A DNA stretch of 64,000 nucleotides from Oscillospiraceae bacterium. Its GTDB lineage: Bacteria; Bacillota; Clostridia; Oscillospirales; Ruminococcaceae. How positions within the stretch are numbered: position 1 is the first letter of the stretch; each line of letters begins with the position of its first letter. The notes under the pieces were generated by a model that was given only the letters and a program-made list of their open reading frames with translations, was not told the DNA's origin and ran no database searches. Both the position numbers and the translations under genes were made by a program. Below are positions 1-64,000 of the stretch, piece after piece. The stretch covers positions 1 to 64,000 of the forward strand of contig JAQXGE010000045.1 of the NCBI GenBank assembly GCA_029006135.1, given 5' to 3'.

Positions 1-62
1 TCTGGTAGAGCGCCACCTTGCCAAGGTGGAGGTAGCGAGTTCGAGCCTCGTCGGCCGCTCCA
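1..62 (+). tRNA. tRNA-Gly(GCC), 5' truncated by window edge
   Basis: Identical to the 3' part of the complete tRNA-Gly at 338-413; GCC anticodon, T-arm GTTCGAGCC, encoded CCA. Confidence 0.93.
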
Positions 63-65
63 TTT

Positions 66-141
66 GGGAGTTTAGCTCAGCTGGGAGAGCATCTGCCTTA
101 CAAGCAGAGGGTCAGCGGTTCGAGTCCGTTAACTCCCACCA
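66..141 (+). tRNA. tRNA-Val(TAC)
   Basis: gggagtt...aactccc acceptor stem, anticodon TAC, GGTTCGAGTCC T-arm, encoded CCA. Confidence 0.95.
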
Positions 142-145
142 ATTT

Positions 146-222
146 GGCCCGGTAGTTCAGTTGGTTAGAACGCTAGCCTGTCACGCTAGAGGTCGTCAGT
201 TCGAGCCTGATCCGGGTCGCCA
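146..222 (+). tRNA. tRNA-Asp(GTC)
   Basis: ggcccgg...ccgggtc acceptor stem, anticodon GTC, T-arm, encoded CCA. Confidence 0.95.
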
Positions 223-225
223 TAT

Positions 226-301
226 GCCTCTGTAGCTCAGTCGGTAGAGCAGGGGACTGAAAATCCCCGTGTCATTGGTTCGATTCCGATCGGAGGCACC
301 A
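226..301 (+). tRNA. tRNA-Phe(GAA)
   Basis: gcctctg...cggaggc acceptor stem, anticodon loop ctGAAaa, T-arm GGTTCGATTCC, CCA. Confidence 0.95.
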
Positions 302-337
302 TTTCTTTTGCAGCTTCTTTTAAAGAAACTGCATTTT

Positions 338-413
338 GCGGCCGTAGCTCATCTGGTAGAGCGCCACCTTGCCAAGGTGGAGGTAGCGAGTTCGAGCCTC
401 GTCGGCCGCTCCA
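338..413 (+). tRNA. tRNA-Gly(GCC)
   Basis: gcggccg...cggccgc acceptor stem, anticodon GCC, CCA; second copy of the gene at 1-62. Confidence 0.95.
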
Positions 414-426
414 AAAAATAGTGGAT

Positions 427-449
427 ACCGGCTTCCTTAGCCGGTTTTT
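427..449 (+). terminator. Small GC-rich hairpin plus T-run between tRNA-Gly and tRNA-Cys
   Basis: ACCGGC-ttcctta-GCCGGT followed by TTTT. Confidence 0.55.
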
Positions 450-459
450 CACTCATTAT

Positions 460-534
460 GGTGACGTGGCCAAGTGGTAAGGCAAGGGTCTGCAAAACCC
501 TCATTCGGCAGTTCAAATCTGCCCGTCACCTCCA
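460..534 (+). tRNA. tRNA-Cys(GCA)
   Basis: ggtgacg...cgtcacc acceptor stem, anticodon GCA, CCA. Confidence 0.95.
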
Positions 535-540
535 GTTGCT

Positions 541-588
541 AAACACTTTAGAATTTTACTTTACAGTAAAATTCTAAAGTGTTTTTTG
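541..588 (+). terminator. Rho-independent terminator after the tRNA array
   Basis: Perfect 20-bp inverted repeat AAACACTTTAGAATTTTACT-ttac-AGTAAAATTCTAAAGTGTTT running into a T tract. Confidence 0.9.
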
Positions 589-713
589 TTGTTTTTGTCC
601 TGATAAAACCTTCAGCTGTCAATGGCAAATGTTTAATCGGAACAAACAATATGATTCGGCAAGATGTCATAAAAGGTGCCGTTATTTTTGTGCATTGCAA
701 AGCCCGTGCCTGA

Positions 714-743
714 TTGACAATAAGCCTACAAGAATGATATACT
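714..743 (+). promoter_or_regulatory. Sigma-A-type promoter for the FMN-binding-type gene
   Basis: TTGACA (714-719), 18 bp spacer, TATACT (738-743). Confidence 0.7.
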
Positions 744-773
744 TTAAAAAAATTCACACAATGGGGGCTTTCA

Positions 774-2486
774 ATGAACAAAAGAAATTTGATTGGCTTT
801 GGCGCAGTAGTTGCCGCTTCAGTAGTTCTTGTGGTTGCAACGCAGATGGTTAAGACAAAGCGCATTCAGGACGTGACAGGCGGTGCAGAAACCGTGACAC
901 TGACCGGAGAGGGCGAGGGCTATGGCGGTCCTATCTCGGCAGAAGTGATTGCTGCAGGGGATAAGATTGTTGGCCTGACGCTGACTGGCGAAAAGGAAAC
1001 TCCGGAAATCGGAGGGGCGGCCCTGAAAACCCTTCAGGAGAACATCGTAACCGCGGGCGGACTTGACGGTGTGGATGCTGTGGCGGGGGCCACCTGGACA
1101 TCGAAAGGCGTCTTTGCAGCTGTTGAGTCTGCCATGGGATGGGACGAGACAGAGAAAGATGAAACTGGCACACAGGAAGACGCGGCGCAGGCCGTGGTAA
1201 CGACGGGCACGCTCTCTCACGGACTGGGCTTTGCCTCTAATGGCAGACTGGGCCCCGGCAAGGATGACCAGGGCGTCGGCGTTTACAGCTTCAACGAGGC
1301 TGTGGCATATGTCATTTTCGATGATGCCGGGAGAATTGTGGACCTCGAGGTTGATGAGTTAGAGGTGGCAAGCCCAAACTATGACGGCGAGTATATGCCG
1401 AACTTCACCGGCTTCCCGGGACAGAGCTATAACGCAGATACAAACCACGATGAAGCGGTAGATGCAGTCCTGGAGCAGACGGAGGATACCTTCTTGTCTG
1501 ATGTGGAAACGTGGAAGACAAAGAGGGAACGCGGTGAAACCTATAAACTGAATTCCGGTACCTGGGAAGATGAGATGGACATCTTCGAGGAATTCTTTAA
1601 AGGAAAGACCGTGGAAGAGATTGAGCAGTGGTATGCAGAATCCTGCTCGGACCTTAACGGCAGACCGCTGTTTGGCACATCCGAAAAGGATGAAGACGTT
1701 GCAAAGTATGAGGCAATGTCGGATGAGGCAAAGTCTCAGCTGGACACCATCGCCGGCGCGACAATGTCCTTGAATGATGCACATGGCAATATTATTGGTG
1801 CGATTGCACGCGCGTATGAGAACCGTCAGGAAATCGGAAATGCTGAAGTAGCAAAGATTGGCCTTGGCTTTACCAGCAATGGCCGCCTCGGACCCGGTAA
1901 GGACGATCAGGGCGTTGGCGTTTACAGCTTCAATACGCAGGCGGCAGGTGCTTGCTACGATGCCGAAGGCAAGATCACTGCACTTCTCGTGGATGTGATG
2001 GAGGTCGCTACTCCGAACTACGATGGTGAGTATATGCCGCATCTGACCGGTTTCCCGGGACAGAGCTTCAATGCGGATGCGGACCACGACGAAAAAGTTG
2101 ATACGGTCCTGCAGCAGACGGAAGATACCTTCCTGGCCGAGATTGAGGCATGGCAGACCAAGCGCGAGCGCGGTACGACTTATAAGCTGAATTCCGGCAC
2201 TTGGACGGATGAGATGGATTTGCTGCAGCAGAAGTTTGTCGGTATGACGGCGGATGAAGTGAATGATTGGTTTGCCGCTTACTGCTCTGATGTGAACGGA
2301 AGACCGCTGCATGGGACCTCTGACAAGGAAGAGGACATTGCCAAATATGATGCACTTTCCAATGCGGAAAAGGCAGATTTGGATACGATTGCGGGTGCAA
2401 CCATGAGTCTGAAAGATGCTCACGGTGACCTGATTGGCGCAATTGAAAATTCCTGGAAAAACGCAAAGGCGGTCTCCGCTCAGTAA
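774..2486 (+). CDS. Membrane-anchored FMN-binding-domain-like protein with tandem C-terminal modules
   Basis: N-terminal hydrophobic anchor; DAVAGATWTS and two LDTIAGATMS motifs resembling FMN-binding/flavinylation sites; two ~213-aa repeats. Confidence 0.75.
   Translation: MNKRNLIGFGAVVAASVVLVVATQMVKTKRIQDVTGGAETVTLTGEGEGYGGPISAEVIAAGDKIVGLTLTGEKETPEIGGAALKTLQENIVTAGGLDGVDAVAGATWTSKGVFAAVESAMGWDETEKDETGTQEDAAQAVVTTGTLSHGLGFASNGRLGPGKDDQGVGVYSFNEAVAYVIFDDAGRIVDLEVDELEVASPNYDGEYMPNFTGFPGQSYNADTNHDEAVDAVLEQTEDTFLSDVETWKTKRERGETYKLNSGTWEDEMDIFEEFFKGKTVEEIEQWYAESCSDLNGRPLFGTSEKDEDVAKYEAMSDEAKSQLDTIAGATMSLNDAHGNIIGAIARAYENRQEIGNAEVAKIGLGFTSNGRLGPGKDDQGVGVYSFNTQAAGACYDAEGKITALLVDVMEVATPNYDGEYMPHLTGFPGQSFNADADHDEKVDTVLQQTEDTFLAEIEAWQTKRERGTTYKLNSGTWTDEMDLLQQKFVGMTADEVNDWFAAYCSDVNGRPLHGTSDKEEDIAKYDALSNAEKADLDTIAGATMSLKDAHGDLIGAIENSWKNAKAVSAQ
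1221..2483 (+). repeat. Tandem 213-aa (639-nt) protein module, two copies
   Basis: GLGF(A/T)SNGRLGPGKDDQGVGVYSFN begins at nt 1221 and again at nt 1860, offset exactly 639 nt; both copies end in LDTIAGATMSLxDAHG. Confidence 0.93.
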
Positions 2487-2542
2487 TTCTGCAAAAGTTC
2501 CGGAAAACGCAGGCTTACACAATTTCCCATATGGCTCCTTTG

Positions 2543-2576
2543 GCCGTCTCGAAACGCTTGTTTCGGGGCGGCTTTT
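2543..2576 (+). terminator. Rho-independent terminator
   Basis: GCCGTCTCGAAAC-gctt-GTTTCGGGGCGGC (with G-U pairs) then TTTT. Confidence 0.85.
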
Positions 2577-2764
2577 GTTATGCGAACAACTTTATTAAAA
2601 TGCCATATCCGTTGAAGTGATTTGTGAACGCTCATGACTTTTCAGGGCAAAAGGGAAGAGGTAACAGAGCAGCTGATTGCTGCAATTCCAAAGAGAATTT
2701 TTAAAGTATTTCAAAGATTTTTCGCAAACAACGATTTATCGACAAAGTTTTTTTGAAAAAAAGC

Positions 2765-2793
2765 TTGCATTTTTGAGATGGCTCTGTTATAAT
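2765..2793 (+). promoter_or_regulatory. Promoter for tRNA-Tyr
   Basis: TTGCAT, 17 bp spacer, TATAAT. Confidence 0.7.
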
Positions 2794-2832
2794 AAACAAG
2801 CGCTGATGAGTGAGGCGCGCGAAACAAAATAA

Positions 2833-2917
2833 GGGAGCTTTCCCGAGTGGCCAATGGGGACAGACTGTAAATCTGCTGCTTAATGCTTCGGTGGTTCGAA
2901 TCCACCAGCTCCCACCA
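2833..2917 (+). tRNA. tRNA-Tyr(GTA)
   Basis: gggagct...agctccc acceptor stem, anticodon GTA, long variable arm, CCA. Confidence 0.95.
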
Positions 2918-2920
2918 AAA

Positions 2921-2952
2921 AGGACATCCGATGAGAATCGGGTGTCTTTTTT
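2921..2952 (+). terminator. Terminator after tRNA-Tyr
   Basis: GACATCCGAT-gaga-ATCGGGTGTC followed by a long T-run. Confidence 0.85.
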
Positions 2953-3252
2953 TGTTTGTTTCCCCTTCTTTTGGAAAGAATCTGGCTGCAGAATATACAA
3001 AGCGACACCATGGGATTTGTCTATTGTGACGAATCTGATCAAAATACGCCAAGGAACCGGAATTTCTCAAAATTTCGGGCAACAAATCCACAAAAAGGAT
3101 ATATAATAAAGAAAACAGAGCGGGAATGCCGAGGAAGGCTCCTGCGTAAACGGCGGGAACCGATATTCAAATGATGCTGAAAATGCGGCAAGGAAGCCTG
3201 CTCACTGAATAATTTGCTCAAGGATAAGAGCAGAGCAAATAGGAGGATTAAA

Positions 3253-3912
3253 ATGAAACTTTTTATTGACACAGCCAATCTGGAAGAAATTCGAAAGGCC
3301 AATGATATGGGCATTGTTGCGGGCGTTACAACCAACCCCAGCTTAATCGCAAAGGAAGGGCGTGACTACGCACAAACCCTTCGGGAAATTTCCAATATTG
3401 TTGATGGACCAATCTCTGGCGAGGTAAAGGCCACCACAACGGATGCTGAAGGCATGATTGAGGAAGGCCGTGCCATCTACGCAATTGACCCCAAACATAT
3501 GGTGGTCAAGATTCCGATGACGGCGGAAGGGCTAAAGGCGATCCGCGTGCTCTCCTCGGAGGGAATCCAGACCAACTGCACGCTGATTTTCTCGGCCAAT
3601 CAGGCACTTCTGGCGGCGCGCGCCGGAGCTACTTATGTCAGCCCGTTTTTGGGACGTCTTGATGATATCGGCCGCCCGGGCATTGAGCTGATTGAAACAA
3701 TCCACGATATTTTCCTCAATTATCCGGATATCGAGACGCAGATCATTGCGGCTTCCGTTCGGAATCCCATCCATGTGACGGACTGCGCTTTGGCCGGAGC
3801 GGACATTGCTACCGTGCCATATAAGATTCTTGAACAGATGATCCATCATCCGCTTACTGATGCCGGCATTGAAAAGTTCAAGGAAGATTACACAAAAGTG
3901 TTTGGTGAATAG
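3253..3912 (+). CDS. fsa: Fructose-6-phosphate aldolase / transaldolase-like (TalC/Fsa) protein
   Basis: [16 protein letters not shown]...[13 protein letters not shown]...[13 protein letters not shown]...[31 protein letters not shown] is characteristic; AGGAGG at 3241-3246 supports ATG 3253. Confidence 0.93.
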
Positions 3913-3958
3913 TCCTCGCGGATAATCCATACATAACGCGAAAAAAGAATACGAATGA

Positions 3959-4005
3959 AAGTTCCCGGAAGGCAGGATGTTTACTGCGGCTTCCGGGAAC
4001 TTTTT
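3959..4005 (+). terminator. Rho-independent terminator
   Basis: AAGTTCCCGGAAG ... CTTCCGGGAACTT plus T-run. Confidence 0.88.
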
Positions 4006-4045
4006 GATTTGCGAAGAAACTGCGCAGCACAATTTGACAAGATGG

Positions 4046-4073
4046 TTGCTTTTTCCTGCGGGTCTGCTATAAT
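4046..4073 (+). promoter_or_regulatory. Promoter (extended -10) upstream of trkA
   Basis: TTGCTT, 16 bp spacer, TGC-TATAAT. Confidence 0.55.
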
Positions 4074-4180
4074 AGCACTATAAATGATTTGTAAAGAAAA
4101 CATGAATTTTTATAAAACAATGCAAAGATTTTGCTTAACTTCGTTAAGACAAGATAAAAGATATGAACTGAGGTATTTGC

Positions 4181-5545
4181 ATGAAAATCGTGATTGTGGG
4201 CCTTGGCAAGGTCGGTCGAGCTCTGACGCAGCAATTGACCGCAGACCGGCATGACGTTGTAGTGATTGACCGCAAGCAGGAACTTGTTGAGGATATTGTA
4301 AATATCCACGATGTTCGCGGTGTGAGCGGCAACGGTGCCTGTTATGAGGTACAGGCGCAGGCCTTTGAAAATGGTGCGGATTTGCTAATTGCAGCGACGG
4401 ACAGCGATGAAATCAATATCCTTGCCTGTCTTGTCGCCAAGAAACTCAAGACCAAGCATACGATTGCCCGTATTCGTAATCCGGAGTATGAGCAGCAGCT
4501 GCGCATTATGCGCGGTGAGCTGGGCCTTTCGATGATCATCAATCCCGAAAAGGCGACAGCCAGAGAAATTGCGAGAATTCTGCGTTTCCCCAGTGCAATG
4601 AAACTGGAACAGTTCAGCAAACAGCGCTTTGAACTCGTTGAATATCGTCTTGGTGCCGGAAATCCTCTGGAAGGACTGCAGCTTTCCGATCTGTACCGCA
4701 GCATAAGGGTCAAGGTGCTGATTTGCGCGGTTGCGCGCGGCAAGCAGATTTTTATTCCAACAGGCAGCTTTACTTTGCAGGCAGGGGATACCATTTACCT
4801 TACAGCGACACCGCAGGAACTCGAACAGTTCTTCCGGCGTCTGGGTCTGTTCAAGGCGCGGGCTACCAATGTAATGGTTGTGGGCGCGTCCAGAATGGCT
4901 TATTACCTTGTCAAGGAACTGAGCGAGATGTCCATGCACGTTACACTCATTGACTCCAACCTTGACCGGTGTCAGGAAATGAGTGAACGTCTGCCCGGAA
5001 CGCTGGTTATTCATGGAGATGGCACCGATGCAGAACTTCTCGCAGAGGAAGGCCTGGCTGAAATGGATGCCTTTGTTGCGCTGACCGGCTTGGATGAGAC
5101 AAACATTATTCTTTCCATGTATGCTTCTCGCTTAACGGATTGCAAGGTTGTAGCAAAAATCAACCGCCAGTCTTTTGCGGATATTGTCACGGAAAAGGGG
5201 CTGGTGGACAGCCTGGTCTCTGCCGGCGCAGTTACCACTGAATTGATTGTGCAGTATGTTCGTGCCATGCAGAACAGCCAGGCCACCAATGTGCATACAC
5301 TGCATCGTCTGGTCGGCGGCAAAGTGGAGGCGCTGGAGTTCGGCGTGACGGCGGATGTGCCTTTTGCCGGGGTGCCGCTGCGCAATCTTAATCTGAAAAA
5401 CAACCTGCTGGTGGCGGGCATCATCCGGGAAAACGGCGAGACGCTGATTCCTTCGGGCAATGATTCTTTCCGTCCCGGAGATGATGTGATTATTGTTACG
5501 ACCAACACGGATCTCACGGATTTGCGGGACATTGTGGCAAAGTAA
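4181..5545 (+). CDS. trkA: Trk system potassium uptake regulatory protein TrkA
   Basis: Two RCK_N/RCK_C halves: MKIVIVGLGKVGRALTQQL and NVMVVGASRMAYYLVKEL. Confidence 0.93.
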   Translation: MKIVIVGLGKVGRALTQQLTADRHDVVVIDRKQELVEDIVNIHDVRGVSGNGACYEVQAQAFENGADLLIAATDSDEINILACLVAKKLKTKHTIARIRNPEYEQQLRIMRGELGLSMIINPEKATAREIARILRFPSAMKLEQFSKQRFELVEYRLGAGNPLEGLQLSDLYRSIRVKVLICAVARGKQIFIPTGSFTLQAGDTIYLTATPQELEQFFRRLGLFKARATNVMVVGASRMAYYLVKELSEMSMHVTLIDSNLDRCQEMSERLPGTLVIHGDGTDAELLAEEGLAEMDAFVALTGLDETNIILSMYASRLTDCKVVAKINRQSFADIVTEKGLVDSLVSAGAVTTELIVQYVRAMQNSQATNVHTLHRLVGGKVEALEFGVTADVPFAGVPLRNLNLKNNLLVAGIIRENGETLIPSGNDSFRPGDDVIIVTTNTDLTDLRDIVAK

Positions 5546-5557
5546 GGAGGATTCGTC

Positions 5558-7030
5558 TTGAATTACCGTATGCTCGGCTATGTTCTGGGCCGTATCTTTG
5601 CAGTAGAAGCCGCTTTGATGCTGCTGCCTGTGGCGGTGGCATTCATTTACGGGGAAATGTCCTGCGTTCCGGCATTTCTTATTCCGCTGGCAATTTTAGC
5701 ACTGCTCGGCTATGTGCTTGGGCACCGCGCGCCGGCAGACACTGCGATCTATGCCCGTGAGGGCCTTGTTATCGTGGCGCTGTCGTGGGTGCTGATGTCC
5801 GTATTCGGTGCGCTTCCGTTTGTTATCAGCGGAGAAATCCCCAGCTTTGTGGATGCGTTTTTTGAGACGGTCTCAGGCTTTACAACAACGGGCGCCAGCA
5901 TCTTGCGTGACGTGGAAGCACTTAGCCAAAGTATGCTTTTTTGGCGCAGCCTGACCCATTGGGTGGGCGGCATGGGCGTTCTTGTGTTTGCTATGGCGGT
6001 ATTGCCCATGACGGACGGCCGTGCCATGCATCTGATGCGCGCCGAGGTCCCCGGGCCGTCTGTGGGAAAAATTTCAAGCAAGCTGCGGGACACGGCCAAA
6101 ATCCTGTATGCAATCTATTTTGTGATGACCATCATCGAGGTTGTATTGCTCTGTTTGGGGGGGTTGCCGCTGTATGATGCGCTTATTACTTCATTTGGGA
6201 CGGCCGGCACCGGTGGTTTCAGTAACCGGAGCCTGAGCATCGGCGCGTACAACAGTACCTATGTGGAGATGGTGACAGCAGTATTCATGCTGCTGTTTGG
6301 CATCAACTTTAATCTGTATTATTTCCTGCTCATGCGTCATTTCAAGGAGGCTTTCGGTTCGGAAGAACTGCGCGCTTATCTTGGAGTTGTGGCGCTGAGT
6401 ACAGCTGCCATTGCGGCCAACATCTACCACATTTATCAAAGTGTAGGACAAAGCCTGCGCTACGCATTTTTCCAGGTGGCATCAATCATTACGACAACGG
6501 GATTTGCCACGACGGACTTTAACCTCTGGCCGACTTTTTCCAAGGCAATTCTTGTTATTTTGATGTTCTTCGGTGCTTGCGCGGGTTCGACCGGCGGCGG
6601 ACTGAAAATCAGCCGTATCATCATTATGTGCAAAGCGGCGCGTCAGGATATGATGCGGGTCCTTCACCCTCATGCGGTGACTACCGTGCGCTTTGAGGGA
6701 AAGCCACTCGAGAACAAGACAGTTTCCGGTGTTCACATTTATATGAACCTGTACATTCTCATCTGTGCGCTGTCCATGCTCATTGTTGCATTTGATCAAT
6801 TTGATTTGATTACAACGTTCACGGCTGTGGCTTCCTGCCTGAACAATATCGGACCCGGCCTCGAGATTGTCGGACCCATGGGTAACTTTGCGGATTTCTC
6901 AATTCTTGCTAAGCTGCTCCTGAGCTTCGACATGCTGGTGGGCCGTCTTGAAATCTTCCCCATGCTCGTTCTGTTTGCCCCTACAACATGGCTCAAACGC
7001 CGTCGTGTACGTTCCAAATCAGTGGCCTGA
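5558..7030 (+). CDS. trkH: Trk potassium uptake membrane protein TrkH (TTG start)
   Basis: FFETVSGFTTTGASIL, SLTHWVGGMGVLVFAMAVLP, GGLKISRI; adjacent to trkA. Confidence 0.93.
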   Translation: MNYRMLGYVLGRIFAVEAALMLLPVAVAFIYGEMSCVPAFLIPLAILALLGYVLGHRAPADTAIYAREGLVIVALSWVLMSVFGALPFVISGEIPSFVDAFFETVSGFTTTGASILRDVEALSQSMLFWRSLTHWVGGMGVLVFAMAVLPMTDGRAMHLMRAEVPGPSVGKISSKLRDTAKILYAIYFVMTIIEVVLLCLGGLPLYDALITSFGTAGTGGFSNRSLSIGAYNSTYVEMVTAVFMLLFGINFNLYYFLLMRHFKEAFGSEELRAYLGVVALSTAAIAANIYHIYQSVGQSLRYAFFQVASIITTTGFATTDFNLWPTFSKAILVILMFFGACAGSTGGGLKISRIIIMCKAARQDMMRVLHPHAVTTVRFEGKPLENKTVSGVHIYMNLYILICALSMLIVAFDQFDLITTFTAVASCLNNIGPGLEIVGPMGNFADFSILAKLLLSFDMLVGRLEIFPMLVLFAPTTWLKRRRVRSKSVA

Positions 7031-7047
7031 AATATAAGACTGATTGC

Positions 7048-7093
7048 GCCCCCTTCCGCATATGCTGGTAAAAAATGCGGGAGGGGGCTTTTT
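7048..7093 (+). terminator. Terminator between trkH and the deacetylase gene
   Basis: GCCCCCTTCCGCAT ... ATGCGGGAGGGGGC then TTTTT. Confidence 0.85.
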
Positions 7094-7927
7094 ATGCGGC
7101 GCGAAACTCGGCACGAGCAAATACAGCGTGTGTTTGCGGTCGGCCTGTTTATATCGGCGGTGTTAGGAGGGCTGACCGGACTGGCCTGGGCAGAGGCGAG
7201 GGAGAGAGAAAACCTGTATGAAACGTCTACTCCCGATACAAGTTTTGCAGTGCGTGCTTTGGCAATGAGCGAGCTTGAGGGCGGTGAGAGCGAAAGCGGC
7301 GCGACCATGCGGATTTGCTGCCTGACCTTTGATGACGGTCCTTCCCGCAATACACCGGAAATTTTGCGAATATTGTCAGAGCATCATGCAAGAGCAACCT
7401 TTTTTGTGACGGCGCAGGATTCGAATCGGCAGTATTTGCCCTATGTGGCGGATATCGCTGCCGCAGGGCACCAGATTGCTCTCCATAGCGCCAGTCATAA
7501 TTATTCTGAAATTTATCGCAGTACCAGTTCATTCTGGCTGGACATCAAAGAACTGCGGCAGGTGCTTCAGCCGTATACGGATGTGGAAACTATCCACTGG
7601 CTGCGCTTTCCCGGCGGCAGCACCAACACGGTCAGCCACAAATACGGCGGAAGTTCTATTATGCAGGACCTCAAGACGGATGCGGAGGAAAAGGGCTATC
7701 GCTGGATTGACTGGAACGTATGCGCCGAAGACGCGACTGCCAGCCGGCCCAACGCTGCGCAGATTCTCAAAAACATCCAGAAAGACGCCAAGGATCAGCC
7801 GCTCTGCGTGGTTCTCCTTCACGATACCAATGCAACAGGGCAGACAGTCAAGGCGCTGCCGGACATACTAAACTGGTTTGCGGAGCAGGGCTATCGCTTT
7901 TGCACGGTCGAGGAAATGGCAGAATGA
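7094..7927 (+). CDS. Polysaccharide deacetylase family protein (CE4/NodB-like)
   Basis: CLTFDDGPSRNTPEIL, HQIALHSASHNYSEI, WLRFPGGSTN, LLHDTNATGQTVKALPDIL. Confidence 0.9.
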   Translation: MRRETRHEQIQRVFAVGLFISAVLGGLTGLAWAEARERENLYETSTPDTSFAVRALAMSELEGGESESGATMRICCLTFDDGPSRNTPEILRILSEHHARATFFVTAQDSNRQYLPYVADIAAAGHQIALHSASHNYSEIYRSTSSFWLDIKELRQVLQPYTDVETIHWLRFPGGSTNTVSHKYGGSSIMQDLKTDAEEKGYRWIDWNVCAEDATASRPNAAQILKNIQKDAKDQPLCVVLLHDTNATGQTVKALPDILNWFAEQGYRFCTVEEMAE

Positions 7928-7939
7928 AGGGGGAGAGCA

Positions 7940-7968
7940 TTGCATGGAATCTGTAGGAGGTGTATAAT
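7940..7968 (+). promoter_or_regulatory. Putative promoter upstream of the membrane protein gene
   Basis: TTGCAT, 17 bp spacer, TATAAT. Confidence 0.55.
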
Positions 7969-8016
7969 ATTTTGGAAAAAGAACAATAACGTTGCTATTT
8001 GGGAGGTCACAAACAC

Positions 8017-8559
8017 TTGCGTAAAACTGAATCTCAAAAAATTGCTCTTTGCGGCGTTCTCGGGGCGCTTTCTGTCGTTTTGCTGATGCTTGGGAATATT
8101 CTTCAGGTTGGAACCTATGCGGCTCCCATGTTGGCGTGCTTCCTGCTGATTCCGGTTCTTGAAGAATACGGCTCCCGTTATGCGCTCATGCTTTATGCAG
8201 TGGTGAGCGTGCTTGGTGTGATGTTGGTGCCGGACAAGGAACTGGCACTTTTCTATGCTCTGGTGCTGGGGTATTATCCGGTCCTGCGGGTTGCGTTAAA
8301 TAAAATCCGCAGTGCCGTTCTGCGCTGGGCGGCAAAGTTTGCCTGCTTCAATGCTGCTACGGTGGCTATGTATCTTTTCCTTATCGTTGTGCTGGCACCG
8401 CCGGAGCTTGTGGCGGAGTTTGCGCAGGAGGGGACGGCTATGCTGGTCCTGCTCCTTGCAATGGGCAATCTCTGCTTCTGGCTTTGCGACAGAGCACTGT
8501 ATTCCATGACGATCCTTTACCGCCTGAAAATTCATCCCAAACTGAAAAAGATGTTTTAA
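8017..8559 (+). CDS. Conserved multi-pass membrane protein of unknown function
   Basis: Several hydrophobic segments. TTG at 8017 preceded by GGGAGG at 8001-8006 is a better start than the track's 7999. Confidence 0.7.
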   Translation: MRKTESQKIALCGVLGALSVVLLMLGNILQVGTYAAPMLACFLLIPVLEEYGSRYALMLYAVVSVLGVMLVPDKELALFYALVLGYYPVLRVALNKIRSAVLRWAAKFACFNAATVAMYLFLIVVLAPPELVAEFAQEGTAMLVLLLAMGNLCFWLCDRALYSMTILYRLKIHPKLKKMF

Positions 8560-8574
8560 CGGAGGAATAAAACA

Positions 8575-9894
8575 ATGTGGTTTGATGATGCAGTGATTTA
8601 CCAGATTTACCCCTTGGGACTATGCGGCGCTCCGCTCGAAAATGATGGCTCGGATCAAACCGGCGAACACCGTATTCTTCGTATCCTGGACTGGGTGGAG
8701 CATATTAAAAAGCTCGGCGCAACCTGTGTGCTGTTTAACCCACTCTTTGATTCGGATGCCCACGGATACGATACGCGCGATTATCGCCGTGTGGATCCGC
8801 GCCTTGGCACAAATGAGGACTTCCGTACGGTATGTGATGTACTGCACAAAGCGGGGATCCGCGTGATGCTGGATGGTGTATTCAACCACGTTGGACGCGG
8901 ATTTTGGGCATTTCTTGATGTCAAACAAAAAAGGCAGGACAGCGCTTATAAAGACTGGTTCCACCTGAATTTTGACGGAAATAACGGCTATAATGACGGA
9001 TTTTGGTACGAGGGATGGGAAGGGTGCGATAACCTTGTCAAACTGAATCTTCGCAATCCTGAGGTACAGCAGTATCTCTTTGACACAGTGCGTTCCTGGG
9101 TGGAGGAATATGATATTGATGGTCTGCGCCTTGATGTGGCATACTGCCTCGATATGGATTTCCTGACTGCACTGCGCAGACTGGCCAATGAGATAAAACC
9201 GGATTTTGTCCTGATGGGGGAGGTCCTGCGCGGGGATTATAACCGTTGGATGAATGACAACGCCTGCCATTCTGTCACCAACTATGAGTGCTATAAGGGT
9301 CTGTACTCCAGCTTTAATTCCGGGAATATGCATGAAATTGCATATAGTCTGAATCGCCAATTCGGCTCTGAGCCATGGTGCCTTTACACAGGACGCCACA
9401 CGTTCAATTTTCTGGACAACCATGATGTCAGCCGCGTTGCAACCATTCTGACGGACCCCGATACCATCTATCCCGCATACGGTCTGCTCTTTGGTATGCC
9501 GGGGACGCCGGCGGTCTATTACGGAAGTGAGTGGGGCATCAAGGGCGACAAGAAAAATGGCGATCCGTCCCTGCGCCCGGCCATTGAGAAGCCAGAAGAA
9601 AATTCTCTGACAGAATGGATTGCCAAACTTTCTGCGGCCCGCGCTCTCAGTCCGGCACTGCGCCACGGCAGTTACCGCAATGTGATGGTACAGCCCAAGC
9701 AACTGATTTTTGAGCGCAAATGTGAGGAGGAGCGTGTGCTTGTGGCAATCAATGCCGATGCACAGCCCTACCACGCGCATTTTGATGCGGGATGCGGCAC
9801 GGCGGTGGACCTTATCACAGGGGAACCGCATGATTTTGGCGGCGGGAGCGAACTGCCGCCGTTCTCCTGCGCGTTCTGGAAAATGGAAAAATAA
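8575..9894 (+). CDS. GH13 alpha-amylase family glycosyl hydrolase
   Basis: DGVFNHVG, DGLRLDVAY, LMGEVLRG, FNFLDNHDVSR. Confidence 0.93.
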   Translation: MWFDDAVIYQIYPLGLCGAPLENDGSDQTGEHRILRILDWVEHIKKLGATCVLFNPLFDSDAHGYDTRDYRRVDPRLGTNEDFRTVCDVLHKAGIRVMLDGVFNHVGRGFWAFLDVKQKRQDSAYKDWFHLNFDGNNGYNDGFWYEGWEGCDNLVKLNLRNPEVQQYLFDTVRSWVEEYDIDGLRLDVAYCLDMDFLTALRRLANEIKPDFVLMGEVLRGDYNRWMNDNACHSVTNYECYKGLYSSFNSGNMHEIAYSLNRQFGSEPWCLYTGRHTFNFLDNHDVSRVATILTDPDTIYPAYGLLFGMPGTPAVYYGSEWGIKGDKKNGDPSLRPAIEKPEENSLTEWIAKLSAARALSPALRHGSYRNVMVQPKQLIFERKCEEERVLVAINADAQPYHAHFDAGCGTAVDLITGEPHDFGGGSELPPFSCAFWKMEK

Positions 9895-9935
9895 GAGTCT
9901 GGATAACAGAATCTTGCCTATATAAATAGGGACTA

Positions 9936-9975
9936 AAACCCGTCCGATGGCAGCAAAAGCCGCGGACGGGTTTTT
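9936..9975 (+). terminator. Rho-independent terminator
   Basis: AACCCGTCCG ... CGGACGGGTTTTT. Confidence 0.88.
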
Positions 9976-10038
9976 GCTGGAAAAAAACAGGAAGAACCAG
10001 AATTCGTCATAATTTGATGAAAAACTTTCTGTTTTTGC

Positions 10039-10067
10039 TTGTGATTTTTGGACAAAAACTGTATAAT
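10039..10067 (+). promoter_or_regulatory. Promoter of the nucleoside ABC operon
   Basis: TTGTGA, 17 bp spacer, TATAAT. Confidence 0.6.
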
Positions 10068-10102
10068 AAAGATAATAACATTTGGAAAGGAGCGTGAGCG
10101 GT

Positions 10103-11638
10103 TTGGCAGAGGATTTCGTGATTGAGATGCTCAATATTACCAAAGAGTTCCCGGGCATCAAAGCAAACGATGACATCACCCTGCAGCTGCGCAAAGGCGA
10201 AGTCCACGCCCTTCTGGGCGAGAATGGCGCGGGCAAGTCCACGCTGATGAGTGTCTTGTTCGGTCTGTACCAGCCGGAAAAAGGAATCATAAAGAAAAAC
10301 GGAAAAGAGGTCCGCATTAAGAATCCCAACGATGCCAATGACCTCGGTATCGGCATGGTTCATCAGCATTTCAAACTGGTGGATTGCTTCAGCGTATTGG
10401 ATAATATCATGCTGGGCGTAGAGCCGTGCAAAGCCGGTTTCCTTCAAAAAGATGTTGCACGCAAAAAGGTCATGGAGCTTTCGGAAAAATATGGCCTTCG
10501 TGTGGACCCGGATGCGCTGGTGAGCGATATCTCAGTCGGTATGCAGCAGCGCGTTGAGATTCTCAAAATGCTCTACCGTGATAATGAGATTCTGATTTTT
10601 GACGAGCCGACAGCCGTTCTGACTCCGCAGGAAATTGACGAGCTGATGGAGATTATGCGCGGCTTCAAGGCTGAAGGCAAGAGCATCCTCTTCATCACAC
10701 ACAAGCTCAATGAAATCATGGCAGTGGCGGACCGCTGTACGGTCCTGCGCAAGGGCAAATGCGTTGGTACGGTTGACATCAAGGACACCACAAAAGAGGA
10801 ACTCTCCCGCATGATGGTAGGACGTGATGTTCAGTTTGTGGTGGAAAAAGGCCCTGCGCATCCCGGCGAGACCATTCTGAGCGTTGAGAATATGACGGTA
10901 CCCAGCCGAGTCCACAAAAAGAATGCGGTGCGCGGCGTGAGTTTTGATGTCCACGCGGGCGAGATTGTCTGTCTTGCGGGCATTGAGGGAAACGGCCAGA
11001 GCGAGCTTGTCTATGGTCTGACCGGCCTTGAAAAGATTACTGGCGGCAAGGTCACGCTGTGCGGTAAGGATATCACACACGCTTCTATTCGTCAGCGCTC
11101 AAAAGACGGTATGAGCCATATTCCGGAAGACCGGCACAAGCACGGCCTGGTGCTGGACTATACGTTGGAAGAAAACCTTGTGCTGCAGCGCTATTGGGAA
11201 CCGCAGTTCCAGCATGGCGGCTTTATCCGCAGCGATGAGGTGCGCAAATACTCGGACCGCTTAATTGAACAGTACGATGTGCGCAGCGGACAGGGTAGTT
11301 CAACGGTTGTCCGCAGTATGTCGGGCGGCAACCAGCAGAAAGCAATTATCGCCCGCGAAATCGATAAGGATCCCAAACTGCTGGTGGCAGTTCAGCCTAC
11401 CCGCGGTCTTGACGTGGGCGCAATCGAGTATATCCACAAAAAGATTGTGGCGCAGCGAGACGAGGGAAAAGCTGTCCTGCTCATCAGTCTGGAACTGGAC
11501 GAGGTCATGAATCTTTCTGACCGTATCCTTGTTATGTATGAGGGCGAGATTGTGGGCGAGTTTGACCCCAAGACGACCACGGTGCAGGAACTGGGCCTTT
11601 ATATGGCCGGTGCCAAAAAGCAGAAGGAGGCGCAGTAA
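10103..11638 (+). CDS. ABC transporter ATP-binding protein, nucleoside/sugar type (NupA/YufO-like, duplicated ATPase)
   Basis: Two nucleotide-binding domains: [16 protein letters not shown] and [16 protein letters not shown] with [17 protein letters not shown] 10103 after AAAGGAG is the likely start. Confidence 0.9.
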
Positions 11639-11641
11639 ACC

Positions 11642-12805
11642 ATGGCAAAAGAAAATAAGCCCAGCCTGGGTGCGTCACTGCGGCAAAAAAGTGGCGGCGT
11701 GCTGGCGGCACTGCTCTGCATCCTTATTGGTATGCTGATTGGCCTTGTTGTTCTGTTTATTATCAATCCCAGCCATGCCTGGAAAGACGGCTTTTTGCGG
11801 ATTATCCAGGGCGGCTTCTATGATTTCCCCTATGGTGTCGGCAAAACGCTGACCCAGACAGCACCGCTTATCATGACGGGCCTTTCGGTGGCGTTTGCCT
11901 TTAAGACGGGCCTTTTCAATATCGGTGCGGCAGGGCAGTATACGCTGGGCGCTTTTGGCGCGCTGTACTGTGCGTTGGTGCTCAATCTTCCTTGGTGGGC
12001 TTGCCTTTTGGCATCAGCTTTGTTCGGCGCACTTTGGGGAGCAATTCCCGGCATCTTTAAGGCATATCTGAACATCAACGAGGTCATTACCTCCATCATG
12101 TTCAACTGGATTGGGCTGTATCTGGTCAATGAGATTATTTATGGCCGCGGTTCCGGCGTTATGTATGATGCACACAATACCCGCACATGGAAGATTGCAG
12201 AAAAAGCACCGAAGTCGCTTATTCCGTCCTGCGGTATGAGTGAGCTGTTCCACACGAACAATACAACCATTGCCATTTTCCTTGCAATCGCAGTGGCGGT
12301 GTTGGTTTGGGTGATTCTCGAAAAAACAACGTTTGGCTATGAGTTAAAAGCAGTCGGCCTCAACAAAAATGCTGCCCGTTATGCCGGCATCAACGAGAAA
12401 AAGAACATTATTCTCTCGATGACCATTGCCGGCGCGCTGGCAGGGTTTGGCGCAGGCCTGTTCTATCTTTCGGGCGGTTCGGAGTGGAATCCGCTCAACT
12501 CCACCAGCCTGCCCGCCATGGGCTTCAACGGCATTGCCACTGCTTTGCTTGCAAACTCCCATCCGATTGGAACGGTGTTCTCCTCGCTGTTTATTTCCCA
12601 TATTACAGTGGGCGGCGCATATCTTCCTACCAAGTATTTCCCCACCGAGATTGCAGACCTCATCTCGGGCATCATTATCTACCTGTGTGCATTCTCCATG
12701 CTGTTCCGCGGCGTGATCGAAAAAAAACTGCTGCATAAAAACGACATGGCGAACGCCAATGCAGATACCGCACCCAAAACCGAAAACGGGAAGGAGGGCA
12801 AGTGA
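11642..12805 (+). CDS. ABC transporter permease, nucleoside type (NupB/YufP-like)
   Basis: Multi-pass; AFKTGLFNIGAAGQYTLGAF, NINEVITSIMFNWI, GYELKAVGLNKNAARYAGI. Confidence 0.88.
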   Translation: MAKENKPSLGASLRQKSGGVLAALLCILIGMLIGLVVLFIINPSHAWKDGFLRIIQGGFYDFPYGVGKTLTQTAPLIMTGLSVAFAFKTGLFNIGAAGQYTLGAFGALYCALVLNLPWWACLLASALFGALWGAIPGIFKAYLNINEVITSIMFNWIGLYLVNEIIYGRGSGVMYDAHNTRTWKIAEKAPKSLIPSCGMSELFHTNNTTIAIFLAIAVAVLVWVILEKTTFGYELKAVGLNKNAARYAGINEKKNIILSMTIAGALAGFGAGLFYLSGGSEWNPLNSTSLPAMGFNGIATALLANSHPIGTVFSSLFISHITVGGAYLPTKYFPTEIADLISGIIIYLCAFSMLFRGVIEKKLLHKNDMANANADTAPKTENGKEGK

Positions 12806-12806
12806 T

Positions 12807-13724
12807 ATGCTGCTTCTCATCAAATATACGCTGCTCTATGGCATTGTTCTGATGCTGGTTGCGCTGGGCGGAATGTTCAGCGAACATTCCGGCGTCATCA
12901 ATATTGCGTTGGAAGGCATCATGGTCATTGGCGGTCTGGCCGGCGTTCTGACCACCGCCAGTCTGCCCAAGGGCACAGCACCAGTTGTTGTTGTCATCGC
13001 TGCCATTGCGGCGGCGGCACTCGCAGGAATGCTTTATTCTCTGCTGCTGGCCTTTGCGTCCATCAATCTGAAGGCCGATCAGACAATTGGCGGCACGGCT
13101 CTCAATATGCTGGCGACTGCGATTGCAATCGTTCTTGCTAAGAATTTCAATGGCTCTACTTCCTCCAAAATCAGCTACACCAACAAGGCTTTTCTGTTCA
13201 AAATCGGCGACCTGGAGCTGAGTGTTTTTATCCCCATCGGCATTATACTGCTCATTGTCAGCTATATTGTCATGTATAAGACTCGCTTTGGACTCCGGCT
13301 CCGTGCCTGCGGCGAGCACCCGCAGGCGGCGGATTCCGTAGGTATCAATGTCTACAAAATGCGCTATGCGGGCGTTCTGATTTCCGGATTCCTGGGTGGA
13401 ATTGGTGGTCTGGCTTACGTTATTCCCAGCGTTCAGACTTGGAACTTTGAGGTTGGCGTGGCCGGCACAGGCTTCCTTGCGCTGGCAGTTATGATTTTCG
13501 GCCAGTGGAAGCCCTTTAACATCTGCGGCGCCGCTATGTTCTTTGCGGTGTTCAAGAGTCTGGCCAACATTGCAGACTCTACTGCACTGTCCAGCCTTGG
13601 CTGGTCGAGCAACATCTATAATATGATGCCATTCATTGCCTCGATGGTAATTCTGGCATTCACCAGCAAAAACTCTCAGGCTCCTAAGGCGGAGGGCGTT
13701 CCCTACGATAAAGGAAGCCGCTGA
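12807..13724 (+). CDS. ABC transporter permease, nucleoside type (NupC/YufQ-like)
   Basis: GMFSEHSGVINIALEGIMVIGGLAGV, TRFGLRLRACGEHPQAADSVGI. ATG 12807 after AAGGAGG, one base after the preceding stop; the track start at 12759 is too long. Confidence 0.9.
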   Translation: MLLLIKYTLLYGIVLMLVALGGMFSEHSGVINIALEGIMVIGGLAGVLTTASLPKGTAPVVVVIAAIAAAALAGMLYSLLLAFASINLKADQTIGGTALNMLATAIAIVLAKNFNGSTSSKISYTNKAFLFKIGDLELSVFIPIGIILLIVSYIVMYKTRFGLRLRACGEHPQAADSVGINVYKMRYAGVLISGFLGGIGGLAYVIPSVQTWNFEVGVAGTGFLALAVMIFGQWKPFNICGAAMFFAVFKSLANIADSTALSSLGWSSNIYNMMPFIASMVILAFTSKNSQAPKAEGVPYDKGSR

Positions 13725-13754
13725 TTTTTCCGGTTTATCATTTTTATAAAACAG

Positions 13755-13788
13755 GCCCGGTTCCGATATCTTCGGGCCGGGCTTTTTT
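13755..13788 (+). terminator. Hairpin plus T-run between permease and phosphorylase genes
   Basis: GCCCGG ... CCGGGC TTTTTT. Confidence 0.75.
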
Positions 13789-13810
13789 GCAAAGACAGGA
13801 GAAATACACC

Positions 13811-15133
13811 ATGCGTATGTATGATATTATTGCCAAAAAACGTGACGGGGGAACCTTAACCCGGGACGAAATTGCTTTCGCGGTGAATGGCTATGTGGCG
13901 GGCAGCGTGCCGGATTATCAGATGTCTGCACTGCTGATGGCGATTTACCTTCGTGGTATGACGGATGAGGAAACCGCACAGCTGACCGATGTGATGGCAC
14001 ATTCCGGTGATATGGTGGATCTTTCGGCTATTTCTGGAGTCAAGGCGGACAAACATTCCACCGGCGGTGTAGGGGATAAGACTACGTTGGTTATTGCTCC
14101 TATTGTGGCAGCCTGCGGCGTGAAGATCGCCAAAATGAGCGGCCGCGGACTGGGACATACAGGCGGTACGATTGACAAGATGGAATCTGTTCCGGGAACC
14201 CGTACGGCGCTGACGCAGGAAGAATTTTTCCGCCAGGTAAATGATATCGGCATTGCCGTGATTGGACAGAGCGGAAAAATCGCAGTGGCGGACAAAAAAA
14301 TGTATGCGCTGCGGGATGTGACGGCCACGGTAGGGTGTATTCCGCTGATTGCCTCATCCATTATGAGCAAAAAACTTGCCGCAGGCTCGGATGCGATTCT
14401 GCTGGATGTGACCGTTGGAAGCGGCGCATTCATGAAAAACTTGGATGACGCGATTGAACTGGCTAGGCTAATGGTTTCCATTGGGACCGCTCACGGCCGT
14501 AAAGTGGCGGCGCTCATCACCGATATGGATACGCCGCTGGGTCATAACATCGGGAATTCTTTGGAAGTGGCAGAGAGCATGGCGGTCCTTAAAGGGGAGG
14601 GCCCAGCGGACCTCACGGAGGTTTGTCTGCAGCTGGCTTCCAATATGCTGTATCTGGCTGGAAAGGGAGATATGCCCCAATGCCGTGCGATGGCGGAACA
14701 TGTGATTGCGGATGGGTCCGCTTTTGATCTTTGCTGCCGGATGTTTGCTGCCCAAGGAGGGGATACAGAAGTCTTGCGCGATTCTGAAAAATTCCGCAAG
14801 GCAAAGTATTCTTACTCGGTCTGTGCAAAGAGTGCCGGCTATATCACCGCTAACGATGTCGAATGTATCGGAAACGCCAGTGTGATGCTCGGCGCAGGCC
14901 GTGCGAAAAAGGAAGACCCCATTGACTTTGCGGCGGGAATCGTCATGCACAAAAAACTTGGTGAAACCGTTGAGGCAGGGGAACCTATCTGCACTTTCTA
15001 CGCGGATGACCCGGCGCTCTTTGCGCCTGCAGAACAGATGTATCGCAGCGGCCTTATGATTGGACCTGATTGCCCGCCTGCAATGCCCCTTATCTATGCT
15101 CGCGTTACAAAGGACGGAGTGGAGAGATTCTAA
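13811..15133 (+). CDS. pdp: Pyrimidine-nucleoside (thymidine) phosphorylase
   Basis: MRMYDIIAKKRDGGTLTRDEI, DKHSTGGVGDKTTLVIAPIVAACG, KMSGRGLGHTGGTIDKMESVPG. Confidence 0.95.
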   Translation: MRMYDIIAKKRDGGTLTRDEIAFAVNGYVAGSVPDYQMSALLMAIYLRGMTDEETAQLTDVMAHSGDMVDLSAISGVKADKHSTGGVGDKTTLVIAPIVAACGVKIAKMSGRGLGHTGGTIDKMESVPGTRTALTQEEFFRQVNDIGIAVIGQSGKIAVADKKMYALRDVTATVGCIPLIASSIMSKKLAAGSDAILLDVTVGSGAFMKNLDDAIELARLMVSIGTAHGRKVAALITDMDTPLGHNIGNSLEVAESMAVLKGEGPADLTEVCLQLASNMLYLAGKGDMPQCRAMAEHVIADGSAFDLCCRMFAAQGGDTEVLRDSEKFRKAKYSYSVCAKSAGYITANDVECIGNASVMLGAGRAKKEDPIDFAAGIVMHKKLGETVEAGEPICTFYADDPALFAPAEQMYRSGLMIGPDCPPAMPLIYARVTKDGVERF

Positions 15134-15173
15134 CAGCTATAACGCTATAAAATAAAACGGAATAAAATGAAAG

Positions 15174-15206
15174 ATCCTGCCGGTCAAAACGATCGGCAGG
15201 ATTTTC
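15174..15206 (+). terminator. Hairpin between convergent genes, probably bidirectional
   Basis: ATCCTGCCG ... CGGCAGGAT TTT. Confidence 0.7.
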
Positions 15207-15227
15207 CTTGCTTATAGCAAAGGAAAA

Positions 15228-15620
15228 TTATTTCTTTTTGCGCTTTATCCAAAACAGCTTCCATTTGGAATATCCGTTTGCGGGGTCGGTTTCCAACTCC
15301 TCGGTTTTGACAAAACGTTTGCGCTGACCGTCAAACTGGAGAGCACTGCCCTCGTCCTGTATGTCGGTTAAGACGCGGGGAATCGCTTTTTGATCTGTTT
15401 CAAACTCGGGCTCTTTATCCCACAAAATCTTGCCTTCGTCATCAAATCCGTGCGCCCATACACTGAATACAAGGCAGGCGGCTTCACCGTAACAGTACCG
15501 TTCAAACCGTATGCGCCCGTCAATGTAAAAAAGCAAACAATCTCGAAAGTGCGTTTCCAGTTCTCGTTCATAGCGACGGCCGCATACGGCACCAGCAAAA
15601 TCCACTGCATTGGCAGTCAT
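15228..15620 (-). CDS. Hypothetical protein (about 130 aa)
   Basis: Minus-strand ORF; ATG at 15620 preceded by GGGAGG with about 7-nt spacing. Family not recognised. Confidence 0.6.
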   Translation of the reverse strand: MTANAVDFAGAVCGRRYERELETHFRDCLLFYIDGRIRFERYCYGEAACLVFSVWAHGFDDEGKILWDKEPEFETDQKAIPRVLTDIQDEGSALQFDGQRKRFVKTEELETDPANGYSKWKLFWIKRKKK

Positions 15621-15693
15621 AATAAAACCTCCCATGTTTTTCCTTTTCCCTTTTGAAATTTAACGGGTGTAAGACCCTCATTCTTTGGGGGCG

Positions 15694-15840
15694 TTAATTA
15701 CCTTTTTTCCAAAAACATCCGATGCAAACCACGCCAAATCCAATGGCGCCCAACGTGAATCCAAAGAAGTTGTTCGTACTGATTGCGATACCCAACAGAA
15801 TGATTCCAATCCCAAGCAGCGCGATTTTAGTTCCTTTCAT
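15694..15840 (-). CDS. Small hydrophobic 48-aa protein, not in supplied ORF track
   Basis: Minus strand reads MKGTKIALLGIGIILLGIAISTNNFFGFTLGAIGFGVVCIGCFWKKGN*; AGAGGAG about 8 nt upstream of ATG; two hydrophobic segments. Confidence 0.7.
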   Translation of the reverse strand: MKGTKIALLGIGIILLGIAISTNNFFGFTLGAIGFGVVCIGCFWKKGN

Positions 15841-15997
15841 ACTGAAATTTCTCCTCTAAAGAATTTGTGCGGATGAATCTGCTTCATTCATTGACAGCAG
15901 AATGCCAAAGCAAATTTTGGCTTTCACAGCATGGCGGGCAGGACCCGCTGAATAAGCATAAACTATGCTTATTTTAATAAAAATAGGATGAAGTTTC

Positions 15998-16026
15998 TTG
16001 AGCTGCCCGCAAAATCGTGTTATAAT
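15998..16026 (+). promoter_or_regulatory. Candidate + strand promoter reading antisense into the RluA-family gene
   Basis: TTGAGC, exactly 17 bp, TATAAT on the + strand; no sense gene immediately downstream. Confidence 0.45.
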
Positions 16027-16045
16027 TGCCTAAACAAAATATGGC

Positions 16046-17029
16046 TCAGGCGCGCTCTGCCTGTACAGGTTTTGATTGAGACAGTGCATCAAATTGTCTG
16101 ACAATCTCAGGATCAGCGAGCTTAATAACTTTGCCGGAGAGATAGTGCAGCGTGTTTTCTTCCGGAATTTTGCCAAAGGTCAGCCGCTGGGCACACAATG
16201 CCTGCGTTTTGAACCCCGTACGCTCATTCATTTTGGAATTTCCATATTTCAAATCACCCAACACCGGATGGCCGAGATAGGCAAGATGCGCACGGATTTG
16301 GTGCGTGCGCCCCGTGACAAGACCGATGCGGCAAAGTGCAAAAGGCCCGTTCTGGCGGATGACCGTCACATCGGTAATGATTTTTTTGTACCCTTCGCTC
16401 TCGTGTGCGTGGATACGAACTTTGTTGCCGGATTCCTTATGCTGGAGCCAGGCAATATGGCGCCCGGCCGGAGGGGCTCCCACTGTGATGGTCAGATATT
16501 CCTTTTTCATCCAGTCATTGCGGATGATTTCGTTCATATCCCGCAGCGCAGTATAGCGCTTGGCTGCAATCACAAGCCCTTCGGTGCCGCGGTCCAGACG
16601 ATTGCACAGCGCCGGTGCAAAGCGGTTTTCCGCTTTTGGGTCGTATTTACCCTGACTTTCGAGCTGGGCGCAGAATGCATCCACCAGATTGGGGTCTCCC
16701 GTTCTGTCACTGTGGCAAAGCAGATGTGCTGGCTTATACAGTACAGCAATGTTATCATCCTCATAGATGACCTGGACCGGCGGCTGACGGGGCTTTTTGG
16801 GGCGCTGCGGCGCGGGAGCGATAGGGAAGAATTCATCGTTAATATATAGCTCGATGACGTCCCCCATGCAAAGGCGCGTGTCCGGCTCGCCGCGCTTGCC
16901 ATTTACCTTGATGCGTTTATTGCGAAAGCTTTTATACAGAAGGCTTCGCGGCAGGTCCTTTGTTACGGACTCCACAAAACGCGAAAGCCGAACGCCATCT
17001 TCATTTGTGCCGGCAACAAACTTTTTCAT
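16046..17029 (-). CDS. RluA-family (RluC-like) pseudouridine synthase with S4 domain
   Basis: N-terminal S4-like segment; VLYKPAHLLCH, CNRLDRGTEGLVIAAK, GRTHQIRAHLAYLGHPVLGDLKYG. Confidence 0.93.
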   Translation of the reverse strand: MKKFVAGTNEDGVRLSRFVESVTKDLPRSLLYKSFRNKRIKVNGKRGEPDTRLCMGDVIELYINDEFFPIAPAPQRPKKPRQPPVQVIYEDDNIAVLYKPAHLLCHSDRTGDPNLVDAFCAQLESQGKYDPKAENRFAPALCNRLDRGTEGLVIAAKRYTALRDMNEIIRNDWMKKEYLTITVGAPPAGRHIAWLQHKESGNKVRIHAHESEGYKKIITDVTVIRQNGPFALCRIGLVTGRTHQIRAHLAYLGHPVLGDLKYGNSKMNERTGFKTQALCAQRLTFGKIPEENTLHYLSGKVIKLADPEIVRQFDALSQSKPVQAERA

Positions 17030-17046
17030 AAGTCTCTCATCCCTCT

Positions 17047-17075
17047 TTGCAAATGTATTACCAACAGTATATAAT
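17047..17075 (+). promoter_or_regulatory. Promoter of radC
   Basis: TTGCAA, 17 bp spacer, TATAAT. Confidence 0.65.
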
Positions 17076-17086
17076 AGATTTATTCA

Positions 17087-17905
17087 ATGGTAAAGGATGT
17101 GTTTTCTGTGGGCGAAAAGAAAAAAGATGAAGGAATTCATGCCGCCCATCGTTCCAGAATGCAGCAGCGTGTGGAGAGGGAAGGCCTGACCAGTCTTGCT
17201 GCCCACGAGGTACTTGAATATCTGCTTTTCTTTTCCATTCCCCGCAAGGACACAAACGCATTGGCGCATCGTCTGATTCAGCATTTCGGCGGATTCTGTG
17301 AAGTGCTGGATGCAACGGAGGAACAGCTGATGGAAGTGGACGGAATCGGCCCTGCCAGTGCAAGACTGATTCATTCTTTTCGTGAAGTGGAACGCTGCTA
17401 TGAGATTCAAAGACTGAAAGAGCAGCATATCTGCCTTAACACATCCAAAATATGCAGCGAATATGTTCGTCCGCTTTTCTCCGATACGCACAAGGAACAG
17501 TTTTTCATGATTGCCATGAACGATTCCCTTGAACCGCTCAAAAATATCTGCATTGGTGTTGGCTCTCCCAATGCCGTAAAATTGGATGCTTCCTATGTGA
17601 TTCGCAGTGCCGTTGGTTCTCACTGCACTTGTGTGCTGTTGGCGCATAACCATCCTGCCGGACTGCCTGTGGCATCCTCGGAAGATGTAAAGTCCACCCA
17701 AGCTATTATACGATTGCTCAAGTCAGTGAGCGTGAACGTGGTGGATCACATTATCATAGCACAGGGAAAACAGTATTTTAGTTTTGCGGATCACGGCTTT
17801 ATTGAACGCTTTGCGAGCTTGGAAAGAGAACCCGCATTCTCGGTGTTTTCACACGCAAAGGAATTGGAGCAAAGCGAGGATGAAGTCCTGAAAGAACCGG
17901 ACTAA
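17087..17905 (+). CDS. radC: RadC/JAB-domain DNA repair-type protein (start uncertain; GTG 17099 or 17108 possible)
   Basis: HxH motif in VLLAHNHPAGLPVASSEDVKST; HhH-like GIGPASARLIHSF. Confidence 0.88.
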   Translation: MVKDVFSVGEKKKDEGIHAAHRSRMQQRVEREGLTSLAAHEVLEYLLFFSIPRKDTNALAHRLIQHFGGFCEVLDATEEQLMEVDGIGPASARLIHSFREVERCYEIQRLKEQHICLNTSKICSEYVRPLFSDTHKEQFFMIAMNDSLEPLKNICIGVGSPNAVKLDASYVIRSAVGSHCTCVLLAHNHPAGLPVASSEDVKSTQAIIRLLKSVSVNVVDHIIIAQGKQYFSFADHGFIERFASLEREPAFSVFSHAKELEQSEDEVLKEPD

Positions 17906-17928
17906 AACCATTTCTGAACCCCTTTACA

Positions 17929-17956
17929 TAAAAGTGCCGCCCTTTTGGGCGGCACT
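17929..17956 (-). terminator. Hairpin between convergent radC and hpf, minus-strand T-run
   Basis: AGTGCCGCCC-tttt-GGGCGGCACT; on the minus strand followed by TTTAT. Confidence 0.75.
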
Positions 17957-17975
17957 GCTGTGTAACACAAAAAGA

Positions 17976-18488
17976 TTAGTCTTCAGGAATCAATACACCG
18001 TAGCCTCCATCGGCACGGCGATAGACAACCTGGATCTGGTTGCTTTCGATACTGCGGTAGAGGAAGAAGCTGTGCCCAAGCAGATCCATCTGCAAAATAG
18101 CCTCCTCGGTGCTGCACGGTTTGACGGAAAAGTGCTTTTCCCGCACCACATTCAGCGGCTCTTCCTCTTCGGCGGCGGGAAGTTCGGCGGCCGCGGCGGT
18201 CAGCTTGCTGCCCAGACGCTTGCGGTATTTAATCACACGGCGCGTCAGCAAATCCACGGCATCAGCCAGCGCATCCTCCATTCGCTCATCGGTTTTCTCT
18301 GCGCGCATTGTCAAATCCCGGCTGCGCAGCATAATCTCAACGGTCTGGCCACTTTTTTCCACTGTGACGGTGACCTGAGCGGCAGCTTCCTCCGGAAAGA
18401 ACTTGTCCAGCTTGGCAAGCCTTTTTTCCGCATTCTCAATAAAGCTCGGTTTAAGAGTAACACGGCGACCGGTACATGTAACTTTCAT
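17976..18488 (-). CDS. hpf: Ribosome hibernation-promoting factor (long HPF/RaiA family)
   Basis: N-terminal beta/alpha RaiA domain and C-terminal dimerisation domain VREKHFSVKPCSTEEAILQMDLLGHSFFLYRS...VVYRRADGGYGVL. Confidence 0.93.
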   Translation of the reverse strand: MKVTCTGRRVTLKPSFIENAEKRLAKLDKFFPEEAAAQVTVTVEKSGQTVEIMLRSRDLTMRAEKTDERMEDALADAVDLLTRRVIKYRKRLGSKLTAAAAELPAAEEEEPLNVVREKHFSVKPCSTEEAILQMDLLGHSFFLYRSIESNQIQVVYRRADGGYGVLIPED

Positions 18489-18568
18489 AGGACGACCTCC
18501 CTTGGTTTTGGATGATTGCCATCCGTATTGGAATCACAGCCGAACCTTTGGCCGGATTCCTTACTTCT

Positions 18569-18596
18569 ATTATATCAAATCTGTGCAAAAAGTCAA
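18569..18596 (-). promoter_or_regulatory. Promoter of hpf
   Basis: Minus strand TTGACT, 16 bp spacer, TATAAT. Confidence 0.65.
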
Positions 18597-18670
18597 AATA
18601 TTTTTGCGAAAAAGTTGAATTTTCTGTAGAATTCCACAAGCGGTAAGCGGGCGCAAAAGAGGAACACTAA

Positions 18671-20539
18671 ATGGATAAATTTTCGGTTTTACAGCAATAC
18701 TTTGGACATCGAACGTTCCGCCCGGGTCAGGAACAGATGATTGATGCGGTGCTTTCCGGACGGGATGTTTTGGGCGTCATGCCGACCGGAGCGGGAAAAT
18801 CCGTCTGCTACCAAGTCCCTGCACTGCTGATGCCCGGCCTTACTATTGTGGTTTCGCCGCTGATTTCTCTGATGAAAGACCAGGTGGCGGCGCTGAAGGA
18901 AGAAGGCGTATCGGCAGAGTGCCTGAACTCAGCAATGGCGGAAGGCGAGTATATGGCAGTGCTGCGCAGCGCTCTCAATGGTGGGTTCAAAATCCTCTAT
19001 GTCGCACCCGAACGGCTGCTGACGGACAGCTTTCTCTATCTTGCTGCAAATGTGCCAATCTCCCTTGTGGCGGTGGACGAAGCACACTGCGTATCACAGT
19101 GGGGACAGGACTTTCGCCCGAGCTATCTCAAAATCAGCGAGTTCATTTCTAGGTTGCACAGCCGGCCCGTTATAGCGGCTTTCACTGCCACTGCTACGGA
19201 GGAGGTCAGGCAGGATATTACGCGGCTGCTTCAGCTGAATAAACCGCTGTGCCTGACAACCGGTTTTGACCGCCCTAACCTTTATTTTGGCGTGGCGCGT
19301 CCGAGGGACAAAGAACGGTATATTGAGGAATATATTCTTGACCATCCCGGAAAAAGCGGGATTGTATACTGCGCCACCCGCAAATCCGTTGAGATGCTTT
19401 GCCGTGACCTGCGCAAAGCGGGTATCTCCGCGACCCGCTATCATGCGGGACTCGAGCCTGAAGAACGCAGCAAAAATCAGGAGGATTTTGTCTATGACCG
19501 CTGCCGTGTGATGGTTGCAACCAACGCATTCGGCATGGGCATTGACAAGTCCAATGTAAGCTATGTTCTGCATTACAATATGCCCAAAAATCTTGAAAGC
19601 TATTACCAGGAAGCCGGCCGTGCGGGGCGCGATGGGGAGAAGGCAGAATGTATTCTGCTGTTTTCTCTTGGGGATATTCAGACGGCAAAGTATTTTCTCC
19701 AGCATTCCGGGGAAAATGAGGAACTGACCCCGGAAGAATCCGAAACCGTCATGAAGCGGGACAGTGAGCGACTGGATGAGATGATTGGCTACTGCAAGAC
19801 CACCCGCTGCCTGCGCAGCTACCTTCTTGACTATTTTGGGGAACAGCATACTGGCGGGTGCGGAAACTGCTCAAACTGCTGCGGCGATTTTGTTCAAACC
19901 GATATTACCATACAGGCGCAAAAAATTCTCTCCGGCGTGGCGCGGATTCAGAAGCGTTGGCCCGGAGGGTTGGGCGTTGTGGCAGTGGTTCAGATGCTTA
20001 GAGGTTCAAAGGACCAGAAAACGCTGGAACGTGGGCTGGATGAACTTCCAACGTACGGCATTATGAAAGACACAACACCTGCCCGGATGCGCCTTTATCT
20101 GGATGCACTGGAAGAACAGGGGTATCTGATTGTCTCAAAAGGAGAATATCCCGTCCTGACGCTTGCACAGAAATCTGCGGGTGTTCTGTTCCACGGCGAG
20201 AAGGTCATGATGCAGGAACATCGTTCTTCGGCCAAAGAAGCGCAGGCAGGACGCCGTACATCCAGTAAAAAGACGGCGGCTCAGGCGGAAACCGGCGAAA
20301 AGGACGAGACGCTGCTGGCAGAACTCAAGGCACTGCGAACTGATTTGGCACAGAAAAATCATGTGCCAGCCTATATTGTCTTTAATAATGTAAGTCTTGA
20401 TGAAATGGCAGAGAAAAAGCCGCGTACGATGGGCGATTTTATGAGAATTTCCGGCGTCGGCGATGCCAAAGCGCGTAAATATGGCTCGGAATTTCTCAAG
20501 GTGATTGCCGCGTGGGTGAACGAACATTCAGAAAACTGA
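18671..20539 (+). CDS. recQ: ATP-dependent DNA helicase RecQ
   Basis: FRPGQEQMIDAVLSGRDVLGVMPTGAGKSVCYQVPAL, DEAH, QEAGRAGRDG, RQC Cys residues, C-terminal HRDC-like region. Confidence 0.95.
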   Translation: MDKFSVLQQYFGHRTFRPGQEQMIDAVLSGRDVLGVMPTGAGKSVCYQVPALLMPGLTIVVSPLISLMKDQVAALKEEGVSAECLNSAMAEGEYMAVLRSALNGGFKILYVAPERLLTDSFLYLAANVPISLVAVDEAHCVSQWGQDFRPSYLKISEFISRLHSRPVIAAFTATATEEVRQDITRLLQLNKPLCLTTGFDRPNLYFGVARPRDKERYIEEYILDHPGKSGIVYCATRKSVEMLCRDLRKAGISATRYHAGLEPEERSKNQEDFVYDRCRVMVATNAFGMGIDKSNVSYVLHYNMPKNLESYYQEAGRAGRDGEKAECILLFSLGDIQTAKYFLQHSGENEELTPEESETVMKRDSERLDEMIGYCKTTRCLRSYLLDYFGEQHTGGCGNCSNCCGDFVQTDITIQAQKILSGVARIQKRWPGGLGVVAVVQMLRGSKDQKTLERGLDELPTYGIMKDTTPARMRLYLDALEEQGYLIVSKGEYPVLTLAQKSAGVLFHGEKVMMQEHRSSAKEAQAGRRTSSKKTAAQAETGEKDETLLAELKALRTDLAQKNHVPAYIVFNNVSLDEMAEKKPRTMGDFMRISGVGDAKARKYGSEFLKVIAAWVNEHSEN

Positions 20540-20678
20540 AATAAACCGGGCCCAGCAAAAAATATAACGGCAGGACTTTACTTTGTTTTGTGTTCGTAGT
20601 ATACTGAAAACAACATAAAGTTGTCAATACGATTTTTCGTTGTGAGAAGGATTGCCGTGAACTGTGGGGGAAAATACT

Positions 20679-22739
20679 ATGCCAGAAAAGGAAAATCATC
20701 AGGAAGAAGTGTTTCATCTCAAAGCACCGTTTCAGCCCACCGGAGACCAGCCGCAGGCGATTGATGCGTTGGTAAAAGGATTGCAGGCCGGGGATAAGGC
20801 ACAGACGCTTCTCGGCGTTACCGGCTCCGGCAAAACTTTCACCATGGCAAACATCATTGCCAGATGCAACCGTCCGACCCTTATTTTGGAACCAAACAAA
20901 ACACTGGCCAGCCAAATCTGTACTGAGATGCGCGGCTTTTTCCCTGACGATGCGGTGGAGTATTTCGTCAGCTACTACGACTATTATCAGCCGGAGGCCT
21001 ATATTCCTTCGACAGATACCTATATTGAAAAAGACAGCGCAATCAATGATGAGATTGACCGTCTCCGCCATTCCGCTACGGCGGCACTTTCTGAACGCCG
21101 CAACGTGATTATTGTGGCGAGTGTCTCCTGCATTTACTCTTTGGGCGATCCCATTGATTACCGCAGTATGGTCATCAGTTTGCGCCCGGGAATGCAGATG
21201 GATCGTGATGAACTCTGCGCGCGTCTGGTCAAGCTGCAATATGAACGAAATGATGTGAATTTCATCCGCAACAAGTTCCGCGTCCGCGGGGATATTGTGG
21301 ACATTCACTTGGCCTATAATGATGAACTCGCAATTCGTGTGGAGTTCTTTGGCGATGAGATAGACCGAATCTGTGAATTTGACCCGCTCACAGGGGAACG
21401 CAAAAACATTGTCCGTCATGTCGCAATCTTCCCGGCCAGTCACTATATTGTCGGACCGGAAAAGATGAAAGCCGGCCTTGCCAAAATTGAGCAGGAGATG
21501 GAAGAACAGGTCAAACGCTTTACGGAAGAGGGAAAACTCTTAGAGGCACAGCGTATTCAGCAGCGTACAAAATATGATATGGAGATGCTTCAGGAAGTGG
21601 GCACCTGCAAAGGCATTGAGAATTATTCAGCGGTGCTGTCCGGCCGTGAACCCGGGTCAACACCGACAACATTGCTTGACTATTTCCCGGATGATTTTAT
21701 CCTGATGGTGGATGAGAGTCATGTTATGCTGCCCCAGATACGGGGAATGTTCGGCGGCGATTACAGCCGCAAAAAGACGCTTGTCGAATACGGCTTCCGC
21801 TTGCCGTCGGCTTTTGACAACCGGCCGCTGAAATATGAGGAGTTTGAATCCAAGGTGGGGCAAACGATTTATGTCAGCGCGACACCCGGCCCTTATGAGA
21901 GAGAACACTCCTGCCGCGTTGCGGAGCAGGTTATCCGTCCGACCGGACTGCTTGACCCCGTGATTCAGGTGCGCCCGGTTGAAGGTCAGATTGAAGATCT
22001 GCTCGGCGAGATTCGACAGAGGATTGACCGCGGTGAACGTGCGCTTGTCACAACGCTTACCGTTAAGATGGCAGAAGATTTGACGGATTATCTGGAGGAA
22101 CACGGCGTAAAAACCAAATATATGCACCATGAGGTGGACACCTTTGAGCGCATGGAAATCATAAAGGATCTGCGAACAGGCGCGATTGATGTGATTGTAG
22201 GCATTAACCTTCTTCGTGAAGGATTGGACTTGCCGGAGGTTTCCCTCATTGCTATACTGGATGCCGATAAAGAGGGCTTCCTGCGCAGTGAGACAAGCCT
22301 GATTCAGACCATCGGCCGGGCGGCGCGCAATGCCAATGGCGTGGTCCTGATGTACGCCGATGAGGTCACACCAAGCATGGAACGCGCTATTATGGAGACG
22401 GAACGCCGCCGCGGCATACAGGATGCTTACAATAAAGAGCATGGGATTACGCCGCGCACCATCGTCAAAGCAATCGGTGATGGGCTGGAAATCAGCATGA
22501 GCGAGGAAAACAAAAAACTCCGTCAACACCGCATGAGCAAGGCGGAGCGTGAGCAAACCATTGCGAGATTAACCCGCGAAATGAAGGAGGCGGCACGCCT
22601 TCTCGAGTTTGAACACGCAGCTTTCCTGCGGGATGAAATTGAAAAACTCCAAAGAGGAGAGGACCCCACCACGCAGGACAGCAGTCAGCGGCGTACCGCT
22701 GCAAAACAGCGTAAGGGCAGGAGGAAGTACAAGAATTGA
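20679..22739 (+). CDS. uvrB: Excinuclease ABC subunit B
   Basis: [38 protein letters not shown]-terminal UVR motif. Confidence 0.97.
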
Positions 22740-25684
22740 GCAAGATTCAAATTGATCCCAATAACCGCATAACCATCAAAGGCGCGCGGGAGCATAATCT
22801 AAAAAATGTAAGTCTGACGCTGCCCCGGAATAAACTGATTGTTATGACAGGACTTTCCGGGTCCGGCAAGTCGAGCCTGGCATTTGATACGATCTTTGCC
22901 GATGGTCAGCGCCGGTATATGGAGAGCCTTTCAAGCTACGCCCGAATGTTTTTGGGACAGATGGAAAAGCCCGATGTGGATGAGATTACCGGGCTTTCCC
23001 CGGCGGTGTCGATTGACCAGAAAACCACAAGCCACAATCCCCGGTCTACGGTAGGCACTGTGACGGAGATTTATGACTATCTGCGTCTGATGTATGCGCG
23101 CATCGGCGTACCGCATTGTCCCGTCTGTGGGCGGGAAATCAGCCAGCAGACGGTGGATGAAATGGTGGATGAGGTTCTGAAGCTCCCTGAACGCACTCGC
23201 TTTCAGGTCCTTGCACCGGTCGTCCGCGGGCGCAAGGGCACACAGGCCAAGGAACTGGATGCCGCGCGCCGCGGCGGTTATGCCCGTGTGCGGATTGACG
23301 GCAATATGTATGACCTGGATGAGGAAATCAAGCTTGAGAAGAACATTAAGCACACGGTGGAAATTGTGGTGGACCGCCTTTCCATCAACGATTCCGTCCG
23401 CAGCCGTCTGGCGGACTCCATCGAAACCGCAGTTGCACTGACGGGCGGGCTTGTCGTGATTGACGTCATTGGCGGCGAATCTATGGAATTCAGTCAGAAT
23501 TACGCCTGCCCGGAACACGGAGTTTCCATTGAGGAACTGTCCCCCCGGATGTTCAGCTTCAACAATCCCTTCGGTGCCTGTGAGACCTGCACGGGACTTG
23601 GTACGTTTATGAAGGTGGACCCTGCCCGCGTTATTCCGGATAAGAGCAAAAGTATCCGAGAGAGCGCTATCAAGGCCAGCGGGTGGTATTATGCGGAAGG
23701 CTCCATCTCGGAAATGTACTATAAAGCGCTTGGCAAGCGTTACGGCTTTACACTCGATACGCCAATCTGTGAGATGAGCGAGGAAGCGGTTCACGCAATC
23801 CTGTACGGCACCGGTGACGAAAAAATTGAGATGCAGCGGGAGAATATGTTTGGCTCCGGCACCTATCTCAATACTTTTGAGGGAGTCATCCCCAATTTGG
23901 AGCGCAGATTCCGGGAAACAAACAGTGAGTGGGTCAAGGAAGAAATTGCCCTTGTCATGTCCAGTGAGGAGTGCCCCACCTGTCATGGCCGCCGCCTCAA
24001 GCCTACGAGCCTTGCCGTCACAGTGGGCGGCATCAATATCGCCGAGTTCTGCGATATGAGCGTCAATGAGGAGCTGGAATTTGTCCGCACTGCACACGTT
24101 TCCGAGAGGGATGAGATGATTGCCGCCTCCATCTTTAAGGAGGTTCGGGAACGGCTGAGCTTCCTGCAAAGCGTGGGACTTGGCTATCTGACACTCTCCC
24201 GCGGCGCATCGTCGCTTTCGGGCGGAGAAAGCCAGCGCATCCGCCTTGCAACCCAGATTGGCAGCGCTCTTACGGGCGTGCTGTATGTTTTGGATGAGCC
24301 GAGCATCGGACTGCACCAGAGAGATAACGATAAACTGATTGCAACCATGAAGCGTCTGCGCGATCTGGGCAATACCTTGATTGTGGTGGAACACGATGAG
24401 GACACCATGCGTCAGGCGGACTACCTTGTGGATGTGGGTCCGGGTGCGGGTGTTCACGGCGGCGAGATTGTGGCGGCGGGCAGTGTGGAAGATATCTGTG
24501 CCGAGCCGCGCAGCATCACGGGAGATTATCTTTCTGGCCGCAAATTTGTGGAAGTGCCTACCAGCCATCGGGCGGGCAACGGCAAAAAATTAACGGTTGT
24601 CAAAGCACATGAGAATAACCTGCAGAACATTACCGTGGATTTCCCGCTGGGCAAGATGATCTGTGTGACCGGCGTTTCTGGATCCGGAAAATCAACGCTG
24701 GTCAACGAGATTCTTTACAAATCGTTGGCTGCGGCTCTCAACGGTGCACGGAGCCGTCCCGGCCAGTGCGAGGAAATCCGCGGCATGGAATGGGTCGATA
24801 AAGTTATCGGCATTGATCAGTCACCGATCGGACGCACGCCGCGTTCCAATCCGGCCACCTACACGGGGGTGTTCGGGGATATCCGTACGCTGTTTGCCAA
24901 CACGCAGGATGCCAAGCAGCGCGGTTACGGCCCCGGACGATTCAGCTTTAACGTCAAGGGCGGCCGCTGTGAAGCCTGTGAGGGCGGCGGTATTGTGCAG
25001 ATTGAGATGCACTTCCTGCCGGATATCTATGTTCCCTGTGATGTCTGCAAGGGAAAACGTTACAACCGCGAAACGCTCGAGGTGAAATACAAGGATAAAA
25101 CCATCTCGGACGTGTTGGATATGACGGTAGAGGAAGCGGCAAATTTCTTTGCCAACCAACCGCGCATTGCCCGCAAGCTGCAGACGCTCAACGAAGTAGG
25201 CCTTGGGTATATTCAGCTTGGCCAGTCCGCCACAACGCTTTCGGGCGGCGAGGCCCAGCGCGTTAAACTCGCCAATGAGCTGGCGCGTCGCGATACCGGA
25301 AAAACCGTGTATATTCTGGATGAGCCGACCACTGGTCTGCATATTGCGGATGTTCACCGCCTTGTCAAGGTGCTGGATAAGCTTGTCGATGCCGGGAATA
25401 CCGTCATTGTGATTGAGCACAATCTGGATGTGATTAAACGCGCAGATTATATTATTGATCTTGGCCCGGAAGGCGGGAGCGGAGGCGGAACAGTTGTGGC
25501 AACCGGAACGCCGGAGCAGGTTGCAGAAAACCCCAACTCCTTTACAGGGCAATACCTGAAGCCTATCCTGGAGCGGGACTGGAAGCTCCAAGGCTCTAGC
25601 CCTGCACCGGTTCCGGAAGGCCCAAAACAAACAAAGGACAAAAAAGAGCCCAAAAGTAAATCAACGGGCAAGAAAGTGAAATGA
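22736..25684 (+). CDS. uvrA: Excinuclease ABC subunit A (TTG start overlapping uvrB stop)
   Basis: Two ABC ATPase domains, zinc CxxC pairs, [16 protein letters not shown] and [15 protein letters not shown]. Confidence 0.97.
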
Positions 25685-25690
25685 ACTCCC

Positions 25691-25739
25691 AAAGCGCCTA
25701 TCCGCTGCAGAGAATTCTGCGGCGGAAAAGCGCTTTTTT
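25691..25739 (+). terminator. Terminator after uvrA
   Basis: AAAGCGC ... GCGCTTTTTT with inner CCGCTGCAGA/TCTGCGGCGG pairing. Confidence 0.85.
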
Positions 25740-25780
25740 CTGTGCCAAAGGTGCGATATTTGAAGATTTTACAGAAAATC

Positions 25781-25809
25781 TTGTGCTTTTAAGAAAGATG
25801 CGGTATACT
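25781..25809 (+). promoter_or_regulatory. Promoter of miaB operon
   Basis: TTGTGC, 17 bp spacer, TATACT. Confidence 0.55.
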
Positions 25810-25879
25810 AATACGGTATATTTGGATGTGTACTCCTCCGATTGTTAGTCGGAGCAAACTATACACAGGGAGCAAGACA

Positions 25880-27259
25880 TTGGAAAATATAACCTATACC
25901 CATAATGCCGAAGCCGCTGCAGTCATTGCTCGGTATTATGATACGCCGCCCATGGCTTATGTTCACAGCTACGGCTGTCAGCAGAACGTGAATGACGGTG
26001 AGAAAATTCGCGGCGTTTTGCTGGATGCCGGTTTCGGAATCTGTGAAAACGTTGAGCAGGCAGACTTGATTCTGTTTAACACCTGCGCTGTGCGTGAACA
26101 CGCAGAACAGCGCGTGTTCGGCAATGTAGGCGCGCTGAAAAAACTCAAAGAAAAGAATCCGCGTCTCATCATCGGCGTCTGCGGCTGTATGGCGCAGCAG
26201 AAGCATATTGTCGATAAGCTGCGTGCCAGCTATCCATATGTGGATTTAGTGTTTGGCGTGGACGGAATTGATCGCCTGCCGGCCATGATTGCACAGCGCC
26301 TGCAGCAGGGAAAACGCTATCTGGAAGACCCGCAGGAACGCAACGCCGTAGTGGAGGAAATGCCCATCCGGCGCGACTCTGGCTTCCGTGCATGGCTGCC
26401 GATTATGTATGGGTGTGATAATTTCTGCACCTACTGCATTGTGCCTTATGTGAGGGGCAGGGAACGCAGCCGCAAGCCGGAAAATATTCTGGCGGAATTC
26501 AAGGAACTTGTGGAGCAAGGCTACAAGGAAATTACGCTGCTTGGCCAAAATGTGAACAGCTACGGTAAGGGATTGGAAGAATATATTGACTTTGCCGATT
26601 TGCTGAATCTGCTCTGCACGGTACCGGGAGACTATCAAATCCGATTCATGACCAGCCATCCCAAGGATGCAAGCCATAAACTGATTGACACCATTGCGGC
26701 GCAGGATCACCTGTGCAAGCATATTCATCTTCCTGTTCAGTCCGGCAGCGACCGGCTTCTCAAAGAGATGAACCGTCATTATACGGTGGAGCAGTATCTT
26801 GAACTGGTGGATTATGCACGGGAAAAAATCCCCGGGGTGACCTTCTCCAGCGATATTATTGTCGGCTTCCCCGGCGAGACGGAGGAGGATTTCCAGGATA
26901 CACTGGCTTTGATTGAAAAGGTGCGCTATATGCAGCTTTTCACATTCATCTACTCCAAGCGTGAAGGAACAAAGGCGGCTTCAATGCCCGACCCAACCAC
27001 GCACGCAGAGAAAGCGGAGCGGATGAATCGTCTGCTCAAAGTACAGGATGCCATTGCATTCCCGATGGTTGCAGCTATGGCTGGTCAGACGGTTCGGGTG
27101 CTTGTGGAAGCGGCGGGGCGCAACCCTGGCACGCTCAACGGACGCCTTGATAACAATCTCGTTGTTGAGTTCCCAGGGCAGGAAAGTCTGATCGGACAAT
27201 ATGCCAATGTTCACCTGACTGGTTCGCGCGCTGCGCTGCTCACCGGTGAACTTGCCTGA
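25880..27259 (+). CDS. miaB: tRNA-2-methylthio-N6-dimethylallyladenosine synthase MiaB
   Basis: YGCQQNVNDGEKI, radical-SAM YGCDNFCTYCIVPYVRGRERSR, TRAM domain. TTG 25880 likely start; ORF open from 25826. Confidence 0.95.
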   Translation: MENITYTHNAEAAAVIARYYDTPPMAYVHSYGCQQNVNDGEKIRGVLLDAGFGICENVEQADLILFNTCAVREHAEQRVFGNVGALKKLKEKNPRLIIGVCGCMAQQKHIVDKLRASYPYVDLVFGVDGIDRLPAMIAQRLQQGKRYLEDPQERNAVVEEMPIRRDSGFRAWLPIMYGCDNFCTYCIVPYVRGRERSRKPENILAEFKELVEQGYKEITLLGQNVNSYGKGLEEYIDFADLLNLLCTVPGDYQIRFMTSHPKDASHKLIDTIAAQDHLCKHIHLPVQSGSDRLLKEMNRHYTVEQYLELVDYAREKIPGVTFSSDIIVGFPGETEEDFQDTLALIEKVRYMQLFTFIYSKREGTKAASMPDPTTHAEKAERMNRLLKVQDAIAFPMVAAMAGQTVRVLVEAAGRNPGTLNGRLDNNLVVEFPGQESLIGQYANVHLTGSRAALLTGELA

Positions 27260-27301
27260 TAACACAAGACAATACGAAAAACATAAAAGGAGATTATTTA
27301 A

Positions 27302-27709
27302 ATGGATTGCATTGAACTTTTTAAGAAAGCTGCGGCTGCTATGCAGACCGATCCCCGTTACCTCGAACTGGACGCTGCACGCCGGGAAAATGACATGGAT
27401 GAGGAACTTCAGGGGCTGATTGGCGAATTTAATCTGGCTCGCCTTGACATGAACAACGAGGCCTCCAAAAGTGAACCCGATAACGCGCGCATCAGCGAGC
27501 TGAATGACAAGGTCAACAGCCTGTATACCCAGATTATGTCCAGCGAGGGCATGGTCCGCTACAACGCTGCGAAGTCCGAGTGTGAGGCAATGGTCAATCA
27601 TATTGATGCGATCATCAACACGGCCATGAACGGCGGCGACCCCATGACGGTCAATGCACCCCAGGGCGGATGCACGGGCAGCTGTGCAACCTGCGGGGGC
27701 TGCCACTAA
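27302..27709 (+). CDS. YlbF/YmcA-family regulator (RicA-like) with Cys-rich C-terminus
   Basis: Helical sequence typical of the family; located between miaB and mutS like ymcA in Bacillus; tail GGCTGSCATCGGCH. Confidence 0.8.
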   Translation: MDCIELFKKAAAAMQTDPRYLELDAARRENDMDEELQGLIGEFNLARLDMNNEASKSEPDNARISELNDKVNSLYTQIMSSEGMVRYNAAKSECEAMVNHIDAIINTAMNGGDPMTVNAPQGGCTGSCATCGGCH

Positions 27710-27747
27710 CCCGGAAACGATTTCATCAGGAATCAGGAGTGTGAAGC

Positions 27748-30405
27748 ATGGCTGAAAAGACGGTTTCCCAAAAGACACAGGAAATCGACAACCAGACGGT
27801 GTCGCCCATGATGCAGCAGTATCTCGAGATTAAGCGCCAGCATCCCAATGAGATTCTGTTTTATCGTGTTGGAGACTTTTATGAAATGTTCTTTGAGGAT
27901 GCCCTCACGGCATCCCGTGAACTTGAGCTGACCCTGACGGGAAAAGCTTGTGGGCTTGAGGAGCGTGCACCGATGTGCGGCGTTCCGTTCCATTCCTATG
28001 AGGTCTATGCCGCACGCCTGATTGCCAAGGGATACAAAGTAGCCATCTGTGAACAGATGGAAAATCCCGCAACAGCCAAAGGACTTGTGAAGCGGGACAT
28101 TATCCGGGTCATTACTCCCGGCACCGTAATCGAGAGCAGTATGCTTGCAGATGATAAAAACAATTATATCTGCAGTATCTGCGCCCGGCGTTCCCGGAAT
28201 AGATGGAAGGCAGGCATCTGCTTTGCGGACATTTCTACCGGTGAAGCCTATGCAACGGAACTGAACTCCGAGAAAATGGGGACGGCAATTATAACCGAAC
28301 TGTGCCGCTATATGCCCAGTGAGATTTTAATTAACCCGGCTATTCTGGATTTGAAGGAAGTCACCAATTATATCCGCCAGCATACCAATGCACTGGTCGA
28401 ACTGCGCGAGGAGCCCTGCTACAAACAGAGCACGATTGAATCTGCGATGGCAGAACAGTTTGGCCCGGACTGGAAGCAGACGGGGTATTTTGCTCCTGAT
28501 GGGTTGGTTCCGTATGCGTTTGGCGCATTGCTCGGCTACCTCTATGAGACGCAAAAACATGGTGTAGATCGCATTCGGAACATACAAAACTATGCAGATG
28601 CTCAGTTTATGCATCTGTCCCCTGTAACAAGGGCAAACCTGGAACTGACCGAGACAATGCGCGGGAGGGAAAAGCGCGGTACGCTTCTCTGGGTGCTGGA
28701 TAAAACTGAAACATCCATGGGCAAACGGCAGCTTCGCTCCTGGATTGAACAGCCTCTTGTGGATAGTACTGCGATCAATCGCCGTCAGGATGCGGTGGAA
28801 GCGCTCTATAACGCCAACGTGACCCGCGCCGATCTGCGGGAAGCACTGAGCCATGTTTTTGATATCGAACGTCTCACGACCCGAATCCTTTATGGTTCCG
28901 CAACACCGCGCGAGGTCAAGTCACTGGGGGATACCTGCGCTTGCCTGCCGGAGGTAAAAGATTTGGCGGCCTCGTGCAGCGCATCGCTTTTGCAGGAGCT
29001 GGCCGGGCAGATTGATCCGCTTAAGGATATTCAGGATTTAATCGGCCGTGCGCTTGTGGATGACCCACCCGCCAATCTCAAGGATGGCGGCGCAATCCGC
29101 GAAGGGTATAATGCCGAGGTAGATGAACTGCGGGATATCATGCACGGCGGCAGAGGCTACTTGTCTCAAATGGAAGCCAAACTCAAGGAAGAAACCGGGA
29201 TTCCCAAGCTGAAAATCGGTTTCAACAAGGTCTTTGGCTATTATATCGAGGTAAGCCGCAGCTATGTGGGAAGTGTACCGGACAGTTTTATCCGCAAGCA
29301 GACGCTTACCACGGGAGAACGCTACATAACGCCCGAACTCAAAGAGCTGGAAAATAAAATTCTTGGTGCAAATGAACGCCTTTTGGTGCTGGAGCATCAG
29401 CTGTTTACCGATTTGCTGGATACTATTTCGGACGAACTTCTCCGTATTCAGCGCACGGCCTCAGCAGTGGCGCAGTTGGACGTTTTGGCCTCGTTTGCGG
29501 AAACTGCCGTACAGAACAACTATGTCAAACCCACAGTAGATGACAGCGATGTTCTTTCCATCACGGAAGGACGGCATCCCGTGATTGAGCAGATGCTCAA
29601 GGATAGTCTTTTTGTCCCGAATGATACAATGCTTGACGAGAGCGAAAACCGGATGCTCATCATCACAGGCCCTAACATGGCGGGCAAATCCACCTATATG
29701 CGCCAGAATGCCCTCATTGCGTTGATGGCGCAGATCGGAAGTTTTGTTCCGGCTTCTCAGTGCCGTGTAGGTGTGGTGGATGCTATTTTTACCCGCGTTG
29801 GTGCATCGGATGATCTGGCAGCAGGTCAGTCCACCTTTATGGTGGAAATGACGGAAGTGGCGGAAATTTTGCAGCGCGCCACCCGTGACAGCCTTGTGAT
29901 TTTGGATGAGATTGGCCGCGGCACTTCGACCTTTGACGGCATGAGTATCGCCCGGGCTGTTGTAGAATATATCTGCGACAAGATTGGTTGCAAAACACTC
30001 TTTGCTACACATTATCATGAACTGACCTCGATGGATCAGGATATATACGGCATCAAGAATTATAATATTGCCGTCAAAAAGAGGGGCGACGATATCACAT
30101 TCCTGCGACGCATCGTGGCAGGACCGGCAGATGACAGTTACGGAATTGAGGTGGCCAAGCTGGCGGGCCTTCCGGACGCGGTGATCAAACGCGCGCATAC
30201 GGTACTTCGTCAGCTTGAAGCGAGCGCGCCGGGAGCCAATACCGCTATGCAGCTTGATTTTGAAACGGTAGAAGCCTATAACAACCCGGAAGTTCCAAGC
30301 GAGGTAGTCGATAAGCTGAACACAGTGGACATCGAAACACTCACGCCTCTTGAGGCGCTGAACTTTTTGTACGAGTTGAAAAAGGCGCTGAACGGCGCCG
30401 AGTAA
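27748..30405 (+). CDS. mutS: DNA mismatch repair protein MutS
   Basis: TPMMQQY-like N-terminus, FYRVGDFYEMFFEDA, ITGPNMAGKSTYMRQ, DEIGRGTSTFDG. Confidence 0.97.
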   Translation: MAEKTVSQKTQEIDNQTVSPMMQQYLEIKRQHPNEILFYRVGDFYEMFFEDALTASRELELTLTGKACGLEERAPMCGVPFHSYEVYAARLIAKGYKVAICEQMENPATAKGLVKRDIIRVITPGTVIESSMLADDKNNYICSICARRSRNRWKAGICFADISTGEAYATELNSEKMGTAIITELCRYMPSEILINPAILDLKEVTNYIRQHTNALVELREEPCYKQSTIESAMAEQFGPDWKQTGYFAPDGLVPYAFGALLGYLYETQKHGVDRIRNIQNYADAQFMHLSPVTRANLELTETMRGREKRGTLLWVLDKTETSMGKRQLRSWIEQPLVDSTAINRRQDAVEALYNANVTRADLREALSHVFDIERLTTRILYGSATPREVKSLGDTCACLPEVKDLAASCSASLLQELAGQIDPLKDIQDLIGRALVDDPPANLKDGGAIREGYNAEVDELRDIMHGGRGYLSQMEAKLKEETGIPKLKIGFNKVFGYYIEVSRSYVGSVPDSFIRKQTLTTGERYITPELKELENKILGANERLLVLEHQLFTDLLDTISDELLRIQRTASAVAQLDVLASFAETAVQNNYVKPTVDDSDVLSITEGRHPVIEQMLKDSLFVPNDTMLDESENRMLIITGPNMAGKSTYMRQNALIALMAQIGSFVPASQCRVGVVDAIFTRVGASDDLAAGQSTFMVEMTEVAEILQRATRDSLVILDEIGRGTSTFDGMSIARAVVEYICDKIGCKTLFATHYHELTSMDQDIYGIKNYNIAVKKRGDDITFLRRIVAGPADDSYGIEVAKLAGLPDAVIKRAHTVLRQLEASAPGANTAMQLDFETVEAYNNPEVPSEVVDKLNTVDIETLTPLEALNFLYELKKALNGAE

Positions 30406-30415
30406 GAGGTGCGTT

Positions 30416-32458
30416 ATGGCTGAAATTCGTGTGCTTGATAAGCACACTGCGGAACTGATTGCAGCGGGGGAGGTTGTGGAACGTCCGGCTTCTGTGGCAA
30501 AGGAGCTTCTGGAAAATTCCATCGATGCAGGTGCCACACAGATTACGCTCTCCATTCGCCGCGGCGGCATCCAGCAGATTCAAATTTCTGACAACGGCAG
30601 TGGTATTGAAGCGGAATATATTGATAAAGCGTTCATCCGTCATGCAACGAGTAAAATCGCCACGGCAGACGACCTTGGACACATTCATACGCTTGGATTC
30701 CGCGGGGAAGCCCTTGCTTCCATTGCCAGCGTTGCAAAAGTCGAGGTGCTGACCTGTACCGAGGCAGATGAATATGCCTGCTGTTACCGGATTGCCGGGG
30801 GAGAGCCGCAGGGAATGGAGCCGGGAGCGAGACCGCGCGGTACAACGGTGACGGTCAATGACCTTTTTTATAACACGCCTGCCCGCATGAAGTTCCTGAA
30901 AAAAGATGTAAGTGAGGGTACTTTTGTCGCGGATGTGGTGCTTCATGAAGCGCTCTCTCACCCGGAAATCTCTTTCCGGTTTGTGCGGGATGGCAAACAG
31001 CAGTTTGTGACGCCCGGTGACGGTGACCTGCGCAGCGCAGCTTATGCGGTTCTTGGCCGTGAGTTTGCCCGCGACCTTCTGCCCCTTGAGAGCCAAAGCG
31101 GGATTTACCGTGTGACGGGGTTGATTACGCCGCCGCGCGCCTGCCGTGCCTCCCGCAGTGCCCAGCATTTTTACGTCAATGGACGCTACGTCAAAAACCG
31201 CACGATGATGGCGGCACTTGAGAATGCCTATAAAGGAACACTGATGCAGGGCAAGTTCCCCGGTGCCATCCTGAGGATTGATATGCCTGCCGATATGGTG
31301 GATGTCAATGTCCATCCTGCAAAGACGGAAATCCGTTTCGCGCGGGAAAGCGATGTCTTTGACGCCGTGTATCGTGCAGTTCGCAGTGCCTTGACGGCAC
31401 CGGGCAGCGGAGAATGCCGATTTAATCTTGAACATACGGGTGCACCGCGCCCCGCGCAGGATTCTTTGGCGGCGCAGCGTCAGCCTTCGGCTAAGCCCGT
31501 ATATCCGTCTGCGGGTTCCGCTGCACCGGAAAAACGCTTTAATACGCTTTCCGCCGCGGAATACAGAGCACTGAACCAGCTGACAAAGCCGGTTGAAGCC
31601 CGTCCTCTGCCCAAAACGCAGGAGGATAACACGGAACTTCTTCTCCACTCAAGCCGCGTACCATACAACCAGCCTGAGAGGAAAACCGCAAAAGAGGAAA
31701 AGCTGTGGGAGCCGCCGGTAGCCGCCCCGCAGCCGCCGGTTTTTATGCCTTCTGCCACGGAAAAACAGGCACCAGCCGTTGACGCAGAACAGAGTGTAAT
31801 GGCTAGTTCAGAACCGGAAAATGCCGGGCTCAGTGCAATTCCGGAACCGCTGCCTGAGCAGACAGCCTTCCAACCTGTGAAGGAAAAAACGCCGCTGCGC
31901 GTAGTGGGGGAGGTCTTTAAGACCTACATTATCACGGAAAGGGAGAACGAACTCTGCCTTATTGATAAACACGCGGCTCATGAGCGAATTCTGTTTGAAC
32001 AGCTGTCAAAGGACTACGGCAATGTTCCCTCCCAGATGCTTCTGGTTCCGGTACAGGTTAACCTGTCGGCAGAGGAAAAACAGGCGGTCATGCAAAATCT
32101 GGAACTTTTGCGTGACGCGGGAGTAGAAGCCGAGGACTACGGCGGTTCTGCTGTGATTGTCCGTTCGGTGCCGGCCGACGTATCGGTGGATGATGTGGAG
32201 GATATGCTGTTGGAACTGGCAAATCACCTTCTTAATGGCGGCAGAAATGCTTTGCGGGAAAAAACCGAGTGGGTCCTCCATTCCATTGCCTGCCGCGCCG
32301 CCATCAAAGCAGGGGATAAGACAAGCGAAAGAGAAATGCTTGAACTTGCACAAAAAATCATGGACGGTACAGTGCCGCCGTTTTGCCCTCATGGCCGTCC
32401 CTGCGTGCTTAAATTGACCCGGAAGGAGCTGGAAAAACAGTTTGGCCGCCTTGTGTAA
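30416..32458 (+). CDS. mutL: DNA mismatch repair protein MutL
   Basis: AAGEVVERPASVAKELLENSIDAGA, GFRGEALASI; C-terminal DKHAAHERILFEQ. Confidence 0.96.
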   Translation: MAEIRVLDKHTAELIAAGEVVERPASVAKELLENSIDAGATQITLSIRRGGIQQIQISDNGSGIEAEYIDKAFIRHATSKIATADDLGHIHTLGFRGEALASIASVAKVEVLTCTEADEYACCYRIAGGEPQGMEPGARPRGTTVTVNDLFYNTPARMKFLKKDVSEGTFVADVVLHEALSHPEISFRFVRDGKQQFVTPGDGDLRSAAYAVLGREFARDLLPLESQSGIYRVTGLITPPRACRASRSAQHFYVNGRYVKNRTMMAALENAYKGTLMQGKFPGAILRIDMPADMVDVNVHPAKTEIRFARESDVFDAVYRAVRSALTAPGSGECRFNLEHTGAPRPAQDSLAAQRQPSAKPVYPSAGSAAPEKRFNTLSAAEYRALNQLTKPVEARPLPKTQEDNTELLLHSSRVPYNQPERKTAKEEKLWEPPVAAPQPPVFMPSATEKQAPAVDAEQSVMASSEPENAGLSAIPEPLPEQTAFQPVKEKTPLRVVGEVFKTYIITERENELCLIDKHAAHERILFEQLSKDYGNVPSQMLLVPVQVNLSAEEKQAVMQNLELLRDAGVEAEDYGGSAVIVRSVPADVSVDDVEDMLLELANHLLNGGRNALREKTEWVLHSIACRAAIKAGDKTSEREMLELAQKIMDGTVPPFCPHGRPCVLKLTRKELEKQFGRLV

Positions 32459-33395
32459 TGATACCCGCCCCCGAGTGATTGCTATTGGAGGGCCGACTGC
32501 GACCGGAAAGACGGCTCTTTCTGTTGAGCTGGCTCTTCAATTTGAAGGGGAAATCATCAGCGCTGATTCCATGCAGATTTATCAGGGTCTTGATATCGGT
32601 ACCGCAAAAGTGACGCCGGAAGAAACAAAAGGCGTGCCGCACTACCTTGTTGACTTTCTTGCGCCGGATAAGACATTCAGCGTGGCGGATTTTGTCACAA
32701 TGGCAGGTTCAGCCATCCAGGATATTACAGGCCGGGGGCGGCTTCCTTTTGTGGTTGGCGGGACTGGACTATATATATCCAGTTTGCTCAATGGGCTGAA
32801 CTTCACGCCGGAAAAACCAGATACTTCTGTAAGAGATACGCTGAACAAACGCTTGGAGAAGGAAGGATCACAGGCTCTTTACGAAGAACTTGTGCGGGCA
32901 GATCCGGAATACGCGGCAACGGTTCATCCCAATAACACAGTTCGGGTTATTCGCGCCCTGGAACTTTTTTATGCAACGGGACGCAGAATGAGCGAAGAAC
33001 GTGCGGCGGCCCGCCCGGAGCAGCCGCCCTATCGATCGCTCTGCCTTTGCCTGACCTGCCGGGATCGCTCATTGCTGTATCGTCGAATTGATTCGCGGTG
33101 CGATGAGATGCTCCGCCGCGGCATCCTCGAGGAGGCAGAACTGGTTTACCGCAACAAAGATGTATATTGCACGGCTGCACAAGCCATCGGATATAAGGAA
33201 TTCTTTCCCTACTTTGAGGGAACAAAGGAACTGAACGATTGCTTGAACAGCCTCAAACAGGCTTCCCGGAACTATGCCAAACGCCAGTTGACCTGGTTCC
33301 GGCGTCAGACAAACGCCGTCTGGCTTTACCTGGAGGATGGCGATGCGCAACAGCGCGCTGCACAGGAAATCACAAATTTTCTATTACAGGAATGA
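32442..33395 (+). CDS. miaA: tRNA dimethylallyltransferase MiaA (overlaps mutL)
   Basis: IAIGGPTATGKTALSVELAL, ISADSMQIYQGLDIGTAK, QAIGYKEF. Confidence 0.95.
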   Translation: MAALCNDTRPRVIAIGGPTATGKTALSVELALQFEGEIISADSMQIYQGLDIGTAKVTPEETKGVPHYLVDFLAPDKTFSVADFVTMAGSAIQDITGRGRLPFVVGGTGLYISSLLNGLNFTPEKPDTSVRDTLNKRLEKEGSQALYEELVRADPEYAATVHPNNTVRVIRALELFYATGRRMSEERAAARPEQPPYRSLCLCLTCRDRSLLYRRIDSRCDEMLRRGILEEAELVYRNKDVYCTAAQAIGYKEFFPYFEGTKELNDCLNSLKQASRNYAKRQLTWFRRQTNAVWLYLEDGDAQQRAAQEITNFLLQE

Positions 33396-33435
33396 AGAAT
33401 CCGGAATAGTTTGAGAGAGGGGGGGGAAAAAAACA

Positions 33436-34671
33436 ATGCAGGAAAAACAAGCGTCAAAAAATTCTGCTGCTGTCAAGGCATTCTTGATTGCTATCACAAT
33501 TTTGTTTGTTGTGGCACTGCTGTATGTGGGCGTTCAGCTCTACGCCATATGGCACCGCACTTACAAGACAGAAACGGCTATTTCGTATACGATGGCCGAC
33601 AGTGTTACCCTATCGGGCGTGGCGGTTTTTGATGCAGTCGATGTGCCAGGAGAGGGAAACCTCGGCTACATTGTTGCAGACGGAGAACGAGTAAGCGCCG
33701 GAACCGTGATTGCCGAGCAGTATACCGATGAATCTCAGGGAGTTCTGCGGGAACGTCTTGACCGGTTGGACCGCACGCTTGAGCTGCTGAACAAGTCGCA
33801 GAACTCGACTGGCAGCGATCTGTCCATGCTGACATCGCAGACACGGTCTGCTTTGTACAATCTATTGGATCAGATAGACTCCGCTTCTTACAGCGGCATT
33901 GCTCAGGCGGAAGAAGATTTCCTGCTGGCACAGAACCGCCTCCAAATCAGCACAGGACAGGCAAATGATTTTGATGCCGTTATATCTTCGCTCCAAGGGG
34001 AACGGGACGCCGTTGCCGAACAGCTTAGTGGACTGACAACGATTACGGCACAGACAAACGGCTATTTTATTTCTTCGTCTTCTGCTAATCCAATCACGGC
34101 AGATGAGGAAGCGCTCGAAAATATGAGTCCGTCTGAACTCAGCAATTTTCTTGCACAGCAGACGGATTCTTCCTCTGAGGGACTGGCAGGACATATTGTG
34201 ACAGGCTTTTCCTGGAAATTTTACGGCGTTTGCCCAATAGATGTTGCGCAAAGACTCAGCAATGCGGAGCGGGTGAATATCAGCGTTCCGGGAAAGGAAA
34301 ACGACCCTCTTCAGGCAACTGTTCTGGAAGTGACGACGGACGAGGAATCAGGGATTGCCAAGGTCGTTGTTGAGTGCCGAAGCATAAACGCCGAAGTTCT
34401 GCGCCTTGGCGCGGAGGAAGCGCAGATTGATCTGAAAACCTATGAGGGAATTCGTATAGACCGCCGCGCGCTCCATATCAAGGACGGCGCTAAAGGTGTC
34501 TATGTCAAATACGGCGATTTGCAGAGATTCCGCAAGATTACGATCTTGTATGAGGATGAAAATTATATTCTCGTCCCGGATGATGGCGCACTTGGAACTG
34601 ATAACGAAGTACGCTTATATGATGAGATCATCGTAGAAGGAAGCAATTTACAGGATGGGAAACTGCTGTAA
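33436..34671 (+). CDS. HlyD-like membrane-anchored protein
   Basis: N-terminal TM segment, lipoyl/coiled-coil-like organisation; placement upstream of sepF. Confidence 0.6.
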   Translation: MQEKQASKNSAAVKAFLIAITILFVVALLYVGVQLYAIWHRTYKTETAISYTMADSVTLSGVAVFDAVDVPGEGNLGYIVADGERVSAGTVIAEQYTDESQGVLRERLDRLDRTLELLNKSQNSTGSDLSMLTSQTRSALYNLLDQIDSASYSGIAQAEEDFLLAQNRLQISTGQANDFDAVISSLQGERDAVAEQLSGLTTITAQTNGYFISSSSANPITADEEALENMSPSELSNFLAQQTDSSSEGLAGHIVTGFSWKFYGVCPIDVAQRLSNAERVNISVPGKENDPLQATVLEVTTDEESGIAKVVVECRSINAEVLRLGAEEAQIDLKTYEGIRIDRRALHIKDGAKGVYVKYGDLQRFRKITILYEDENYILVPDDGALGTDNEVRLYDEIIVEGSNLQDGKLL

Positions 34672-34694
34672 TGCGCTTTTGTTCCGCTTTTGTA

Positions 34695-34723
34695 TTGACA
34701 AGCGGACAAAAAAGGAAGATAAT
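34695..34723 (+). promoter_or_regulatory. Promoter upstream of sepF
   Basis: TTGACA, 17 bp spacer, GATAAT. Confidence 0.6.
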
Positions 34724-34800
34724 ATTTAATGTGTATTTTGCAGAATTATGCAATGGTGCAAAGGGCACATCAGTAATCAATGAGTGAAGGAGTAACGGCC

Positions 34801-35268
34801 ATGTCCATGTTCGACGGTTTGAAGAACGCCCTTGGATTTAATCAGGATCCGGATGAGGACTCTTATTTGGATGATACGACAGACGAAATTTATGCAGGTG
34901 GCCAAGGCGCTTCGTCGGGGCAGGATGATTACGGCCAGCCGGAGATGAGCAAACAGCCCCACAGCAACAAAGTGGTCAATATCAATGCAACAACTCAGCT
35001 TCAGGTTGTTCTGGTCAAACCGGAACGCTTTGACGATGCGGCTGCTATTGCCGATCAGCTCAACAACAAGCGTACGGTTGTGCTGAACCTTGAATCTGCC
35101 AACAAAGAGGTCTCCCGCCGGCTGATCGATTTCCTCTCTGGCGTGGCGTATGCCAACAATGGACAGATTAAGCGTGTGGCGACCAGCACGTTCATCATCA
35201 CGCCATATAATGTCGGCATTATGGGCGATCTGATTGATGAGCTGGAGAACAATGGCGTCTTCTTCTGA
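34801..35268 (+). CDS. sepF: Cell division protein SepF
   Basis: C-terminal NNKRTVVLNLESANKEVSRRLIDFLSGVAYANNGQIKRVATSTFIITPYNV; GAAGGAG upstream of ATG 34801. Confidence 0.93.
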   Translation: MSMFDGLKNALGFNQDPDEDSYLDDTTDEIYAGGQGASSGQDDYGQPEMSKQPHSNKVVNINATTQLQVVLVKPERFDDAAAIADQLNNKRTVVLNLESANKEVSRRLIDFLSGVAYANNGQIKRVATSTFIITPYNVGIMGDLIDELENNGVFF

Positions 35269-36061
35269 TTCTACGGCGGGCCGAGGCTATATTCCTCCGC
35301 AAAATGAGCAGGAACGCTTTTTGATGCGCAGGGTAGAAGAACTATGCCGCATGGCAGAGCAGAAGGGAATTCCCCGGCATACGGGTTTTCTTTCTGACCG
35401 TGAGCAGGCACTTGCCAAAGCCGCCATGAACCGCGCTGAGTGTGCATTTGGAGAGTTCCGCGGAGGCTGGCCCGATGCCGAACGCAGAGTGCTGTGCCTT
35501 GAACCGCCGGATTCCTGGAACGAGGAACCGATCGCGGTGCTGCGGCTTCAGGCAATGGTCCAGTCCGGCGATAAACTGCCGGGACACAGAGAGTATCTTG
35601 GCAGTATCTTAGGCTTGGGACTTGAACGGACGTGCGTGGGGGATCTCATTCGGCATCCCTCGGACGAGACAGTTACTTACGCGTTTGTTCTTGAAGATAA
35701 GGCAGATTTCATTGCCTCTAATCTGACCGCTGCGGGGCGTTGCCCTATTCGCGCGGAGCAATGCAATGAGGTGCCGCAGGAAGCTTTGAAGCAGCCGGAA
35801 CGTTCGCTGCATGAAGCAACGGTTCCGTCCTTGCGTGCAGATACTGTATTGGCTGCCATGATGCACACCTCGCGAACCCTTGCGGCAGACGCTATCCGCG
35901 CCGGCCGGGTTGAGATCAATCATGTGCTGCTGCGCAGCGCCCATGAAGATGTTTACACGGGGGACATCTTTACAGTCCGCGGCTCCGGTCGGTATCGGCT
36001 GGAAGCAATCGGAGGAAAAAGTAAAAAGGATCGTATTTTTATCACCTTTTACCAATATTAA
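35252..36061 (+). CDS. ylmH: YlmH-family S4-domain RNA-binding protein
   Basis: S4 segment ADAIRAGRVEINHVLLRSAHEDVYTGDIFTVRGSGRYRLEAIGGKSKKDR; sits between sepF and divIVA. Confidence 0.88.
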   Translation: MASSSDSTAGRGYIPPQNEQERFLMRRVEELCRMAEQKGIPRHTGFLSDREQALAKAAMNRAECAFGEFRGGWPDAERRVLCLEPPDSWNEEPIAVLRLQAMVQSGDKLPGHREYLGSILGLGLERTCVGDLIRHPSDETVTYAFVLEDKADFIASNLTAAGRCPIRAEQCNEVPQEALKQPERSLHEATVPSLRADTVLAAMMHTSRTLAADAIRAGRVEINHVLLRSAHEDVYTGDIFTVRGSGRYRLEAIGGKSKKDRIFITFYQY

Positions 36062-36114
36062 AATGACCGGGAAAAAACCATTTGGGCCAGCGGCCTGAAA
36101 CAGGAGGAATACGG

Positions 36115-37104
36115 ATGATTGCTTCAGAGGATGTGCGCCGCGTAACATTTGACCGGACCATGCGTGGTTACCGATGCGAAGATGTGGATGACTATCTCAA
36201 ACAGGTAGCTGACAGTATGGATGAGTTGGCGGCCAACAATGACGAAATGCAGAAAAAGCTCGTGATTCTGGCACAGCGCATTGACCAGTACCGCGCAGAT
36301 GAGGACGCCCTCAGCACCAGTATGATTAACGCCCAGCGTCTTGGTGAAAACGTGATTCGTGAAGCCAAACAGAAGGCGGCGGAAATCATCCGCGCGGCCA
36401 ATATTCGGGCTGAGGACCGTGAACAGCGTGCCCGGGATGAGGTCGAACTTGCTCAGCAGGAACTTGTCGCTCTGAAAAAAGAAGCAGATACGTTCAAGAA
36501 AAAGCTGATGGAACTGTACAGGGAACACATCGAAGTGATTGCAAAGATCCCTTCTTATCCTGAGGAATCTTCAGCGCAGGATGTTCCCGAAACGCCGGAA
36601 GCTGAACGGGAACCGATTCCTTCTCCCGCAGCTGTGCCTGATTCCGGAAATGAACCGGAACCGGAAGAAAAAACGCAGGTACAGGCTGAGCCGGAAGAAG
36701 AACAGGAAACGTCCGAGCCGGAATATCCCGAATATGAAGAAACAGCCGAGGTTTACACGGAGGACCCGGAGCCTCAGCCTGAACAGGAATCGGCACCGGC
36801 TCCTGCACAGGAAGAGTCTGCGCAGAACGCGGACACCGAAAAGGTTGACACCGTTGAGTTTGCCTTTGCGCCCAAGCCCGCAGCAAGATCGACCCGCAGA
36901 AATTCTTCAGCTGCGGAATCTCGCTTCCAGCCCGGAGCGGGCCTTTATGAGAATACGGAGGCCCCCACAGAAAAGAAATCTTCTTCCCGCGGCCGCGGCT
37001 CTTCCGGGCGCAGTGCGGCTAAGAGCGGAAAGAAAACAAAGACCAGTACTGCGCAGCAGACATCGGATTTCGATTCGTTTGCTGACTTAGATTATGATGT
37101 TTGA
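36115..37104 (+). CDS. divIVA: DivIVA domain protein with long low-complexity tail
   Basis: VRRVTFDRTMRGYRCEDVDDYLKQVADSMDELAANN; coiled coil; tail rich in E/P. Confidence 0.9.
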   Translation: MIASEDVRRVTFDRTMRGYRCEDVDDYLKQVADSMDELAANNDEMQKKLVILAQRIDQYRADEDALSTSMINAQRLGENVIREAKQKAAEIIRAANIRAEDREQRARDEVELAQQELVALKKEADTFKKKLMELYREHIEVIAKIPSYPEESSAQDVPETPEAEREPIPSPAAVPDSGNEPEPEEKTQVQAEPEEEQETSEPEYPEYEETAEVYTEDPEPQPEQESAPAPAQEESAQNADTEKVDTVEFAFAPKPAARSTRRNSSAAESRFQPGAGLYENTEAPTEKKSSSRGRGSSGRSAAKSGKKTKTSTAQQTSDFDSFADLDYDV

Positions 37105-37169
37105 CCGTATTGTGCAGTACGGAAAACACATTGAGTATCAAATTGGAACATAGAGGAGAGTTGGAGATT

Positions 37170-39947
37170 TTGGCCCAGAATTACAATGACACCATCCATA
37201 AGATGGCTACCCCCTTTGAGATGCGTGCGGGGCTTCCTAAAAAGGAGCCGAAGATGCTCGAGGACTGGGAGAAAAACCATGTCTACGAGAAAATGATCGA
37301 ACGGAACGAAAGCCAGGGATTCCCGAAGTTCGTGGTTCACGATGGCCCTCCGTATGCAAACGGCAGTATCCACATGGGAACCGCGCTCAACAAAATTATC
37401 AAGGACATCATCATCCGAGAAAAGAACATGAGCGGCTACTGCGCCCCCTACGTTCCCGGATACGATACTCACGGCCTGCCGATTGAACTGAAAGCGCTCA
37501 GTTCTCTGGGCGACAATAAGGCGGGTGTGTCCAAACTTGAACTGCGCCGCATCTGCAAGGAATTTGCCACGGAGCATATTGACGTGATGAACAGCCAGTT
37601 CAAGCGTCTGGGTGTTCAGGGCGATTTCGATAATCCGTATCTGACTCTGCGCCCGGAATTTGAAGCCCGCCAGGTAGAAATTTTTGGTGAAATGGCCAAA
37701 AAGGGCTACATCTATAAGGGAATGAAGGCTGTTTACTGGTGCCCTGAGGACCGCACAGCTCTGGCTGAGGCTGAGATTGAGTATGCCGAGGATGAGTGCG
37801 ACTCCATCTACGTCCGTTTCAAGCTTACCAAAGACCCGAATGGCGTTCTGGCAAAGTACGGCGTTGATTTGGATAAAGCCTGGATTGTTATCTGGACTAC
37901 GACGACTTGGACTCTGCCCGCCAACGTTGCGACTTGCCTGAATCCTAATCTTGAGTATGCCTTTGTCAAGATTGGTGATGACGTTCACATTATGGCCGCT
38001 GGTCTGGTCGAAGCAACGATGAAGGCCTGCCATATTGAGGACTATGAGGTTCTTGAACCTCGTGTTCTTGGCTCTGAGTTTGAGATGATGGAGTACCAGC
38101 ATCCTTTCCTGGACCGCAAGGGCCTTGTGATTCTGGGCGACCATGTTACACTTGAGGGCGGTACCGGCTGTGTCCATACTGCGCCTGGTCATGGTGTCGA
38201 GGACTTTGAGGTGTGTGTTAACCACTATCCTCAGCTTCCCATTGTCGTTCCCGTGGATGATGGCGGCTATCTGACCGAGGAGGCGGGCAAGGAGTTCGCC
38301 GGCCTTAAGGTCTGGGATGCCAATAAGGTAATCCTTGAGCACATCCGGGAGAGCGGTCATCTGATGGGCGTACAGCATATCACCCACCAGTATCCGCATT
38401 GCTGGCGATGCCACCATCCCATCATCTTCCGTGCAACGGAACAGTGGTTCTGCTCCATTGATAAATTCCGCGATGAGGTCTATCAGGCAATTGACAATGT
38501 CAAGTGGCAGCCTGCTTGGGGCCATGACCGGATGCATGGCATGGTTCATGACCGCAGCGACTGGTGCATCAGCCGTCAGCGTGTCTGGGGCGTGCCCATC
38601 CCGGTGTTCTACTGCAAAAAGTGCGGCAAATATCATATCACCGATGCATCTATTCAGGCGGTCAGCGATTTGTTCCGCAAGGAAGGCTCTGATGCCTGGT
38701 ATAAATATGATGCCAACGAGATCATGCCCAAATCTGAGGTCTGCGAGTGCGGCGCTTCTGACTGGGAGAAAGATCCCGACATCATGGATGTGTGGTTTGA
38801 CTCCGGTTCTACCTGGAGCGCAGTCTGCCGTGAACGTCCCGAACTGAGCTGGCCCGCTGACCTTTATATGGAGGGCGCAGACCAGTTCCGCGGTTGGTTC
38901 CAGTCCAGTCTGCTGACCAGTGTTGCTACCCAGGGCGTTGCTCCTTACAAGGGTGTTCTGTGCCATGGCTGGGTCGTGGACGAGCAGGGCAAGCAGATGC
39001 ACAAATCTGCCGGCAACGGTGTGGAACCTTCCGAAATCATTCGTGATTACGGTGCAGACATCGTTCGTCTCTGGGTTGCATCCAGTGACTATACGGTGGA
39101 TGTCCGTGCCGGCAAGAACATCTTCAAGCAGCTCTCCGAAGCTTACCGTAAAATGCGCAATACAGCGCGTTTTATGCTGGGCAATATCGGGGACTTTGAT
39201 CCGGCAGTGAATATGGTGGACGAGGACCAGCTCTACGAGATTGATCGCTGGGCGCTCAAGTCCTGCCGCAAGCTGACAGCAACTGTCCGCGCGGCTTATG
39301 ATGAGTACGATTTCTCCCGCGCTTATCATGCCATTTACAATTTCTGCGTTATTGATATGTCCAACTTCTATATGGATGTTATCAAGGATCGTCTGTACTG
39401 CGCGGATGATCATGCCCGCCGCTGTGCGCAGACGGCTCTTTACCGTATCCTTGTGGACTTCACTAAGCTGATTGCCCCCATTCTCTGCTTCACCAGCCAG
39501 GAAATCTGGAGCTATATCCCCAAAATGCCCGGTATGCAGGAGTATGTCGTTTGGGAGCAGATGCCTGAAATCGTGGATGAGCAGGATGACGCCTTCGATA
39601 CCAAATGGGCCAAAATCATTGCTGTGCGCGATGACGTCAAAAAAGTCCTCGAACAGGCGCGTGCAGACAAGACGATTGGTTCTTCTCTGGAAGCTGCCGT
39701 TACGCTGTACTGCGGCGATGCCCTGTATGATTTCCTGAATGAAATCCCGATGGATGAACTGGCAGATTTGATGATCGTCTCCCATGTGGACCTTGTCCGT
39801 GGGGAAGGCGGCGTATCCGGAACGGTGGAAGGCCTGGGCATGAGTGTGGCTCACGCAGCTGGCAACAAGTGCCAGCGCTGCTGGAAGTTTGACACAGCCG
39901 TGAATGATGACGGCCTGTGCCCGCGCTGCGCAAAGGTTCTTGCTTAA
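37170..39947 (+). CDS. ileS: Isoleucyl-tRNA synthetase
   Basis: DGPPYANGSIHMGTALNKIIKDI (HIGH region), KMSKS-like QMHKSAGN, C-terminal zinc site CQRCWKFD...CPRCAKVL. Confidence 0.97.
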   Translation: MAQNYNDTIHKMATPFEMRAGLPKKEPKMLEDWEKNHVYEKMIERNESQGFPKFVVHDGPPYANGSIHMGTALNKIIKDIIIREKNMSGYCAPYVPGYDTHGLPIELKALSSLGDNKAGVSKLELRRICKEFATEHIDVMNSQFKRLGVQGDFDNPYLTLRPEFEARQVEIFGEMAKKGYIYKGMKAVYWCPEDRTALAEAEIEYAEDECDSIYVRFKLTKDPNGVLAKYGVDLDKAWIVIWTTTTWTLPANVATCLNPNLEYAFVKIGDDVHIMAAGLVEATMKACHIEDYEVLEPRVLGSEFEMMEYQHPFLDRKGLVILGDHVTLEGGTGCVHTAPGHGVEDFEVCVNHYPQLPIVVPVDDGGYLTEEAGKEFAGLKVWDANKVILEHIRESGHLMGVQHITHQYPHCWRCHHPIIFRATEQWFCSIDKFRDEVYQAIDNVKWQPAWGHDRMHGMVHDRSDWCISRQRVWGVPIPVFYCKKCGKYHITDASIQAVSDLFRKEGSDAWYKYDANEIMPKSEVCECGASDWEKDPDIMDVWFDSGSTWSAVCRERPELSWPADLYMEGADQFRGWFQSSLLTSVATQGVAPYKGVLCHGWVVDEQGKQMHKSAGNGVEPSEIIRDYGADIVRLWVASSDYTVDVRAGKNIFKQLSEAYRKMRNTARFMLGNIGDFDPAVNMVDEDQLYEIDRWALKSCRKLTATVRAAYDEYDFSRAYHAIYNFCVIDMSNFYMDVIKDRLYCADDHARRCAQTALYRILVDFTKLIAPILCFTSQEIWSYIPKMPGMQEYVVWEQMPEIVDEQDDAFDTKWAKIIAVRDDVKKVLEQARADKTIGSSLEAAVTLYCGDALYDFLNEIPMDELADLMIVSHVDLVRGEGGVSGTVEGLGMSVAHAAGNKCQRCWKFDTAVNDDGLCPRCAKVLA

Positions 39948-39961
39948 TAGGAATTAAAGGG

Positions 39962-40008
39962 GCAGCGGTGCTGTTGCGCTTGTCATGAGCCGCGCACCGC
40001 TGCTTTTT
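39962..40008 (+). terminator. Hairpin plus T-run between ileS and lspA
   Basis: GCAGCGGTGC ... GCACCGCTGC TTTTT. Confidence 0.78.
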
Positions 40009-40027
40009 GTCAATCTCGGAGGATGAT

Positions 40028-40534
40028 ATGCTCGTAGGTATTCTTTCAATAGTGGCTGCGGCCGGCGTGAGCCTTATCGACCAGCTGATTAAAATTTGGG
40101 CTACCGCGGAACTTCTTCCGGCCGGCTCTCGGCCGCTTATTCCTCATGTGGTGGAGCTGCATTATCTCCTCAACGATGGAATGTCCTTCTCGATGCTCAG
40201 CGGGAAGCGGGAACTGCTGATTACCGTCACGGGGGTCATGCTTGCCGTGATGGCTGTTATGCTCGTCGTTGGAAAAATGTCTTTTTTGGAGAGATTTGCC
40301 TGGATCCTTGTTTTGGGCGGAGGACTTGGCAATCTTGTTGACCGCATTCGGACCGGCGTTGTGGTGGACTATATCAACCTCCTTTTTATCCAGTTTCCGG
40401 TGTTCAATTTTGCGGATATCTGTATCTGCGTTGGGGTCGGGATGCTGATTCTCTGTATCCTTCTTGATATGCGCAGAGAAAAGAACACCGCAAAGCAGGA
40501 ACTTGCGGATGATGAAGAGCATGGAGCATCGTGA
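40028..40534 (+). CDS. lspA: Lipoprotein signal peptidase (signal peptidase II)
   Basis: DQLIKIW, GGGLGNLVDRIRTGVVVDYINLLFIQFPVFNFADICICVG catalytic Asp motifs. Confidence 0.95.
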   Translation: MLVGILSIVAAAGVSLIDQLIKIWATAELLPAGSRPLIPHVVELHYLLNDGMSFSMLSGKRELLITVTGVMLAVMAVMLVVGKMSFLERFAWILVLGGGLGNLVDRIRTGVVVDYINLLFIQFPVFNFADICICVGVGMLILCILLDMRREKNTAKQELADDEEHGAS

Positions 40535-41459
40535 ATTTACCGTCCCGGCACAGGATTCGGGACAGCGTCTGGACCGCTGGCTGGCAGGAGCTTGCGAAGA
40601 AATTTCCCGCAGCCAGCTTCAAACGCTGATAGAGCAGGGGAATGTCACAGTTGACGGACGCCCTGCAAACAAAAAGGATAAGACGGTGCCGGGCAGCGTG
40701 ATTAAAATTCTTCTTCCCGCCCCGCAGCCTATTGAGGCGCAGCCCCAGAACATTCCACTCGACATTGTATACGAAGATTCATCCTTGCTGGTTGTCAATA
40801 AGCCAAAGGGAATGGTGGTTCATCCTGCGCCCGGAAACCCGGATGGGACGCTTGTCAATGCGCTGTTATACCATTGTTCGGGGGAACTTTCCGGAATTGG
40901 CGGGGCTATCCGGCCGGGGATCGTTCACCGTATTGACAAAGACACAAGCGGATTGCTGGTGGTTGCCAAGACGGATTCTGCCCATCAGGCGCTGAGTGAG
41001 CAGATGAGCGTCCATGCGATTCATCGAGTTTATCATGCAGTTGTGTACGGTAATCTTCGGGAGGATGAAGGGTTCGTTGAGGCGCCGATTGGCCGCGATC
41101 CTCGTGATCGAAAAAAAATGGCGGTTACACAGCTAAATTCAAAGTATGCTTATACCGGCTGGCGTGTGCTGGAGAGGTTTGGCAATTTTACCTATATTGC
41201 CTGCCAACTTAAAACAGGCCGTACACATCAAATTCGCGTTCATATGGCATCCATTGGCCATCCGCTGGCGGGGGACCCTGTTTATGGCCCCCGGAATTGC
41301 ATTAAAAAGTTGGAAGGACAGTGCCTTCACGCCAAAGAACTGGGCTTTACACACCCTGCAACGGGGGAGTGGATGCAGTTCAACAGTGATTTGCCCGACT
41401 GGTTCCAGGACTATTTAGACCGTCTAAGAAAGGAAAACCGCAATGGATCGTTTGAGTGA
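40509..41459 (+). CDS. rluD: RluD-like 23S rRNA pseudouridine synthase (start between 40509 and 40521)
   Basis: S4 domain; GIVHRIDKDTSGLLVVAKTD, GRTHQIRVHMASIGHPLAGDPVYG. Confidence 0.93.
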   Translation: MMKSMEHREFTVPAQDSGQRLDRWLAGACEEISRSQLQTLIEQGNVTVDGRPANKKDKTVPGSVIKILLPAPQPIEAQPQNIPLDIVYEDSSLLVVNKPKGMVVHPAPGNPDGTLVNALLYHCSGELSGIGGAIRPGIVHRIDKDTSGLLVVAKTDSAHQALSEQMSVHAIHRVYHAVVYGNLREDEGFVEAPIGRDPRDRKKMAVTQLNSKYAYTGWRVLERFGNFTYIACQLKTGRTHQIRVHMASIGHPLAGDPVYGPRNCIKKLEGQCLHAKELGFTHPATGEWMQFNSDLPDWFQDYLDRLRKENRNGSFE

Positions 41460-42270
41460 TTACCTGATTTTCTGCAATATGGATAACACACTGCTCACGG
41501 CCAAAGAGGGCATTCCGTCCTGCAACCGGACAGTGATTCGGCTGTTCACAATGATGGGAGGACGCTTTACAGTGGCTTCGGGACGTCCGCCTGAATCGAT
41601 TCGTGCGGCGCTCGGGGACCTTCAGCTCTCGGTTCCGGCAATCTCCTGCAACGGTTCATTGCTGTATGACTTTGAAAACAACCGTGTCCTGCGCCGTGCT
41701 GCACTGGATCAGAGCCAGGCAAGTATTGCTATCGCGGAAATCATGCAAAAATTTCCCCACATAGGCGTGGAGGTCATGGCCGGCGCCGGGGAAATGTATG
41801 TGATTCGTGCAAATCCCTACACGCACGCGCACCAGGTGGACGAACATCTTTCCGGAATTTCCTGCCCGCTTGAGAGCGTGCCGGATGGATGGCTCAAAGT
41901 CGTTTTTGCAGGGGATCCCGAAACAGTACGCAAGGTCGGTCAGTTTGCCAAGAGCCGTTATTACGGCAGAAGCAACTATTTCCTCCCGACAAGCCAAATC
42001 TATCTTGAAATCATGCCTTCCGGTGTAGGCAAAGCTTCGGCTATGGAAGAACTCTGCACAATGCTCGGCGCCAGAAGAGAAAAAACAATCGTGATTGGCG
42101 ATTACTATAACGATTTGGACATGATGAAAAAAGCCGGATACTCGGTCGCAGTGGCCAATGCTCCATCTGAGATTCGCGCGGCAGCCAACGAGGTGACAAA
42201 CTGTTCGTGCATCGAGGGCGCAGTCGGTGAATATCTTTACAAGTTCATCGACCGGGTGACGGGACTATGA
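41443..42270 (+). CDS. HAD-superfamily (Cof-like) phosphatase
   Basis: VASGRPPESI, VIGDYYNDLDMMKKAGYSVAVANAPSEIRAAAN. Confidence 0.85.
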   Translation: MDRLSDYLIFCNMDNTLLTAKEGIPSCNRTVIRLFTMMGGRFTVASGRPPESIRAALGDLQLSVPAISCNGSLLYDFENNRVLRRAALDQSQASIAIAEIMQKFPHIGVEVMAGAGEMYVIRANPYTHAHQVDEHLSGISCPLESVPDGWLKVVFAGDPETVRKVGQFAKSRYYGRSNYFLPTSQIYLEIMPSGVGKASAMEELCTMLGARREKTIVIGDYYNDLDMMKKAGYSVAVANAPSEIRAAANEVTNCSCIEGAVGEYLYKFIDRVTGL

Positions 42271-42767
42271 GGCGCCGCCAAAAGCCCGGTGCATCCCTGC
42301 GGGTCAGTGACCTGCTGAACCGGGACAGTGTACTCCTTCATGCGGATATGGATGACCCGCAGGAGGCTCTTGAGCAACTTGTGGAACTTCAGGAAAGCAA
42401 CGGAATCATTACCAACGGTACGGCATATTATAAAGCTGTCTGTGAACGGGAAACTTCCGGCGGCTCAACGGCCATCGGTGAAGGAATTGCTTTGCCGCAT
42501 GCTTGCAATGCTGGTGTGGCAGCGCCGGGCCTTGCGGCACTGACCCTGCGGCATGGTTTAGACTGGGGAGCAGCGGACGGAAAGCCGGTTGATTTGATCT
42601 TCATGATTGCTGTGCCGCCTAATCGTCAGAGTGAACATCTGATGATCATGGCTCGTCTTGTCAACCTTCTCAGCGAACCGGAGCTGGTCCGGGAACTTCG
42701 CAAGTCGGCATCACGGGAAGATTTTATTCTTCGCCTTGCCCGTGCGGAAGCATCGCGTTTTGCCTGA
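42267..42767 (+). CDS. Stand-alone PTS EIIA domain (fructose/mannitol/PtsN type)
   Basis: STAIGEGIALPHACNAGV active-site His region; SEHLMIMARLVNLLSEPELV. Confidence 0.88.
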   Translation: MRRRQKPGASLRVSDLLNRDSVLLHADMDDPQEALEQLVELQESNGIITNGTAYYKAVCERETSGGSTAIGEGIALPHACNAGVAAPGLAALTLRHGLDWGAADGKPVDLIFMIAVPPNRQSEHLMIMARLVNLLSEPELVRELRKSASREDFILRLARAEASRFA

Positions 42768-42833
42768 AAAGAAAGTTCCCTATGGAATGTCCTTGATACC
42801 CAATAGTCCCGAAAAACTTAAAATTTTGTCAGC

Positions 42834-42873
42834 AATCACCAAATCTCGCCCGGAGATTTTGGTGATTTTTTTT
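42834..42873 (+). terminator. Rho-independent terminator
   Basis: AATCACCAAATCTC-gcccg-GAGATTTTGGTGATT (one bulge) plus T-run. Confidence 0.85.
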
Positions 42874-42884
42874 GTAAAACCCCC

Positions 42885-42913
42885 TTGCCACCGGCACAAC
42901 GCTGTGATATACT
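42885..42913 (+). promoter_or_regulatory. Promoter of the ABC substrate-binding gene
   Basis: TTGCCA, 17 bp spacer, TATACT. Confidence 0.65.
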
Positions 42914-42989
42914 TTAAAGCGTTAAATTGCTGACGGAAAGGTATTTTACGAGAGGGATAGCCGTCTGCAAAGGAATGGAGGAATACACC

Positions 42990-44012
42990 ATGAAAAAACT
43001 TATCTCTGTTATGACGGCTGCCTGTTTGGCTGCCTCTCTGGCTGCCTGCGGTTCCACTGCCAGCAGCACGCCTGCCTCTTCTGAAGCGGCTTCTTCCGCT
43101 GCGGAGTCTGCTGCTTCCGAAGCTGCTGATGTGCAGACCTATAAGGTTGGCATCTGCCAGCTGGTCCAGCACGTTGCGCTGGACGCCGCAACTGAGGGCT
43201 TTAAGGATGCTCTGACTGAGGAACTCGGCGATGCCGTTTCTTTTGATGAGCAGAACGCTCAAGGCGATTCCAACACTTGCTCCACCATCATCAACGGCTT
43301 TGTTTCCGATGGCGTTGATCTGATTCTTGCCAATGCCACTCCCGCACTTCAGGCTGCACAGGCCGGCACCGACACGATCCCGGTTCTGGGTACTTCCGTG
43401 ACGGAATACGGTGTTGCTCTGGGCATTGATGATTTTGACGGCCTGGTTGGCACCAACATTTCCGGCACCAGTGATTTGGCTCCTCTGGATCAGCAGGCTG
43501 CCATGCTTCAGGAGCTGTTCCCCGATGCCAAGACGGTTGGCCTGCTCTACTGCAGCGCAGAGGCCAACAGCCAGTATCAGGTTGATACCGTCAAGGCCTG
43601 CTTGGAGGATATAGGCTACACCTGCGAACTGTATGCGTTCTCTGACTCCAATGACCTTGCCAGTGTCTGCCAGAGCGCTTCCGACGCCAGCGATGTCATC
43701 TATGTGCCCACGGATAATACGGTTGCTTCCAATACTGAGATTATTAACAACATCTGCCTGCCGGGCGGCACGCCTGTGATTGCCGGTGAAGAGGGCGTCT
43801 GCTCCGGCTGCGGCGTTGCCACGTTGTCCATCAGCTACTATGACCTGGGTGTTGCCACGGGCAAGATGGCGGCTAAGATCCTGACCGGTGAAAGCAAGAT
43901 TGAGGAAATGCCCATTGAGTATGCTCCGCAGTTCACCAAGAAGTACAATGCCGCTAACGCTGAGGCACTCGGCGTGACGATTCCCGAGGATTATGTAGCT
44001 ATCGAGGGCTGA
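42990..44012 (+). CDS. ABC transporter substrate-binding lipoprotein (TrpX-like)
   Basis: Lipobox LAACGS; VGICQLVQHVALDAATEGFKDAL; ITPALQAAQAG-type core. Confidence 0.88.
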   Translation: MKKLISVMTAACLAASLAACGSTASSTPASSEAASSAAESAASEAADVQTYKVGICQLVQHVALDAATEGFKDALTEELGDAVSFDEQNAQGDSNTCSTIINGFVSDGVDLILANATPALQAAQAGTDTIPVLGTSVTEYGVALGIDDFDGLVGTNISGTSDLAPLDQQAAMLQELFPDAKTVGLLYCSAEANSQYQVDTVKACLEDIGYTCELYAFSDSNDLASVCQSASDASDVIYVPTDNTVASNTEIINNICLPGGTPVIAGEEGVCSGCGVATLSISYYDLGVATGKMAAKILTGESKIEEMPIEYAPQFTKKYNAANAEALGVTIPEDYVAIEG

Positions 44013-44040
44013 AATTCCTGAATTTCAAAAAAACTTGATA

Positions 44041-44077
44041 AAAATCGCGGAAAGGCTTTTCTTTTCCGCGATTTTTT
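44041..44077 (+). terminator. Terminator between substrate-binding and permease genes
   Basis: AAAATCGCGGAAA-ggcttttct-TTTCCGCGATTTT TT. Confidence 0.87.
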
Positions 44078-44122
44078 GCTATACTAAAATTATCTATATC
44101 ATTTTGGGAGTGAGGTAACCTC

Positions 44123-45052
44123 GTGAGTATCACAACACTAATAAACGCACTGCCGGGTGCATTGGCACAGGGCCTGATTTGGGCCATAATGGCAATCGGC
44201 GTTTACATTACTTTCCGCATTTTGAACGTATCTGACCTGACAGTTGATGGCACGCTTGCTCTGGGCGGCGCTGTCTGCATTATGTGTATGGTGTCAGGAA
44301 TGAATGTCTGGCTCTCTATGCTGTGCGCCTTTGGTGCGGGACTTTTGGCTGGCCTTACTACGGGTTTGTTCCACACGTTTATGGGGATTCCTGCTATTCT
44401 TGCGGGCATTCTGACACAGCTTTCCCTGTATTCAGTCAATCTGAAAATTATGGGCAAAGCGAATCAGGCAATCAACGTTGACAAATATGACTTGCTGGTT
44501 TCTCTGCGTTACATTAAGGGCGTTGCACTCCAGAAAAACACAATCTTCATTGTTGCCATGATTGTCGTTGTGCTGATTGCCGTCCTTTACTGGTTCTTTG
44601 GCACAGAGCTGGGCTGCTCAATTCGTGCTACCGGCTGTAATGGCAATATGGCCCGCGCACAAGGCATCAATACCAACTTTACAACAGTTTTAGGCTTGAT
44701 GCTCTCCAACGGCCTTGTCGCTTTTTCCGGCGCTCTCCTCAGTCAGTATCAGGGCTTTGCCGATGTACAGATGGGCCGCGGCGCAATTGTTATTGGCCTT
44801 GCTGCTGTGGTCATTGGTGAGGCGGTATTCAGCAAGATTTTCCGGAACTTTGCACTCAAGCTGCTCAGTGTTGCTATTGGCAGCATCATCTACTATGTTG
44901 TCATGCAGGTGTGCATCTGGTTTAAGATTGATACGGACCTGCTCAAGATGCTCAGTGCGATTATTGTTGCGGTCTTCCTGGCGGTGCCGTACTGGAAAAC
45001 AAAGTATTTTACCCGCGTTACGGTGAAGAAGGAGGAAAAGGCAGATGCTTGA
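44123..45052 (+). CDS. ABC transporter permease (TrpY-like)
   Basis: Multi-pass; GVYITFRILNVSDLTVDGTLALGG; operonic with the following ATPase (8-nt overlap). Confidence 0.87.
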   Translation: MSITTLINALPGALAQGLIWAIMAIGVYITFRILNVSDLTVDGTLALGGAVCIMCMVSGMNVWLSMLCAFGAGLLAGLTTGLFHTFMGIPAILAGILTQLSLYSVNLKIMGKANQAINVDKYDLLVSLRYIKGVALQKNTIFIVAMIVVVLIAVLYWFFGTELGCSIRATGCNGNMARAQGINTNFTTVLGLMLSNGLVAFSGALLSQYQGFADVQMGRGAIVIGLAAVVIGEAVFSKIFRNFALKLLSVAIGSIIYYVVMQVCIWFKIDTDLLKMLSAIIVAVFLAVPYWKTKYFTRVTVKKEEKADA

Positions 45053-45833
45053 GATCAAGAATGTGTACAAGACCTTCAATCCCGGAACCGTAAACGAAAA
45101 GGTCGCGCTGAAAGGCTTAAATCTGACGCTGAATGACGGCGATTTTGTGACGGTCATTGGCGGCAACGGTGCCGGCAAGTCCACTATGCTGAATGCCGTC
45201 GCCGGTGTCTGGCCGGTGGATATGGGAAAAATCATCATTGACGGGCAGGATATCACTCGGCTTTCAGAACATAAGCGTGCCAAATATATCGGCCGTGTGT
45301 TCCAGGACCCGATGATGGGCACGGCGGCTACGATGGGAATTGATGAAAATCTGGCTTTGGCTGCCCGCCGCGGTGAGGGGCGTTCTCTTCGCACCGGAAT
45401 CACCAAAAAAGAGCGTGAAGAATACCATGAACTGCTTAAATCCCTTGGCCTTGGCCTTGAGGATCGCATGACGAGCAAGGTCGGGCTTCTTTCCGGCGGT
45501 CAGCGCCAGGCGGTTACACTGTTGATGGCAACACTGAAAAAACCGAAGCTTCTGCTCTTGGACGAACATACAGCAGCGCTTGACCCAAAAACGGCGGGCA
45601 AAGTTCTCGAACTTTCCGACAAAATCGTTCATGAACATAACCTTACCACGCTGATGATCACGCACAATATGCGGGATGCCATCAAATATGGCAACCGTCT
45701 GATTATGATGCATGAGGGACATATCATTTATGATGTGCGCGGCGAGGAGAAATCTCATCTTGAGGTTTCGGATCTTTTGCTTCGCTTTGAGCAGGCGGGC
45801 GGCGAAGCAAATGACCGCATGATTTTGTCCTGA
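45045..45833 (+). CDS. ABC transporter ATP-binding protein (TrpZ-like)
   Basis: GGNGAGKSTMLNAVAG, LSGGQRQAVTLLMAT, LLLLDEHTAALDP. Confidence 0.9.
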   Translation: MLEIKNVYKTFNPGTVNEKVALKGLNLTLNDGDFVTVIGGNGAGKSTMLNAVAGVWPVDMGKIIIDGQDITRLSEHKRAKYIGRVFQDPMMGTAATMGIDENLALAARRGEGRSLRTGITKKEREEYHELLKSLGLGLEDRMTSKVGLLSGGQRQAVTLLMATLKKPKLLLLDEHTAALDPKTAGKVLELSDKIVHEHNLTTLMITHNMRDAIKYGNRLIMMHEGHIIYDVRGEEKSHLEVSDLLLRFEQAGGEANDRMILS

Positions 45834-45863
45834 TTAGGAGAATTCCTTTTTGACCACTGCATG

Positions 45864-45891
45864 ATGCCGGGCTTTTGGCCCGGCATTTTTT
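45864..45891 (+). terminator. Rho-independent terminator
   Basis: ATGCCGGGC-ttttg-GCCCGGCAT TTTTT. Confidence 0.87.
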
Positions 45892-45995
45892 ATGCGCAGA
45901 ATAAAGGAATTTTTCAATCGTTTCGGGAGGAACGCCGATTTTCGGGGCGCTTTCCGGCAAATTTTGTCCCTATTCATCAATTTTTTATGAAGTGA

Positions 45996-46024
45996 TTTTC
46001 AAATCTCGATTTATATGCTATAAT
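45996..46024 (+). promoter_or_regulatory. Promoter (extended -10) for the HAD gene
   Basis: TTTTCA, 17 bp spacer, TGC-TATAAT. Confidence 0.6.
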
Positions 46025-46056
46025 AAACCCTGTATATCGGAACGGGAGGAAAAGTA

Positions 46057-46707
46057 ATGGCGCGTTATGACGCAATCTTGTTTGATGTGGACGGTACATT
46101 GATTCATTCCCGTCCCGGAATTATGAATTCGTTTGCCTATGCGTTTCAGCAGATGGGGGTGGACCCTGCTGGAATAGATCTTTCCCGTTATCTTGGCCCG
46201 CCGCTACGGTGGAGTTTTTCGCAGCACTTTTCGGATGAATCGCAAGTGGAACGTGCTGTGGAACTGTATCGGGATCAATATGAAAAGCAGGGAATGCACG
46301 AGTGTTCACTGTTTCCCGGTGTAATGAAAATGCTTGAAACATTGCGTGAACAAGGAATTTTCTTAGCCACCGCAACATCCAAACCCACTGAGGTTGTTAC
46401 GCCCATTCTTGAAGAACAGGGGATACTTTCTCTGTTTGACCGCGTTGGCGGAGCAAGTATGGATAAAAGCGTTGACACCAAGACAGCTGTGATCCGGCAA
46501 GTACTGCAGGACCCGCGCCTTTGCGGGAAAAGCATTCTGATGGTGGGGGACCGTCAGGACGATATGCAGGGCGCGCGCGACTGCGGTTTGCCGGCCGTGG
46601 GAGTTCTCTACGGCTATGGCAGCCGCGAAGAACTCGCAGCATGGAACCCACTGCTTCTTGCTAGCGACTGTGAAGAATTGACTCGTTTTCTTTTGCAAAC
46701 CAACTGA
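46057..46707 (+). CDS. HAD hydrolase (phosphoglycolate phosphatase/pyrophosphatase-like)
   Basis: AILFDVDGTLIHSRPGIMNS, ATSKPTEVV, LMVGDRQDDMQGARDCGLPAVGVLYGYGS. Confidence 0.88.
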   Translation: MARYDAILFDVDGTLIHSRPGIMNSFAYAFQQMGVDPAGIDLSRYLGPPLRWSFSQHFSDESQVERAVELYRDQYEKQGMHECSLFPGVMKMLETLREQGIFLATATSKPTEVVTPILEEQGILSLFDRVGGASMDKSVDTKTAVIRQVLQDPRLCGKSILMVGDRQDDMQGARDCGLPAVGVLYGYGSREELAAWNPLLLASDCEELTRFLLQTN

Positions 46708-46731
46708 TTTGATTGGGGGAGAACAAATCTT

Positions 46732-48435
46732 ATGAACCGTGAAAATCCCAGCAACCGCGTTTCGTTCAGTCCAACCCAGCGCAAAGCGTGTCTGGTGATT
46801 GTGGGATGTATTCTTGCGGTGATTGTTACGTTTGTCGCAGCTTGGATTCTTCCTGCTAGTTTTGGCGGGAACAATCACTATGATCCGGAACAATACCCGG
46901 TTGACACCTCGCTGGATGCCGTTTTGACGCAGACGGGTGATGCGGAGGGGACTGATTATGTAAATGCATCGGTCTTTGTAGGTGATCAGTTTGCGGAATC
47001 TCTCTATTCCGGCAGATATATTACCATTGATCAGTTTGCCGGCAAAAGCGGAATGACGCTGGACTCGCTGCTGCGGGATACCTGTGTTTACTTTGAAGGG
47101 GATTCGTCATCCTATACTGTTCCGCAGGCAATGGCCATGATGAAACCGCGCCGCGTTGTGATGATGCTTGGCAGCAATAACACGGACGGAAGCCTTACCT
47201 GCAGTGCCTTTATCCAGAATTACCGCAAGGACATTAAGGCGATTACATCGGCCTATTCATATTGCGATGTGATTGTATGTTCCATTCCTCCTGTGCTCAA
47301 AAGCCAGAAGAATGCTGCAAAAACTCAGCTTACAATTGACGAATTCAATCAGGCTCTGGCAGTGATGTGCAATGAGGATGGATATAAATTCCTCAATATT
47401 GCAGAAGATCTGAAAGGCAGCGATGGCTACGCCGAAGCCGCTTACCTGAATAATGACGGGGATGGATTCAACGGCGCGGGTGCCAATGCGGTTCTTAATT
47501 ATCTGCGCACTCATGTATATCAGACTTCCGATAATCGTCCTGATACCGAAAATATTCCGCACCGCGCGGAAAAAGTATCTTCTTCCTCTGCGCAGGCAAC
47601 GCCTGAACCAACGCCGGTAACATACCATCTGCAGTATCTTGTCGAGGAAGGCAAGGGAACCTTGTCCTGTGATGACCAAACCGGTGTGACCAATATTGAG
47701 ATGGATGCTCCGGAAAAGGAGACCGTCACGGTTACTGCGATCCCTGCGGATGGCTTTACGTTCTATAAATGGAGTGATGGCCAAACAAGTGCCACTCGTG
47801 TGGACAATGTCATGCGAAACATTAGTGTTACAGCAATGTTTAAGGATTCGCGTGTGGAACTTTCCATCGATAAGGGCGACACTGCCATCAAGGTGGGGGA
47901 GACGCTGACCATCAATGCCACCGTTCGTCTTGGCGGAAAAGATTATGATAACAGCGGCGTGCAGTGGTCTGTCAATGACGAACTCATGCAAAATGGCGGA
48001 TCTTACAGCTTTACACCGGATACTGCGGGAAGCTATACCATCAAAGCAGGGCTTGAGATTAACGGAAATTATGCTTCTCAGTCGCTGACAGTTACCGTAG
48101 AGAGCCTTCCCACCACAATCACCATTACCGGGGCTAACAGCATTCCGGCGGGAAGCAGCACGACTTTCCAAGCTAACGTGAGCAATCCGGTGGGAGATAC
48201 GACCTGGAGCTGCGCACAGCAGCCGGAATGGTCGGCTGCCGGAAACAGCGCCCAGTTCACGCCCAACTATCCCGGCAATTATGTTATTCGCGCCACCAAC
48301 AACGGCCAGTATAATGAGTTTACCCTTTCTGTCACAGAACCGGTTTCTACACCTGCGCCCGCTCCCACGCCGGGACCTATATTGGACTCTATCTTGAATG
48401 GGATTGTGGACGGCAGAGAGGATCACGATGACTGA
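46732..48435 (+). CDS. Membrane-anchored SGNH-like protein with InlB B-repeat-like and Ig-like segments
   Basis: N-terminal TM; VFVGDQFAESL, VMMLGSNNTD, DGDGFNGAGANAVLNYL resemble SGNH blocks; GFTFYKWSDGQTSATRVDNVMRNISVTAMF; Pro-rich C-terminal tail. Confidence 0.65.
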   Translation: MNRENPSNRVSFSPTQRKACLVIVGCILAVIVTFVAAWILPASFGGNNHYDPEQYPVDTSLDAVLTQTGDAEGTDYVNASVFVGDQFAESLYSGRYITIDQFAGKSGMTLDSLLRDTCVYFEGDSSSYTVPQAMAMMKPRRVVMMLGSNNTDGSLTCSAFIQNYRKDIKAITSAYSYCDVIVCSIPPVLKSQKNAAKTQLTIDEFNQALAVMCNEDGYKFLNIAEDLKGSDGYAEAAYLNNDGDGFNGAGANAVLNYLRTHVYQTSDNRPDTENIPHRAEKVSSSSAQATPEPTPVTYHLQYLVEEGKGTLSCDDQTGVTNIEMDAPEKETVTVTAIPADGFTFYKWSDGQTSATRVDNVMRNISVTAMFKDSRVELSIDKGDTAIKVGETLTINATVRLGGKDYDNSGVQWSVNDELMQNGGSYSFTPDTAGSYTIKAGLEINGNYASQSLTVTVESLPTTITITGANSIPAGSSTTFQANVSNPVGDTTWSCAQQPEWSAAGNSAQFTPNYPGNYVIRATNNGQYNEFTLSVTEPVSTPAPAPTPGPILDSILNGIVDGREDHDD

Positions 48436-48492
48436 CCCTGGCACGCACCCACTGCATCCCTCCTGCATAATGTGAGGGCGGGAGGTGCTGAT

Positions 48493-48642
48493 ATGTTTTT
48501 CTATGATTGTGAGAAGGGCTATGTGCCCGATAACGGTCAAAACGATGTAACAGACGGCTCCGTAGAAAATTACGATTTTGATTGGAATGAACCGGAAGAT
48601 TCCTTGGAATCAGATGCAGGTTCTGAGGATAACGCCGAGTAA
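48493..48642 (+). CDS. Small acidic 49-aa ORF, not in supplied ORF track
   Basis: MFFYDCEKGYVPDNGQNDVTDGSVENYDFDWNEPEDSLESDAGSEDNAE*; preceded by GGGAGGTG about 8 nt upstream. Confidence 0.6.
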   Translation: MFFYDCEKGYVPDNGQNDVTDGSVENYDFDWNEPEDSLESDAGSEDNAE

Positions 48643-48669
48643 AATCAGGCCGTCAAACAGGAGTTAATC

Positions 48670-49419
48670 ATGGCATACTATACTTGTCTTTTGATGGATG
48701 CAGATAATACACTGCTGGATTTTGATGCAGCAGAGCGTGAAGCCATCGCTGATACTTTAAGTCACTACGGGCTGCCTCATGACACCGATGCGATTGACAC
48801 CTACCATCGCGTCAATCGCCAGTTGTGGGACAGTCTTGCCAAGGGTGAACTAAACCGAAATAAGCTGTTTGCAATTCGATTCAGCCGGGTGCTTCAGGCA
48901 ATGGGACTGCCCGAGCCGGAAAACGGCCGTGAAATGAACGATTACTACGAGGGTGAGTTGGCAAAACACGCTGACCTGATTCCAGGCTCGCTTAGCGCGT
49001 TGGAGGAACTGGGGGAGGTTGCTACGCTGGCAATCGTGTCCAACGGCGCCCAGGCTGTGCAGGAAGCCCGCCTGAGTGCATCCGGCATTGACCGGTTCAT
49101 GGATGGGATCTATATTTCGGAGAAAGTTGGCGCTGCAAAACCTTCTGCAAAACTTTTTGACTATTGCCTTCGGGATTTGGGCCTTGTAAACCGCAGCCGC
49201 GTCCTGGTTGTGGGGGATGATTTGATGGCGGACATCAAAGGCGGTATCAACGCCGGGCTTGACACCTGTTGGGTGAACTTTGCCAATGAGGAAAACCATA
49301 CGGATATTCAACCAAAATACACAGTCCAAAGTTATGAAGAACTTTACAAGATTGTGATGGAACCCGAGGAACTGGAAAACGTTGGAGTCCGCAGCCGTCG
49401 TCACCGGAACGAAGGGTAA
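48670..49419 (+). CDS. HAD family, YjjG-like nucleotidase
   Basis: CLLMDADNTLLDFDAAEREAI, AIVSNGAQAVQEARL, VVGDDLMADIKGGINAGLDTCWVN. Confidence 0.88.
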   Translation: MAYYTCLLMDADNTLLDFDAAEREAIADTLSHYGLPHDTDAIDTYHRVNRQLWDSLAKGELNRNKLFAIRFSRVLQAMGLPEPENGREMNDYYEGELAKHADLIPGSLSALEELGEVATLAIVSNGAQAVQEARLSASGIDRFMDGIYISEKVGAAKPSAKLFDYCLRDLGLVNRSRVLVVGDDLMADIKGGINAGLDTCWVNFANEENHTDIQPKYTVQSYEELYKIVMEPEELENVGVRSRRHRNEG

Positions 49420-49422
49420 TTT

Positions 49423-49455
49423 GTGCCGCTGCTCAGCCGGGCAGCGGCACATTTT
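49423..49455 (+). terminator. Rho-independent terminator
   Basis: GTGCCGCTGC-tcagccgg-GCAGCGGCAC ATTTT. Confidence 0.8.
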
Positions 49456-49487
49456 CGGGTAAAAAATAAGGAATCAAAGGTGTAAAA

Positions 49488-51383
49488 ATGCTCATTGAAC
49501 TGCAAGACCTTGGCAAGAGCTTTGGGGAACATGAGGTCCTAAAAAATATTACCGCCAACGTGGAGCGCGGGGATCGCATTGGAATCATCGGAGCGAACGG
49601 TACCGGCAAAACTACGTTCCTTCGCATCCTGTGCGGGGAAATGCTGCCGGATACCGGCACGGCATCCTTTGCGGCGGGGACGACCTGCGGATATCTGGAA
49701 CAGTCCGGACATCTTGACCCGGACAAAGACGTATACGAAACCATGCGTCTTGCCTTTCAGCCTGCGCTGGATGCAATGGAAAAGTTGGACGAACTTCAGC
49801 ACAGATTGGCCGCGGAACCTTCCAACAGCGACATTTCTGAACAGATCACACATTGCAATGCAGTGATTGATGCAATGGATGCCTATAATATGGACACCCA
49901 GATCAAAAAGGTGCTCAATGGTATGGGCTTCCCGGCAGATACGTGGAAGAAGCGCGCCGGTGTTCTTTCGGGCGGGGAGCAAACCCGGCTGCGGCTGGCA
50001 CGTCTGCTGCTTGAACGGCCGGACATTTTGATTCTTGATGAGCCGACCAACCATTTGGACATCGAAACAATGGAATGGCTGGAAAGCTATCTCAAGACTT
50101 ACCGCGGTGCTGTGCTTGTTGTCAGCCATGACCGATACTTTTTGGATGCTGTGTGCACCCGCATCTGGGAACTGACCGGAATGACCATTGAGGTGTTCAA
50201 AGGCAACTATTCGGCCTACCTGCCCCAGCGCGAAGCGGCAGACGAGCGCCAGCAAAAACAGCACGATGCGGACGTTGAGAAAGCCGCCAAGCTGCAGGAT
50301 TACGTTGACCGCAACCTTGTTCGCGCTTCTACCACAAAAATGGCCCAAAGCCGCCGTAAGCAACTTGAAAAACTTGAAATAACGCAGGCCCCCCGCGCAC
50401 AGGCCCGGCAGCTCAAATTTCGCTTTGAGTATGACATCGAGCCGTATGACGAACTTGTCATCATGAAAGGCCTGACGATCCGAATCGGTGACCGAACTCT
50501 GCTGGAACCGCTTGATTATGTGGTCCATCGCGGTGATAAGCTGGTCATTGCCGGGCCGAACGGCACAGGCAAATCTACGCTTCTGCAGGTGCTTGACGGA
50601 AAGCGCCGTCCCTCGGGCGGCATGGTTCGCCTTGGAAGCGGTGCAAAGGCTGGCATTTTTACGCAGCAGCAGACACGCCGTGCAGGACGGGTCATTGATG
50701 CCATCTGGAACCAGTATCCGCGCTTTACCGAGCTGGAAGTCCGCAGTCATCTGGCAAAGTTTGGATACCGCGGTGAGGAGGTATTCAAGGACTGTGCAAC
50801 ACTCTCCGGCGGGGAGATGGCACGGCTTCGCTTTGCCGAGCTTGCACTGGAACGTCCGAATTTGATGTTCCTTGATGAGCCGACCAACCACCTGGATATT
50901 TATATGCGTGAGAGCCTTACACAGGCATTGACGGCTTATACGGGAACGCTTCTTCTTGTAACGCATGACCGTTATCTCATGCAGACATTGGGATGTCCTA
51001 TTCTTTACCTTGAAAATGGACAAGCTACTTTCTACCGCGATTTTGAGGCCTTGCACAGCCGTTCCTCTGCCGAGACGCAGGCAGTACTCCCGAACCCTGC
51101 GGAAAAAACGCCGCGCGCTGCATACGGAAAAGAACAGCGCCGCCGGCGCGCTGAGGTGCGCAGCCGGCTGAAAGCTGTTGAGACGCAAATTGAAGAACTC
51201 GGCGCGCATATCGTGGAACTGGAAAACGAAATCAATGATCCGGAGGTCCTTCGCGACCATCTGCTTCTGCGTGACAAATGCGATGAACTCGATGATACGC
51301 GCTTCCATCAGCAGGAACTTTATGAAGAATGGGAAAAGCTGGCGGAGGAGCAGGAACGCTTTGATGCGGAGGACGCGCAGTAA
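49488..51383 (+). CDS. ABC-F family ATPase
   Basis: Two NBDs (GANGTGKTTFLRIL, GPNGTGKSTLLQVL), LSGGEQTRLRLARLLL, LSGGEMARLRFAELAL, no TM segments, linker and C-terminal coiled coil. Confidence 0.92.
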   Translation: MLIELQDLGKSFGEHEVLKNITANVERGDRIGIIGANGTGKTTFLRILCGEMLPDTGTASFAAGTTCGYLEQSGHLDPDKDVYETMRLAFQPALDAMEKLDELQHRLAAEPSNSDISEQITHCNAVIDAMDAYNMDTQIKKVLNGMGFPADTWKKRAGVLSGGEQTRLRLARLLLERPDILILDEPTNHLDIETMEWLESYLKTYRGAVLVVSHDRYFLDAVCTRIWELTGMTIEVFKGNYSAYLPQREAADERQQKQHDADVEKAAKLQDYVDRNLVRASTTKMAQSRRKQLEKLEITQAPRAQARQLKFRFEYDIEPYDELVIMKGLTIRIGDRTLLEPLDYVVHRGDKLVIAGPNGTGKSTLLQVLDGKRRPSGGMVRLGSGAKAGIFTQQQTRRAGRVIDAIWNQYPRFTELEVRSHLAKFGYRGEEVFKDCATLSGGEMARLRFAELALERPNLMFLDEPTNHLDIYMRESLTQALTAYTGTLLLVTHDRYLMQTLGCPILYLENGQATFYRDFEALHSRSSAETQAVLPNPAEKTPRAAYGKEQRRRRAEVRSRLKAVETQIEELGAHIVELENEINDPEVLRDHLLLRDKCDELDDTRFHQQELYEEWEKLAEEQERFDAEDAQ

Positions 51384-51433
51384 AGTTTTGCTCCGGAACG
51401 GGCTGCAGCATAAAAGAGTAATGGAACTGTAAC

Positions 51434-51461
51434 TTGCTTTCCGGATAAAATGCGGTATACT
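51434..51461 (+). promoter_or_regulatory. Promoter of the glycan cluster
   Basis: TTGCTT, 16 bp spacer, TATACT. Confidence 0.55.
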
Positions 51462-51546
51462 AACTTTGAACTTTATAATTTTGCCGATTTCTTAATTCTG
51501 CTTCGGTCAAGCTGACAGAAGCACAAAAACAGGCAGGGAATCCATT

Positions 51547-52320
51547 TTGCAGACTACAATAATCATTGCCACACATAAGCCTTACTGGTTTCCGGAAGAT
51601 TCTATGTATCTTCCTGTCCAGATGGGGCATGCCATACATCCCGATATCGGTTGTGTCGGGGATGACACAGGGGAAAACATTTCAGAAAAAAACTGGAATT
51701 ATTGTGAACTGACCGGGCTTTACTGGGCAGCTAAGAATCTTGACTCGGACTATATCGGCATGGTGCACTATCGCCGGTATTTCGCCAGCCGAGTTCATCG
51801 TTTTTGTCCCAAAAAGCAGCAGGTAATCGGTCACGAGGAAATGAATGCCATTTTGGCGCATACAAATGTAATTCTTCCGAAGGAACGGCATTATTTTATT
51901 GAAACCAATTACACTCAGTATGTTCACGCCCATCATAAGCAGGACCTTGTCGTGACACGTTCTATCATTGAGCGCAAATGTCCGGAATATCTGCCTGCTT
52001 ATGATTTGTATATGTCCAAAACTCACGGGCATCACTTCAATATGTTCGTGATGAAACGGGAATTGCTCCAGCATTACTGCGATTGGCTGTTTGATATTCT
52101 TTTTGAGTTGGAAAAGGAACTTGATATCAGCGGATATTCTGTCAACGATAAAAGAGTATTTGGATTTGTGAGTGAGCGTTTGCTTGATGCCTGGCTGATG
52201 ACCAACAATATCTCGTATGAGGAATTGGATATTGTCTATATGGAAAATCAGCACTGGCTGCGCAAGGGCAGCGCATTTCTTCGCCGCAAGTTTTTCCCTG
52301 ACAGAGGTCATCATCTATGA
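51547..52320 (+). CDS. DUF4422-type glycosyltransferase-like protein (TTG start)
   Basis: IIIATHKPYWFPEDSMYLPVQMG, GDDTGENISEKNWNYCELTGLYWAAKN, IGMVHYRRYF. Confidence 0.82.
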   Translation: MQTTIIIATHKPYWFPEDSMYLPVQMGHAIHPDIGCVGDDTGENISEKNWNYCELTGLYWAAKNLDSDYIGMVHYRRYFASRVHRFCPKKQQVIGHEEMNAILAHTNVILPKERHYFIETNYTQYVHAHHKQDLVVTRSIIERKCPEYLPAYDLYMSKTHGHHFNMFVMKRELLQHYCDWLFDILFELEKELDISGYSVNDKRVFGFVSERLLDAWLMTNNISYEELDIVYMENQHWLRKGSAFLRRKFFPDRGHHL

Positions 52321-53219
52321 GCGCGGTGACTGCTGTTGTTGTGACGTATAATCGCCGGGAATTGCTGCGTCAGTGTCTTGATGCACTGAATGCTCAGACG
52401 GTCGGCGCACCGGATATCTGGGTAATCGATAATGCCAGCACCGATGGAACGGGAAAAATGGTGGCATCTCTTGAACGAGAAAACATTCACTACTGTAATA
52501 CCGGAAAAAACCTTGGCGGTGCGGGAGGATTTTCCTGGGGAATTTATCGCGCGGCACAGGAAAAAACCAACTATCTCTGGGTAATGGATGATGACTGTAT
52601 TCCGCAGCCGGATGCGCTGGAAAAACTTTTGGCAGCGGATGCGTCCATGCACGGACAATACGGTTGGCTGTCCTCCCGGGCGTTGGCACCGGACGGGACA
52701 GACCAGCCGATGAACCGCCAGCGCCGCACGCCGTACCGTGACATTGAAAATTATGAAGGTGAACGCATCCCGGCGGTTATGGCCAGCTTTGTTGCACTTT
52801 TTCTCCCGATTGAAACGGTGCGGAAATATGGGCTTCCGATTGCAGAGTTTTTTATCTGGTCGGATGACTGGGAATATACCCGGCGCATATCCCGTGAATT
52901 ACCATGCTATGTGATTCCGGATAGCCGGGTTATTCACGCCATGCGCAAGGGGAATGTAGTCAACATTGCTGCTGATGAGCCGGAACGATGGCCGCGATAT
53001 CGATATTTTTACCGGAACGATGTGTATCTTTACCGGCGTGAGGGAATACAGGGATGGCTTTGGCTGATTGCCAAAGATGTGTGGCATAGCATTCAGGTAT
53101 TGATGCACGGCCCGCAAAAAGGAAAGCGATTGGTCATTATATGGAAGGGCTTTTTCGCAGGTATTCGGTTTCACCCGCAGCTGCGCGGAATAGATGAGGC
53201 ATGGGAAATCAAAAGCTAA
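52317..53219 (+). CDS. GT2 family glycosyltransferase
   Basis: AVVVTYNRRELLRQCLDALNAQT, WVIDNASTDGTG, NLGGAGGFSWGI, LWVMDDDCIPQPDALEKL. Confidence 0.9.
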   Translation: MSAVTAVVVTYNRRELLRQCLDALNAQTVGAPDIWVIDNASTDGTGKMVASLERENIHYCNTGKNLGGAGGFSWGIYRAAQEKTNYLWVMDDDCIPQPDALEKLLAADASMHGQYGWLSSRALAPDGTDQPMNRQRRTPYRDIENYEGERIPAVMASFVALFLPIETVRKYGLPIAEFFIWSDDWEYTRRISRELPCYVIPDSRVIHAMRKGNVVNIAADEPERWPRYRYFYRNDVYLYRREGIQGWLWLIAKDVWHSIQVLMHGPQKGKRLVIIWKGFFAGIRFHPQLRGIDEAWEIKS

Positions 53220-55042
53220 AACAGCATATTCTCAAAGCAGCCGCACCCTGCCGTGCGGTTGCTTTTGACGTGTTTGACACGCTCATCAAGCGGGATTGTG
53301 GGTGTCCAACAGACCTTTTCTCTCTGATGGAAACACAAAATATCGCTTCGCCCGGCTTCGCTTCACGGCGTGTTCAAGCCGAGAAAGAAGTCCGTGCCGA
53401 TCCAAGATCGGGCAGAAAAGAAGTCACGCTGAGTGAAATTTACGCTCACCCTTTATTGGCAAAGGACAATTTCGAGTCTGAGTGCGCCGCAGAGCAGTCT
53501 GTTGTTGTGGCCAACAGCGTTCTTCTTGAAACCGCTCGTGCTTGTCATAACAGAGGTCAGAAAATCTATGCTGTTTCAGATATGTACCTGCCGGCGTCCC
53601 AAATCCGTTTGATGCTCATACGATGCGGGTATGATTTTCTGGATGGTATTTTTGTCTCCAGCGAGTACGGTGTGCAGAAACGAAGCGGTGAGCTGTTTCG
53701 TATTTTCTTAAAAGAAACAAATCTAAGCAGCCGCGAAGTTCTCTTTGTAGGGGACGATGCCCGTGCGGATTTTGCCGGTGCTGCGCTTGCGGGAATCCGC
53801 TGTCTATTGCTCCCCAAAGAAAAAGACCGCTCGCACACAAACCAACCTGTTGAGGATGCCTTGAACTCCTTCGTGCAAAATCGTGCGGAAATTTTTCCTG
53901 ATAACGAGCGCCGCGGTTTTTCTCTGCTCGGCCCGCTTATTACGGCTTTTGCGGTTTGGCTGCATGAAGAACGGCAAAAAATTCCGGATGCGCGGCTGGT
54001 TTTCCTTGCAAGAGATATGTATTTTGTCCGGCAGGCTTATGGGATACTTTATCCGGAAGAAAGCACGGAATATCTGTGCGTATCTCGTCAAAGCCTTCTG
54101 CCCGCTCTGCTTGGACAATCCACAGAGGGTACAGTGACTGAACTTTTAGCCGATGCTTTTCCGCGTCAGATGATGAGCGGGGAAGAAGTTCAAAGATATT
54201 TGGGTCTTCCTGCCTGTGTACAGACAGCGAATGACGAACAATATGATTTTCGCTCACGGCCGCTCGAAAATAAAACCCGGGAACTTCTCCGGAAGCTTAT
54301 TTCCTTTGCGAAGAAGCCTGAGGGAAAAGACATCCAAGAGCAGGGGAATCTTGTCTGTTCCTACTTGGACGGGTTTGAGCTGGACAAGGGGCCGGTAATT
54401 CTTGTAGACATTGGCAGCGGCGGAACGATTCAGCGAATCCTTGAACAGATTACGGGAGCAAACTTAGAGGGAAGGTTTTTGGCCTGTGATGAAAGGCTTC
54501 ACAAAAATCTTCCGCCACACCGCACAAAAGCCTTTCTGTTCGATGGCGCGCCGGCTGACCTGTGGTATTGGACCGGGCAGCCGATGCTGGAACTTTTTCT
54601 TTCGGAGTCATGCGGTCCCACGATAGGGTATTGCAGGCAGAATGATTCTGTTCAGCCGGTGCGCGGTATATTTGAAAATACAGGCAGCAAGGAAATTGAG
54701 AGCATCCAGAAGGGGATGATGACATTCCCCAAAATGTGGAATGAATCATTCTTGCGCGGATTAAACATCCCGCCTCAAATAGCTTGTGCAGCCTTTTTGG
54801 AGATGGTTCGCGCTCCGCGGATGGAGGACGCAAAAGCGCTCGGCGGATTTCAGGTGGAGGATGGCGGGACATGGACGCTTGCAGAGCCTCGCAGCGCTGG
54901 TTTTTATATCTTCCATCCCAAAGCGCTCAAAAAAGATTTGATGGAGTCCCGTTGGAAAATTGCCTTTCTCAAACGGCTCGTTCACCTTCCGCTGCCTTAT
55001 GACCGGCTTTATGCCGCAACAAAAAACAGAAAGGATCAATGA
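53201..55042 (+). CDS. HAD hydrolase domain fused to a C-terminal domain of unknown function
   Basis: VAFDVFDTLIKRD, YAVSDMYLPASQI, VLFVGDDARADFAGAALAGI; second half LVFLARDMYFVRQAY, ILVDIGSGGTIQRIL. Confidence 0.8.
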   Translation: MGNQKLKQHILKAAAPCRAVAFDVFDTLIKRDCGCPTDLFSLMETQNIASPGFASRRVQAEKEVRADPRSGRKEVTLSEIYAHPLLAKDNFESECAAEQSVVVANSVLLETARACHNRGQKIYAVSDMYLPASQIRLMLIRCGYDFLDGIFVSSEYGVQKRSGELFRIFLKETNLSSREVLFVGDDARADFAGAALAGIRCLLLPKEKDRSHTNQPVEDALNSFVQNRAEIFPDNERRGFSLLGPLITAFAVWLHEERQKIPDARLVFLARDMYFVRQAYGILYPEESTEYLCVSRQSLLPALLGQSTEGTVTELLADAFPRQMMSGEEVQRYLGLPACVQTANDEQYDFRSRPLENKTRELLRKLISFAKKPEGKDIQEQGNLVCSYLDGFELDKGPVILVDIGSGGTIQRILEQITGANLEGRFLACDERLHKNLPPHRTKAFLFDGAPADLWYWTGQPMLELFLSESCGPTIGYCRQNDSVQPVRGIFENTGSKEIESIQKGMMTFPKMWNESFLRGLNIPPQIACAAFLEMVRAPRMEDAKALGGFQVEDGGTWTLAEPRSAGFYIFHPKALKKDLMESRWKIAFLKRLVHLPLPYDRLYAATKNRKDQ

Positions 55043-56094
55043 CTGGCATGGGAGAAAGCAAAATTCCACGGATTAGCGTGATCATGCCGGTATATAATCC
55101 GGGTCCGCTTCTGATTCCAGCGGTAAAAAGCGTCTGTGAGCAGACATATTCCGACTTTGAGCTCATATTGGTCGATGACGGCTCAACGGATGGAAGCGGC
55201 CAGATTTGCCGCGAACTGATGCAGAAAGATTCCCGTATCCGTTTGATTGCACAGCCTAACAGCGGAATCTGCGCTGCCCGCAACAGAGGAATGGCGGAAA
55301 TGCGCGGAGAATGGTTCACCTTCTGCGATGACGATGACCGGATGCTCCCAAACGCTCTTGAAAAAATGATTGAACTGGCACAGGATTCCAGCGCCGCAAT
55401 GGTGAGGACTGGCTACAGGCTCATGCGTGAGAATGCGCAGGGCAGACCCACGGAACTGCCGCATCCAGCCGGAACGGCCATGGCGCTGACACAGGAAGGG
55501 ACAGGTAAGGATTATCAGAACTTCCTTCGTCAAAGCGGTCCGCAGTTTGTATGGAATGCCCTATATAGGCGCCGTTGCTTTGGTTCACTGCGATTTGACG
55601 AAAGCTGCCGCATGGGACTCGAGGATTTTATTTTTAATGCAGAGGTATATGCACTGCATCCGTGTGTCGTCTATGACCCTTATGCGACATATGAACATTT
55701 GGAGCGCGGTGAAAGCACCTCCGCTTGCGGTAATGTGCAGGCTGTGATGGAACGACTCAGTACGCTGCATCTGTGGGCCGCAGCGGAGAAAAAAGCTGCT
55801 CAGGTCTGGTGTGATGCGGGGGAGAAAAAACTGGTTTTGAGCTGTCGCATGGCTGAGTTTGTCACCTTTGCCATGCATCAGATTCGGGACGGGCGGCTTT
55901 CCCGCCGCGAGACCTCATTCGCTTGGCATATGGTACGCACTGCCTTGGATGAATATCGACTCACGCTTTTTGATATTTATCGCGTCCTGCGCCAAAATAA
56001 AAAAAGGGGCATCGCGTTGCTTCTGTACTTTACACATTTGCAGGGACTATATTCCTGCCTGCCAAACCGAGAGGAGAAATTACTGAAATCATGA
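55039..56094 (+). CDS. GT2 family glycosyltransferase
   Basis: ISVIMPVYNPGPLLIPAVKSV, LILVDDGSTDGSGQIC, GICAARNRGMAEMRGEWFTFCDDDD. Confidence 0.92.
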   Translation: MTGMGESKIPRISVIMPVYNPGPLLIPAVKSVCEQTYSDFELILVDDGSTDGSGQICRELMQKDSRIRLIAQPNSGICAARNRGMAEMRGEWFTFCDDDDRMLPNALEKMIELAQDSSAAMVRTGYRLMRENAQGRPTELPHPAGTAMALTQEGTGKDYQNFLRQSGPQFVWNALYRRRCFGSLRFDESCRMGLEDFIFNAEVYALHPCVVYDPYATYEHLERGESTSACGNVQAVMERLSTLHLWAAAEKKAAQVWCDAGEKKLVLSCRMAEFVTFAMHQIRDGRLSRRETSFAWHMVRTALDEYRLTLFDIYRVLRQNKKRGIALLLYFTHLQGLYSCLPNREEKLLKS

Positions 56095-56933
56095 AAACAA
56101 TTCTTGTAACAGGCGCGGCTGGATATATCGGACGCCATGTTGTAAAAACTGCTTTGGATATGGGATATTCTGTGATCGCCGCCGACTTCTCGTTCAAAGG
56201 TGTCGATGAACGCGCCGAATTTTGTGATACACCGATTTTCAGCGGTGACAAAAGCATCTACTCCGCTATGGGACGCCCCGATGTCTGCATTCACCTTGCC
56301 TGGCGCGATGGGTTCCGTCACAATGCGTCCAGCCACATGAAGGATCTCTCCTCTCATGTAACATTCCTCAATAACATGGTTGCAGGCGGGCTTCCATCTC
56401 TGAGTGTGATGGGGACTATGCATGAGGTTGGCTATTGGGAAGGGGCCATCGAAGACAATACGCCCTGCAACCCGCAGAGCCAGTATGGTATTGCAAAAAA
56501 TGCACTGCGCCAGAGCCTGATGGTTTCACTGAAAGATACGCCTTGCCATTTTCATTGGCTGCGCGCTTATTATATTACCGGCGATGAAGCGCACGGAAGC
56601 TCTATCTTTGCCAAAATCACGCAGGCAGAGTTAGACGGAAAAAAGAGCTTCCCATTTACAAGCGGAAAAAATCTTTATGATTTTATTGATATTGACCGTC
56701 TGGCAACCATGATTGTTGCGGCGAGCGTGCAGGATGACATTGATGGAATCATCAATGTCTGCACTGGTCAGCCGCAGTCTTTGGCCGACCGCGTAGAACA
56801 GTTCCTGCGGGATAAAAACTATAAAATCCGCCTTGACTACGGTGCTTTCCCTGACCGCCCCTATGACAGCCCGGGTGTTTGGGGGGACCCGACCAAAATC
56901 AACACAATTTTGAGCAACGCAAACCTTCAATGA
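56091..56933 (+). CDS. NAD-dependent epimerase/dehydratase (SDR)
   Basis: ILVTGAAGYIGRHVV Rossmann motif; QYGIAK catalytic YxxxK. Confidence 0.88.
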   Translation: MKTILVTGAAGYIGRHVVKTALDMGYSVIAADFSFKGVDERAEFCDTPIFSGDKSIYSAMGRPDVCIHLAWRDGFRHNASSHMKDLSSHVTFLNNMVAGGLPSLSVMGTMHEVGYWEGAIEDNTPCNPQSQYGIAKNALRQSLMVSLKDTPCHFHWLRAYYITGDEAHGSSIFAKITQAELDGKKSFPFTSGKNLYDFIDIDRLATMIVAASVQDDIDGIINVCTGQPQSLADRVEQFLRDKNYKIRLDYGAFPDRPYDSPGVWGDPTKINTILSNANLQ

Positions 56934-56949
56934 ACAGGAAAACGAAAGA

Positions 56950-58890
56950 ATGAAACGACTTGGAATCTTTTTCTTTTATGAAAAAAATGGAGATGTAGAT
57001 GATTTTATCTCCTACTATCTTCGCGACCTTGCCAAAAATCTCACTGAACTGATTGTGGTATGCAACGGTAAACTAAGTGAACAGGGAAGAGCAGCATTCT
57101 CTGAATTTACCGACCAGATTATTGTGCGCGAGAATAAAGGCCTGGATGTTTGGGCTTACAAAACTGCGCTGGATTATTACGGCTGGGAAAAACTCTGCAC
57201 TTTTGATGAAGTGGTCATGACCAACTCAACGCTGATGGGACCGGTCCGCCCACTCAAAGAGATGTTCGACTCGATGGCACAGCAGGAGGACCTCGATTTT
57301 TGGGGCCTGACAGTTCATCACGGCGCGGAAGGCAATCCCTTTGGGGGAAAACACATCTATGATTACCTCCCCGTCCATATCCAGTCACATTTTATTGTAT
57401 ACCGCAAAAAGTTTCTAAAATCTGCCGATTTGCAAAATTATTGGGATACAATGCCTATGATCGAGAATTATAATGACTCGGTCCAGCGCTATGAGGCAGT
57501 CTTTACAAAAAAGTTTGCTGACAAAGGCTATAAGTGGGATGTTTATGTCAAGACGGATGACCTTAAAGAATTTACCGATTATCCGCTTCTTGTCTGCCCA
57601 ACCCGTCTGCTGCGGGATAAAAAATGCCCGCTGTTTAAGCGCCGCAGCTTTATGCATGAGTATGAAGCGTATCTGAATGATACGGCCGGCGAGCCGGTGC
57701 GCGAACTTTATGCATATCTTCGGGATGAGACGGACTATCCGCTGGATTTAATCTGGAAGAATATGATCCGCACCATGCATCCGTACGATTTCACACGGAA
57801 TCTCGGGCTAACTCGGCTTATTTCTGGACGCCTTCAAGATCCGGAATGTGCCAAAGCTGTGCGCAGCGGACGCAAGATTGCGTTGGCCATGCATCTCTAT
57901 TTTATGGATATGCTGCCCCAGAGTTATGCCTTCGCAGCTAATATGCCGCCGGAGACGGACGTTTTTATTTCTACAGACACAGAGCAGAAAAAGGCCGAGA
58001 TTGAAAAAGCATTTGCTTCGCTTCCGGTCCACAGCATTACCGTTCTGGTGGTTGAGAACCGTGGCCGGGACGTAGCAGCGTTTCTTTGTGACCTCGCTCC
58101 TTATCTTAAAGACTACGATTATACCTGCTTTATGCATGACAAAAAGGCAATTCAGACAAAGCCCGGCAGCGTAGGGGCAAGTTTTGGATATGTCTGCAAT
58201 GAGAACAGCTGCAAAGACTCCACCCATGTGCTGAACATCCTTACTGAGTTTGAAAAGGATCCTTATCTGGGTATCCTCTGCCCGCCGTTCCCGACACATG
58301 GAGTTTACTTCATGAACCTTTGCTCGAATGGCTGGGGACCGAACTTTGACAATACAAAGGCCCTGATGAAAGAGCTTGGGATCGACCGCCCCATTTCCGG
58401 TGACAAAATGCCGATTGCGCCTTTCGGCAGTGTGTTCTGGTTCCGGGTAAAAGCACTTGAACCCCTGTTTGATCATGGCTGGAAGCATAGTGATTTTCCG
58501 CCTGAACCGCTTGCACAGGACGGAACAATCAGTCACGCCATTGAACGTGTCTATCCCTTTGTTGCACAGGGGGCGGGCTATTATCCTGCTCAGGTTATGA
58601 GCACAGACTATGCCACTGCCCACTGTGACGCTATGCAGGCGTATGCAGGCGGGTTGATTCGCCCGCTGGCACGTGTGTTTGACTGCACAACATTCGCCGG
58701 TGCGACCGCCGGTGCGGGGGCGCTTGCCTCCAAAAAGCACTGGTTCCGCAACTATGGTCCGTACGCGAACACCAGACGCCGTCGTACGCGCAATTGGCTT
58801 CGGGACCATATGCCGGAAAAAGCGTATTGGTGCATGATGCGCATCAAGCGCGCCGTATTCGGTCCGCACAACGCTCCTTATGAAGAATGA
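56950..58890 (+). CDS. RgpF-like rhamnan synthesis family protein
   Basis: VRENKGLDVWAYKTALDYYGW, VVMTNSTLMGPVRPL, LVVENRGRDVAAFLCDLAPYLKDYDYTCFMHDKK. Confidence 0.85.
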   Translation: MKRLGIFFFYEKNGDVDDFISYYLRDLAKNLTELIVVCNGKLSEQGRAAFSEFTDQIIVRENKGLDVWAYKTALDYYGWEKLCTFDEVVMTNSTLMGPVRPLKEMFDSMAQQEDLDFWGLTVHHGAEGNPFGGKHIYDYLPVHIQSHFIVYRKKFLKSADLQNYWDTMPMIENYNDSVQRYEAVFTKKFADKGYKWDVYVKTDDLKEFTDYPLLVCPTRLLRDKKCPLFKRRSFMHEYEAYLNDTAGEPVRELYAYLRDETDYPLDLIWKNMIRTMHPYDFTRNLGLTRLISGRLQDPECAKAVRSGRKIALAMHLYFMDMLPQSYAFAANMPPETDVFISTDTEQKKAEIEKAFASLPVHSITVLVVENRGRDVAAFLCDLAPYLKDYDYTCFMHDKKAIQTKPGSVGASFGYVCNENSCKDSTHVLNILTEFEKDPYLGILCPPFPTHGVYFMNLCSNGWGPNFDNTKALMKELGIDRPISGDKMPIAPFGSVFWFRVKALEPLFDHGWKHSDFPPEPLAQDGTISHAIERVYPFVAQGAGYYPAQVMSTDYATAHCDAMQAYAGGLIRPLARVFDCTTFAGATAGAGALASKKHWFRNYGPYANTRRRRTRNWLRDHMPEKAYWCMMRIKRAVFGPHNAPYEE

Positions 58891-60395
58891 CAGAACGTCT
58901 CATGAAAAAACGTCTAATCATCTATTTCCATTACGACCCGCGCGGAGTGGTCGATTCGTCCTGCAAATTTTCCGTGTCGGCTCTTAGAGAATACGGACAA
59001 ATTTATTTTGTGACAAACGGAGTATTGGAACCAGAATCCCATCACTGGGCGGAGCAGACGTGCGCTTGCTTGCAGGAAAGGGAAAATCGAGGCTTTGATG
59101 TGGGTGCTTACCGGAATGCACTGCTTGCCATTGGCTGTTCTGCGCTTGACAACTGGGACGAAGTGGTCCTGATGAATTACACCCTTGCAGGCCCGGTTTG
59201 TTCTCTGCATACGATGTTTGAAGCGATGGATGCCCGCCGGGAACTTGATTTTTGGGGATTGACTAGGCATTATGCTATGAAAAGCCGTCGATTTGGCGGC
59301 AGGAACGGAAAGGTCCCTGAACATCTGCAGTCTCACTTCTTGGCGGTTCGGCCCCGGATGTATAAGGATTTTTTTGCTTACTGGCAAAATATTTGGTTGC
59401 CGGAAAGCTATGAGGAGTCCGTCACAATCCACGAAACGCAGTTTACCCGGCACTTCTCCTCACTCGGTTATCGATGGGACAGCTATGTGGATACGAATGA
59501 CCTTTCGGATGTTTTTGTCAATCCGATCATGGCCTGTCCCCGCGAACTGATAGAACATCGAAATTGCCCTTTTTTCAAGCGCCGAAGTTTTTTTACTCCT
59601 TATGCGGATGAGCTTCGCCGCACGGATGGACAGTCAGCGGGGGAACTTTACCGGTATCTCAAAATGAAGACGGAGTATCCGGTGGATACCCTCATTGCAG
59701 ACCTATTGCCTGTCGAGCCGCTCAGTGCGATGTCACAAAATCTCCACTGGCATTATCTGCTCGCTGAACCAGCCGAAATACTTCCGCAGGAACTGACTGA
59801 AGCGGAATTGCGCCGCGGAGCATCCCTTGAAGCGGGAAAATTTTACTTTTTGCGCGTGCCGGACTCAGCAAACGGAGCAGAAAGTTATTATATGCGTTCC
59901 TGCGCCCCAAACTCGGAGACACTTCGTTCTGCCGTTCGCCTGATGCAGAACTGCTCGCTGGCAGGGCTGTCCGGCCCGGCACTGCCGCTTTTCCCTCAAT
60001 GCGCCGAAAGGAAATTCAGCCAATGGAAAGCTGATTTGCCTGACCTTGAGAGAAAAATGAAAAAACTTGGGCTGCGTGTCCCTTTAGATACCGCTCAGCC
60101 GCTTGAATTGCCTAACGGCGGATTCCTGATTTTGCGCGCAGAAGCCTTCCCGCAAGGTATTCCTCCAATTCAAACGGCAGGGGATTTATGGCTTTTGCCT
60201 CTTATAGCCCAGCAAAACGGTTATGCCAGCGTCACTTTTGAAACGCAGGAACAGGCAATGGCCCGCTGCGATGTTCTGAATGCTATGGCGGCAGAAAATC
60301 GTGGAGTCAAAGCAAAAGCTGTCGGTCTGGCGCGTGCTCTTAAGCATGGATTGAATGAGAAGCTTTCTCATAAAAGTATCGCGGGAGGAAAGTAA
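58887..60395 (+). CDS. Divergent RgpF-like paralogue
   Basis: ERENRGFDVGAYRNALLAIG, VVLMNYTLAGPVCSLHTMFEAM, ELDFWGLTRHYA, CPFFKRRSFF align with the upstream gene's N-terminal half. Confidence 0.78.
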   Translation: MTERLMKKRLIIYFHYDPRGVVDSSCKFSVSALREYGQIYFVTNGVLEPESHHWAEQTCACLQERENRGFDVGAYRNALLAIGCSALDNWDEVVLMNYTLAGPVCSLHTMFEAMDARRELDFWGLTRHYAMKSRRFGGRNGKVPEHLQSHFLAVRPRMYKDFFAYWQNIWLPESYEESVTIHETQFTRHFSSLGYRWDSYVDTNDLSDVFVNPIMACPRELIEHRNCPFFKRRSFFTPYADELRRTDGQSAGELYRYLKMKTEYPVDTLIADLLPVEPLSAMSQNLHWHYLLAEPAEILPQELTEAELRRGASLEAGKFYFLRVPDSANGAESYYMRSCAPNSETLRSAVRLMQNCSLAGLSGPALPLFPQCAERKFSQWKADLPDLERKMKKLGLRVPLDTAQPLELPNGGFLILRAEAFPQGIPPIQTAGDLWLLPLIAQQNGYASVTFETQEQAMARCDVLNAMAAENRGVKAKAVGLARALKHGLNEKLSHKSIAGGK

Positions 60396-60401
60396 GTTCG
60401 A

Positions 60402-61412
60402 ATGAAAAAATCTCGCCTTTTCTATCTTGACCTTATTCGTGCTGTAGCGCTTTGCTGCATTCTCATTGTCCATTTTAATGCGACAGTGACGGGCTATTTT
60501 ACTTATCCATCCAAGTTATTCGGCAGTACACTGCCATTCGGAATTTATCTGGGGGATTTTGGCTCTTCACTGTTCTTTATGGTTTCCGGTGCTGCGCTGG
60601 CCTACACGAGCAAAGACCCGTTGGATGTTCCGACGTTCTACCGGAAACGTGCCAAGGCCGTATATCCAATGTTCTGGCTGGCCTGGTGCATTGTTTTCTC
60701 CGTTCGCTTCGTGACAAAACCCGGCTATTATGCAGGGGCAAAGACCTCCTCCTTGCTCCTGACAGCGGTGGGCTTAGATAACTTTGCAGTGGCGGCCGGC
60801 TGGGTCGCGCAGGATTTTGCCTGCGTAGGGGAATGGTTTTTAGGAACAATCCTGTTTTTGTACCTTCTGTTCCCGCTGCTGAAAGCAGGACTGAAAAAAT
60901 CTCCGCTGCTGACCTGGTGTGCTGTACTGGCGGTGAGCCTGCCAGTGCATTTGATGGGATGGGATGCCCGTCTTGTGGCAATCCATTTGCCGGAATTTCT
61001 ACTGGGAATGGCCTACATCAGCTGGTCACGCCGAACAAAATGCAGTGTACTGGTCGGTCTGGCTATATTCCTGGCGGTGCCGCCGATCGCATCTTTTGAC
61101 AGCAAAATCACCTGTGCCGTATTCAGTGCCGTAACGTTTATTCTTTTTGCGGCGCTGGGGAACCGGGTTCATTTTGCTCCGCTTCAAAATGTCTGCGCGC
61201 TGCTGAGCAAATATTCCTATGCGGTGTTTTTGATTCACCATGTGATTATTCAGCGCCTGGCAGAGAACTTTGATTTGAGCGTCCTTTCGCGCCGCGACAC
61301 AGCGTTTCTATTTGGGGTTTACCTTCTTTGCGTTGCGGGAGCTTCGGCAGCTCTCTACTGGATTGATGGTCAAGTACGCAAAGGCTTTGCACATTTACTC
61401 AAAAGCTCCTGA
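60402..61412 (+). CDS. Acyltransferase 3 family membrane protein
   Basis: FYLDLIRAVALCCILIVHFNA; multi-pass; YSYAVFLIHHVII. Confidence 0.88.
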   Translation: MKKSRLFYLDLIRAVALCCILIVHFNATVTGYFTYPSKLFGSTLPFGIYLGDFGSSLFFMVSGAALAYTSKDPLDVPTFYRKRAKAVYPMFWLAWCIVFSVRFVTKPGYYAGAKTSSLLLTAVGLDNFAVAAGWVAQDFACVGEWFLGTILFLYLLFPLLKAGLKKSPLLTWCAVLAVSLPVHLMGWDARLVAIHLPEFLLGMAYISWSRRTKCSVLVGLAIFLAVPPIASFDSKITCAVFSAVTFILFAALGNRVHFAPLQNVCALLSKYSYAVFLIHHVIIQRLAENFDLSVLSRRDTAFLFGVYLLCVAGASAALYWIDGQVRKGFAHLLKSS

Positions 61413-61442
61413 ACTTTTCCCATTTATGAAATCTGCAATAAG

Positions 61443-61480
61443 CCCCGGCAGTACCTTGTACGGTAACCTGCCGGGGTTTC
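61443..61480 (+). terminator. Terminator of the glycan cluster
   Basis: CCCCGGCAG ... CTGCCGGGG TTTCTT. Confidence 0.83.
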
Positions 61481-61530
61481 TTGTCATTTAGTCTGTACAT
61501 TGATTTTTTGAAGTTTTTTACAATGCTCAC

Positions 61531-61559
61531 TGTACAAAGAAAACCTCTTACGGTATAAT
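61531..61559 (+). promoter_or_regulatory. Promoter of hprK
   Basis: TGTACA, 17 bp spacer, TATAAT. Confidence 0.5.
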
Positions 61560-61594
61560 AAATACATATATAATTTTGAAAGGGGCGAACCTAT

Positions 61595-62530
61595 ATGGAA
61601 CAGTTTTCCGTCAGCCTGGAAAAACTGGCGCAGGAGTCTAACCTGACCGTTGCCTATACCCCCAAAGACCTTGATCAAATTCGGGTATTTACTGCGGAAG
61701 TGTATCGCCCGGGCATTATGCTGGCGGGCTATTACCAGTATTTTGACCGTACGCGGATTCAAATCATCGGTCTGACCGAGCTTTCTTACCTCAAGGAACT
61801 GGATCCTGAACTGCGGCGCACACACCTGGAAAAGCTGTTTTCTTTTGTGCCGCCCGCAGTAATTCTTTCCCGTGGCCTCGAACCGCTTCCGGAAATGATG
61901 GAATTTGCAAAAAAATATGAGGTCCCTCTTTTGCTCAGCGATGAAATGACATCGCCGCTGATGAGCACCCTGATTACAACACTGAACACGGAACTTGCAC
62001 CGCGCATCACCCGACACGGCGTTTTGGTAGAAGTGTACGGCGAGGGAATTCTGATTCTGGGTGATTCAGGTGTCGGAAAGAGCGAGACAGCCATTGAGCT
62101 GGTCAAGCGCGGCCACCGCCTGATTGCGGACGATGCTGTGGAACTGCGTAAAGTGTCAAGCCAGAAAATCGTGGGCATGGCACCGGAAAATATACGCCAT
62201 TTCATCGAATTGCGTGGCATCGGCATTATCAATGTGGCGCGGCTGTTTGGTATCGGCGCAGTCAAAAACAGCGTTGAGGTGGAGATGGTCGTTGAGCTCG
62301 AGCCGTGGGATCGGACTAAAAATTATGACCGCACCGGTCTTGAAAGCAATTCTTATGACATTCTTGGTGTCAAAGTCCCCAGCATGCTGATCCCTGTTAT
62401 GCCCGGACGGAACTTGGCCGTTATTCTGGAAACCGCCGCTATCAATAACCGTCAGAAAGAGATGGGATACAATGCTGCCCAGGAACTTCTTGAGCGTTTG
62501 GGGCTGCAAAATGATATCAGCGGTTTTTAA
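61595..62530 (+). CDS. hprK: HPr kinase/phosphorylase
   Basis: LILGDSGVGKSETAIELVKRGHRLIADDAVEL and signature IELRGIGIINVARLFGIGAV. Confidence 0.96.
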   Translation: MEQFSVSLEKLAQESNLTVAYTPKDLDQIRVFTAEVYRPGIMLAGYYQYFDRTRIQIIGLTELSYLKELDPELRRTHLEKLFSFVPPAVILSRGLEPLPEMMEFAKKYEVPLLLSDEMTSPLMSTLITTLNTELAPRITRHGVLVEVYGEGILILGDSGVGKSETAIELVKRGHRLIADDAVELRKVSSQKIVGMAPENIRHFIELRGIGIINVARLFGIGAVKNSVEVEMVVELEPWDRTKNYDRTGLESNSYDILGVKVPSMLIPVMPGRNLAVILETAAINNRQKEMGYNAAQELLERLGLQNDISGF

Positions 62531-62563
62531 TTTAATCCTAAAGAAACGGAAGTCGGAACATTC

Positions 62564-63313
62564 ATGCAAATTATTGCGGACCTTCATACTCACACGCTGT
62601 CCTCGACCCATGCGTATCAAACAACCCTGGAAATGGCCGCACAGGCGAAGGATCTTGGCTATGCCGCGCTGGCTCTGACAAATCATGGCCCTGCCATGCC
62701 AGATGCGCCGCATATATGGCACTTTTCTAATCAGGCAGAGCAGGACCGTGCGGTGGATGGCGTTGCCATACTTTTTGGTGCGGAAGCCAATGTGATGGAC
62801 ACATTTGGAACGCTCGATTTTACTCCCGCGCAGCTCGAGGGGATGGATTGGGTTGTAGCATCTATTCACAGCCCATGCATGCCGGGACTGCTCACCGAGA
62901 AAGAAGCAAATCGCCTCTGGCTGTCAGTGGCGGAAAATCCGTATGTTGACTGCATTGGTCACTCGGAACAGCAGAACTACCGCTACGACTATGACTTGGT
63001 CACAAAGGCTTTTGCCCGCAATCACAAAGTTGTAGAACTGAACGGAAATTCTTTTAATGTGCGCAAGGACGGAATTCCCAATATGCGCACACTTTTGGAC
63101 GCCTGTAAAAGAAACGGATGCCACATTGCACTGGATACCGATGCACACAGTGCCCGCCAAATGCGTGTGAATGTGCCGCCGTTGCTTCAAATGCTCGAGG
63201 AAATGGAATTTCCGGAAGAACTTGTTGTCAATGCCACGCGGCAGAATCTTGTCAACGAATTAAAACTGCATAAAAAACGCTGTGCAGAAGAAATAGGAGG
63301 AATCATTTTATGA
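62564..63313 (+). CDS. PHP-domain phosphatase (YcdX-like)
   Basis: IIADLHTHTLSSTHAY, ALTNHGPAM, CIGHSEQQN, ALDTDAHSARQM. Confidence 0.9.
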   Translation: MQIIADLHTHTLSSTHAYQTTLEMAAQAKDLGYAALALTNHGPAMPDAPHIWHFSNQAEQDRAVDGVAILFGAEANVMDTFGTLDFTPAQLEGMDWVVASIHSPCMPGLLTEKEANRLWLSVAENPYVDCIGHSEQQNYRYDYDLVTKAFARNHKVVELNGNSFNVRKDGIPNMRTLLDACKRNGCHIALDTDAHSARQMRVNVPPLLQMLEEMEFPEELVVNATRQNLVNELKLHKKRCAEEIGGIIL

Positions 63314-64000
63314 GTCAGTATACCATCGGGGTTGATCTTGGAGGAACCACCATGACTGCGGGCTTGGTGGACGAAAATTATCATATCGTGAATAAGGTGA
63401 TGTGGGCAACCCACTTGCCTCGCCCTGCGGCGGATCTTGAAAAAGCGCTGGCTGATTTGTGCCGCACTGTTGCCAAGAATGCGAACATTCCGTTTTCCGA
63501 TGTAAGCTATGTGGGTATTGGTACGCCGGGCAGCGTCAACTTTACGACAGGTTTTGTTGGCTTTAACACCAATTTTGGCTACTATGACTGGAACCTTGGC
63601 CCTGACATGGAAGCACTGCTGGGCTGCAAGGTATATGTGGAGAATGATGCCAATGCCGCTGCATTTGGCGAGTACATCGCCGGCGGCGCCAAAGGCTTCA
63701 CCGATGCAGTTGTCATTACGCTGGGCACCGGGGTTGGCAGCGGCATTGTTCTGGGCGGAAAACTTTTACGCGGATTCAATTTTGCAGCCGGTGAAATCGG
63801 ACATACGGTTATTGTCAAGGATGGACGTCCGTGCAACTGTGGCCGCCGCGGCTGCTGGGAACGCTACGCGTCCTCTCGCGCCCTGTCCGAAGATGCCAGA
63901 GAAGCTGTTCGTCAGCATCCAGAGAGTCTGATGCTCAAACTTGCCAAAGGCGATTTGGATCGCATGAACGCCAAAATTCCATTTGACGCGATGGAAGCCG
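63310..64000 (+). CDS. ROK family protein (glucokinase-like), truncated by window end
   Basis: Open frame to window end: MSQYTIGVDLGGTTMTAGLVDE, VENDANAAAFGEY, GTGVGSGIVLGGKL, zinc motif CNCGRRGCWE. ATG overlaps the PHP stop (ATGA). Not in supplied track. Confidence 0.93.
   Translation, partial: MSQYTIGVDLGGTTMTAGLVDENYHIVNKVMWATHLPRPAADLEKALADLCRTVAKNANIPFSDVSYVGIGTPGSVNFTTGFVGFNTNFGYYDWNLGPDMEALLGCKVYVENDANAAAFGEYIAGGAKGFTDAVVITLGTGVGSGIVLGGKLLRGFNFAAGEIGHTVIVKDGRPCNCGRRGCWERYASSRALSEDAREAVRQHPESLMLKLAKGDLDRMNAKIPFDAMEA

Follow-up and report, generated by a model that had tools for sequence, protein, structure and literature searches.

A candidate multi-flavinylated extracytoplasmic protein combining one FMN_bind domain with a pair of large repeated modules

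The gene, its protein and its surroundings

The window investigated in this study, a stretch of 64,000 nucleotides from a gut-type bacterium, contains at positions 774-2486 of its forward strand an open reading frame that encodes a protein of 570 amino acids. The protein consists of an N-terminal hydrophobic segment followed by a compact domain, a linker and two large modules, and each of these three units carries one candidate site for the covalent attachment of FMN. The features and the evidence for each are listed in the following lines.

774-2486, + strand: gene of a putative three-unit flavoprotein, 570 aa (ORF call, tRNA calls, neighbourhoods of homologues)
786-848, + strand: N-terminal hydrophobic segment, predicted signal anchor (hydropathy up to 2.2; AF2 helix at aa 17-35)
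918-1136, + strand: FMN_bind domain PF04205 of the FMN-bind1 type (50.5 bits, cut-off 22; match to 8p2b)
1074-1094, + strand: site 1 motif D101-A-V-A-G-A-T107 (DAVAGATWTS at nt 1074-1103; Thr codon 1092-1094)
1146-1205, + strand: flexible linker between FMN_bind domain and modules, aa 125-144 (AF2 pLDDT < 50)
1209-1847, + strand: module 2, aa 146-358, FMN-bind2-like (unrecognised by Pfam; AF2 pLDDT 84, pTM 0.81)
1437-1463, + strand: acidic loop D222-x-N224-x-D226-x-x-x-D230, module 2 insertion (alignment)
1743-1763, + strand: site 2 motif D324-T-I-A-G-A-T330 (Thr codon 1761-1763; GAT invariant in 26 modules)
1848-2483, + strand: module 3, repeat of module 2, aa 359-570 (639-nt repeat, alignment)
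2076-2102, + strand: acidic loop D435-x-D437-x-D439-x-x-x-D443, module 3 insertion (alignment)
2382-2402, + strand: site 3 motif D537-T-I-A-G-A-T543 (Thr codon 2400-2402; codons diverged synonymously from site 2)

With a tRNA cluster upstream (window 66-534) and a lone tRNA-Tyr downstream (window 2833-2917), the gene is apparently monocistronic. Its neighbours in the window are these tRNAs, a transaldolase-like gene and Trk-type genes, with protein names assigned from reading the sequences, and the linkage of eetA, fmnB, eetB and fmnA that is found in the Listeria-type locus for extracellular electron transfer (EET) is absent among them. Neither the gene nor its close homologues adjoin an apbE or an electron-transfer gene, and no conserved operon surrounds these homologues, whose neighbours differ from one to the next. 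The GC and GC3 contents are in line with those of neighbouring genes. Within the genus, the modules were detected solely in the genome containing the window, which is one out of 35 sampled, with other congeners matching unit 1 alone, and they consequently do not belong to the core equipment of the genus. Since tRNA-Tyr is found next to other neighbours in two congeners, no empty insertion site can be read from the comparison, and one may at best guess that the gene was acquired by horizontal transfer.

The 570-residue protein is predicted to be anchored to the membrane and to reside outside the cytoplasm, as would be required of a substrate of the flavin transferase ApbE. Besides the anchor helix of the protein itself, this location is reflected in its relatives, where the anchor segment is replaced by a lipobox (L019, L021, L023, L028 and L036) or by a LysM wall domain (L037), both of which place the modules on the outside of the cell.

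Three candidate sites in two kinds of unit

The three D-x-x-A-G-A-T motifs are found exactly where the original prediction had located them, with the ORF re-read confirming Thr107, Thr330 and Thr543 as candidate acceptors. All three sites conform to the ApbE-substrate motif D-x-x-[S/T/A]-G-A-[T/S] and are conserved in homologues, although they contain Ala at position 4, where the published strict motif has Ser or Thr. The protein thus carries more than one extracytoplasmic flavinylation motif, of whose units the published criterion based on PF04205 would clearly count one. The anticipated duplication of 213-residue modules is equally evident, with a repeat period of exactly 639 nucleotides and 63% identity between the copies.

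It could be argued that such motifs are accidental features of a surface protein that has an unrelated function and contains a duplication, particularly since two of the three reside in copied modules and are therefore not independent in origin. We regard this explanation as highly improbable. In shuffled sequences, the strict pattern D..[SGAT]GAT, which is found three times in the protein, occurs on average 0.02 times per sequence and three occurrences were reached in none out of 20,000 shuffles. In light of the duplication, selection offers a better test than shuffling: the pair of modules shows a dN of 0.29 at a dS of 2.96, the latter being near saturation, which corresponds to a dN/dS of about 0.1, and the segment LDTIAGATMS is identical in both copies despite differences in nine of its ten codons. 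The motif is also retained across 12 homologues from Lachnospiraceae and other clostridial genomes, which share 57-79% identity across the modules. Together with the window protein, these homologues provide 26 modules, and the motif is present in every one of them. Finally, a chance origin would be difficult to reconcile with the confirmed identity of unit 1 as FMN_bind domain.

This identity is supported by sequence and model alike. Residues 49-121 match PF04205 at 50.5 bits, far above the curated cut-off of 22, and the closest sequence in the PDB is domain 1 of CbFMN4 (8p2b, E 1e-8). The AF2 model of the unit superimposes on chain A of the same structure with a TMt of 0.82 and an rmsd of 2.2 (Foldseek, prob 1.00) and it also matches the flavinylated crystal domain 8p2a (prob 1.00). 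In crystals of CbFMN4 and SaFMN3 domains, the equivalent Thr is modified with FMN (PMC10339131). As part of a bona fide FMN_bind domain, Thr107 constitutes a site that is as good as prediction gets. In four homologues (L018, L020, L024 and L025), E..SGAT replaces D..SGAT at site 1, with the module sites retaining their Asp, and a further homologue (L022) contains two FMN_bind units ahead of the module pair.

The situation is different for modules 2 and 3. The search against FMN_bind that had been proposed for each unit recovered the first one but left the modules, with 17.8 and 13.3 bits, below the cut-off of 22, the match in module 2 being split by an insertion. Searches of NCBIfam and of PDB families with both modules gave no matches, and a profile search of the PDB with the module alignment retrieved chance matches, with a best E of 2. 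When aligned with FMN_bind by hhalign in local and global mode, the similarity of the module profile is confined to the motif and the last helix (E 5e-4, prob 32%). A Foldseek search with the module model, which is based on a shallow alignment, contained no FMN_bind structure among the best 50 PDB matches listed, and the best of the matches listed, to IscU, is not significant, with an E of 0.056 and an rmsd above 10. In the AF2 model, three β-strands are followed by an insertion of short strands and helices, helix α1, a second helical insertion, the motif and helix α2. This order of elements is, within the confines of the shallow alignment, compatible with that of FMN_bind supplemented by two insertions. 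The modules may well share the FMN_bind fold, although Foldseek retrieved no such structure among the matches listed and the profiles align only in the motif and the last helix. The full-length model has a pTM of 0.72, a value that would be hard to reach with the floppy linker unless modules 2 and 3 were packed against each other, and the two thus probably form one unit.

The same observations bear on a different reading, in which Thr107 alone is flavinylated and the modules constitute a separate fold whose D..GAT turn would play a structural role, with the modules serving to dock or bind a partner, a metal ion at the acidic loop or a wall polymer. It is favoured by the failure of Pfam and NCBIfam to recognise the modules, by the missing FMN_bind fold among the Foldseek matches listed, and by the many invariant residues outside the motif, which include R13, P16-G17, PNYD, GFPGQ, TKRERG and W119. 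The residues that are invariant in and around the motif in all 26 modules are, in module numbering, Asp179, Gly183, Ala184, Thr185, Met186, Asp190, His192 and Gly193. However, a motif of seven residues is sufficient for modification by ApbE, where replacement of Thr by Ala abolishes labelling and that of Asp by Ala has a minor effect (PMC12052999). This, together with the properties of relatives described below, makes the restriction of flavinylation to Thr107 unlikely in our view.

The acidic loops in the first insertion of both long modules, with the pattern D-x-[D/N]-x-D-x-x-x-D, resemble the calcium loop of EF-hands or dockerins and are possible calcium-binding sites, with no EF-hand or dockerin match detected in the protein by Pfam. 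Relatives at greater distance, with single or compact modules, lack the loop.

Relatives of the modules and their gene context

A profile of the long modules (A2) identified further relatives with variable architecture. These include a lipoprotein with a single module and the motif DVTSGAT (L036), two proteins that combine LysM and module and contain the motif DVTTGAT (L037 and L038, the LysM domain scoring 47 bits in L037), two in which an FMN_bind domain precedes one module with the motifs DVVATAT and DVVAKAT (L034 and L035, respectively), and a double-module lipoprotein from the taxonomic family of the window with the motif DVTSTAT (L028). Throughout these relatives, the Thr is constant whereas neighbouring residues of the motif drift.

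The gene of the single-module lipoprotein is the last of a cluster of genes on the same strand, in the order NusG_II, apbE, PF07456, ecfT and module, where the ECF-T-like gene was assigned from a CbiQ match below cut-off. The NusG_II protein of this cluster presumably corresponds to EetA. In the EET locus of Listeria, the flavinylated lipoprotein PplA is encoded together with eetA, fmnB (an apbE), eetB and fmnA, and EetB (PF07456) is the substrate subunit of an exporter that supplies ApbE with FAD (PMC9973259). By its place in the run of NusG_II, ApbE, PF07456 and ECF-T-like genes, the module lipoprotein occupies the position of PplA. The presence of a DVTSGAT lipoprotein with a single module within an apbE-eetB cluster thus argues against modules that would be devoid of flavin. 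In another locus (L059, G626:C97), a protein composed of FMN_bind domain and long module, a protein of two compact modules and apbE are consecutive on one strand, which joins the long and compact branches in one apparent operon.

The compact branch emerged from weak matches (L029-L031 and L039) to module versions of about 150 residues that lack the two long insertions. A profile constructed from seven compact modules (A4) has matches in 44 of the 399 genomes of a phylum sample, including that of the window, and reaches module 2 of the window protein with an E of 1.4e-6. Compact modules almost always occur as tandem pairs, and no Pfam or NCBIfam family was assigned to them in the examples tested. 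An apbE is located within 1.5 kb in 25 of 30 fetched loci, with three of the remaining five ending at a contig edge. The proteins with two compact modules that adjoin apbE (L064-L093, from G339, G346, G351 and others) include several lipoproteins. In one locus (L062), a compact-module lipoprotein is part of a run with the order rnfC-D-G-E-A-B, NusG_II, eetB, module and apbE.

In their candidate acceptor sites, the compact modules show both conservation and divergence. The canonical motif is found in none of 60 modules, and the absence of its Gly-Ala would be in line with a structural role of the turn. The Thr at the flavinylation position is nevertheless retained in all 59 aligned modules, even where Gly-Ala is lost, and it is mostly preceded by [E/D]LxS[S/L]V. 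The sequence [E/D]LxS[S/L]VT could thus represent a further ApbE motif or else mark a lineage that has lost covalent attachment. The former is plausible in light of mutants of the ApbE motif, where an Asp to Ala exchange has a minor effect, and Gly to Ala and Ala to Val exchanges reduce labelling to about half (PMC12052999). The idea that the genomes with compact modules would be 'orphan apbE' genomes was ruled out, since all 39 of 39 also encode FMN_bind proteins, and the compact protein need for that reason not be the sole substrate of the adjoining apbE. Since these relatives reside beside apbE without containing the canonical motif, such adjacency alone does not prove flavinylation of a module.

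Based on these relationships, we tentatively propose, with slightly less than even confidence, that the modules define a family of ApbE-substrate domains that is not modelled by Pfam and NCBIfam, with a long branch that carries the canonical motif D..[SA]GAT and a compact, paired branch with [E/D]LxS[S/L]VT that numerous genomes of the phylum encode beside apbE. The module profile finds many apbE-linked relatives that are invisible to a survey based on PF04205. Were the Thr of the compact modules flavinylated, the accepted ApbE motif would be too narrow, and a class of flavinylated lipoproteins would have escaped surveys relying on this motif and PF04205. The compact family, with its link to apbE and its invariant but non-canonical Thr site, is the more interesting by-product of our study, and it offers a direct probe for the strictness of motif recognition by ApbE.

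A proposed role in electron transfer and its relation to known systems

Among the genomes carrying long or compact modules, ApbE was found in all 19 examined, compared to 126 out of 200 for the phylum, a contrast that is indicative only as the carriers are in part related. As had been noted, apbE is absent from the window, and the only match in the genome is located on another contig (G000:C73, 202 bits). The suggested genome search for apbE and RnfD-like partners was successful, with the single apbE accompanied by an Rnf cluster that includes RnfC, RnfD and RnfG, and the genome also contains one EetB-like gene of the FAD exporter type, which is located apart from apbE.

Collectively, the described features make it probable that the protein is an anchored extracytoplasmic electron-transfer protein with three covalently attached FMN molecules, in agreement with most of the original interpretation. 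For the up to three flavins of the original prediction, the evidence differs between sites: Thr107 is backed by its FMN_bind domain, and the flavinylation of Thr330 and Thr543 is supported by conservation, by extracytoplasmic relatives and by gene contexts with apbE and EET genes. A reductase activity, which had been suggested as well, finds no specific support, since the protein does not contain a reductase domain. From these considerations we infer a mechanism including flavinylation, donor, acceptor and the direction of electron flow. Once exported, the protein would receive FMN from FAD on Thr107, Thr330 and Thr543 through the action of ApbE, whose gene is located elsewhere in the genome. 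Electrons would enter at the FMN_bind domain on its flexible tether, with the Rnf complex or an NADH/quinone route as the most likely membrane donor, and continue to the two flavins of the unit that the tandem 213-residue modules form. From there, they would reach an acceptor outside the membrane that is either soluble or associated with the wall.

Multi-flavinylated proteins have been described previously (Meheust et al. 2021, PMC8238504) and include SaFMN3 and CbFMN4 (PMC10339131). With these, the window protein shares an N-terminal anchor, several units of the FMN_bind type with D..GAT, the extracytoplasmic location and flexible linkers, and domain 1 of CbFMN4 is the closest solved structure to its unit 1. 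However, SaFMN3 and CbFMN4 are built from repeats of a single compact domain, whereas in the window protein one compact FMN_bind domain is followed by two 213-residue modules beyond the reach of PF04205. Such a combination of one FMN_bind domain and a pair of large modules would represent a new architecture among proteins for which a role as flavin-based equivalents of multi-heme cytochromes has been proposed (PMC8238504, PMC11334425).

Among published domains, the modules are closest by description to FMN-bind2, a larger variant of about 160 residues with insertions between β1 and β2 and between β3 and α1, which typically occurs in even numbers that are predicted to form face-to-face pairs (Huang et al. 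2024, PMC11334425). The modules of the window likewise form a tandem pair, with the order β-β-β-(insertion)-α-(insertion)-motif-α. In contrast to FMN-bind2, the modules of the window comprise 213 residues with a second insertion located between α1 and the motif, and members with a single module exist (L036-L038). The compact sister modules are paired and about 150 residues long.

A narrower version of the multi-flavin reading would assign the protein to one known chain, either as a PplA-like part of a Listeria-type EET system or as an RnfG-like part of Rnf. Module lipoproteins are indeed found in such settings, where one takes the place of PplA in a NusG_II-apbE-eetB cluster (L056), a likeness by gene position alone, and another is embedded in the described rnfCDGEAB-NusG_II-eetB-apbE run, and the genome of the window contains Rnf and an EetB-like gene. 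Like the window protein, RnfG and NqrC contain an anchored FMN_bind domain, in their case with an SGAT motif. Conversely, the window gene resides outside such a locus and is unlinked to these genes, the EetB gene of its genome does not adjoin apbE, and the restriction of the modules to one of 35 genomes sampled from the genus is unexpected for core equipment. The protein also differs from RnfG and NqrC by its extra modules and by scores far below the family cut-offs (with unit 1 matching NCBIfam RnfG weakly at 27-32 bits for a cut-off of 205), and its genome already encodes an RnfG. We thus view the assignment to a single known chain as credible but rather doubtful, and favour a multi-flavinylated electron carrier in the broader sense.

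Two further proteins were encountered during the analysis. In a congener (L008, G010:C21), two FMN_bind domains are fused to a domain that, when read by eye, resembles flavoproteins of the fumarate-reductase type. In the genome of the window, a small lipoprotein with the sequence IDTIAGAT and an FMN_bind match below cut-off is encoded divergently beside rnfC (L004:410-874, G000:C43) and is possibly another flavinylated partner of Rnf.
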